From positions 1-33,280 of IMG/VR virus record IMGVR_UViG_3300041809_001455: a stretch of DNA of 33,280 nucleotides. One strand, written 5' to 3'. The notes under the pieces were generated by a model. It was not told where the DNA came from and did no database searches. It was given only the letters and a program-made list of their open reading frames with translations. The translations under genes and the position numbers were made by a program. This document shows positions 1-33,280 of the stretch, piece by piece. Origin of the DNA: a virus. How positions within the stretch are numbered: position 1 is the stretch's first letter; every line of letters starts with the position of its first letter.

Positions 1-114
1 TGACCTCAGGGTCTTTAACAACGCCGCGCTCACCGCGTTCGAGGCTCCGGCTGCGACTGACCTCAGGGTCTTTAACAACGCCGCGCTCACCGCGTTCGAA
101 GCTCCGGCCAAAAG
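1..114 (+). repeat. 57-bp tandem repeat, two copies, coding
   Basis: Two adjacent 57-bp units (1-57 and 58-114) are nearly identical. The single internal difference, GAG versus GAA, is synonymous in the frame starting at base 2 and would change Arg to Lys in the frame starting at base 3, which supports frame 2 as the coding one. The unit length is a multiple of three (19 codons). The array is cut by the window edge, so its full copy number is unknown. Confidence 0.9.
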
Positions 115-127
115 AGGGGCAAAATGA
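2..127 (+). CDS. C-terminal end of a leucine/alanine-rich 19-residue repeat protein (5' end missing)
   Basis: The open frame enters from the left edge and encodes two copies of a 19-residue unit beginning DLRVFNNAALTAFEAPA, then a short basic tail KRGAK and a stop at 125-127. The regularly spaced Leu, Asn and Ala resemble the solenoid-type repeats (leucine-rich-like or beta-helical) found in some phage and bacterial surface or host-interaction proteins. That comparison rests on the pattern only. The stop overlaps the next gene's ATG (ATGA), so the two are probably translated together. It may be a separate gene from the pentapeptide gene at the right edge: the repeat types differ, and joining the edges directly would put them in different frames, although a gap between them is likely. 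Confidence 0.7.
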   Translation, partial: DLRVFNNAALTAFEAPAATDLRVFNNAALTAFEAPAKRGAK

Positions 128-375
128 AAAACCGCATGACTAAAAACCACGACGAAATCATAAATCTCAATTCGTGGAGAATCGCCCTAAAGGATAAGTT
201 CGAAGAAGCGTTGCTGCCTGACGTTAGATATGGGCGCATGTGTGCTACCGTGTTTTTCGCGCCGATTGTTTTCCAAACGTGGGCTTGCGAGATCATGAGC
301 GAGAACCTACGCCTAACGCGTGCTATCCTAGCGGCAATGTACGCGGTTAAGAAAACATGGACAGAGAGAAAATGA
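124..375 (+). CDS. hypothetical protein, 83 aa
   Basis: This ATG overlaps the upstream stop codon (ATGA) and is preceded by the Shine-Dalgarno-like AGAGGGG at a good distance, so translation coupled to the repeat-protein gene is likely. The product is basic, with a hydrophobic middle (around residues 42-52, ATVFFAPIVF) that is too short for a confident membrane helix. I recognise no family. It starts a run of short + strand genes with tight spacing, typical of phage early regions. Confidence 0.6.
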   Translation: MKNRMTKNHDEIINLNSWRIALKDKFEEALLPDVRYGRMCATVFFAPIVFQTWACEIMSENLRLTRAILAAMYAVKKTWTERK

Positions 376-406
376 GCAACCAACCCAAAAATAAAGAAGA
401 GTGTTC

Positions 407-574
407 ATGATGAATATCGCACAAGTTTTAGCATTATGTATTTTTTCGTTTATTATGGGGCAATTTTTTGGTATAGCAATTATTGCGTTTTTCATCGGCG
501 CAACGCGGGGGCCGGAAGAAGAGCAGGAAGTCGCCGAGCTGCCCGATAATGTAACCCCATTGAGGAGAGAATAA
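407..574 (+). CDS. small single-pass membrane protein, 55 aa
   Basis: The reading frame starts with two consecutive ATGs (407 and 410) behind AAGAAGAG. The first 33 residues contain a strongly hydrophobic segment rich in Ile, Phe and Ala with few charges, predicted to span the membrane. An acidic segment (PEEEQEVAEL) and a short tail follow. The stop at 572-574 directly abuts the ATG of the HTH gene at 575, so the two are probably co-translated. Function is unknown; small inner-membrane proteins in phage early operons are often superinfection-exclusion or lysis-timing factors, but nothing here shows which. Confidence 0.6.
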   Translation: MMNIAQVLALCIFSFIMGQFFGIAIIAFFIGATRGPEEEQEVAELPDNVTPLRRE

Positions 575-838
575 ATGAATGACGAACGACTAGAAATTTC
601 AACGCAAGAAAGACTTATTGCGTGGCGGATTAGGCAGGGCTTATCACAAGCCTCCGCCGCTATAGTTTTCCGTCGCTGTCGCAGAATGTATCAGTATCTT
701 GAGTCGGGACAGCATCTTGGAGGAGTTGTCGGGAAAAATAAATTGCCTCCGGACATCGACGATCTTGCTCGTCTTTACGAACTAACTCATAAAAAGCGCA
801 CAAAGAAAAATGCGAAAAAAAGTGCGGCGACGGCTTAA
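575..838 (+). CDS. helix-turn-helix (XRE/Cro-like) DNA-binding protein, 87 aa
   Basis: Residues 11-50 follow the XRE/Cro layout: a first helix (QERLIAWRIRQG), the turn-region signature LSQASAAIVF, then a recognition-helix stretch and a YLESGQ-type segment usual at the end of the third helix. The C terminus is Lys-rich (KKRTKKNAKKS), suitable for nonspecific DNA contact. It starts right after the membrane-protein gene with a GGAGAG ribosome site inside that gene's end. The likely role is transcription regulator of the early region. It is the only HTH candidate I see, so it is also the best candidate to bind the palindromes described elsewhere in this answer (inference). Confidence 0.65.
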   Translation: MNDERLEISTQERLIAWRIRQGLSQASAAIVFRRCRRMYQYLESGQHLGGVVGKNKLPPDIDDLARLYELTHKKRTKKNAKKSAATA

Positions 839-977
839 TTAAACGGCATGATGTGCGCGGAGAACGAAAAGAACGCGCTGCCCCTCGTTGTCACAACCCA
901 TTAAGCCTCGTCCTCGCCGCTGGACGTTTGGAGTACGGGGCGATTTTTAAGCCTTTACCAGATTTTTTGTTTTTTGA
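839..977. other. intergenic region between convergent genes; weak terminator-like structure
   Basis: This spacer separates the + HTH gene from the - VRR-NUC gene. GCCCC (880-884) can pair with GGGGC (937-941), enclosing a small CGTCC/GGACG stem (909-926), and the outer pair is followed by GATTTTT. That could end transcription of the left + operon, but the stems are short and the loop is long. I see no gene here. Confidence 0.35.
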
Positions 978-1421
978 CTACGGTTGATATTTTTTCAATG
1001 GAATTTGAAGTTCAGAAACGGCCATTCTGCAATCTTCCAAGGAACGAATCACAAAATGCGGAATGCCAACTCGGTCTAAATCTGAAATAAAATCTTTCTG
1101 ATTTTGAGATAAACTTCCTTCTTCGCTTTTAATCTCGAAATAAGCCGTTCGACATGGAGACCAGTGTAAAATCAAGTCTAAAACGCCGGATCGCGCCCCA
1201 AGCTTTACAAGCTTATTCCACATAATCGCGGCGCGCGGAACAGCGTGGCCTCGAATAAAAACAACCTCGCTTCCACCATCGAATCCGTTGGGTATATGAT
1301 AAACAATCCCATCAATATTCGAGAAAAGCCAACTAAAACAAAGGACATGAATCGGGTCTTCGAGCTTGCGCGGTTTTGCGCGCATCGTCTTAGATGCTGA
1401 TAGTGATTTTTTCCAGCGCAT
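978..1421 (-). CDS. VRR-NUC domain nuclease, 147 aa
   Basis: The product carries the signature of small phage VRR-NUC endonucleases (PD-(D/E)XK superfamily): GARSGVLDL with Asp at residue 82, FEIKSEEG with Glu 96 and Lys 98, then SLSQNQKDF with Gln 107. These correspond to the D, ExK and Q positions of the nuclease core. The family cuts or trims branched or ssDNA-containing structures during recombination and replication. The frame is open further to a TTG at 1463, but a TATAAT box at 1453-1458 on this strand would put the transcript start downstream of that TTG, so I prefer the ATG at 1421, which follows AAAAAGGGG closely. It is the only - strand gene within the early + block. Confidence 0.8.
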   Translation of the reverse strand: MRWKKSLSASKTMRAKPRKLEDPIHVLCFSWLFSNIDGIVYHIPNGFDGGSEVVFIRGHAVPRAAIMWNKLVKLGARSGVLDLILHWSPCRTAYFEIKSEEGSLSQNQKDFISDLDRVGIPHFVIRSLEDCRMAVSELQIPLKKYQP

Positions 1422-1449
1422 CCCCTTTTTATAGCACAAAACTTTTCCC

Positions 1450-1478
1450 TTGATTATATGCAATCATTGCGTTATATG
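1450..1478 (+). promoter_or_regulatory. candidate sigma70-type promoter for the + operon at 1511
   Basis: TTGATT (1450-1455) and TATATG (1473-1478) are separated by 17 bp, in the divergent gap between the VRR-NUC gene and the 1511 gene. Transcription would begin near 1485, about 25 bases before the ATG. Confidence 0.45.
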
Positions 1479-1481
1479 AAA
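1453..1481 (-). promoter_or_regulatory. candidate promoter for VRR-NUC gene, overlapping the opposite promoter
   Basis: On the - strand a perfect TATAAT occupies 1458-1453, with a weak TTTCAT at 1481-1476 and a 17-bp spacer. A TG lies two bases ahead of the -10 box (TGCATATAAT). It overlaps the + promoter almost completely, so the two are likely to exclude each other. Confidence 0.45.
1460..1470. promoter_or_regulatory. 11-bp palindrome GCAA-TCA-TTGC, candidate operator
   Basis: GCAATCATTGC is a perfect palindrome about a central C. It lies inside the spacers of both divergent candidate promoters, an ideal place for a dimeric repressor. The same half-sites with the same 3-bp spacing recur in the promoter at 32891-32920. 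Confidence 0.5.
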
Positions 1482-1510
1482 AATACCTTTTGACATGATT
1501 CGTGGACAAG

Positions 1511-1915
1511 ATGTTCTTAGACAAAAATAAAGTTTTCATTCTTCCGTGCGACGGCACGCCCGAGGGATACGACGAACCCATGACGGAGCCGCGCACTGGA
1601 TATTTTGCCGTGAAGTTTGGCAAGGGCCAGCTTGAGCGTGCGTTGTTTGTTTTCCGCGCCCCGGCATATTGGCAGATCAATCTTGACGGCTTTCTCGTTG
1701 CTCCGGCCTCGTCCGATTGGCGTGAAGCTTTCGGAGACATTTATAAAACAGCTCAAAAATTCGGCGGCATTCTTCTTGGTCGAGTTATCTCGGTCGATCA
1801 ATATGTCCGCCTCGTCAAAGCTCGCGCAGCCGACAAAGAACGGGGGATCGACCTGTCGGGCCGAGTGGATTTAAACACGGTCGAAATCCCCTCTTTTCAG
1901 AGTAAGGAAAAATGA
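1511..1915 (+). CDS. hypothetical phage protein, 134 aa
   Basis: I chose the ATG at 1511; an in-frame GTG at 1502 is possible and neither has a clear ribosome site. The protein is soluble, mixed alpha/beta in appearance (for example GYFAVKFGKGQLERALFVF and DWREAFGDIYKTAQKFG), with no membrane segment. I do not recognise a family. Its stop overlaps the ATG of the coiled-coil gene (ATGATG at 1912), so they form a translational pair. It is the first gene after the candidate divergent promoter at 1450-1478. Confidence 0.65.
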   Translation: MFLDKNKVFILPCDGTPEGYDEPMTEPRTGYFAVKFGKGQLERALFVFRAPAYWQINLDGFLVAPASSDWREAFGDIYKTAQKFGGILLGRVISVDQYVRLVKARAADKERGIDLSGRVDLNTVEIPSFQSKEK

Positions 1916-2685
1916 TGGACGAAGAATCGCGTTTTGAAATTGGGGGAAACAACCCCCCAAACCCTCAAGGGCTTTTGCAGGAAAAGCTTCTTGAAAGCAC
2001 AATGGAATTGCGAAACCGCTATGATGAATTGATCGAGGCTCTTCCCCGCGTTCCCGCGCAATGCGACGACGACGAAACGGCGGGCAAAATGGGGGATTTT
2101 GTCAAGCTTCTGACTTCATGCCAGAAAGCGTTTGAGACAAAGCGCGTCGGCGAGAAGGAGCCTTATCTTTCGCTTTCTCGATCGGTTGACGGTTTCTTCA
2201 AAAAATACACCGAGACGCTCGAGACATCGGCGAAGAAAATTTCCGATTCGCTCGGGGTCTATCTCCGGCGCAAGGAAGCAGAGAGGCGCAAACAGGCAGA
2301 GGAAGCCGCCCGATTGCAACGAGAAGAATCGGAAAGGCTCGCTCGCGAGGCGGAAATGCTCGCAAAGGCGAATATGCCGGAAGCATCGAATGACGCTCTC
2401 GGCGAGGCTGTGCGTGCCGAAGAATTGGCGCAGAAGTCCGAGAAGCAAGCCGAAGCAAAGCCCGCAGAGCTTGCCCACACGCGCGGCGATTACGGGAGCT
2501 TGGCGACGTTGCGGACGGTTTGGGTCGGCGAGATCGTCGATAAGAAGGCCGTTGACCTTGAATCGCTGCGACCCTTTATGTCGGACGACGTTCTGCAAAA
2601 GCTTGTGAATGCGGCGGTCAAGGCCGGGTTCCGCGAGCTGCGCGGAGTCAAGATTTTCGAACGCTCCGACGCGATGGTGCGGTGA
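1912..2685 (+). CDS. coiled-coil phage protein, 257 aa
   Basis: The N terminus contains the phage-typical GGNNPPNP stretch. The middle (about residues 110-185) is a long, highly charged Glu/Lys/Arg/Ala helix that should form a coiled coil (KEAERRKQAEEAARLQREE). The C-terminal 60 residues form a compact domain ending ELRGVKIFERSDAM, which I recall from phage proteins encoded next to recombination genes. The role is unknown; a scaffold or DNA-handling partner in replication or recombination is an inference from position. The start overlaps the previous stop, and its own stop overlaps the following small membrane gene (TGATG). Confidence 0.75.
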   Translation: MMDEESRFEIGGNNPPNPQGLLQEKLLESTMELRNRYDELIEALPRVPAQCDDDETAGKMGDFVKLLTSCQKAFETKRVGEKEPYLSLSRSVDGFFKKYTETLETSAKKISDSLGVYLRRKEAERRKQAEEAARLQREESERLAREAEMLAKANMPEASNDALGEAVRAEELAQKSEKQAEAKPAELAHTRGDYGSLATLRTVWVGEIVDKKAVDLESLRPFMSDDVLQKLVNAAVKAGFRELRGVKIFERSDAMVR

Positions 2686-2852
2686 TGATTTTTTGCGTGA
2701 AAATCGCGCTGCTTTGCGTCTCGATTATCTTTTCAGCCGCAGGCGGAATGTTCGCCGAAGAAAAAGTGCAAACCGGAAAAGACAAAAGAGCGTCTGCCGG
2801 AACCGGGTTAATTCTCGGCTTTTTGTTCGGTATCCTAGCAATCTTTTTATAG
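2685..2852 (+). CDS. small two-helix membrane protein, 55 aa
   Basis: The ATG overlaps the previous stop (TGATG), so translation is likely coupled. Residues 1-20 and 40-55 are strongly hydrophobic, and a charged 18-residue stretch (EEKVQTGKDKR) lies between them, giving a predicted helical hairpin in the membrane. The stop at 2850-2852 lies just before the AGGGGG ribosome site of the HIRAN gene. No family is recognised; it could be an accessory exclusion or inner-membrane modulator, but this is not shown. Confidence 0.6.
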   Translation: MIFCVKIALLCVSIIFSAAGGMFAEEKVQTGKDKRASAGTGLILGFLFGILAIFL

Positions 2853-2861
2853 GGGGTTAAA

Positions 2862-3182
2862 ATGGCATTCGAAGTTCAAAACAAATTCACTACTAAAATC
2901 GCAGGAATCTTCAAATATCCCGAGGCGAAGGAAGTTAATAAAAAGACCATCGCGGGCACGCCCCTCAAATTCGACCGGGAACCGACAAATCCATACGATG
3001 CGAACGCAATCGCACTTTCGTTGCCGAATGTGGACGACTCCGGTCTTATGCTCGGGTGGGTTCGCTGCGGATATATCCCGAAAGTTGAGGCCGCAAAGCT
3101 CGTCGGCGTCGAGATCGAGAGCGTCGTCAAAGGCGCAGCTTGGGACGAGATAATTATCACCACAAAAGAGCAAATCCCGTAG
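2862..3182 (+). CDS. stand-alone HIRAN-domain protein, 106 aa
   Basis: The protein is almost only a HIRAN domain: an N-terminal strand (TKIAGIFKYP), the hallmark LKFDREPTNPYDANAIAL around residues 44-61, then LGWVRCGYIPKVEAAKLV at residues 66-83. HIRAN domains, best known from Rad5/HLTF, bind single-stranded DNA 3' ends and occur alone in some phages and bacteria. The ribosome site is AGGGGG six bases before the ATG. With the clamp, VRR-NUC and recombination-type genes nearby, a role at replication or recombination ends is a reasonable inference. Confidence 0.8.
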   Translation: MAFEVQNKFTTKIAGIFKYPEAKEVNKKTIAGTPLKFDREPTNPYDANAIALSLPNVDDSGLMLGWVRCGYIPKVEAAKLVGVEIESVVKGAAWDEIIITTKEQIP

Positions 3183-3188
3183 CGAAAC

Positions 3189-3213
3189 GCTTGCGCTTTT
3201 CAAAGGCGCAAGC
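3189..3213 (+). other. intergenic hairpin
   Basis: GCTTGCGC (3189-3196) pairs perfectly with GCGCAAGC (3206-3213) across a 9-base loop, in the 67-base gap between the HIRAN gene and the next + gene. There is no T-run after it in either direction, so it is more likely an RNA-stability or processing element than a terminator. Confidence 0.5.
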
Positions 3214-3249
3214 TAAGCTGCGAATCAACCTTCAACCGGAGAAGATGCA

Positions 3250-4362
3250 ATGACACAGATACCGAATAAAGACCTCCCGAAACCTCTGCAAACGCCGGAG
3301 CCAGAGCCAGCCCCGCATCAAGAGCTTATGCCCGCGCCGTCGCGCGCTCAGACGCTCAATCCCTTCGAGAACGAGCGCAAGAATGTCGCGGCGACATCGA
3401 GCGCCGGGGCCGAAGTCCATCGCGCCGTCGCGGAAGTTCAGGCGGCGATTATGCTCGCAAAGCAATTCCCCCGCGATAAGGTCGAGGCCGTTGATCGCAT
3501 TCTCGTGCAATGCACACGCATCTCGCTCGCCGAATCCGCTATCTATTCCTATCCGAAGGGCGGGCAGGAAATCACCGGGCCGAGCATTCGGCTTGCCGAG
3601 GTGATCGCGCAGAATTGGGGCAACTTTCAATTCGGGTGGGATGAGCTAAACCGCCAAGGCAACCAGAGCGAAATTCTCGCCTTTGCGTGGGATGTCGAAA
3701 CGAACGTCAGACGCACCATGAAGTTTTTCGTGAAGCATTGGCGCGACACGAAAAAGGGAGGCTATGCTATCAAGGACGAGCGCGATATTTACGAGCTTTG
3801 CGCCAATCAAGCGCAGCGCCGCGTGCGCGCCTGCATCCTGAACACAATCCCCGGCGATGTCGTCGAGGCTGCGGTCAACGAATGCGAGCGCACGCTCACG
3901 ATGAAATCGCCTTGCACGCCCGAAGCGATAAAGAAGCTTCTCGCGGCTTTCGAGAAAATCGGCGTCTCAAAGGCTCAGATTGAGAAGCGCCTCGGGCGCA
4001 AGGTCGAGGCGGAAAGCATGAACGGCGCGATTATGGCGCAACTCCGCAAGATTTACGCGGGCATTCGCGACGGCATGAGCGAGCCGGAGGAATTTTTTGA
4101 ACCTGAACTTCCGTCCGAATTATCCGATTCTGCAAAAGATTCTTCGTCGAAATCTCCTGAGCCGAGTGATTGGGATTCCGTTATCGACGAATTAATTTTT
4201 GGTCTTCAAGGCTGCGCCGACCAAAAAACGATTGATGCTTACATGGAAGAGATTGCCGATCAAATTAAGACAATCTCTCAAAAAGCGGGGCCAACAGCTT
4301 GCACAAAATGGGCTAGGGCCTATGCAAAAAGATGCGAAGAATTGGCCCCTACAAAGAAGTAA
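3250..4362 (+). CDS. conserved phage protein, probable recombination-module component, 370 aa
   Basis: The first 40 residues are Pro/Glu-rich and look disordered. The core (about residues 55-225) contains stretches I recall from a conserved phage family: EVQAAIMLAKQFPRD, ITGPSIRLAEVIAQNWGN, FAWDVETN, and YELCANQAQRRVRACILN followed by IPGDVVEAAVNECE. Members sit among phage recombination genes and may be single-strand annealing proteins, but I cannot show the fold here. The C terminus (from about 275) is acidic, Ser-rich and then helical. The start is behind GGAGA at 3238-3242. It precedes the clamp gene by one small gene, consistent with a DNA-metabolism operon. Confidence 0.7.
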   Translation: MTQIPNKDLPKPLQTPEPEPAPHQELMPAPSRAQTLNPFENERKNVAATSSAGAEVHRAVAEVQAAIMLAKQFPRDKVEAVDRILVQCTRISLAESAIYSYPKGGQEITGPSIRLAEVIAQNWGNFQFGWDELNRQGNQSEILAFAWDVETNVRRTMKFFVKHWRDTKKGGYAIKDERDIYELCANQAQRRVRACILNTIPGDVVEAAVNECERTLTMKSPCTPEAIKKLLAAFEKIGVSKAQIEKRLGRKVEAESMNGAIMAQLRKIYAGIRDGMSEPEEFFEPELPSELSDSAKDSSSKSPEPSDWDSVIDELIFGLQGCADQKTIDAYMEEIADQIKTISQKAGPTACTKWARAYAKRCEELAPTKK

Positions 4363-4371
4363 GGAGTCATC

Positions 4372-4662
4372 ATGATCGAAGAAGAACAAGCCCTGTCCGA
4401 AATGCCCGAATTTCTCAACCGAACCAAAGGAGACAAAATGAAAAACGAACATAAAGAAGAAACGGAACAACAATGTGATGCTTCGGAATCTGAATCCGAT
4501 ATGGTTGACAAAGCGGAGGACAAACAAATTGATGAATCCGTATCGCTCACTCTCGATGAATTATTGAAGCGCATCAAGACAATGACCGAAAAACGGGACG
4601 CGCTTACCGAGGCTCTAAGCGCACACAAGAAAATGGCTCAAAAACTTATCGGGAGGATGTAA
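4372..4662 (+). CDS. acidic coiled-coil hypothetical protein, 96 aa
   Basis: There are two good starts: ATG 4372 behind AAGGAG, and in-frame ATG 4438 behind AAAGGAG. The product is very acidic through residue 50 (EEETEQQ, SESESDMVDK) and then forms an amphipathic helix (LDELLKRIKTMTEKRDALTEAL). It lies three bases before the sliding-clamp gene with its stop next to that ATG. Function is unknown; I see no clamp-binding peptide of the QxxL type that I would defend. Confidence 0.6.
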   Translation: MIEEEQALSEMPEFLNRTKGDKMKNEHKEETEQQCDASESESDMVDKAEDKQIDESVSLTLDELLKRIKTMTEKRDALTEALSAHKKMAQKLIGRM

Positions 4663-4664
4663 TC

Positions 4665-5387
4665 ATGAGTAAGATTGTTCTGTCTCTGGAAACCCTCGAA
4701 AAACTGAAACGCTTCGCTTCGACCGAGGAGACGCGATATTATCTAAACGGGCTGTACTTTCATTATCGAGCCGACCGCAAGGACTTCGTGATTATGGCAA
4801 CTAACGGTCACTATGCCGTTGTGTTCAAAAGCGCACGTCCGTGGGATGGTGAGGCGTTCGAAAGCTTCATTCTTCCAAGCAGCGATATATTAGGAAGCAA
4901 ATCGTTTGTGGACTCGGAGTATTCCGAGCACGAGGACGAATACGGTTACTCGTATTTTGAGAAAAACAATCCACTTGTTCATGTCGCCATCGACACGGAG
5001 ACAAAGCGCATTGCGTTTCTGAATGCCGATATAAAACCCATCGGAGCAATCCCCGCAGATCAAATCCTTTCCGAAGGGTTGTCCAAAAAATTCACGCCGA
5101 TTGACGGGACATACCCAGAATATGAGAGAACGTTCCCGAAGCCCGAAGACCTGACCGGATGCGAGACCGTCGCGTTCAATGTTAAATATCTCGCCGACAT
5201 TGTGGGTATCTCTTCCACAGATCATGCGTCGTTTTTCATCAACAAAGACAACAACGCCCCCTCGATTGCGTTCATCCAAGAGCCGGACAACGATGAATAT
5301 GTTTTTCTCCTGATGCCCGTCGTTCTGGCGCGAGGGAAAAGCACGGACAAATATCCCGAATGGATTGTCAGAAAGGAGAAGATGTAA
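4665..5387 (+). CDS. DNA polymerase III beta-clamp-like (sliding clamp) protein, 240 aa
   Basis: Several beta-clamp landmarks are visible in order: TRYYLNGLYFHY with ATNGHYAVVF (residues 23-53), equivalent to the cellular TRYYLNG...ATDGHRLA; IDGTYPEYERTFP (about 147-159), equivalent to the IDG-(F/Y)PDY-R strand; FNVKYLADIV, and a terminal VFLLMPV like the cellular YVLMP. At 240 residues it is much shorter than host DnaN (about 365), so it probably keeps only part of the three-domain ring or has shrunken domains. The likely role is a phage processivity factor, or a decoy that competes with the host clamp. A stop at 5385-5387 precedes the GapR-like gene by two bases. Confidence 0.8.
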   Translation: MSKIVLSLETLEKLKRFASTEETRYYLNGLYFHYRADRKDFVIMATNGHYAVVFKSARPWDGEAFESFILPSSDILGSKSFVDSEYSEHEDEYGYSYFEKNNPLVHVAIDTETKRIAFLNADIKPIGAIPADQILSEGLSKKFTPIDGTYPEYERTFPKPEDLTGCETVAFNVKYLADIVGISSTDHASFFINKDNNAPSIAFIQEPDNDEYVFLLMPVVLARGKSTDKYPEWIVRKEKM

Positions 5388-5389
5388 TC

Positions 5390-5653
5390 ATGGTCGAGGG
5401 TGTGGGTCACAACTCTGGCGGCGTATCCGGTGAACGTCTCCGCAGCCTGATTGGGCGGATTGAGAAGCTTGAAGAGGATAAAGCCGCCGTCAGCGAGGAC
5501 ATCAAAGAGGTCTACGCCGAGGCCAAGGGCACAGGATTCAACGTGCCGACAATTCGACAGATTGTTAAGCTCCGCAAGATGGAATTGGAGAAACGGCGCG
5601 AGAACGCGGAATTGTTGAGTTTATATCAGTCAGCTATCGGCATGGAGGAATAA
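5390..5653 (+). CDS. GapR/DUF2312-family DNA-binding protein, 87 aa
   Basis: After the GVGHNSGG leader the protein is an alpha-helical DUF2312/GapR unit: LRSLIGRIEKLEEDKAAVSE, DIKEVYAEAKGTGFN, then TIRQIVKLRKMELEKRR. GapR is an alphaproteobacterial nucleoid protein that encircles overtwisted DNA ahead of replication and transcription and stimulates topoisomerases. I chose ATG 5390; an upstream in-frame ATG at 5360 lies inside the clamp gene and would add ten unrelated residues. The AAGGAG 11 bases upstream lies in the clamp gene's end, so the pair is coupled. It is the main clue to an alphaproteobacterial host. Confidence 0.85.
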   Translation: MVEGVGHNSGGVSGERLRSLIGRIEKLEEDKAAVSEDIKEVYAEAKGTGFNVPTIRQIVKLRKMELEKRRENAELLSLYQSAIGMEE

Positions 5654-5674
5654 AAGAATCCTGCTCGGGTAGGT

Positions 5675-5725
5675 GGTGGGGATGGAATGAGGCGGGATAC
5701 GCAACCCGCACATCCCCACCGATTT
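5675..5725 (+). terminator. strong nested hairpin with short T-run between GapR-like and cold-shock genes
   Basis: GGTGGGGATG (5675-5684) pairs perfectly with CATCCCCACC (5711-5720), and inside it GCGGG (5692-5696) pairs with CCCGC (5705-5709). GATTTTT follows at once (5721-5727). This reads as a + strand intrinsic terminator or attenuator ahead of the cold-shock gene. Since cold-shock mRNAs often carry structured leaders, a leader role is also possible. Confidence 0.7.
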
Positions 5726-5753
5726 TTAACACAAACAGGAAAGGACTAAAGAA

Positions 5754-5960
5754 ATGGCTAAAGCGACAGTGAAGTGGTTTTCGACCGATAAGGGATATGG
5801 ATTCTTGATGCCGGACGACGGAGGCGCAGACGCTTTTGTTCACATTCGCGACGTACAAAAGGCGGGAATTTCAAAACTTGTTGAAGGTCAGCGAGTCGAA
5901 TACGATTTACTTCCTAGCAGAAACGGAAAAGATTCGGCTCAAAACATCAAGCTGATTTAG
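5754..5960 (+). CDS. CspA-family cold-shock protein, 68 aa
   Basis: This is a complete cold-shock domain: KATVKWFSTDKGYGFL with RNP1 (KGYGFL, residues 13-18), DAFVHI as RNP2 (residues 27-32), and VEGQRVEYDLLPSRNGKDSAQNI as the closing strands. The length equals typical single-domain CspA proteins. It binds single-stranded RNA and DNA and acts as an RNA chaperone or antiterminator. The GGAAAGG ribosome site lies 9 bases before the ATG. It follows the strong hairpin at 5675-5725. Cold-shock proteins are occasional cargo of alphaproteobacterial phages. Confidence 0.92.
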   Translation: MAKATVKWFSTDKGYGFLMPDDGGADAFVHIRDVQKAGISKLVEGQRVEYDLLPSRNGKDSAQNIKLI

Positions 5961-5972
5961 GGACGATCTTAA

Positions 5973-6164
5973 ATGAGCTTTTCAAGACTCGAATTAGCCG
6001 AATGTGCCTATCGAGAACTCACAAAACGTCGCGAGAACTATCCTCGATGGGTTTACGAGAGCAAAATGTCGCAAAAAACATCCGACGATCAAATTGCCAA
6101 AATGGAGGCAATTTATCGAGTTTTGATAAACCTTCCAGACGAACAAATTGAAAAGCAAGGGTGA
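5973..6164 (+). CDS. small conserved phage protein, 63 aa
   Basis: The sequence is short and helical with a pattern I recall from many phages of Proteobacteria: ELTKRRENYPRWVYESKMSQ then DDQIAKMEAIYRVL. No biochemical role is known to me. The start follows GGGACGA. Its stop lies five bases before the next ATG (6170), so the two are one transcriptional unit. Confidence 0.7.
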   Translation: MSFSRLELAECAYRELTKRRENYPRWVYESKMSQKTSDDQIAKMEAIYRVLINLPDEQIEKQG

Positions 6165-6169
6165 AAAAT

Positions 6170-6502
6170 ATGATCCGTGTTATCGTCGAATCTCCGTTCG
6201 CCGCCGCTACGCCGGAAGGAATCGAAGCCAATAAAGCGTATGCTCGTGAATGTATGCGAGACAGTCTCTTGAGAGGAGAAAGCCCGCTTCTTTCCCACTT
6301 GCTCTATACCCAAGTTATTGATGATTCAGTATTATCAGAAAGAGAGCTTGGAATCGAAGCTGGTTTCACGTGGATCAAACATGCTCAAAAAATGGCGCTT
6401 TATATCGACAAAGGAATTTCAAAAGGAATGCTTGCAGCACGAGAGGTGGCAAAAAGAGCAGGAATAAAGGTCGTCGAGCGAAGCATAAAATCTTGGGGTT
6501 GA
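6170..6502 (+). CDS. DUF7768-like protein (nucleoside 2-deoxyribosyltransferase-like fold), 110 aa
   Basis: The N terminus RVIVESPFA and the central segments ANKAYARECMRDSLLRG and PLLSHLLYTQVIDD match the DUF7768 pattern, which is related to nucleoside 2-deoxyribosyltransferase-type folds. I chose ATG 6170 with AAGGG eight bases upstream; an in-frame GTG at 6161 would overlap the previous stop. The family is thought to act on nucleotides or small substrates, but catalysis is not established to my knowledge. It sits between a small phage gene and a methyltransferase-like gene. Confidence 0.7.
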   Translation: MIRVIVESPFAAATPEGIEANKAYARECMRDSLLRGESPLLSHLLYTQVIDDSVLSERELGIEAGFTWIKHAQKMALYIDKGISKGMLAAREVAKRAGIKVVERSIKSWG

Positions 6503-6505
6503 AAA

Positions 6506-7024
6506 ATGGGAAAGAGATCGAATTTTGAACATCGCTTAATGCAAAAGTATTATACGCCATACGAAGCCGTCGTTCCTCTTCTTCCCCATCTTCCGCCGCA
6601 TTGTGATTTTATCGAGCCATGCGCCGGAGACGGTAGGCTTATTCGGCACTTAAATAAACACGGGCATTTCTGCGTCTACGCTTGCGACATTTCCCCCGAA
6701 GGAGAAGGAATCGAAAAGAAAGACGTTTTATTGTTCGATAATAAATTCCCGAAGTGCGATTTTATAATAACCAATCCGCCCTTTGAACGTGAACCGATGC
6801 ACAGAATGATCGAGGTTTTCCGTCAGCACGCTCCGACTTTTCTTCTTTTTCAAAGCGATTGGCATGATACGAAACAGTCAAAACCCTATATGGAGTTTTG
6901 CCAGAAAATCATTCCGGTCGGGCGAATTTCATGGATGGAAAACGGTGTCTCTGGATTCGAAAACATGTCTTGGTATTTGTTCACAAAAGAACCAAACGCC
7001 GGATTTGCCAAGTTTATGTATTAA
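6506..7024 (+). CDS. DNA adenine methyltransferase-like protein, 172 aa
   Basis: Class I SAM-dependent methyltransferase motifs are clear: FIEPCAGDGRL (motif I, residues 35-45, SAM binding) and ITNPPF (motif IV, residues 88-93) typical of N6-adenine or amino-methyltransferases. The N-terminal YYTPYEAVVPLL contributes to the pocket. The protein is short, without an obvious target-recognition domain, so it may be a phage orphan enzyme that protects DNA from host restriction or marks it for packaging. Its TAA overlaps the stop codon of the convergent Rz1-like gene inside the palindrome TTAA (7021-7024). Confidence 0.8.
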   Translation: MGKRSNFEHRLMQKYYTPYEAVVPLLPHLPPHCDFIEPCAGDGRLIRHLNKHGHFCVYACDISPEGEGIEKKDVLLFDNKFPKCDFIITNPPFEREPMHRMIEVFRQHAPTFLLFQSDWHDTKQSKPYMEFCQKIIPVGRISWMENGVSGFENMSWYLFTKEPNAGFAKFMY

Positions 7025-7242
7025 TTTTCAGCGCAAGCCTTTGCCTCTGCCCGCATCCGCGCATAGTCGATCATGACTCCGATAAGGGAAGAGTTTTGCG
7101 GAAGCGCGGCAATATCATGCGACATCTGAGCTTCCTCGGAATTAGTCCAGTTCTTAACTGGAAGACAGGTATTGACGGCCGGACAGGTAGAACATCCCGT
7201 TAAAACGATCAAAAATCCCAAAAATTTGAGGCTGTGGCGCAT
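7021..7242 (-). CDS. Rz1-like outer-membrane lipoprotein (o-spanin candidate), 73 aa
   Basis: The N terminus is a lipoprotein signal: MRHSLKFLGFLIVLTGC, with the lipobox LTGC at residues 14-17. The mature part is short, begins STCPAVNTCLPV, and ends in MIDYARMRAEAKAC, a pattern I recall from Rz1-type proteins of alphaproteobacterial phages. Rz1 proteins sit in the outer membrane and fuse it with the inner membrane in the last step of lysis. The GGAAAG ribosome site lies near the end of the preceding small membrane gene. Confidence 0.7.
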   Translation of the reverse strand: MRHSLKFLGFLIVLTGCSTCPAVNTCLPVKNWTNSEEAQMSHDIAALPQNSSLIGVMIDYARMRAEAKACAEN

Positions 7243-7244
7243 TT

Positions 7245-7457
7245 TTAGAGCTTTCCCTTGTCCAGTATGCTTTCAAGCCCCTCGCGCGTTGTGGGGGCTT
7301 CTAATGATGCCGATTGTTCCGACTTCAAAACATTAACAGATTCGTTAAGATCGGATGCTTTTTGATCCGTTGCCGTTTTTTCAGGAAAAAAGCCGTGCAA
7401 GATCGAGACAAGCATCCCGCCCAGCACGGCTCCTATCATTTTAAAAACCGAAAACAT
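7245..7457 (-). CDS. small membrane protein of the lysis region (i-spanin or holin candidate), 70 aa
   Basis: From ATG 7457 the product has one N-terminal hydrophobic segment (residues 6-24, KMIGAVLGGMLVSILHGFF) followed by a charged helical part and TTREGLESILDKGKL. A TTG at 7481 would extend it, but it overlaps the upstream gene and adds nothing recognisable. An N-in single-pass protein directly before an Rz1-like lipoprotein is the arrangement expected for an i-spanin (Rz), although it is shorter than most. A holin is the alternative. Confidence 0.6.
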   Translation of the reverse strand: MFSVFKMIGAVLGGMLVSILHGFFPEKTATDQKASDLNESVNVLKSEQSASLEAPTTREGLESILDKGKL

Positions 7458-7458
7458 T

Positions 7459-7788
7459 TTAGCTTTGAGAATCGGCGGCAATCTCCGGAGCCGCCGCAGC
7501 TACGCCAGCGGCAACGGCTGCAGGAGCTTCTGCCTCGGCAGAGGCAAGAGCCTTCACCGCAATCGGCGTGAGTCCGGCAATAGCCGCTGCACCGAAAGCT
7601 GCTGTGCCGCCCGCAAGCGCAGGAAGCGCATTCACAATGGCCTCGACAGCCGGAAGAATGTCGCCTTCGACCGACTGAATTTCATCGGGTATAACGACAT
7701 TGAAAAAGGCTTTTCCATCAGCACCAAGAACGGTTACTTCCTTGGCTAGACCGCCTTCAACTCGCAAGATGTAAGACTGTAAACTCAT
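7459..7788 (-). CDS. Ala-rich hypothetical protein of the lysis region, 109 aa
   Basis: I chose ATG 7788, which follows AAGGAG closely; the longer frame from 7857 has no ribosome site and overlaps no signal. The N-terminal half is strand-like (LQSYILRVEGGLAKEVTVLG). The C-terminal half is very Ala/Gly-rich (ALAGGTAAFGAAAIAG and a long Ala-rich tail with Glu), possibly amphipathic or weakly membrane-interacting. I recognise no family. Its stop lies one base from the next ATG. Confidence 0.6.
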   Translation of the reverse strand: MSLQSYILRVEGGLAKEVTVLGADGKAFFNVVIPDEIQSVEGDILPAVEAIVNALPALAGGTAAFGAAAIAGLTPIAVKALASAEAEAPAAVAAGVAAAAPEIAADSQS

Positions 7789-7859
7789 TTTGGACTCTCC
7801 TTTTTTGGGGTTGATTTTTGATTGAGCTTTTATATCACTATCAGAGAAAAGGCGCAAAG

Positions 7860-8291
7860 CTAAACTGTTTTATAAAAAACCTGATTAACAATCTCTGCAG
7901 TCGGCGTTAGATTTTGCCACCAATTCGGTTTTCCGTCGGCGCGCGCAGGAGGATTGAGAAAAAGATCGCGGGTTATGTAACTGTCCGATCCATCGGTAGG
8001 ATCGTCGTTTGTTCCGTCGATCGCGTTTGCCGCAATATCTAAAGCTTGTGCGAATTGAGGATCGGAATCATCAACGGAAGTAAGTTTTTCACGGTTTGGA
8101 TCATTTACATTCCAGCAAGAAAACTGCCAAGCCTTTAAACAAACCGATATAACGTCGCATCCCCACCATCCGCCGTGCGAGACTCGATTCATAACGACAT
8201 GAGCTACGGCATTCATTCCGAGAGCACCGTCTCCGCGAGCTTCGCCCCATATCGTCCTTGCAAGAATATCAATCGGATTTATTTCATCCAT
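7860..8291 (-). CDS. cell-wall hydrolase of the SleB family (endolysin candidate), 143 aa
   Basis: The sequence is a compact SleB/Hydrolase_2 domain: ARTIWGEARGDGALGM with the catalytic-type Glu at residue 17, then NAVAHVVMNRV and WQFSCWN. SleB-type enzymes cut peptidoglycan glycan strands and serve as endolysins in many alphaproteobacterial phages. There is no signal peptide, so release would need a holin; nearby small membrane proteins are candidates. Its ATG overlaps the stop of the previous gene. Confidence 0.85.
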   Translation of the reverse strand: MDEINPIDILARTIWGEARGDGALGMNAVAHVVMNRVSHGGWWGCDVISVCLKAWQFSCWNVNDPNREKLTSVDDSDPQFAQALDIAANAIDGTNDDPTDGSDSYITRDLFLNPPARADGKPNWWQNLTPTAEIVNQVFYKTV

Positions 8292-8599
8292 TATTTTTTC
8301 TCGACTAAAAGCTGCAAGATTTGATTACTCGTTTTTGCCACATCGTCAATCCGCGCATGAACTCGATCAAGAGAAGAGTTTTTCGCGTAATTTCCTTCTG
8401 CATAGGAATGAAGGTCTTTAATCTCGAGCCGTGCATCGAATATATCTTTTTCGACCTTATCAACTCTTGGTTCGACGACATCGAGCCTTTTTTTCGACCC
8501 TCCCAAAAAATACCAGAGCAATCCTCCGATAGATAATCCGCCGCCACCGACATGCACAAGAGGATCGCTTAACGCTGCATTGATTACATCGGGATTCAT
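8291..8599 (-). CDS. single-pass membrane protein with coiled coil, 102 aa
   Basis: From ATG 8599 (behind AAGGAA) the N terminus includes a glycine-rich hydrophobic segment (GGGGLSIGGLLWYFLGG, residues 18-34). A charged heptad-like region follows (LDVVEPRVDKVEKDIFDARLE and DRVHARIDDVAKTSNQIL). One membrane helix plus coiled coil, directly ahead of the endolysin gene, fits a holin partner or an antiholin/XhlA-type protein. The exact role is inference. It overlaps the endolysin start. Confidence 0.65.
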   Translation of the reverse strand: MNPDVINAALSDPLVHVGGGGLSIGGLLWYFLGGSKKRLDVVEPRVDKVEKDIFDARLEIKDLHSYAEGNYAKNSSLDRVHARIDDVAKTSNQILQLLVEKK

Positions 8600-8610
8600 T
8601 TGTTTTTCCT

Positions 8611-8961
8611 TCATCCCGTCGTTTCTGTCGGAGGAATCTCTTTCCCATCATCGTAGTGAATCGCATTATAACAATGCGAATAATTTGTATCGTTCCAGTG
8701 CCAAGGCTTAAAGAGAATCGTCAGAATTTTGCAAAGAACTTTTGCAAAGCGGGAGCCATCTAACGCGGCATAGGCCGTCCATTGAGAAACCGTATAGTGA
8801 GCGTCTCCAAGAGCATCATCGTTTGGAATCAAATGAAAAATACGAAGCCAAGGCAGAATTATGACGTTTGCGCCTTCGTCGATCCACATAGCGATATTGA
8901 TAAGATAAATTCCTATCCAATGAAAAATCGCATCTACGAATTTGCACACAGGACAGGACAT
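8611..8961 (-). CDS. conserved phage membrane-associated protein, 116 aa
   Basis: It starts MSCPVCKFVDAIFHW with a CxxC pair, and two hydrophobic stretches (about residues 9-25 and 30-43) suggest membrane association. The segment GDAHYTVSQWTAYAALDGSRFAKVLCKIL and the later HWNDTNYSHCYNA fit a pattern I recall from phage proteins near lysis genes, of unknown role. The start has AGGTGAG just upstream. It stands between the tail-fibre region and the lysis cassette. Confidence 0.65.
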   Translation of the reverse strand: MSCPVCKFVDAIFHWIGIYLINIAMWIDEGANVIILPWLRIFHLIPNDDALGDAHYTVSQWTAYAALDGSRFAKVLCKILTILFKPWHWNDTNYSHCYNAIHYDDGKEIPPTETTG

Positions 8962-8968
8962 TTCTCAC

Positions 8969-9457
8969 CTATGTAATCGTAACGGCGTTAGACGAAGGGA
9001 TTGATCCTGCTGCTCCGGCGCTGTCGATATATTGAACAACTTCGCCGTAATAAGCTGCAAACGCCGCGGCGAAAGCTTTAAACTCCGTAATGCTCGGGAA
9101 AATGTGTGGCGTTCCGCTTGCATCCATGTAGGTATAAGTCAAAGCTCCATTCGGAAACGTGCCGAGCGCAATAATGCTCAACATGATCGCCATGATCGCC
9201 GATTGTGCGCCAGATGTTAGCGCATAGGTTCCGTTTAACGCGGGCGTACTCGTTGAAGTAATGGCAATGCCCTGCGCTAGAACTGCTTGTCCTGCCGCAG
9301 GAGCCGCCATCGTTTCTATCGCCGATGTATATCCTGAGAACGCAGTAGAAAGTTGCGCCGGAGTCGCTATCGCTGGAAAAAGCACTTCGCCCGATTGTGC
9401 TACGTAATTCGAATCCACCGCGCGAAACGAAAGTCCATTGTTTGAATATGCGTACAT
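8969..9457 (-). CDS. tail-fibre-associated protein with DUF4376-like region, 162 aa
   Basis: The N-terminal 25 residues (AYSNNGLSFRAVDSNYVAQSG) resemble tail-fibre-assembly-type proteins, and the region from about 60 to 140 (TPALNGTYALTSGAQSAIMA to YMDASGTPHIF) follows the DUF4376 pattern. Such proteins accompany tail fibres as assembly factors or small fibre components. The AGGGAG ribosome site precedes the ATG, and the tail-fibre stop lies 9 bases upstream. Confidence 0.7.
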   Translation of the reverse strand: MYAYSNNGLSFRAVDSNYVAQSGEVLFPAIATPAQLSTAFSGYTSAIETMAAPAAGQAVLAQGIAITSTSTPALNGTYALTSGAQSAIMAIMLSIIALGTFPNGALTYTYMDASGTPHIFPSITEFKAFAAAFAAYYGEVVQYIDSAGAAGSIPSSNAVTIT

Positions 9458-9466
9458 GATCGCTCC

Positions 9467-10909
9467 CTAAAGATTAAGCGTGGAACCAAGACAACGAAGA
9501 GATGAAGTCGAAAGATTGCTTGAGTAATAAATGTTTGTCGATTCTGGAATTATCTCTCCCACCTGATTCCCTCCGACGCTCGCGGAAAGTCCATAACCCA
9601 TAATAGGAGCCGTTCCATCGTAAGCCGATCCTTCATTGGGAGCATCATAGTTTGTATTAGAAGCAACGGCTGCGCTTGTTCCCGATGTTCCCGGGCTGTC
9701 GTTCGCGCCCAAAATAAGCTTTATTTTTGATATTATTGAATAGGGAACAATTCCTGAAATCGCCACAGCTAACCAATGTCCGCTTGATGTAGAGCCGGAA
9801 GCCAAAACAGGAAGAGATGATAGATTTTGTCCTAACACAAATTGATAATCGGCCCCCTTTTGAATAAAACCCATAAGTTTTATACTTGAATCCGTTACCA
9901 CAGCCCCGATAAGGGTATATTGCGTGTATCCAGAAGGAAGAGTCGGCGCGGAGTTCGAGGGAAGAGATAGAATCGCTCCCGCCATTGAAGTCGTCGGATT
10001 GTAAATCAGCCAAATAGCATAGGGCGTTGAAGCCGCTAAAGTTCCTGAATCTAGTCCGCCCGCCGTTCCAACGGTATTTGCCGTGTTGATCGAAACATTA
10101 ACTCCGCTCAAAAGGGATGATATGCCTGAGGACGATTGAACGATTGCTTGATTAGCCGTCCACGTCGCTGTCGTCGTCGATCCCCATGAACCAGAAATGC
10201 CGGAAACGGAACGAATGGAAATGTTCGACTCTGTTGACCCATCCATTCCATAAACATTCTTTCCATCACAGACGATAAAGCTTGTTGCGCCAATCACAAC
10301 ACCTGTGCCACTCGCCGTTATTGCCGAGATCGTATAGGCTCCGGTCGTGTTATTTATAACGATCCATTTTTCTGCAATCGCGGGGAAAATCAGATTCAGG
10401 CTTGCCGTGAGCGTTCCCGTAATCTCTATGATTGGTTTCCCATATTGAACAGAAGTCAAAGTCACGTTCGCATTTGTCATTGTGACGGCAGTAACCCCGT
10501 TTGTATAATCGGGAACCCATCCTGTTGGGGTTGCACCATCGGGATTATTCTCATTTCCATCGACGAGATTCAGCCAATATCCCAAGCCGTCAGCGCGAAG
10601 GACTCTTGCGCCCGCAGGATAGCCCGCCACGTTGGCATTCGTCGAGAAAGTTGAATCATAAACGAATCCGGCCCCCGCATTTTGCCATTGTGAAATGGCG
10701 GAAATAGCGTTCAAAATTCCGTTCATATCTAGACCAGAGGGCGGAACGCCTCCTGCTTCAAGAGCGGTTCTGGTTAATGGTGGAAAGCCATCGGTGAACG
10801 ATGCGGCCCCAGCAGTAATTCCTATTTGAGACGCAACAGGAATCGTGTTTTTTCCACCCGATGATGCAAAAGGAAGAACAAGTTTTGACGGAGCATTAAC
10901 TAATTGCAT
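9467..10909 (-). CDS. tail fibre protein, 480 aa
   Basis: I chose ATG 10909 (GGAGGG eight bases upstream), because the longer frame would run deep into the previous gene. The N-terminal ~120 residues match the virion-attachment region of myovirus tail fibres (LPFASSGGKNTIPVAS, FPPLTRTALEAGGVPPSGLDM, VLRADGLGYWLNL). The rest is Ser/Thr/Gly/Asn-rich and beta-strand-like, without a clear receptor-binding or depolymerase domain that I can name. It probably determines host range. It overlaps the DUF2612 gene by 14 bases. Confidence 0.85.
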   Translation of the reverse strand: MQLVNAPSKLVLPFASSGGKNTIPVASQIGITAGAASFTDGFPPLTRTALEAGGVPPSGLDMNGILNAISAISQWQNAGAGFVYDSTFSTNANVAGYPAGARVLRADGLGYWLNLVDGNENNPDGATPTGWVPDYTNGVTAVTMTNANVTLTSVQYGKPIIEITGTLTASLNLIFPAIAEKWIVINNTTGAYTISAITASGTGVVIGATSFIVCDGKNVYGMDGSTESNISIRSVSGISGSWGSTTTATWTANQAIVQSSSGISSLLSGVNVSINTANTVGTAGGLDSGTLAASTPYAIWLIYNPTTSMAGAILSLPSNSAPTLPSGYTQYTLIGAVVTDSSIKLMGFIQKGADYQFVLGQNLSSLPVLASGSTSSGHWLAVAISGIVPYSIISKIKLILGANDSPGTSGTSAAVASNTNYDAPNEGSAYDGTAPIMGYGLSASVGGNQVGEIIPESTNIYYSSNLSTSSLRCLGSTLNL

Positions 10910-11561
10910 AGAGAGAACCCTCCGAAATAAAAGGAGCCTGTCCGAAAGGAGCCGCCGTTGCGGTTCCGGCTTCGGAAAAACCAAAAACAGGTAAAACTGT
11001 CTGAATCATGAAACATTCTACTGCTGCGGGTTTCGGCAACGCGCCGGACTGCGTTATTATAGCGAATTGATACGGGGTTAACAAGAACTCAAACGTATAT
11101 CTCAGCTTCATTCCTCCAAGATCATTGACGTAGCAGCGTCCGCTATCTGAAAAAAGATTTTGAAGAATCTGATTTATTGCCGGAGCCGTCGAAAGAAAAA
11201 TGTTCGACATTGCCTTGACGAGAATCAGCGTCCGATAAGCATCATCAGAAAGGGTATAAGTCTGCGTCGCCGGAGGAACCCCGCTGTAGAAAGGGGCCTG
11301 TCCAAAGGGATAAAACCCAGTTCCTTCGTTGAATCCGAAGTATTCAGAAGTTCCGGGGATTGTCAGTTGACGAGAGATTCCGACGATTCGACCCCATATG
11401 TCCAATCCGAAACCAACCGCAGTTTCGACATTCCAAACGATGTTATAAAAATTATCAATGTCTGCACGCGGATCAATGTACTCATTCATGTTTTGAATGA
11501 GGGTGCAGATCGTTGGCGAATTAGCATATTCGCTCTGAATAGTTTTTTCCCAATCGCGCAT
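10896..11561 (-). CDS. baseplate-associated protein, DUF2612 family, 221 aa
   Basis: The pattern QSEYANSPTICTLIQNMNEY followed by TAVGFGLDIWGRIVGISRQL is the DUF2612 signature. The protein lies, as usual, between baseplate J and the tail fibre, a position shared with P2 gpI-like baseplate-to-fibre connectors. The peptide PFGQAPF occurs twice (about residues 84-91 and 204-210), an unusual internal echo. The C terminus is Ala/Pro/Phe-rich. Confidence 0.85.
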   Translation of the reverse strand: MRDWEKTIQSEYANSPTICTLIQNMNEYIDPRADIDNFYNIVWNVETAVGFGLDIWGRIVGISRQLTIPGTSEYFGFNEGTGFYPFGQAPFYSGVPPATQTYTLSDDAYRTLILVKAMSNIFLSTAPAINQILQNLFSDSGRCYVNDLGGMKLRYTFEFLLTPYQFAIITQSGALPKPAAVECFMIQTVLPVFGFSEAGTATAAPFGQAPFISEGSLYAIS

Positions 11562-11563
11562 TT

Positions 11564-12991
11564 TTACACCAAAGTAACCGCTATATTCGCCGCGCTTATA
11601 ACCGGATGCTGATCGATTCCCATTTCAAGAGTCGTCGATGCGGGACTTGATGTTTCGCCAATCAAAATAGATACAATCGAAACATTCGTCGCCACGCTCG
11701 AAACCGCCCCATAATAACGCGAGGCGAAAATCTCCGATCCTATGCGTTCGCGGGTTGTCCCATCTGTCCCGTTAAATCGGGCAATGATCGCCGCTTGAAC
11801 GAGAGAAACAACATCCGAAGGCAGAGTCGAAGAGTTTGTGAGTTCGACGGCAAAATAAATAGGAATGTCCGTTGGAACATTATAATTGATCGTGTAGCTC
11901 GGATAAGGATAATTGTATCCGCTTTGATCGGTGACGATTGCCGAAGTGTTTCCTGCCGTATCGCATCCACAGTCCTTTTTTTCATATATCGCCTGAGCAA
12001 TGTTGGCGGCGGTTCCGCCTACCACAGCCACATAGATCGTGTTGGCGTTCAGAATATAATTCGTCACGCCGATTGCGATTGCGGGAGAAGCCATGGCCTC
12101 GCTTGAGATGGACTGAGAATTATTGACCGTATAAGTTCCCGCTCCACCCGTAGGGCTTCCGGTTAGCTGCGCCTCAATGAAGGTTTCAGAAGCGATTCCC
12201 GTTCCCGAAACAACCGATCCCGTTACAAGCCTTCCTGAAATCATTGAGGAAACCGTTAGGGTCGTTCCCAAAATTGAGCCGACGAAGGACGAGGGACTAT
12301 TATCGTTTTGCACCGCGTAAACATCCGTGACGTTCGACTGTGCGAAAACATTGGCGTAAATCGAAGGCAAAGAGCCAGCGGCGTTCAGCGCGACAGAGTT
12401 TTGCCGACGATACTCAAAATCTGTTCTGCTTTCGACCACAGTTCCGAGAGTTCCGGGCGCAGGATTCGTAATCGCATCCCATCCGGGCAATGTCTGATAG
12501 ACCTTCGTTAGCGTTCCAGCGGCGCAAGCAACCGGGCCAGTTTCTATATTTGCGAACTCGGCGCTTACGGTTCCCCCCGATTCTATCGTGACGGAATTGA
12601 CACAAGCATACGTGTTTCCCGATGTGTCTTGTGCATAGGTTCCGGCAGGAATAACGGTGCTCGGAACGCCCGTCAATGTGCAGACAACGACTGTCGATGT
12701 TGCGCCTTCGCGAGTCATAAAATAAATCCGACCTATCGCGTCTTGAAATCTACCCGACGCATATTGTGGATCGACCTGATTCGTTATGTAGGCAATTTCA
12801 CTATTTTTTTCGGCGATGATCGCGGATTCGCTAGAGGCAAGCTGCCCTTGCGGCGTTGAAAGCGCCTGATTAAGGCCACCGCCAAATGCCGAGTTAATAT
12901 CAGATTGAACGCCCGCGAGAACGGCGGATTCTTGAGGGATAACAATCCCCGCAGACTCCCATGAAATTGAAGGAACATTAGATGTTGACAC
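11564..12991 (-). CDS. baseplate protein J, 475 aa
   Basis: The N terminus [30 protein letters not shown] and segments such as [16 protein letters not shown] and [12 protein letters not shown] followed by IPAGT are those of the baseplate-J family, which links the baseplate wedges to the fibres. I chose GTG 12991 with AGGGAG nine bases upstream because homologues begin M-[ST]-T-[ST]-NVPSI; an ATG at 13012 is possible. Around residues 235-300 (12092-12289) lies an inserted Gly/Ser/Thr-rich module, containing [17 protein letters not shown] and GGAGTYTV, which also occurs in the cement protein. The insertion interrupts an otherwise ordinary J sequence. Confidence 0.88.
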
Positions 12992-13337
12992 CGTTTTCTT
13001 CTCCCTGCTCATCAACAAAGATAATCTGGCCTGAAATCTGCCTATTGGCGAAAGAATTTATCACACATTTTGCCGAAACGACACCCGGAACCGTCATTGC
13101 TGCTTTTTCGATATATCCCTTTAAAAGAGATAAAGACGGCATTTTTCCTAAAACATTATCAAAATAAGGGATTCCTTGCGTCTGATCGTACCAGACTTCT
13201 CCCAAAAAGGTTCTAACTGCGCTCGCAACATCTTGTGCAAGTGCATACGCTGGCTGCGCCATTGCAATATTGCCTGCGCTGTCGATCACTAAGTCCCAAG
13301 CAGACTGATCCAGAAGAAGAGTGTTGAAGCGCGTCAT
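12978..13337 (-). CDS. gp25-like baseplate wedge protein, 119 aa
   Basis: The start [21 protein letters not shown], the conserved [20 protein letters not shown] and the later [16 protein letters not shown] are typical of T4 gp25/P2 gpW-like (GPW_gp25, Mu gp46-related) wedge proteins, which join the sheath to the baseplate. Its end overlaps the J gene start. Order spike-gp25-J is conserved in contractile phages. Confidence 0.85.
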
Positions 13338-13338
13338 T

Positions 13339-14031
13339 TTAAACTGGCCCCAAAGTGTTGTTCGGCCCCGACTCTACACCAGAATGAACGTGCGTGTGAA
13401 GGCTTGTCCCGCTTGCGGTCACATCGCCTATAACCGTGATATTTTCGTTGAAGGTTGCATTGTTCCCGGTTCCCGCAGCTTGAACAATCTCTCCGTTGAA
13501 GCTTATCAACGGAGCGGAAAGAGTAATTTGAGTCGGCGAAACGATGTTTATTCCCTCATTTGTGAACTGAATATATTGCGTAGGCTCTCCGTTCAAAACG
13601 CCGCCAAGATAAAGACCGTCCGAAAAAGCGAAAGACCGATAGCTTCCCGGATTCGCCTGAGCTTTCGTCGTTTTCACGGCGGAAATGTCTCGCGAGGCAA
13701 AGACGCAGATTCCAATATCTCCCACAGCAGGATCGAGAATTATGGCATTCGCGCCACCTTGAACACGAAAATAAGGGATATTGTGAACAACGGAATGTGG
13801 CGTTGAGCCGCCTTGTCCGTCTATCTGATTGACGAGAGGAAGAACGTCTGCGAATCCAACAGCGCTATCGCCTCCCGAATTTGTGCAAGAAACAACTTGC
13901 ACAAGAGTCGCAGTCTGCATTTTCGCCAAAACCTGTTGAAGAATAAAACGGGTTTTGTTTATGTCTCCATAGACGCTCGAAGGGCGGATAAAGCCCATCG
14001 GAACGCCGTCACTGGATGAGGGTGATGCCAA
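13339..14031 (-). CDS. baseplate spike protein (gpV/Gp138-like), 230 aa
   Basis: The protein has an OB-fold-type N-terminal region (IRPSSVYGDINKTRF, then ALVQVVSC-like strands) and the Gp138/gpV landmark GDIGICVFASRDIS. Its repeated beta C terminus ends HTHVHSGVESGPNNTLGPV (residues 212-230); HxH pairs bind metal at the membrane-piercing tip of P2/Mu spikes. The first codon is TTG 14031, supported by AAGGGGA seven bases upstream; the ATG at 13998 lacks one. It overlaps the hub gene by 23 bases. Confidence 0.83.
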   Translation of the reverse strand: MASPSSSDGVPMGFIRPSSVYGDINKTRFILQQVLAKMQTATLVQVVSCTNSGGDSAVGFADVLPLVNQIDGQGGSTPHSVVHNIPYFRVQGGANAIILDPAVGDIGICVFASRDISAVKTTKAQANPGSYRSFAFSDGLYLGGVLNGEPTQYIQFTNEGINIVSPTQITLSAPLISFNGEIVQAAGTGNNATFNENITVIGDVTASGTSLHTHVHSGVESGPNNTLGPV

Positions 14032-14887
14032 TTTTATTTCCCCTTATTCTGCTGAACCATTCTCCGTTAGGCTTTTCTGCTTCAAGATGATGCGAAACGC
14101 ACGCAACAAGCCATTGACCTTCGGCTTGCGGAATACTCGTCACAAGTTTAATCGCGCCGCCGAACAAAATAGACGGATTAAAAAGCGTTCTGAAAGAAAT
14201 TCCTCCAACGCCATCGAATGTTGGATAACCGACGAGTCCGGAAGAAGGAGAAATCTCCGGTATATTCGAGCCTCTCGGTTGATAGAGCGGCGTTATGGCA
14301 AGCGTTGTATCGTCTATATAAAGAGAACACCCCGCCTCTCTCGCGAGATCGAGAGCTTGTTCTTTGAGCGTGTTGGGAAGATAAATATCTCGAACGATTG
14401 TGTGAACATTGTTGTTCTCGAAAGAAAGCCCCATTTTTGCGGCGAGTTGCGACATCGGGATCGAAACGTCTATCGCGCCCGGAATGCTGAACGGAACCGC
14501 AGAAGAGAGAGAATCGGAATAAGCCGATTGAGCCTGAACGTATAAGCAGACTTGCGGAAGGTCTTGATAATCCCCCCACGCATTCACGACATTTCCCGCA
14601 AAAACCATCGTTTCGGAATCGCCGTCGATAGCAAAAACTACGATTGTGTTTTTTAAATAAAATCCGGGTTTGAACTGAATCAGCGTGCAGCTATTCATGT
14701 CCGATTGAGAAACTCCGAAGATGCGCGCGCGAAGCTCCCCCATCATCATGCCGCCCGCTTTGTCTATCTCGGCAATGGAACGATAGCCTTCAAGTGTGAT
14801 TTGATTGTTATTCGACGAGCCGAAAGTCCCTGTCGCAAGGGTAATTACGAAGCGCAATCTTTTTTTGTTTTCAAAGCTTGTGCTCAT
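14009..14887 (-). CDS. baseplate hub protein (gpD-like), 292 aa
   Basis: The protein sits between plug and spike genes where contractile phages encode the hub. It contains long beta segments with a charged turn pattern (LRARIFGVSQSDMNS, VNAWGDYQDLPQVCLYVQAQSAY), then SMQLAAKMGL-like and LPNTLKEQALDLAREAGC segments seen in gpD/T4 gp27-like hub proteins, and a C-terminal HHLEAEKPNGEW. It would hold the spike trimer at the baseplate centre. The ATG overlaps the previous stop (ATGA). Confidence 0.75.
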   Translation of the reverse strand: MSTSFENKKRLRFVITLATGTFGSSNNNQITLEGYRSIAEIDKAGGMMMGELRARIFGVSQSDMNSCTLIQFKPGFYLKNTIVVFAIDGDSETMVFAGNVVNAWGDYQDLPQVCLYVQAQSAYSDSLSSAVPFSIPGAIDVSIPMSQLAAKMGLSFENNNVHTIVRDIYLPNTLKEQALDLAREAGCSLYIDDTTLAITPLYQPRGSNIPEISPSSGLVGYPTFDGVGGISFRTLFNPSILFGGAIKLVTSIPQAEGQWLVACVSHHLEAEKPNGEWFSRIRGNKIGITLIQ

Positions 14888-15201
14888 GTTGGGTTTGCCG
14901 CCGCATATTCCGCCGCCGTCAGATAAACAAGAAAATATCGAGTTCCGAACCCGTCATAAGAAGGATCGGACGTTCCTTGAGTGTCGATAAAAACAAAATT
15001 TCCCTCGAATCCGGTATAGTTTATGCAGCAAAGAAAGTCTGCGTTATGCGCCAAAACCCCGGTCACTATATCGGTTCCATTCGAGTTGAGATCGAAAAAA
15101 ACGCCTTGGCTTTTTTGATAGATCGCAATTTGGCAGTTCTGAGAATCGCAAACGGATTTTACTATCTGTGAGGGAACGGCCTGTAGGGGGATTTGAAGCA
15201 T
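14884..15201 (-). CDS. baseplate plug protein (DUF6983-like), 105 aa
   Basis: The short beta-rich protein begins LQIPLQAVPSQIVKSV, has GVFFDLNSNGTDIVTG in the middle and ends GNFVFIDTQGTSDPSYDGFGTRYFLVYL, which is the baseplate plug family pattern. Plug proteins occupy the tube-hub junction. The GAGGA ribosome site lies four bases ahead of the ATG, and the stop overlaps the hub start. Confidence 0.8.
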   Translation of the reverse strand: MLQIPLQAVPSQIVKSVCDSQNCQIAIYQKSQGVFFDLNSNGTDIVTGVLAHNADFLCCINYTGFEGNFVFIDTQGTSDPSYDGFGTRYFLVYLTAAEYAAANPT

Positions 15202-15207
15202 GATTCC

Positions 15208-15963
15208 TCAATTCATATTTGCAAGAGATACCGTGGGAATCGTGCTTGATGGAAGATTGGGGTATGCCGCCTCCATCGACGAAACGACAGACGTATCCGG
15301 CGTTGACGGCTGGACAGTTCCGCTATCGACGGCAGGAACGGCGTCTGTGCTTTGAGGATTGTTGATAGGAGATGATGCCGTTGTATAGGCGGCAGAAACG
15401 GTTCTTATTTCTTTCAGCTTCATTTCCAAAATATACATTGTCGCGCCGTGCGCGGCGGTGCGATCATAGCGATAACTTTCAATCGTATAATTTATATAGG
15501 TCACTTCGGGCGTGACGACACTATAAGCGTTTGTCGATTTTGTCGCCGCATCAATGGCGTTTATGAAAGATGTTCTGTCGTCTTGGCTTCCCGAAAGACA
15601 AAGAACCACGCGAGGATTGGCGGGCGTTTCGACCTTATTAAAACTCGCAAAGCTTCCGCCTTCAACCGGATAATCGCTAACACGCATTTCCTTCGAGTAT
15701 TCGACGGAATTTGTCGAAAGCGTAGAGGATGCTCCGAGAGAGGAAAGAATGGTTGAGGCTATACCGCTAAACAATGACGGATCACCGAGAGCATTTCCGT
15801 TGCTATCATAAACGCCCCATTGATCGTCTTGTTGTAAAACATTCCAAACGATTCCCTCTAAAAGGCTCAAGCCAGACGCAGCCGAAGCCCCCGCGCTCGA
15901 TAATCTTGGAAGATTAGGGACTCCGTTTTCATCAGGAACGTCAGGATATGGGATTAAGGGCAT
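15208..15963 (-). CDS. Dit-like baseplate/tail protein, 251 aa
   Basis: Residues about 85-185 (EYSKEMRVSDYPVEGGSFASFNKV and NPRVVLCLSGSQDDRTSFINAI) match the Dit-like N-terminal tail domain, which forms a ring at the tube-baseplate junction. The C-terminal 60 residues are Ser/Thr/Pro-rich and probably disordered. It sits between tape measure and plug genes, as expected. The start has no strong ribosome site and is probably coupled to the tape-measure stop three bases upstream. Confidence 0.8.
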   Translation of the reverse strand: MPLIPYPDVPDENGVPNLPRLSSAGASAASGLSLLEGIVWNVLQQDDQWGVYDSNGNALGDPSLFSGIASTILSSLGASSTLSTNSVEYSKEMRVSDYPVEGGSFASFNKVETPANPRVVLCLSGSQDDRTSFINAIDAATKSTNAYSVVTPEVTYINYTIESYRYDRTAAHGATMYILEMKLKEIRTVSAAYTTASSPINNPQSTDAVPAVDSGTVQPSTPDTSVVSSMEAAYPNLPSSTIPTVSLANMN

Positions 15964-15965
15964 GA

Positions 15966-17534
15966 TTACGTCAGTCCATAGTTGACTTGAGAGGCCAAAA
16001 GATAATCGAGAGACTTTCCTATGTCCTTTGCGATTCCGTTTGCATCCGTAGCCTGAGTCACCACGTTGACCTCTCCGATTTGAACCGTCTTACTTGTTGA
16101 TGTCGTCGATCCTCGCATAAGAGAGTTTGCTAGATCGCCCCGCGCCGCCATTTCCGAAAGAACATTTGCGGGACGTTCGTAATAGCGAGACACAACGGCC
16201 CCGGCTTCGTTTGCGCTGGTGGTGGCTCTGAGACGATTCCCTGCACCGCGCTCGTTTCCTTGCGTCAATTCGTACTGCATGAAAGCAAGCTGTTCGTCGA
16301 TGCTTGATCCGAATATGGAATGTCCAAATAGCTTTTGAAATTCCGTTTGTCTGTCGGAATGCCATTGACCGATTCCATATGCTTTTCCACTATCGCCGAC
16401 AGCAGAGGGATTCAGTCCCGATTCTTTTTTCAGATTTGCGACAAGTCCGGCGGCCTGTTCTTTTGTCCATCCCTTTTTTTGGAAAAAGGACATTGCGTCT
16501 TTATCTGAACTTCCTGTTTGCGAAGAGCTTTTTTTTGTTTCTTCAATTCCCAAAAACTTTTTAATTCCCTTAGGCAGAGCGGTTGCCAAGTCCTTACAGG
16601 CTTGCACAGCACCTTCAAAATTTGTCCAAAGCAGCGCGACTCCTGCTGCGAGTTGAATAATGGCAAGAGTCATCAGCGTTATAGGAGCCGTTGCAATCGC
16701 AAATGCGCCCAAAATAACGACGAGAGAGATCAAGAAATTTTTTACAAAAGCTCCATTTTCTTTGCACCAATCGCCAAAACGAAGAAAGAGATTAAGAAGT
16801 TTGTCAAGCGCGGGGAAGACATCTTCCATCAATTTATAGCCGAAAGCGGTGAACGATAAACTTAGCTCCGCCGTTTTTTGTCGAAGATGTTCTTCTTCAT
16901 CGGCCTGTTTTTGAGTGAGCTTATATTTATCGGCAAGCTTGAGAAGCTCTTCCGCCTCTTTTCTGCTTCTCAAAATCATATTCAGCGTTCCGGGGTCGAT
17001 CCCCATCATCTGCCCCATATTAAAGGCAGTTTTTCTATCTCCTGTTTTTGACAATAACGCTTGACCGATATTGATAAGTTCTTCTGTAACGGGGATCGCT
17101 TTCCCATGAATATCGGTAAGGCTAACCCCAAGCGCAGAAAGATATGGAACAAGCCCCGATTGCCCCGTGAGCATTAATTCAGTTTGTGCTCGGGAAAGCA
17201 TGGAAAGCGTTCCCTGCAAGCCGGATGCAGAGCCGCCCGAAAGTTCTGCCGCATTTGAAAACGCAGATATTTTATCGACACTTTCGCCGAGATTTTTTGA
17301 GAACCGTTGAAGATAAGAATTTGCTTCGATTTGATCCTGAACAAATCTTTTTATGGCGTAAGAACCGCCGAGAACGGCAAGAAATTTCCCCGCCGATGCC
17401 GCCAGAGAATCAAATTCCTTTTTCCCTTTTTTCGACAGGTCTTTAATGTCCTTATCGACATTCTTTTTGTCCTTGTCGAAGGGCTTTTTATCAATCCCCA
17501 GGCGGACTAAAAGCGAGTCAATAACGGTCGGCAT
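15966..17534 (-). CDS. tape measure protein with embedded tail lysozyme domain, 522 aa
   Basis: The N terminus begins LLVRLGIDKKPFDKDKKNVD, as in many tape measures, followed by long helical charged regions. Residues about 265-302 form hydrophobic segments. Residues about 345-455 are a phage tail lysozyme (Phage_lysozyme2-type) domain: AMSFFQKKGWTKEQAAGLVANLKKESGLNPSA with candidate catalytic Glu 371, then YGIGQWHSDRQTEF. It measures tail length and locally degrades peptidoglycan during DNA entry. With about 1.5 angstrom per residue, the 522-residue length implies a rather short tail of roughly 80 nm. GGAGA precedes the ATG. Confidence 0.88.
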   Translation of the reverse strand: MPTVIDSLLVRLGIDKKPFDKDKKNVDKDIKDLSKKGKKEFDSLAASAGKFLAVLGGSYAIKRFVQDQIEANSYLQRFSKNLGESVDKISAFSNAAELSGGSASGLQGTLSMLSRAQTELMLTGQSGLVPYLSALGVSLTDIHGKAIPVTEELINIGQALLSKTGDRKTAFNMGQMMGIDPGTLNMILRSRKEAEELLKLADKYKLTQKQADEEEHLRQKTAELSLSFTAFGYKLMEDVFPALDKLLNLFLRFGDWCKENGAFVKNFLISLVVILGAFAIATAPITLMTLAIIQLAAGVALLWTNFEGAVQACKDLATALPKGIKKFLGIEETKKSSSQTGSSDKDAMSFFQKKGWTKEQAAGLVANLKKESGLNPSAVGDSGKAYGIGQWHSDRQTEFQKLFGHSIFGSSIDEQLAFMQYELTQGNERGAGNRLRATTSANEAGAVVSRYYERPANVLSEMAARGDLANSLMRGSTTSTSKTVQIGEVNVVTQATDANGIAKDIGKSLDYLLASQVNYGLT

Positions 17535-17537
17535 AGT

Positions 17538-18151
17538 CTATTTCTCCGGTTTCGAGTTCGCGACAGCCTCATTGTTTGTATCGACGGCTATAACTTCCAG
17601 CATATCATAAACGTCCTTAATGCCATAGAACTCGTCCAATTCCTTGAGCGTTGCCATGCGGCGCGAAAGCAAAACTCCTATGGTCGATGGGATGTTTTGG
17701 TATTCGGCGAATCTTTTCTTTCGACCGCCGCTTGAGCTTCGCCGGAGATTAAGGGGGCGACGGTCTTTAAAAAATCCGTATGAAGCTTCCATATTTCCGC
17801 GCGGATTTTCACGCGGGTTAAGACCTCTTCAATGTCCGATTCGATCAAGTCTCGAACGACATTCGGTTTTGACTTGTCGGGCATGATCTTAACGCATTGC
17901 CACATTTCCTCAAGAAGAGGCTCCGCAATCTCCCATTTAAGGCCCGCCAGAGCTTTAATCCCAAGCTCTGCCATACCAGCCATGCCGAGCCTCTCAAAAC
18001 CCTCTGGAATCTCTGCATTGTCGTTTATGATGGCAAGAAGGGCGCGGGTAGCCCAAGCCTCGGCATGACTCGCGGGAAACTCGGTAATGACGAAAATTTT
18101 GCCTTTGTCTCGGCCTTCGTCAATTACGACATAATTCATGGTTTTTCTCAT
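17538..18151 (-). CDS. tail assembly chaperone, -1 frameshift product (about 204 aa)
   Basis: The gene is read in two frames. The first frame starts at ATG 18151 behind AAAGGAGG and would end at 17678. The second frame, ending at 17538, encodes the characteristic LKELDEFYGIKDVYDMLEVI and has no independent ribosome site. A -1 shift anywhere in the overlap gives 204 residues. This is the G/GT-type arrangement of dsDNA phages: the short form and the fused form together chaperone the tape measure before tail tube assembly. It sits between tube and tape-measure genes, exactly as expected. The main uncertainty is the exact shift site (see the slippery-site entry). Confidence 0.85.
17678..18151 (-). 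CDS. tail assembly chaperone, unshifted product (157 aa)
   Basis: This is the zero-frame product made when no frameshift occurs. It is acidic and helical (ASHAEAWATRALLAII, EEMWQCVKIMPDKSKPNVV), resembling E/gp41/G-type chaperones. The last 11 residues (DSPNTKTSHRP) are polar and look like a read-on tail. The ATG follows AAAGGAGG with a 6-base spacer, the best ribosome site in this section. Confidence 0.85.
   Translation of the reverse strand: MRKTMNYVVIDEGRDKGKIFVITEFPASHAEAWATRALLAIINDNAEIPEGFERLGMAGMAELGIKALAGLKWEIAEPLLEEMWQCVKIMPDKSKPNVVRDLIESDIEEVLTRVKIRAEIWKLHTDFLKTVAPLISGEAQAAVERKDSPNTKTSHRP
17768..17774 (-). promoter_or_regulatory. T TTT TTA slippery heptamer, candidate -1 frameshift site
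   Basis: In the zero frame the codons here are GAT TTT TTA AAG, so the heptamer T TTT TTA fits X XXY YYZ perfectly. It lies 18 bases after the second frame becomes open and lets both tRNAs re-pair. A second A-rich site, GAAAGAAAAG (17722-17713), is a less canonical alternative; the zero-frame sequence up to that point looks more protein-like than the -1 sequence, so the site is not settled. Confidence 0.6.
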
Positions 18152-18177
18152 CTGCCGCCTCCTTTAAAGTGGTGCCC

Positions 18178-18216
18178 CCGCCGCCCAAATGGGAAATGAG
18201 GACGTTCGGGCGGCGG
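18178..18216 (-). other. GC-rich hairpin between tube and chaperone genes
   Basis: CCGCCGCCC (18178-18186) and GGGCGGCGG (18208-18216) are perfect 9-bp complements around a 21-base loop. On the transcribed strand no T-run follows, and the chaperone ribosome site lies about 16 bases further. It may partly terminate transcription or set the tube-to-chaperone ratio, since tube protein is needed in large excess. Confidence 0.6.
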
Positions 18217-18231
18217 AGACGCAGGAAAAAG

Positions 18232-18669
18232 TTAAACAACTGTTGGGTTGATAGATTCCCAAGTGATAACAATATCAACGGGATCAAGAACTTTTTTCAG
18301 ATCGGGAATCTGTTTCGCGTTTGTGATAACGCCGCGTGTAAGAGCAAAAGCCTCTCCCGTTCCCGTGAGAATCAAGTTTCCCGTGAGATAGTAAATTTCC
18401 TTCGCGGTTTTAGTCGCTTCAAGAATCGCCGTGAAAAAAGGACGGCTCGGGCTATCGGCTTGAAGCGCGATTGTTTGTTTCGTAGGGTTAGGGACATATC
18501 CCGCCGTCATTCTTCCATCGACGCCCATCTGAACTTCTGCCATGTCGATAGCATCCGTAACAACGGCGCTATCGGTCGAATATCCTTCCATCTGCACGGG
18601 GGCGGGGAAAAGATCGGCAACGATCAACGTGAAGATACTGTTTGCCGAGGTTATGGTTGAATCGAACAT
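18232..18669 (-). CDS. tail tube protein (DUF3277-like), 145 aa
   Basis: The protein opens FDSTITSANSIFTLIVADLFPAPVQMEGYS and contains the tube-type MAEVQMGVDGRMTAGYVPNPTKQTI segment, the pattern of DUF3277/Mu-type tube proteins. It polymerises into the inner tail tube. It lies directly after the sheath gene, as in most myoviruses. AAGGAGG precedes the ATG, consistent with high expression. Confidence 0.83.
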   Translation of the reverse strand: MFDSTITSANSIFTLIVADLFPAPVQMEGYSTDSAVVTDAIDMAEVQMGVDGRMTAGYVPNPTKQTIALQADSPSRPFFTAILEATKTAKEIYYLTGNLILTGTGEAFALTRGVITNAKQIPDLKKVLDPVDIVITWESINPTVV

Positions 18670-18682
18670 TTCTTATCCCTCC

Positions 18683-20167
18683 TTAAAGGACATCAATAGA
18701 GGCGAGCGAAATCTTTTGAACCGCTTGACCGTCTGTGTACCAGAAATTGATAGGGGGCGTTCCGCGCGCTTCTCTGACTTGCGGCGTCGGATCAAGAATT
18801 TGCAGATAATATCCGGTATTTTGAATAATCTGCGTAACGTCCTGTCCAGCGGCATTATTAATTTCCGCCGACTGTGCGCTCGAAAGCGTAACCCCTTTTC
18901 TGATGCTTCCGAAATTCAGAGATTGATTGATCGGGTCTTGCATCGCGGCGCGGATCAAGCTGTAGCCCTGATTGTTATAGGGGATCGACGGGACATTTGT
19001 CAGAAGCTCAACAAGGGCAAGCTGGAATTGAGAGTTGAGATAGACCTGATTCGTGAACGAATCGCCCCATAACCATTTTCCTGTTAGCTGACCATTATAG
19101 AAGAAATTGAACTTTTCGTTTGCCGTCGCGTAAGAGCCGTAAAAACTGTATCCATTCGCCAAAAGATTAGAGGCTGTTTGCGCGTCCGTGACTGTCGGCG
19201 TGAATCCGGATTGCGTCTTAAACGATTCGGTGATTCTTCCATTGAGGCGCGAAAAATCAATCGACGCATTCATTCCGAGAACGAACGCGGCGAGAGCGAG
19301 CGTATTATAAACGCATTCGACTCCATCATATTCGGCTGTTTTTGCGACATAACCGAAACATTCCGTCGATCCGTTGACGGCGGCTTGGGCGTCCGTATCC
19401 CAACAAACATAACGATAACGAGAATCTTGCGCGTTCGCCCAAACTGCGAAGTTCTCTTTATCTGCAAGAACGGGCTCCCACATCGTCGTGAACAAAGCCC
19501 AATCTTGCGTCTCCGCAATGACATTTGCCATCGCCGTGGCGGGGGTATTTCCCGCCGATCCTTGAGAGAGGCTTGCCCCCGTCGCGCTCGTAAACATGAG
19601 AGCCGCAGAAAGCGTTCCAGTCGCATAGGTGATTGTTGATCCCGTTCCGGTCGTCGAGCTTGTGAGAACGAACGTGCTATTGACGGCGTTCCATGAGCAT
19701 GTCGGTTTTCCGGTTCCGCTGAATCCGTCAGAAATTTTATTCGCGGCATCCGTAAAGCTGGAAGCCGTCGCAAGATTGATCGTGCTGGAAGTGAAAGAAG
19801 TTCCATCGACCGTAAGCGTGAGAACGCCTTCCAGAGCATTAAGCTGCGTAAGAGTCATTCCGGACAAGCTTCCGGATTGTAACCATGCCGAAGTGTTCCC
19901 GTTTACGTAGGAGGCAAAATAGAGCGTTGAGGGCTTTACCGTCGAAGTGTCAAAACCAGCAAAATAAATATTCGAGGCGGCATATTCCGCCGAGGACGGC
20001 CCAAAAAAAGCGCTTACGGAATCCGGAGAATCGAACGATTGTACGGCATTCGTCGCGAGAAGAGTATTCTGCGTCATTATGACGCCGTTGATTGCAAGGG
20101 CGTTCCCTCCGGCGTTCAAAACTCCGGGGTTCGCTGAGACTATTTGACTGGCGGGAATTGTGGTCAT
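18683..20167 (-). CDS. tail sheath protein (DUF3383), 494 aa
   Basis: The protein has the DUF3383 pattern: IPASQIVSANPGVLNAGGNALAINGVIM at the N terminus, SVSAFFGPSSAEYAASNIYFAGF near residue 60, EYDGVECVYNTLALAAFVLGMNASIDFS around 280-310, and KGVTLSSAQSAEINNAAGQD near the C terminus. DUF3383 proteins form the contractile sheath in several myovirus groups. It is the strongest evidence that the virion is contractile. AAAGGG lies eight bases before the ATG. Confidence 0.88.
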   Translation of the reverse strand: MTTIPASQIVSANPGVLNAGGNALAINGVIMTQNTLLATNAVQSFDSPDSVSAFFGPSSAEYAASNIYFAGFDTSTVKPSTLYFASYVNGNTSAWLQSGSLSGMTLTQLNALEGVLTLTVDGTSFTSSTINLATASSFTDAANKISDGFSGTGKPTCSWNAVNSTFVLTSSTTGTGSTITYATGTLSAALMFTSATGASLSQGSAGNTPATAMANVIAETQDWALFTTMWEPVLADKENFAVWANAQDSRYRYVCWDTDAQAAVNGSTECFGYVAKTAEYDGVECVYNTLALAAFVLGMNASIDFSRLNGRITESFKTQSGFTPTVTDAQTASNLLANGYSFYGSYATANEKFNFFYNGQLTGKWLWGDSFTNQVYLNSQFQLALVELLTNVPSIPYNNQGYSLIRAAMQDPINQSLNFGSIRKGVTLSSAQSAEINNAAGQDVTQIIQNTGYYLQILDPTPQVREARGTPPINFWYTDGQAVQKISLASIDVL

Positions 20168-20179
20168 GTTTTTGCCCTT

Positions 20180-20698
20180 TTAAAACAGGTCAATGGATTC
20201 TGTCTTGGCAACAGCAAGCGCATCTGCTGATTGCTGCGGAACGGTAACGGTGGGATTATACTGTAAAGAGGCTGTCAATGTCCATCGGCTTTCGTATTGT
20301 TCTTCGCCGGTGATTAAAGGTATCTGCCTTCCATCGTCGCAATAGAGAGGTTGAATGGTCGTTGGAAATTGAGACGACCCCCATTCAGAACGAAAAGCGG
20401 ATTTAATCGCCCCGCAAAAATCTCCTGCATCGCCGCCCGTTGCTCCATAAAAATCAACCTGAATATCGATTCGTTTATGTCCGTAAATCGTCGCATCGCT
20501 CGCATCGGATTGTCTCGAATGAGGCTTTCCAAGGTCTGCAAGTCCAATTTCCGTGAGAAGAACGAAGGGAGCTTGCGGCATAGAGACGCGATTCGTTTGC
20601 CCTCGAATAACTTCTCCGCCAAGCATAAAGGGGGATATGAACGCCGCCAGAGCATCTATTACATTATCAACGATTATTGTCGGGACATATTCAGTCAT
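20180..20698 (-). CDS. phage neck terminator protein (gp12-like, LIC_12616-type), 172 aa
   Basis: The true start is ATG 20698, which shares bases with the previous stop (TAATG), not the longer frame beginning within that gene. The segment VIRGQTNRVSMPQAPFVLLTEIG, then the strand GHKRIDIQVDFYGATGGDAGDF, matches the neck terminator/gp12-like family that caps the sheath and tube at the neck. The C-terminal Gln/Ala-rich tail looks flexible. It precedes the sheath gene. Confidence 0.8.
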   Translation of the reverse strand: MTEYVPTIIVDNVIDALAAFISPFMLGGEVIRGQTNRVSMPQAPFVLLTEIGLADLGKPHSRQSDASDATIYGHKRIDIQVDFYGATGGDAGDFCGAIKSAFRSEWGSSQFPTTIQPLYCDDGRQIPLITGEEQYESRWTLTASLQYNPTVTVPQQSADALAVAKTESIDLF

Positions 20699-21066
20699 TA
20701 GCTTACCTGTTGAACAATAAGGGCTTTTGTCCATTCGTTCCATTGCTCTAAAATCTTCACAACAAGCCATTTTTGCTCATTGAAAGTTATCAAGTCTCCG
20801 CCAGTCTGATTTGGGCGACTTGCCGCGCGCAAAAGAAAATGAGTATAGATCGTTTTTTTGGTTCCCTGAATGTTGAGTCCTTCGATCAAGCGCAGTTCTT
20901 CGACCGTTAATTCTTGGATATTCGCGTATTGAGAAACGGCCGTTCCGTAAGAAGGAATCTGTCTCGCCCCCGATCCTATGGTATATCCCGATGAAGGCTG
21001 AATAGACACAAGAGTGTCAGCGTTCACCGTTTTAATGGCAGAATTTGAAAGCCCGCGCACGTTCAT
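20698..21066 (-). CDS. phage head-tail connector/neck-region protein, 122 aa
   Basis: It lies between the gp10-like and gp12-like genes, where neck or completion proteins are encoded. The beta-rich sequence GYTIGSGARQIPSYGT, EELRLIEGLNIQGTKKTIY and QKWLVVKILEQWNEWTKALIVQQ is of the head-tail-connector sort. I do not assign a named family. Its ATG at 21066 overlaps the previous stop (21063) and its stop overlaps the next start. Confidence 0.65.
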   Translation of the reverse strand: MNVRGLSNSAIKTVNADTLVSIQPSSGYTIGSGARQIPSYGTAVSQYANIQELTVEELRLIEGLNIQGTKKTIYTHFLLRAASRPNQTGGDLITFNEQKWLVVKILEQWNEWTKALIVQQVS

Positions 21067-21521
21067 TCTGCACCTACCACGCGGAAATCTGGCGCATTGA
21101 CCATCGTCGTAGTATCAATAAGGGGCTTACTGAATCCTTTTCTTTTTATCGTGCTATCCGCAAGCCCCGGGGTCGTAAAATCTCTTATGCTTTGTTCAAG
21201 CGCGTCTCGTATATCTTTTCCCATCATGCCGAGAACGCGTTTTCCATCATAATCTGTGGCCTTCGCCAACCCCGCCATTTTTGAACCCCAAGACGTCGAT
21301 TCTTTTGAAATCATGTTTCTGAAAAATGGGCGTGGCGGCGCGGGGGCTTTACCCATATGTCCGAACTCGTTCCAAAATGCGACGGCGGCAACCTGAGTCC
21401 CGTTTGGATAAGTCGCATTTTCCATAAAGCCTATTTCAACGGCCCCGCCACCCATTTTTTGCGATATTTCTTCCAGCTTTTTCATAAGCTTATCGCCGCC
21501 CGTGAGAAATTTCTCGACCAT
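21063..21521 (-). CDS. tail completion protein, HK97 gp10-like, 152 aa
   Basis: The start is ATG 21521 behind GAGG, just after the DUF4054 stop. The sequence has the gp10-type layout: N-terminal helix (DKLMKKLEEISQKMGG), then VEIGFMENATYPNGTQVAAVAFWNEFGH and PPRPFFRNMI, typical of minor tail/completion proteins with a conserved NEFG and RPFF pair. It helps join heads and tails. Confidence 0.82.
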   Translation of the reverse strand: MVEKFLTGGDKLMKKLEEISQKMGGGAVEIGFMENATYPNGTQVAAVAFWNEFGHMGKAPAPPRPFFRNMISKESTSWGSKMAGLAKATDYDGKRVLGMMGKDIRDALEQSIRDFTTPGLADSTIKRKGFSKPLIDTTTMVNAPDFRVVGAE

Positions 21522-21522
21522 T

Positions 21523-21921
21523 TTAAAACCTCGTAGGGCGGGGGGCATATCTGAAAGAGCGAAGATTTTGAGTCGCTTGGATAAAGGCTGCGCCATAAGT
21601 CGTTTGGTTAAACCACGTCAGCGATCCGGGCGGAGCATATTCGAGAGAGACGCTTACGGAACCCTCTGCCGCTTGTGCAATGCGTCCCACGGGCTTCGGC
21701 GCGGCGTTTGCCTCTAAAGCCCCCGCGAGATAGCCAATATGCGCCGTGAGCATGTTCAGAAGGGCGGCGCGGCGCGGAATCTCTTTAACGATTGAATCAT
21801 CGTCATTTGAAAGATAAAAGCCCGCTTCCTGAAAATATGCCTGTAGGCTTGAAACGCTTACGGCTGAAAATTCAGGATAGCGGGCAAGAAACGCTGTCGA
21901 ATCGAAAACGACAACGGTCAT
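21523..21921 (-). CDS. DUF4054 head-tail connector protein, 132 aa
   Basis: VVFDSTAFLARYPEFSAVSVSSLQAYFQEAG, followed by RRAALLNMLTAHIGYL, is the DUF4054 signature; this family forms a connector at the head-tail junction. The tail TTYGAAFIQATQNLRSFRYAP is also typical. The ribosome site GAGGAG precedes the ATG. Confidence 0.88.
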   Translation of the reverse strand: MTVVVFDSTAFLARYPEFSAVSVSSLQAYFQEAGFYLSNDDDSIVKEIPRRAALLNMLTAHIGYLAGALEANAAPKPVGRIAQAAEGSVSVSLEYAPPGSLTWFNQTTYGAAFIQATQNLRSFRYAPRPTRF

Positions 21922-21926
21922 TTATT

Positions 21927-22277
21927 TTACTCCTCGTCTTTTTCCGTCGCTGGTGTAACGCCGAAATCGTCCTCTTTAGCCGGTTCGAATCCGGTTTTTC
22001 GGTTTTCGTTTTCCTTGCCAATTGCCTGAATATCATTCGCATTTTTAGCGGCAAAGATCGCGCCGGAAACAACGGCGGAAAAATCCTTGTGAGCAACTAT
22101 CCACCGATCCCACAATTCTCTATCGACTCGAGTCGTGGCATAAGAAGCCCCGATAATTTTCGAGCGATTAAGGCCGTGGATTTTCACCTTTTTTGAAACA
22201 TCGGCGGGGTCTTCGATGATAAGCCCATGCGGAAGCTTGCACCCGACGAGGATTGTTTTTTCGGTTGTTTCGACCAT
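21927..22277 (-). CDS. conserved structural-region protein, 116 aa
   Basis: Two in-frame starts exist: ATG 22283, with AAAGGA touching it, and ATG 22277, with that site eight bases away; I prefer the latter. The protein contains LVGCKLPHGLIIEDPADVSKKV and RVDRELWDRWIVAHKDFSAVV, a pattern I recall between capsid and DUF4054 genes of myoviruses. It is acidic at the C terminus. No function is known. It is the first gene after the capsid terminator. Confidence 0.7.
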   Translation of the reverse strand: MVETTEKTILVGCKLPHGLIIEDPADVSKKVKIHGLNRSKIIGASYATTRVDRELWDRWIVAHKDFSAVVSGAIFAAKNANDIQAIGKENENRKTGFEPAKEDDFGVTPATEKDEE

Positions 22278-22303
22278 GTTCATTTCCTTTTCTGCTGGTT
22301 GTT

Positions 22304-22339
22304 AAAAAAATGTCCGATGCTGTTATACACCGGACATTT
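22304..22339 (-). terminator. intrinsic terminator after the major capsid gene
   Basis: On the - strand AAATGTCCG (forward 22331-22339 complement) pairs perfectly with CGGACATTT, a 9-bp stem around a 14-base loop, and a run of seven T (forward 22304-22310) continues from the stem. It follows the capsid stop by about 20 bases. Partial termination here would favour capsid mRNA over neck and tail mRNA. The mirror-side forward arrangement also ends in TTTAATTT, so it may work in both directions. Confidence 0.85.
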
Positions 22340-22360
22340 AATTTAGGGAAGAGTTCTGTC

Positions 22361-23401
22361 TTAAACGCCAAGCATCTGCGCGATAAAGACCGGCCTGAAG
22401 ATGATTGTTCCAAAAGTCCCTTGGCTCTTTTTCTGCTTAAACGAGCTAGAGCCGATAACAATCGGATGCGCACGAAGCTTTTCAGTGAACGCCGTAACCG
22501 CCGTCCTCTGTCCCTCATAATCTTCGATGAAAAGCTGAACCAGATTGCCGGAAGTCGTTGCATATTCGGGAGCCGTTTTCACCGTCATATTCGGGAAGTT
22601 CTTCTTCAAACGATCCGCGACATTGACGTTGAAATCAGAGGTTTTCGTCAGAGCAACTTCGGAAGTCGGAGACATGGCCAGCGTCATTTTCGAATCAAGC
22701 TCAATGAGGCCGTTTGCCTGAGTCTGCAACTGCGTCCAAAGCTTTTGAATGTCTTCGAGAACTTCGTTCGCCACGGCATTCGTCCAGCCAGTGCCGCCAG
22801 CCGCTTTCGTGATCGGAGTAATCGCCGCCGTCAGTTTAGGATCGTTTAGCAAGCCGTAATTTTCTATGCCGGAAACGCCATAGAAATACGATTTATTCTG
22901 AAACTTATTCAGCGTCAGAATCGAGGCAATATTCTTGCGATTAGCCCAATCAACGCGAGCCAGCGCGGCCTTTTCAAGTTCGCGTTCGCCCCAATTCGTC
23001 ATAACCTGATAATGATAGCTTTGACGTTGCGGGAAGTTGACGTTTACGCCCGCGCTTCCGCTTTCGGAATAATCGCCGTAAGCAGTCGTGCGACCCGTCG
23101 ATTCAATGACGGGGAACATCGCCGTTTCGGTCGTCCAATCGCCCTTCTTGACTTCTTCGCCGACAATTTCCGTTGCCTTCATCGGAGCAACGAGAATTTC
23201 AATCAGCTTCGGATCAATGTAAGTCGAAAGAAAGGCGGGAATGCCGGAGTTGCTTACCGTGATAAGAGTCGGCTGTGCGTCGCAAGCCAATCCTTCGCCG
23301 GATTCGCGCAGATAAATGTCCTTTGCCTGAAAAGCAAGGTTTGGCTGTCCCATAAAGTGGACACCCGCACGGGACGACAAGGCTTGAAGGATTGGATCCA
23401 T
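22361..23401 (-). CDS. major capsid protein (DUF2184), 346 aa
   Basis: The DUF2184 major capsid pattern is clear: IPAFLSTYIDPKLIEILVAPMKATEIVGE, WTTETAMFPVIESTGRTTAYGDYSESG, and NWGERELEKAALARVDWANRK, with a C-terminal SSSFKQKKSQGTFGTIIF. The length of 346 residues is within the usual range. The family builds the HK97-fold shell in several myoviruses. The ATG follows AAGGAG. It is followed by the terminator at 22304-22339. Confidence 0.88.
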   Translation of the reverse strand: MDPILQALSSRAGVHFMGQPNLAFQAKDIYLRESGEGLACDAQPTLITVSNSGIPAFLSTYIDPKLIEILVAPMKATEIVGEEVKKGDWTTETAMFPVIESTGRTTAYGDYSESGSAGVNVNFPQRQSYHYQVMTNWGERELEKAALARVDWANRKNIASILTLNKFQNKSYFYGVSGIENYGLLNDPKLTAAITPITKAAGGTGWTNAVANEVLEDIQKLWTQLQTQANGLIELDSKMTLAMSPTSEVALTKTSDFNVNVADRLKKNFPNMTVKTAPEYATTSGNLVQLFIEDYEGQRTAVTAFTEKLRAHPIVIGSSSFKQKKSQGTFGTIIFRPVFIAQMLGV

Positions 23402-23414
23402 TTTTTCTTTCTCC

Positions 23415-24548
23415 TTACTGAGTAATAACCGTTAACTCGCCGACAGCGGCAGCTTGTCCGGCGACCCAATTCGTCGCGACACCTGCAACTGCGGTGATCG
23501 TCGTCGAAGCGGAATATGCCGTGCAAGGAACCGAAAGAGTATAAATCCCGATTCCGCCCGCCGTCCCGGAAATCTGAGAAGCGATACAGGCGGTCGACGC
23601 GAGACTTCCGCCGGATACAGGATCGCCAACGGCGAGAGTTCCCGACCCAACAGCCGTAACGTCGAGAACGTTTCCGAAGGTCGTTACGCCAGAAGCAGAG
23701 GCCACATAAGCCGTTCCCGCCGCGCTCAGGGTATAGACACCTGCACCGCCAGCAGTTCCGCTTACCTGTGTAGCAATCGTCGCGCCCGTTGGGAAGCCCG
23801 CTCCGCCAGAGATTGTATCCCCTATGCTGATAAGCCCGGTCGTCGAAGTAATCTTGACCGTCGAACCAAAGCATGTGCAAGCAACCGAGCTAGCGGTGTT
23901 CGTTCCGCTGAGAACATAAGTTCCAGCGCCCCCCGTTGTGCCCCCGCTATCTTGGGAAACAACAGTCTGATTGCCAGCGATTCCCGTGACAACGGCGAGC
24001 GTGTCGCCGATATTGATATAACCAGTGACCGCCGTTACATCAATTCTGGTATTGTCGCCAGAATGTGCGCTTGCAGTAAAGGTTGCGCCGAAGATCGCCG
24101 TGTTCGTCGAGCCAGAAACCGCCGTCACGGAGGCCCCCGTAGCCGCCGAGCCAATCGTAATATCGCCCGTAGCATAAGTTGCATAAACCGCAGAGCCCTT
24201 CGTCGCCCCCGTCGCGCCCGTGACATTGGCAAAGTAATCGCCCGTCCGCATCAGGGTGACAGGGAAGCCAGCCGGAATAAGAACGCTCGTTTCTTGCAGA
24301 TACGTTTCGATAAGACCCTGCTGTTCACGATGAACAAAACCATCGGGAGCATTCGGAGCCGTTCCGTAACTATTCACCGTTTTCCCATCTGCGGCAATCC
24401 ACGCCATCTTGCCGATGGTCACGCCGTTCGCGCCAGCGACAAAGCCGCTTTCGGGGCCCGGAACAGACGCGCGCGGATTCTCGGAAGCAAAATCACCCGC
24501 AACGGCAGGAGCCGGATAAAGATTGACAGAAGATTGAAAGCCGCTCAT
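23415..24548 (-). CDS. gp24-like structural cement protein with three extra repeat modules, 377 aa
   Basis: Residues 1-135 match the structural cement family: FQSSVNLYPAPAVAGDFASENPRA, FVAGANGVTIGKMAW, GFVHREQQGLIETYL and LIPAGFPVTLM. After this come three tandem copies of a ~60-residue Gly/Thr-rich module (about 168-225, 230-285, 294-350) with the shared core GTxGGxGxYxLS. Cement proteins clasp capsomers; the added modules would project from the shell as decoration. A similar module is inserted into baseplate J. AAAGG precedes the ATG. Confidence 0.8.
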   Translation of the reverse strand: MSGFQSSVNLYPAPAVAGDFASENPRASVPGPESGFVAGANGVTIGKMAWIAADGKTVNSYGTAPNAPDGFVHREQQGLIETYLQETSVLIPAGFPVTLMRTGDYFANVTGATGATKGSAVYATYATGDITIGSAATGASVTAVSGSTNTAIFGATFTASAHSGDNTRIDVTAVTGYINIGDTLAVVTGIAGNQTVVSQDSGGTTGGAGTYVLSGTNTASSVACTCFGSTVKITSTTGLISIGDTISGGAGFPTGATIATQVSGTAGGAGVYTLSAAGTAYVASASGVTTFGNVLDVTAVGSGTLAVGDPVSGGSLASTACIASQISGTAGGIGIYTLSVPCTAYSASTTITAVAGVATNWVAGQAAAVGELTVITQ

Positions 24549-24562
24549 GTGATTTGCCTTTC

Positions 24563-25906
24563 TTAAGCGTTACGAATACGAGCAACGGCAGGAAACATCT
24601 TTTCCAAACCGCCAGAATCTCTCGGAGAAACGGAAGCATGTGAAGCCGGAGTAGAGGCAATTTTAAATATCGCACGAAGCGCGGCGACATCGGAAATGCC
24701 TTTATGGTCAACGCCCATTTGATCGAGCGCGAAGCCGTAAACATCAGCCGCCGAATCCATTCCGAGAACATCGCCGACCGTCTTGCGAACCTCGTTTTTC
24801 GCTTGTTCGGCGGCAAGAAGCTGATCGCGGAGAGATTTGAGCGCAGAGTCCATCGCGGCCTTCACTTCCTTTTCTCCGTCTTCTGGCTTTTCTTCGGGTT
24901 TTGCGTCTTTTGCGGGTTTGAAAAGCGAGCAAGCATCTTCGATGATTTTAGAATCAACGCCGCCGTCCGTAAGCATCTTGCGAAGCTTCCCAACAGGTTC
25001 ATCATCCGCCGCGCCTTCGGTCTTTTTTGGCATTTGCTTTTCTTTATCCTTTTCATCTTTTTTTGCGAGTGGATCATCATCCTGCCCCTGCTTTTTCGGT
25101 TTAGCCGGATTTGGCTGTTCGACATCGAGCAACGCGTCGATAACATTATCGACCTTCTGCGGATTTAAATCCTCATCCATCGCGAGAATTTTGGGGGTGA
25201 TATCGGCCTTTTTAAAAGAAGCCTTATTCGCGTCGGCGACAAGAGCTTGAAAGGCGGAATCGGCGGCGAGCTTGGGAGAAGCGGCGCAAAGTGATTCGTA
25301 AATCGCCTTGCCGAGCTTGGTCATTTTCATAATTTTCCTCTCCGGGGTAAAAGGATTCTTGTCTGAAACTACAACATCCGAACCAGCGCGACCTACTTCA
25401 ACAAGCGCAAGGTGATTACCTCGGATGTTCGTCATTCTTCCATCATAGGGTTGTCCTTTAAATTCCCCGGACTCCATGATGGGTACATAACGATAGGCGC
25501 ATGATAATTCTTTTACTTTATCATTGTCAATACCCGCAATCGCTTCTGCGTCCCAGAAGCAAAGATCGGAATCGAGATATGGATCGTTGAATGAAACGTC
25601 CGATCCGATAGCTCCGACGATTAATTCCTTTTCTGGCTTATCAACAGAAACAGGAACGTGTTTTTTGAGAATCGGCAAATTTGCAAAAGTCTGAGCGCCT
25701 TTTTCAAGTTCCTTCGGATCGCGAAAAAGCCGATAGATTTTTTCAGGATCAAGCCCAAGTTCTTTCCATCCCGGAATCTCTTTTCCATAATAGGGATTTA
25801 TTCCAGCTTTTGAAATGTGTGATTTTGTCACATGAAGCCGTCCGTCAACATCAACATGCCTAACGGAACGATCAAACGCAAAATCTTCTATCTGAGAATC
25901 CGTCAT
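24563..25906 (-). CDS. DUF2213 capsid protease/scaffold protein, 447 aa
   Basis: The N-terminal ~180 residues are a DUF2213 domain (HVTKSHISKAGINPYYGKEIPG, YRLFRDPKELEKGAQTFANLPIL, MTNIRGNHLALVEVGRAG), thought to be the prohead protease. The rest is charged, Lys/Glu/Asp-rich and helical (for example KKDEKDKEKQMPKK), as expected for a scaffold. Protease and scaffold in a single protein is common in this family. Its ATG overlaps the preceding small gene's stop (TAATG). Confidence 0.85.
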   Translation of the reverse strand: MTDSQIEDFAFDRSVRHVDVDGRLHVTKSHISKAGINPYYGKEIPGWKELGLDPEKIYRLFRDPKELEKGAQTFANLPILKKHVPVSVDKPEKELIVGAIGSDVSFNDPYLDSDLCFWDAEAIAGIDNDKVKELSCAYRYVPIMESGEFKGQPYDGRMTNIRGNHLALVEVGRAGSDVVVSDKNPFTPERKIMKMTKLGKAIYESLCAASPKLAADSAFQALVADANKASFKKADITPKILAMDEDLNPQKVDNVIDALLDVEQPNPAKPKKQGQDDDPLAKKDEKDKEKQMPKKTEGAADDEPVGKLRKMLTDGGVDSKIIEDACSLFKPAKDAKPEEKPEDGEKEVKAAMDSALKSLRDQLLAAEQAKNEVRKTVGDVLGMDSAADVYGFALDQMGVDHKGISDVAALRAIFKIASTPASHASVSPRDSGGLEKMFPAVARIRNA

Positions 25907-26013
25907 TATTTTGGCTCTGCTTTCTTTTCATCAAACACAAATACGTTATCCGGCCTCACAACATCCACGGCCTTGACGATCTCATCGGATACCTCTTCAA
26001 AGTCATCGTCCAT
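25906..26013 (-). CDS. very small acidic protein, 35 aa
   Basis: The 36-codon frame, beginning MDDDFEEVSDEIVKAVDVV, is coupled to both neighbours by overlapping stop-start TAATG signals (26013-26015 and 25906-25908). The perfect double coupling, and the lack of other coding sequence in this gap, support real expression. The product is acidic and short, with hydrophobic residues spaced as in an amphipathic helix. No function is known; an assembly cofactor for the DUF2213 protein is conceivable. Confidence 0.6.
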   Translation of the reverse strand: MDDDFEEVSDEIVKAVDVVRPDNVFVFDEKKAEPK

Positions 26014-27797
26014 TATAGCCCCGTGCAAGAACAAGAACCATTAGCCGCTACGACGGAAGTACAATAGCCAACTTGCCCATTTGTTGTCCAGCATGTCGCT
26101 TGTCCTGAGTGAGACGATGCAGAATAAACATTAAAACTCCCAACATGAGAGGATGTTCCTATTGAAACGCTATTTGTTTGTAAGTTTCCAGAACTATCAA
26201 TATAGAATATCCCACCCCCCGAATAAGTGCCCCCCGAATTAATCCCACTTGACTGCAAATATGACCCTCCAGAATTGAACGCTGGCGCAGAAATACCGAC
26301 ATAACCACTTGTGCCGTTCGCAAGGCCAATGACTAACTGGCTCGCTCCGTTTGCGCCGCCTGCAATTTGGTTTTGTAGATAGATGCAATCTTGGGCATAA
26401 GTCGGCCCCGTTGCGGAAGATTCGTAAGACCCGCAGAGGTTGACTGTTGGGGAGTTAACTACTCCCGTCGTGTAGCTTTCTAACCCAAAAATTTGAGCAG
26501 TTTGGTTCCAGATTCCGTTCCAAACGTCGTATAAAACATTTCCAAACGTCGCGCCGGAAACAACCCGATCTACGCCGTTCAAAACTGTCGTGCTTGTGCT
26601 GTCCGTTTCCGTGAACTGACCTGAGGTATTGCCGTATCCCTGCGGATTTTTAATGTTCAAAATGCTACTGTTTTTCCCATACAGGACAGGCGTGATCGTC
26701 GCCTCCTGAACACTTACGTTATCATAGATAAGCTCCGTGAACGAAACGTATGTGCTGGCTTGATAGACGGTTGCCCCGTCAATCGAGGCACTTGCTGCTC
26801 CGCCTCCATTGACTTCTGGCGCTCCCCCATAAACATAAAGCTGCGCCAGCCATGCGGTTGAATTTACCTGTGCCATGCCAGCGACAGAAGCCTTCTGAAT
26901 TGTCGGGTTGTAAAAATAATTTGGTTCCTGCACGTATGTAGAACCGAGATTTTGCAGTAGCACACCAACCGGAGTTGTGCTGTTGCCATAACCGTTCCAA
27001 ATCAGATCATAGAATGAATTTGACTGACCCCCGCCACCTGCCGACGTACTGTAAATTTTAACCGCAGCATCGCCATAGAACTTCGGAGAATAGACCTGCG
27101 CGAACTGTGTGCCGTAGAAAACAAATGGCCCTGTCGGGTTGGTTGACGTGCTGGTTGATTGATCGGTGCAGTTTACGACCGTTGGGTTATAGAAAGTCGT
27201 CGCGGCATGGTTTCCGACATAGATGCCCGTTGCGCCAGTCTGATTATTACAGTCAAAAATACCTCCGCTCACGATATACCGATTACTGACTTGCATCGTG
27301 ACGGTATTAGTCTGGGCAAGTCCAGCGCAGCCAGAGCCGCCGCATTGAAGCCGTGCAGAACCAGCGTCAATATGAGAATAGGAGCCCGGATACAGTCCAT
27401 AATAAACAAAAGTTCCGCTTCCCGTAAATTTCAGATTTACATTTGCACCAAGCGTCGGCGAGTTATCCATGCCGCTTCCGGCCAAGCTATCATCAACAAC
27501 AATCGTACAACCGTTTGTGCAAGCTGAAGAGCTATTCGCAGCCGCAACCTTATCCGTCCAGCTTGTCCCCGCGTACGACGCCGCGTTAACGGTAGGGCTG
27601 CCACCGTATGCTACAGGGAGAGGATTCGAAGAACTTATTGGCGTTCCCCATGCAGAGCCGTTCGACACGGCAACGCCAGCCGCGGGATACGTCATGGAGC
27701 CGTTTCCGCCGCCACCAGAAGGGCTTATTTCCTGTGCATTAGTTTCCGATGAAACGAGCAACGCTGCGATAATTAAAAAAAGAAGTTTTTTTATCAT
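26013..27797 (-). CDS. secreted Ser/Gly/Thr/Asn-rich beta-solenoid-like protein, 594 aa
   Basis: Residues 1-21 are a clear Sec signal peptide (KKLLFLIIAALLVSS, cleavage likely after TNA). The mature protein resembles right-handed beta-helix proteins: repeated short hydrophobic strands separated by Asn/Gly/Ser turns, for example NRYIVSGGIFDCNN and GIYVGNHAATTFYNPTVVNC. The C terminus is Cys-rich (CWTTNGQVGYC, SCSCTGL). It could be a surface or periplasmic protein made by the infected cell or a tail-spike-like molecule, but a Sec signal on a virion protein would be unusual. I cannot assign an enzyme activity. It sits within the head gene cluster. Confidence 0.75.
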   Translation of the reverse strand: MIKKLLFLIIAALLVSSETNAQEISPSGGGGNGSMTYPAAGVAVSNGSAWGTPISSSNPLPVAYGGSPTVNAASYAGTSWTDKVAAANSSSACTNGCTIVVDDSLAGSGMDNSPTLGANVNLKFTGSGTFVYYGLYPGSYSHIDAGSARLQCGGSGCAGLAQTNTVTMQVSNRYIVSGGIFDCNNQTGATGIYVGNHAATTFYNPTVVNCTDQSTSTSTNPTGPFVFYGTQFAQVYSPKFYGDAAVKIYSTSAGGGGQSNSFYDLIWNGYGNSTTPVGVLLQNLGSTYVQEPNYFYNPTIQKASVAGMAQVNSTAWLAQLYVYGGAPEVNGGGAASASIDGATVYQASTYVSFTELIYDNVSVQEATITPVLYGKNSSILNIKNPQGYGNTSGQFTETDSTSTTVLNGVDRVVSGATFGNVLYDVWNGIWNQTAQIFGLESYTTGVVNSPTVNLCGSYESSATGPTYAQDCIYLQNQIAGGANGASQLVIGLANGTSGYVGISAPAFNSGGSYLQSSGINSGGTYSGGGIFYIDSSGNLQTNSVSIGTSSHVGSFNVYSASSHSGQATCWTTNGQVGYCTSVVAANGSCSCTGL

Positions 27798-27806
27798 GAT
27801 TGTTCC

Positions 27807-28166
27807 CTATTGGAAGTTCGCAAAGAAAGCGTCGCCGGATGTTCCCGCAATACTCACCTGATCGGGAAGAACATATCCTGTTGCTGAAGAATTGCATCTG
27901 ACAGATTGGCCCGTAGAGAGCTTAATCGAAGCTCCGGTCGTCGCGTTTGCTTTGGGGCCGAAAAAAACATACATCGCGTTTCCGCTCGATCCGTTATTCT
28001 GAATCGTGCATCCGATACGATTAAGATTCTGCGCCTGAATGCTTTGAAATGTGGAGGTCGCCCCAATCGTTCCGGAGAGATTAAGGCTTGTCGTTGGCGC
28101 GGGGCCAGCAAAAGCAAGTGTTGCAGAAAAAAGAACGGCGACAAAAACGGAAAGGAAGAAGCGCAT
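27807..28166 (-). CDS. small secreted protein with signal peptide, 119 aa
   Basis: Residues 1-20 form a Sec signal (FFLSVFVAVLFSATLAFA, cleavage after AFA). The mature part, IGCTIQNNGSSGNAMYVFFGP to QVSIAGTSGDAFFANFQ, fits a pattern I recall in many phage genomes near head genes: a single compact beta domain with two conserved Cys (about residues 53 and 90). No role is known to me. GGAGCC precedes the ATG. It precedes the 594-aa secreted protein, which suggests a functional pair. Confidence 0.7.
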   Translation of the reverse strand: MRFFLSVFVAVLFSATLAFAGPAPTTSLNLSGTIGATSTFQSIQAQNLNRIGCTIQNNGSSGNAMYVFFGPKANATTGASIKLSTGQSVRCNSSATGYVLPDQVSIAGTSGDAFFANFQ

Positions 28167-28211
28167 AGTTTCGGCTCCATAAAAGCGGATTCTTCATTTC
28201 CCGATCTGGAC

Positions 28212-28239
28212 TTTATCACAAGATAGATCGTCGCGTCAA
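28212..28239 (-). promoter_or_regulatory. weak candidate promoter ahead of the two secreted-protein genes
   Basis: TTGACG (28239-28234, - strand) and GATAAA (28217-28212) are separated by 16 bp, with TG one base before the -10 box. The -35 box overlaps the head-morphogenesis stop. The -10 match is only four of six. Confidence 0.3.
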
Positions 28240-29030
28240 AAGGGTAATACGACTCTTGAACCGCATCGGCAGTTTATTTTTTCTCCGGGCATTATCTTTT
28301 CACCAGAAATGAGGCATCCTTCCGCGATTTTGAATCGCTTTCCGTTTGCGGCGACATGATCTGGACGCGGCTCTTTTCCGGCGTGCGAATGAAGCCAGAT
28401 GGCCTCCGTTATTCCAAGATCGAGAGAGCGCGCGCGATTGATCGCCGCATTTACTTTGTTTGACTGATCGCGGGCAATCAGGACGGCTTTATGCGCTGCC
28501 TTTGGATAAATCGCCTTTATCTCTTTCACCATCGTTTCAAGATCGCGCCCGACTGAATAGGAGCGCATTACGGCTCCTTGAACCTGATCGAGATATTTTC
28601 GCGGGATCGACTTTATAAGCCCTATGTTTTCTTCGATAGCGGCGTTTAAAGCGTCGGTCATAACGGGAGTCATTTTAAATTCTGTTGCCCATCCAGCATC
28701 TTTGAGCGCGGCCCGAAACGAATTGTCCGAATGATTTGCAAGACTTTTTGCATAAGCTTCGGAGATTTTGGGCGCGGATTCTTCGAATCTTGCTATCCAT
28801 CGCCGTGCAAGTTCATCCATTGTTCGCTGAATCCTGCCGGAGGGAGCTTCATCCTGAGCCTGTTCAGCGGCCTCCGCAACTCTTGGCGGAAACTTTCGAT
28901 AGGCGGCGCGGAGCCAGTATTCAAACGAGGCCGCCATATCATCAATCAGACACATCATCCGGCGTCGATATTGTGCGCGAACACCTTGATTCGGAAAAAC
29001 GGCGCGGGCGATTCTGGGTTTCTTAATCAT
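28236..29030 (-). CDS. head morphogenesis protein (Mu F / SPP1 gp7-like), 264 aa
   Basis: The C-terminal third carries the Phage_Mu_F pattern: LIARDQSNKVNAAINRARSLDLGITEAIWLHSHAGKEPRPDHVAANGKRF and a terminal INCRCGSRVVLPF. The N-terminal part is helical. The protein stays with the portal and helps DNA packaging or minor head completion. I chose ATG 29030; alternative in-frame ATG 29054 (MPVGGSQE) and a longer frame exist, but the operator-rich region begins just upstream. GGGAGG precedes the start. Confidence 0.8.
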   Translation of the reverse strand: MIKKPRIARAVFPNQGVRAQYRRRMMCLIDDMAASFEYWLRAAYRKFPPRVAEAAEQAQDEAPSGRIQRTMDELARRWIARFEESAPKISEAYAKSLANHSDNSFRAALKDAGWATEFKMTPVMTDALNAAIEENIGLIKSIPRKYLDQVQGAVMRSYSVGRDLETMVKEIKAIYPKAAHKAVLIARDQSNKVNAAINRARSLDLGITEAIWLHSHAGKEPRPDHVAANGKRFKIAEGCLISGEKIMPGEKINCRCGSRVVLPF

Positions 29031-29321
29031 TTCCTGAGAGCCTCCCACAGGCATATTTTGTGTGTGGTATCTGAATACCACACAAGATGGGGTAATTAGA
29101 TACCGCATAATTAATAAGTGGGGTATCCTGATACCGGGAAGAGGGAAAATAAAAAATATTTTCCTTTAGAAACAATAAAATAGTTGATGATAAAAAAAGC
29201 GACGAAAAAATCCGTGTTAGATTCTTTCTTTGTTGTCTTTCACTTCGCATACGCTCGTTCAAGCGGTTGCCTTCGGCGACCAAGCCCCCTTGGATCACCC
29301 GTTCTTTGCTAAAAAAAGCGT
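29031..29321. other. AT-rich intergenic region with operator-like palindromes in the late operon
   Basis: This 291-base gap between the portal and head-morphogenesis genes has no convincing gene; a 100-codon - strand frame that begins at an ATGA overlap with the portal is low in protein-like character. It contains three 14-bp palindromes (separate entry), an 8-bp AT-rich hairpin (GGAAAATA 29144-29151 with TATTTTCC 29157-29164), and a possible - strand promoter (TTGTTT 29175-29170, TATTTT 29151-29146, 18-bp spacer). Confidence 0.5.
29061..29135. promoter_or_regulatory. three 14-bp GGTAT/ATACC palindromes, candidate operator array
   Basis: GGTATCTGAATACC (29066-29079), GGTAATTAGATACC (29091-29104) and GGTATCCTGATACC (29122-29135) share length, half-sites and arm spacing. 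The first extends to 10-bp arms (TGTGTGGTAT/ATACCACACA, 29061-29084). Centres are 25 and 31 bp apart. This is the arrangement of a repressor or activator operator cluster, here within the structural operon ahead of the head-morphogenesis gene. Confidence 0.6.
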
Positions 29322-30908
29322 TCATTTCTTTTCAGCTTCTTTAACGGCCTTCTTCCCGACTCTTTGCGGAATGCCGATTTTGCTGTTTCCTTCCGCTGTG
29401 GCAAACAGGGCCTTGCGCTGTTCATCGCTTTTAAATTCTTTATCGTCTGCGCCATCAGGAGACGTGTCGGGATCGTTCGCCGGATCGTAAGGCGGCTCTA
29501 TCACCATCTCCGCATCAATTCCCTGATAACCGCTTTCAGGATCATCGGCGAGATTTGTGCGAATCTCATCAGAGCCAAGCACGGCATGATCGACGTAAGC
29601 ACAATCTGTCCTACTCTTGGCCTCGCGAATCTCCGCAATCTCTTTCGGCGTCATTTGATAAAGCGGATTGAATTTGATTCCGATTCTTGGGTCAATTTCC
29701 CCAAACAAAGAAAGCTGAACGACTTTAAGAATCGTTTCAATCGGCATACGCCAGAAGGTATTTTGTTGAGCTTTTATGTTATCGTAGAAAGATCGAATTT
29801 CTCCCTCACTCGACGCATTAAGTCCGGTCGGCGAGATTCCTGTCAAGATCATCGTTGGGATTTTGCTCACGCTTGCCATGTGTTCCTGAGATTGAGATTG
29901 AAGCTCGGAAAGACCAGAAAGCGGCGTATTAATTTGCATCAGGTCTTCGTATTCTTTGTCCAAAAGCATAAGACCTTTATTGCTTCTAAGGGCGGTGAAT
30001 AAGTCGGCGCGGGCGAAAAGACTTCCGTTATCATCTCCCCCTTGAAGCACCTGCGACATTGGCGTTTTTAAAACTGTGATCGAGAAAATGTTTATAAGAT
30101 CGGAAACGCTCTGGCGTGTCCTGAGCCAATTATCGACGTACGGCTCGGCAAGCTGTGATAAACTCATGCCGGAAAAATTGAATGAGGGCTTGAGAATATC
30201 GGGAAGCTCGCGAGTCACAACCGTAAGAAGTCGGCTTGCGTGAACATTCTGACCGAGCATGAACCAACCGCGAGGTTTATAAAAGTCCGGCGCGGCGGGG
30301 TCTATAGCGTTCCATGCGCTCGGCGTTGTCCAAACGGCCTCAACCGTGCTAACAGATTTTAGACTGCCCTTTACAATCGTGCGCGGGTCTAAAATAAGCG
30401 GCAAGCTTCTGTCTTGTGAATCAATGTCGATAAATATTTGACCTCGCCCATAGTAGCAATCGTGCATGGCGGATCGCTGAATGACTTCTTGAACTTTCAA
30501 GCGGTCAAACTCGTCGCGAATCGCTTTTATTTTATCTTGCGAGTCATCTCCGTCATTTTCCTCGGATGTAAAGTCGATCCATTCTCTCGTTAGCTCGGTC
30601 GAAAGCGTTGTGGCAAAGGCGCGAAATTCGGCGCGAGTGGAAAGCATGGCGAGATATTGGAATCCGGGGAATCCTGCGCCCGGAAGTCCACCATAGAAAG
30701 AAACGGAAGAGCCAAAGGTTTGTCCCGAATAATCGAAGGCCATGACAGGCGCTTTTTCACCTTTGGGAACAACGCCAGCCGCAATGCTCGGAGCCTGAAT
30801 GGGATAAAGATAACGGCTGTTCTCCCGCTGGATTTGACGGGCGCGACGAGCAAGAATCTTGATGTTGTCGTTTTTCTTCGCGCTCTTTTTTTTCTTTGCT
30901 TTTGCCAT
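29322..30908 (-). CDS. portal protein (DUF1073 / Phage_portal_3 type), 528 aa
   Basis: Segments such as RAEFRAFATTLSTELTREWIDF, AMHDCYYGRGQIFIDID and AEPYVDNWLRTRQSVSDLINIF, then GLSELQSQSQEHMASVSKIPTMILTGISPTGLNASSEGEIRSFYD, are those of the DUF1073 portal family, which forms the dodecameric DNA entry ring of the head. The N terminus is strongly basic (KKKKSAKKND) and the C terminus acidic. AGGGCG precedes the ATG. It follows the large terminase. Confidence 0.88.
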   Translation of the reverse strand: MAKAKKKKSAKKNDNIKILARRARQIQRENSRYLYPIQAPSIAAGVVPKGEKAPVMAFDYSGQTFGSSVSFYGGLPGAGFPGFQYLAMLSTRAEFRAFATTLSTELTREWIDFTSEENDGDDSQDKIKAIRDEFDRLKVQEVIQRSAMHDCYYGRGQIFIDIDSQDRSLPLILDPRTIVKGSLKSVSTVEAVWTTPSAWNAIDPAAPDFYKPRGWFMLGQNVHASRLLTVVTRELPDILKPSFNFSGMSLSQLAEPYVDNWLRTRQSVSDLINIFSITVLKTPMSQVLQGGDDNGSLFARADLFTALRSNKGLMLLDKEYEDLMQINTPLSGLSELQSQSQEHMASVSKIPTMILTGISPTGLNASSEGEIRSFYDNIKAQQNTFWRMPIETILKVVQLSLFGEIDPRIGIKFNPLYQMTPKEIAEIREAKSRTDCAYVDHAVLGSDEIRTNLADDPESGYQGIDAEMVIEPPYDPANDPDTSPDGADDKEFKSDEQRKALFATAEGNSKIGIPQRVGKKAVKEAEKK

Positions 30909-30948
30909 GATGCGCCCTGAAAGTTAAGAGAGACAGTCTACAGATATT

Positions 30949-32400
30949 TTATCTTGGCTTCAATCTTTTCGCTCTGTCGAGGAGGTCTTTCGATATTTTT
31001 AACGACACAAAGACAGGATATAGGCGGCGAAGAGCTTGCGTTGTCGCATCAACCTGATCGTCGTTCGCCCCAGCAGGGAAGACGGTCAATTCAGAAACAT
31101 AGTTTTTTACCCAAGCTGCAATATCGGGATGGGGAAGAAATACATTCCCCGCTTCCCAAAAACTTGTGACTGCGTGAGCACGAGCGAGCTTTGATCCGTC
31201 CGGCTCAATGGGGATAAGGCAGGGAACGTGAGCTTTTAAAACATCAATAACAGCAGGACCGTTTGCCTTGTCTTCAATGAGAATTTCTCGCGTAGACGGA
31301 AAAGCGTCACGCAAGGAAACGACTTCCTCCACCGTTTTTGTAAACGACATGCGGGCTCGGGTTTGTCCGAGAAGATAGCTGTTCGCCCCACTTTTTCCCC
31401 AAGCTTGCCCGACAACAAAATCCGTTCCATCTGTGTCTTTGAAGGTGCAATCCCATGAATTTATTATCTTGTCGAATTTCTTTGGAAGGTCTTTCGGCAA
31501 ATAATAATGGATTCCGGATTCTTTGAATACGTTGCCGCCCAACGGCTTCGGGCATTGCTGATAAAGAGCAGCCCAGAAATAATCGCTCGTTTCGCGTTTA
31601 AGTTCCCCTAACTGCGCCAACGAGTGAAGGTCTGGAACAAGCGCGCCAAGAGGAAGCGCGGGATTATAGCCAACCTCTCCGGGTTCATTGATCGCGGGGA
31701 AAAACAAAGTTTTAAGGCGAGATTCTCCCTTGTGAAGATCAATCACGCGCTGAGTTAAATCGTCCTCAGCCCACCGAGTCGCCATAATGAGCTGACCTGA
31801 AAATTCACTAAGGCGCGTTTTGAAAACGGATTGGTACCAAGACCAGATTCCCTCTTTTGTTACTTCGCTCAACGATTCTTCTGCGTTTTTTATGGGATCG
31901 TCGATAATTCCGATGGAAAGAGGAAAGCCCGTAAGTCCCGCGCCTATGCCCGCGCCTTTGTACGTTCCGCGTCCGGAGGGTGAATTAAATTCAGACGTTC
32001 TATTCACGTCATATTTATTTTTTTCTCTATTCGACGGAAAGAGTCGCCTGTGTTTGTCGCTTGCGATATTGCGGCGAACGTCTTGTGAGATTGATCCGGC
32101 GAGAAGATCGTTATAGCTCAAACCGCCGACGTGCCAGTCCGGAAATTTCCCGATTAGATAAGAAGCAAACTTTCGGCTGACTATCTCGGTTTTGCCGTGT
32201 TGAGGAGGAGCCGCAAGAATGAGAATGGGGCGTTTTCCGGCAATTACATCCTCAACAAAAACGTCGAGCGCGGAACATACCGACTCGCTGAATGCGCTGG
32301 TTTTATAATCTTTGTTCGTATACTGAATATATTTTGCAAGGCTTTTCCGCGCCGCTCGACGGGCAAGCAACTCTCTTGCCGCATCAGCTTTGCTTATCAT
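30949..32400 (-). CDS. terL: terminase large subunit, 483 aa
   Basis: The packaging motor has an ATPase with Walker A APPQHGKT (residues 64-71) and Walker B SIGIIDDP (162-169), and a coupling-type MATRWAEDDL around 206-215. The nuclease half has the acidic triad positions NSWDCTFKD (Asp 317), ILIEDKANGPAVI (Glu 376/Asp 377) and NDDQVDATTQAL (Asp 447/448). All expected motifs are intact. The ATG overlaps the small-subunit gene by 17 bases, and the ribosome site GAGGCG lies inside it. Confidence 0.92.
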   Translation of the reverse strand: MISKADAARELLARRAARKSLAKYIQYTNKDYKTSAFSESVCSALDVFVEDVIAGKRPILILAAPPQHGKTEIVSRKFASYLIGKFPDWHVGGLSYNDLLAGSISQDVRRNIASDKHRRLFPSNREKNKYDVNRTSEFNSPSGRGTYKGAGIGAGLTGFPLSIGIIDDPIKNAEESLSEVTKEGIWSWYQSVFKTRLSEFSGQLIMATRWAEDDLTQRVIDLHKGESRLKTLFFPAINEPGEVGYNPALPLGALVPDLHSLAQLGELKRETSDYFWAALYQQCPKPLGGNVFKESGIHYYLPKDLPKKFDKIINSWDCTFKDTDGTDFVVGQAWGKSGANSYLLGQTRARMSFTKTVEEVVSLRDAFPSTREILIEDKANGPAVIDVLKAHVPCLIPIEPDGSKLARAHAVTSFWEAGNVFLPHPDIAAWVKNYVSELTVFPAGANDDQVDATTQALRRLYPVFVSLKISKDLLDRAKRLKPR

Positions 32401-32818
32401 CTGATTTCGCCTCTTTTTTTACAACGGCGGCAAGATCAGCATCTGAAAGTTCTTCGGCGCTATCGACATCCTCTTTCGATTTTTCTCTGGTTGTCTGCAC
32501 AGGATAGCCCCACAAGCGGTCATAAAGAGCCTCGCGCTCGCCGCGCTTATCCTTGCCCGCGATTGTCCCCGCGAGATGCACAATCACCTGCGCGTACTCA
32601 ATCGGCATTTTTCCAAGGCGCGCCGTATCCGTTGCCATTTCGCGCAGCTCGTCGACCGTGCAATGCGTGCGATAATAATCGACGATGCGCTCCCATCGCG
32701 CACGGCCCTTAAGCGTTGCCCACGCCTCTTTTGCAACTGTATTCCCGGGCAAAAATAGCCCGTTCGAATCGCGTTGCGGCTTGCAAGGATCGGGGATTTT
32801 TGACTCTTCATCATTCAT
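32384..32818 (-). CDS. terminase small subunit, 144 aa
   Basis: It lies directly ahead of the large terminase with an overlap. The sequence PQRDSNGLFLPGNTVAKEAWATLKGR and the helical segments CTVDELREMATDTARLGKMPIEYAQVIVHLAGTIAGKDKRGEREALYDRLWG match small terminase (DNA recognition) proteins of this phage group. The C terminus is acidic. It is the first late gene, next to the divergent regulatory region 32819-32955, so packaging initiation may occur nearby. Confidence 0.8.
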   Translation of the reverse strand: MNDEESKIPDPCKPQRDSNGLFLPGNTVAKEAWATLKGRARWERIVDYYRTHCTVDELREMATDTARLGKMPIEYAQVIVHLAGTIAGKDKRGEREALYDRLWGYPVQTTREKSKEDVDSAEELSDADLAAVVKKEAKSDDKQS

Positions 32819-32834
32819 TTTCGGTTTTACCGCC

Positions 32835-32862
32835 GTTAACCTGTTGATACCGAAAGGTTAAC
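32835..32862 (-). promoter_or_regulatory. inverted repeat with a possible late-operon promoter
   Basis: GTTAACC (32835-32841) and GGTTAAC (32856-32862) are 7-bp inverted arms around 14 bases. On the - strand TTGAGC (32871-32866) and TATCAA (32849-32844), 16 bp apart, form a weak candidate promoter whose -10 box lies within the repeat. This would drive the terminase genes, with the repeat as an operator. Confidence 0.35.
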
Positions 32863-32890
32863 ACGGCTCAAAAAAAGCGCAAGTATCTAT

Positions 32891-32920
32891 TTGACAATCG
32901 CGCAACCGTTGCGCTATGGT
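32891..32920 (+). promoter_or_regulatory. candidate promoter for the pentapeptide-repeat gene with embedded operator
   Basis: A perfect TTGACA (32891-32896), 18-bp spacer and TATGGT (32915-32920) precede the gene by about 35 bases. The palindrome GCGCAA-CCG-TTGCGC (32900-32914) fills nearly the whole spacer, so a bound protein would block polymerase. Its core GCAA-N3-TTGC matches the site at 1460-1470. Confidence 0.65.
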
Positions 32921-32955
32921 GGTTTCAGAAATTAACCCGACCAACGGAGATCATC

Positions 32956-33280
32956 ATGATAAAATTCAACGTAGAAAAACGCTTCTCTGGCCAAACCGAA
33001 TTCACAGCCGAGATTGATTGCGATGAATCTGCCCCAAAATCTTGGAAACTTCGTCTCGCCGTTTTCTTCGCCATCAAGAATAAAATTAGTCTGACCTGCG
33101 CCGATCTGACCCGCGCCGATCTGACCTGCGCCAATCTGACCGACGCCGATCTGACCTGCGCCGATCTGACCCTCGCCAATCTGACCGACGCCGATCTGAC
33201 CTGCGCCGATCTGACCTGCGCCAATCTGACCGACGCCGATCTGACCTGCGCCAATCTGACCGACGCCGATCTGACCTGCG
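32956..33280 (+). CDS. pentapeptide-repeat protein, N-terminal part (3' end missing)
   Basis: The CGGAGA ribosome site precedes ATG 32956. The first 45 residues form a small leader (KFNVEKRFSGQTEFTAEID and LAVFFAIKNKISLTCADL) that I recall from phage pentapeptide proteins. From residue 46 the A(D/N)LTx five-residue repeat runs uninterrupted to the window edge: ADLTC, ANLTD and ADLTL variants. Pentapeptide repeats form a right-handed quadrilateral beta-helix that can mimic DNA; some protect gyrase from inhibitors or block it. No gyrase-contact specificity can be read here. It has its own promoter with operator and is the first + gene of the early convoy. Confidence 0.85.
   Translation, partial: MIKFNVEKRFSGQTEFTAEIDCDESAPKSWKLRLAVFFAIKNKISLTCADLTRADLTCANLTDADLTCADLTLANLTDADLTCADLTCANLTDADLTCANLTDADLTC
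33091..33280 (+). repeat. 15-bp coding tandem repeat (pentapeptide)
   Basis: From 33091 to the edge the 15-bp unit CTGACC-NNN-GCC-RAT repeats about 12 times with almost no variation outside codon three and the first base of codon five. Such uniformity is much higher than typical for old pentapeptide genes, suggesting recent expansion or continual recombination. The array is cut by the window edge. Confidence 0.92.

Follow-up and report, generated by a model that had tools for sequence, protein, structure and literature searches.

How does an uncultured tailed phage with two divergent intergenic regions, one near each end of its record, control the transcripts that leave them, and could the similar palindromes found in both regions be read by a single regulator? 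The phage is represented by the complete 33,280-base IMG/VR record IMGVR_UViG_3300041809_001455, which was analysed over its whole length and is called the window here. The minus strand encodes the large terminase, portal, major head protein, tail sheath, and tape measure, and the plus strand carries a DNA-metabolism block with a sliding-clamp-like protein, a GapR-family protein, a cold-shock protein, and a methyltransferase. An integrase was not seen among the window proteins that were examined. The gene map used for the analysis of gaps was made by hand from the open frames and has 12 gaps, two of which are divergent: the first, 1425-1510, has the VRR-NUC gene to its left and the gene for a 134-aa protein, followed by the DNA-metabolism block, to its right; the second, 32819-32956, has the probable small terminase gene and the structural block running leftward and the pentapeptide gene running rightward (Table 1). 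Profile searches (Pfam, PHROG, NCBIfam) gave no family match for the 134-aa protein, and none of its own for the small terminase.

Two products of the DNA-metabolism block can be described further. The frame at 5360-5653 encodes a phage GapR-like nucleoid protein (Pfam E 1.5e-28); since, among 14 control genomes, this family was matched only in Caulobacter, the homologue hints at an alphaproteobacterial host. The frame at 4665-5387 encodes a 240-aa protein that matches phage processivity factors (E 4e-12) and, weakly, the domains of the DNA polymerase III beta subunit (E 0.0004), and is possibly a short phage sliding clamp.

Table 1. Sites, predicted promoters, and genes around the two divergent regions of the window, with one repeat from other records
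Feature	Position	Strand	Basis or remark
Site 1, GCAATCATTGC, 5-bp arms round one base; candidate operator	1460..1470	.	sequence
Site 2, core, GCAACCGTTGC	32902..32912	.	sequence
Site 2, full, GCGCAACCGTTGCGC, 7-bp arms round one base; candidate operator	32900..32914	.	sequence
GCAATTATTGC, inside the 55-aa ORF 407-574; probably chance	476..486	.	motif scan
GCAAGTGTTGC, within a gene on the minus strand; probably chance	28114..28124	.	motif scan
Weak promoter TTGATT-17-TATATG, toward the 134-aa gene	1450..1478	+	predicted, 8/12 consensus match
Promoter TTTTCA-18-TATAAT, toward the VRR-NUC gene	1453..1482	-	predicted, 10/12 consensus match
Promoter TTGACA-18-TATGGT, toward the pentapeptide gene	32891..32920	+	predicted, 10/12 consensus match
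Inverted repeat GTTAACCT-N12-AGGTTAAC; separate candidate operator	32835..32862	.	8-bp arms
87-aa possible HTH protein; candidate regulator	575..838	+	weak HTH_31 and phrog_955 matches
VRR-NUC nuclease gene	978..1424	-	Pfam VRR_NUC E 3.3e-6, above cut-off
134-aa protein gene, opening the rightward DNA-metabolism block	1511..1915	+	open frame
Probable small terminase gene, starting the leftward structural block	32384..32818	-	directly before the large terminase
Pentapeptide-repeat gene, truncated at the end of the record	32956..33280	+	Pfam Pentapeptide E 1.6e-16
CTTAC..GTAAG inverted repeat in terminase relatives	L017 1669-1714, L031 1420, L033 5072, L048 5009, L052 1043-1088		

Each divergent gap holds one copy of GCAAN3TTGC, and no other gap contains it. 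The motif scan bore out the description given in an earlier note on this DNA, which had reported identical GCAA/TTGC half-sites with a 3-bp spacing at both sites, except that the arms are longer than the 4 bp then recognised: both sites read GCAAY-C-RTTGC around a 1-bp centre, and site 2 extends to GCGCAAC-C-GTTGCGC. The search of the genome for the motif that the note had proposed found the two reported sites to be the only intergenic copies and also revealed two further copies inside genes. The raw count in the window (4 copies versus 0.87 expected, a number reached in 1 of 100 shuffles) was therefore rejected as proof, half of the copies being genic. The narrower form GCAAYNRTTGC occurs three times, twice in intergenic DNA, which accounts for 3% of the window.

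The position of the palindromes relative to the promoters is constant in that both lie between the -35 and -10 elements of consensus matches, and the three promoters predicted at these sites are the best matches of the intergenic DNA. At site 1, the two opposed promoters overlap, as had been claimed, in such a way that each -35 element overlaps the opposite -10 element; the palindrome is central between the -10 elements at 1453-1458 and 1473-1478 and, consequently, a dimer bound there would be placed equivalently toward the two promoters. Site 2 does lie in the spacer of a predicted promoter with a perfect TTGACA that is directed toward the pentapeptide gene, but its region is not the promoter of that gene only, since the small terminase gene leaves it leftward.

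One explanation, to which we give close to an even chance on the basis of sequence, is that sites 1 and 2 form a phage operator pair of the ordinary kind, for one small dimeric regulator. Such a protein would bind in the spacer between -35 and -10 at both sites and would block RNA polymerase: at site 1, a single dimer would shut off the VRR-NUC gene together with the rightward DNA-metabolism block and, at site 2, a dimer would shut off the pentapeptide operon. The suggestion in the earlier note that a single dimeric repressor controls three transcripts is plausible as regards the promoter spacers and the similar layout found in other phages (see below), with the binding itself putative.

The main rival explanation is chance, that is, that the 4-bp arms shared by two short palindromes of promoter regions are a coincidence and that no protein recognises both; this we regard as an appreciable possibility, clearly short of even. 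The statistics depend on the freedom allowed. If any shared palindrome with 4-bp arms among all 12 gaps is accepted, P is 0.05-0.46, which favours chance; if only the two divergent gaps are considered, P lies between 0.003 (arms with at least 2 G/C) and 0.043 (any arms); and if the shared palindrome has to lie within promoter spacers, P is 0.0002 for promoters matching at least 9/12 of the consensus and 0.002 for those matching at least 8/12, which argues against chance. In this last test, which was devised after the sites had been seen and is the closest to what the earlier note described, promoter-like sites within gaps had their spacers randomised by simple single-base shuffles, with the hexamers kept. 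Chance is also favoured by the finding that a palindrome with 5-bp arms is expected in 52% of shuffles of the site 1 gap, by the 13/16 identity of the most similar 16-base stretches of the two regions, a value reached in 28 of 300 shuffles (about 9%), and by the two genic copies of the motif; the fact that two of the three GCAAYNRTTGC copies fall in the small intergenic fraction speaks against it. The arms of site 1, at 4-5 bp, are, moreover, short for an operator, and were counted against the operator reading. With P ranging from 0.0002 to 0.46, the chance statistics as a whole constitute moderate evidence.

Operators of the Cro/CI type in lambdoid and other temperate phages are short palindromes that overlap early promoters and are bound by a small dimeric HTH protein. 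The palindromes described here resemble them in being short and in lying in overlapping promoters, where a small dimeric HTH binder would be expected. They differ from them in that there is one copy per promoter region rather than a cluster, with arms of 4-7 bp, and in that neither a repressor nor an integrase has been identified in this phage, the regulator being putative. Binding within a promoter spacer is an established mode of repression, and one phage example is Arc of P22, which similarly occupies a site between -35 and -10, where its binding slows or blocks RNA polymerase (PMC7730913). Arc is a ribbon-helix-helix protein, and the binder here is only putative.

Another possibility is that site 1 is not an operator at all but the pseudo-symmetry of a bidirectional promoter, in which case the match at site 2 would be incidental. 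The central position of site 1 between the two -10 elements speaks for this explanation, bacterial bidirectional promoters are pseudo-symmetrical, and, as in those of E. coli, the DNA at site 1 is contested by two opposed promoters (PMC12825309). However, the transcription starts of the E. coli promoters are commonly 18, 10, or 23 bp apart (PMC12825309), whereas those at site 1, as predicted from the positions of the -10 elements, would be about 39 bp apart, with each -35 element overlapping the opposite -10 element. Moreover, symmetry of the -10 elements leaves unexplained both the G/C-containing arms and the presence of the same arms at site 2. We consider this explanation improbable.

If sites 1 and 2 are operators, an important question is which protein reads them. 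The earlier note had named the HTH protein encoded at 575-838 as the obvious candidate. This 87-aa ORF remains a candidate, and a weak one rather than an obvious one: its matches to HTH_31 (E 0.095, 13.5 bits against a cut-off of 27) and phrog_955 (E 0.01) are below threshold, there is no NCBIfam match, and, as an XRE/Cro-type HTH regulator, it lacks a significant match to an HTH family. A single-sequence structural model has three helices and is poor (pLDDT 56.8), a significant PDB match to it was not found, and the protein had neither a solved relative nor a sequence relative in these searches. We consider it rather unlikely that this protein regulates sites 1 and 2.

The place of the HTH gene in the genome offers one argument in its favour and bears on how such a regulator might itself be controlled. 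The record begins and ends within repeats, namely a 57-base repeat on the left (1-123) and the pentapeptide repeats on the right (32956-33280), and the only record with matching DNA, L006, likewise breaks in the pentapeptide repeats. These observations make a circular or terminally joined genome probable, in which a single repeat gene would span the two ends. The frames at both ends are open, yet they are out of phase when the ends are joined directly, so either repeat sequence is missing or the ends belong to two different genes; the frame on the left carries a 19-residue repeat distinct from the pentapeptide repeats. The pentapeptide gene may continue at 1-123. Were it continuous across the ends, the promoter at site 2 would drive a single operon that comprises the pentapeptide, 83-aa, 55-aa, and HTH genes and crosses the contig ends into 124-838, with the possible HTH protein as the product of its last gene. 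The HTH protein would then repress itself, and a Cro-like loop would result in which it represses its own operon and the early block.

Comparison with relatives gives little purchase on these sites. L006, which is 99.99% identical to the window over 8,262 bases and contains site 2 only, is a further assembly of this phage. In terminase relatives (at most 73% identity), the motif is absent from the intergenic DNA that precedes the terminase genes, and in records related via another early protein, it occurs almost only inside genes. Conservation among these two sets of relatives was rejected as support because nearly all of the copies are in coding DNA. Searches of viral contigs detected no relatives of the HTH gene or of the 134-aa gene and, for the small terminase, only this same phage; the absence of the element from phages without the presumed regulator is no refutation.

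Similar layouts do occur in phages that are unrelated to that of the window. In L124 (IMGVR_UViG_3300047160_035982), five palindromes of the GCAAYYGTTGC type (on either strand) lie within 2.2 kb, and there are none elsewhere in the 64 kb. These GCGCAACTGTTGCG-type copies, at L124 1871-4106 (corresponding to 44956-47191 of that record), are in promoter spacers, as in TTGACAttGCGCAACTGTTGCGTATAAT, and one of them immediately precedes an integrase-like gene. Two such sites are present in L119 and one in L217; these two records, which represent different phages, both contain the exact site 1 sequence in promoter-like spacers. These examples suggest that such palindromes are repeated promoter elements in phages, without implying that the same protein reads them.

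How far the sequence of the half-site matters is another question. When viral contigs were scanned for TTGACA-N3-6-GCAAN3TTGC, 5 of 110 matches were intergenic, compared with 8 of 108 for a control half-site, among the matches listed; within these, there was no excess of GCAA over the control in TTGACA spacers, which was counted against the operator reading. Since the control half-site likewise gave promoter-like matches in viral contigs, operators of arbitrary sequence are probably common in promoter spacers. Annotated phages queried with the promoters gave mostly partial matches and a single full-length one, in Salmonella phage SSBI34 (E 0.2), and a literature search on the motif found nothing. 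That GCAAYNRTTGC between TTGACA and -10 constitutes a recurrent class of operators in unrelated environmental phages (the window phage, L124, L119, and L217), recognised by an undescribed family of regulators, is an improbable idea in our estimation.

The least probable of the explanations, also raised in the earlier note, is that a host regulator binds the sites and is exploited by the phage or subjects the phage to its control: the exact sharing of GCAATCATTGC between L119 and L217 and the seeming lack of a clear repressor in the window phage are in its favour, but the 143 and 48 genomes searched gave it no support, with TTGACA-spaced matches that were few and overlapped called genes apart from one unclear case in L350, and with no match to the 19-base site pattern in the 48 genomes, which amounts to a weak test.

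If sites 1 and 2 are indeed an operator pair, this little-known environmental phage would have three transcripts timed by one small regulator, whose targets would be readable from the sequence. Possibly more useful is the existence of near-identical sites in the promoters of unrelated phages, one of them with five copies, which constitute a set for finding the regulator.

Two other inverted repeats ahead of terminase genes were observed. In several of the terminase relatives, a CTTAC..GTAAG repeat (e.g., CTTACTGTAATGTAAG) is conserved ahead of these genes, and it is absent from the window. In the window, the gap that contains site 2 also contains the inverted repeat GTTAACCT-N12-AGGTTAAC, which was missed in the earlier note. 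It occurs once in the window, is located 16 bp before the start codon of the small terminase gene, overlaps the only leftward promoter match of the gap, a weak one (8/12), and, as RNA, is not unusual in its stability. A repeat of this kind with 8-bp arms is expected in this gap in 3% of shuffles, and it is a stronger palindrome than sites 1 and 2; if the late block has an operator of its own, this repeat is the better candidate.
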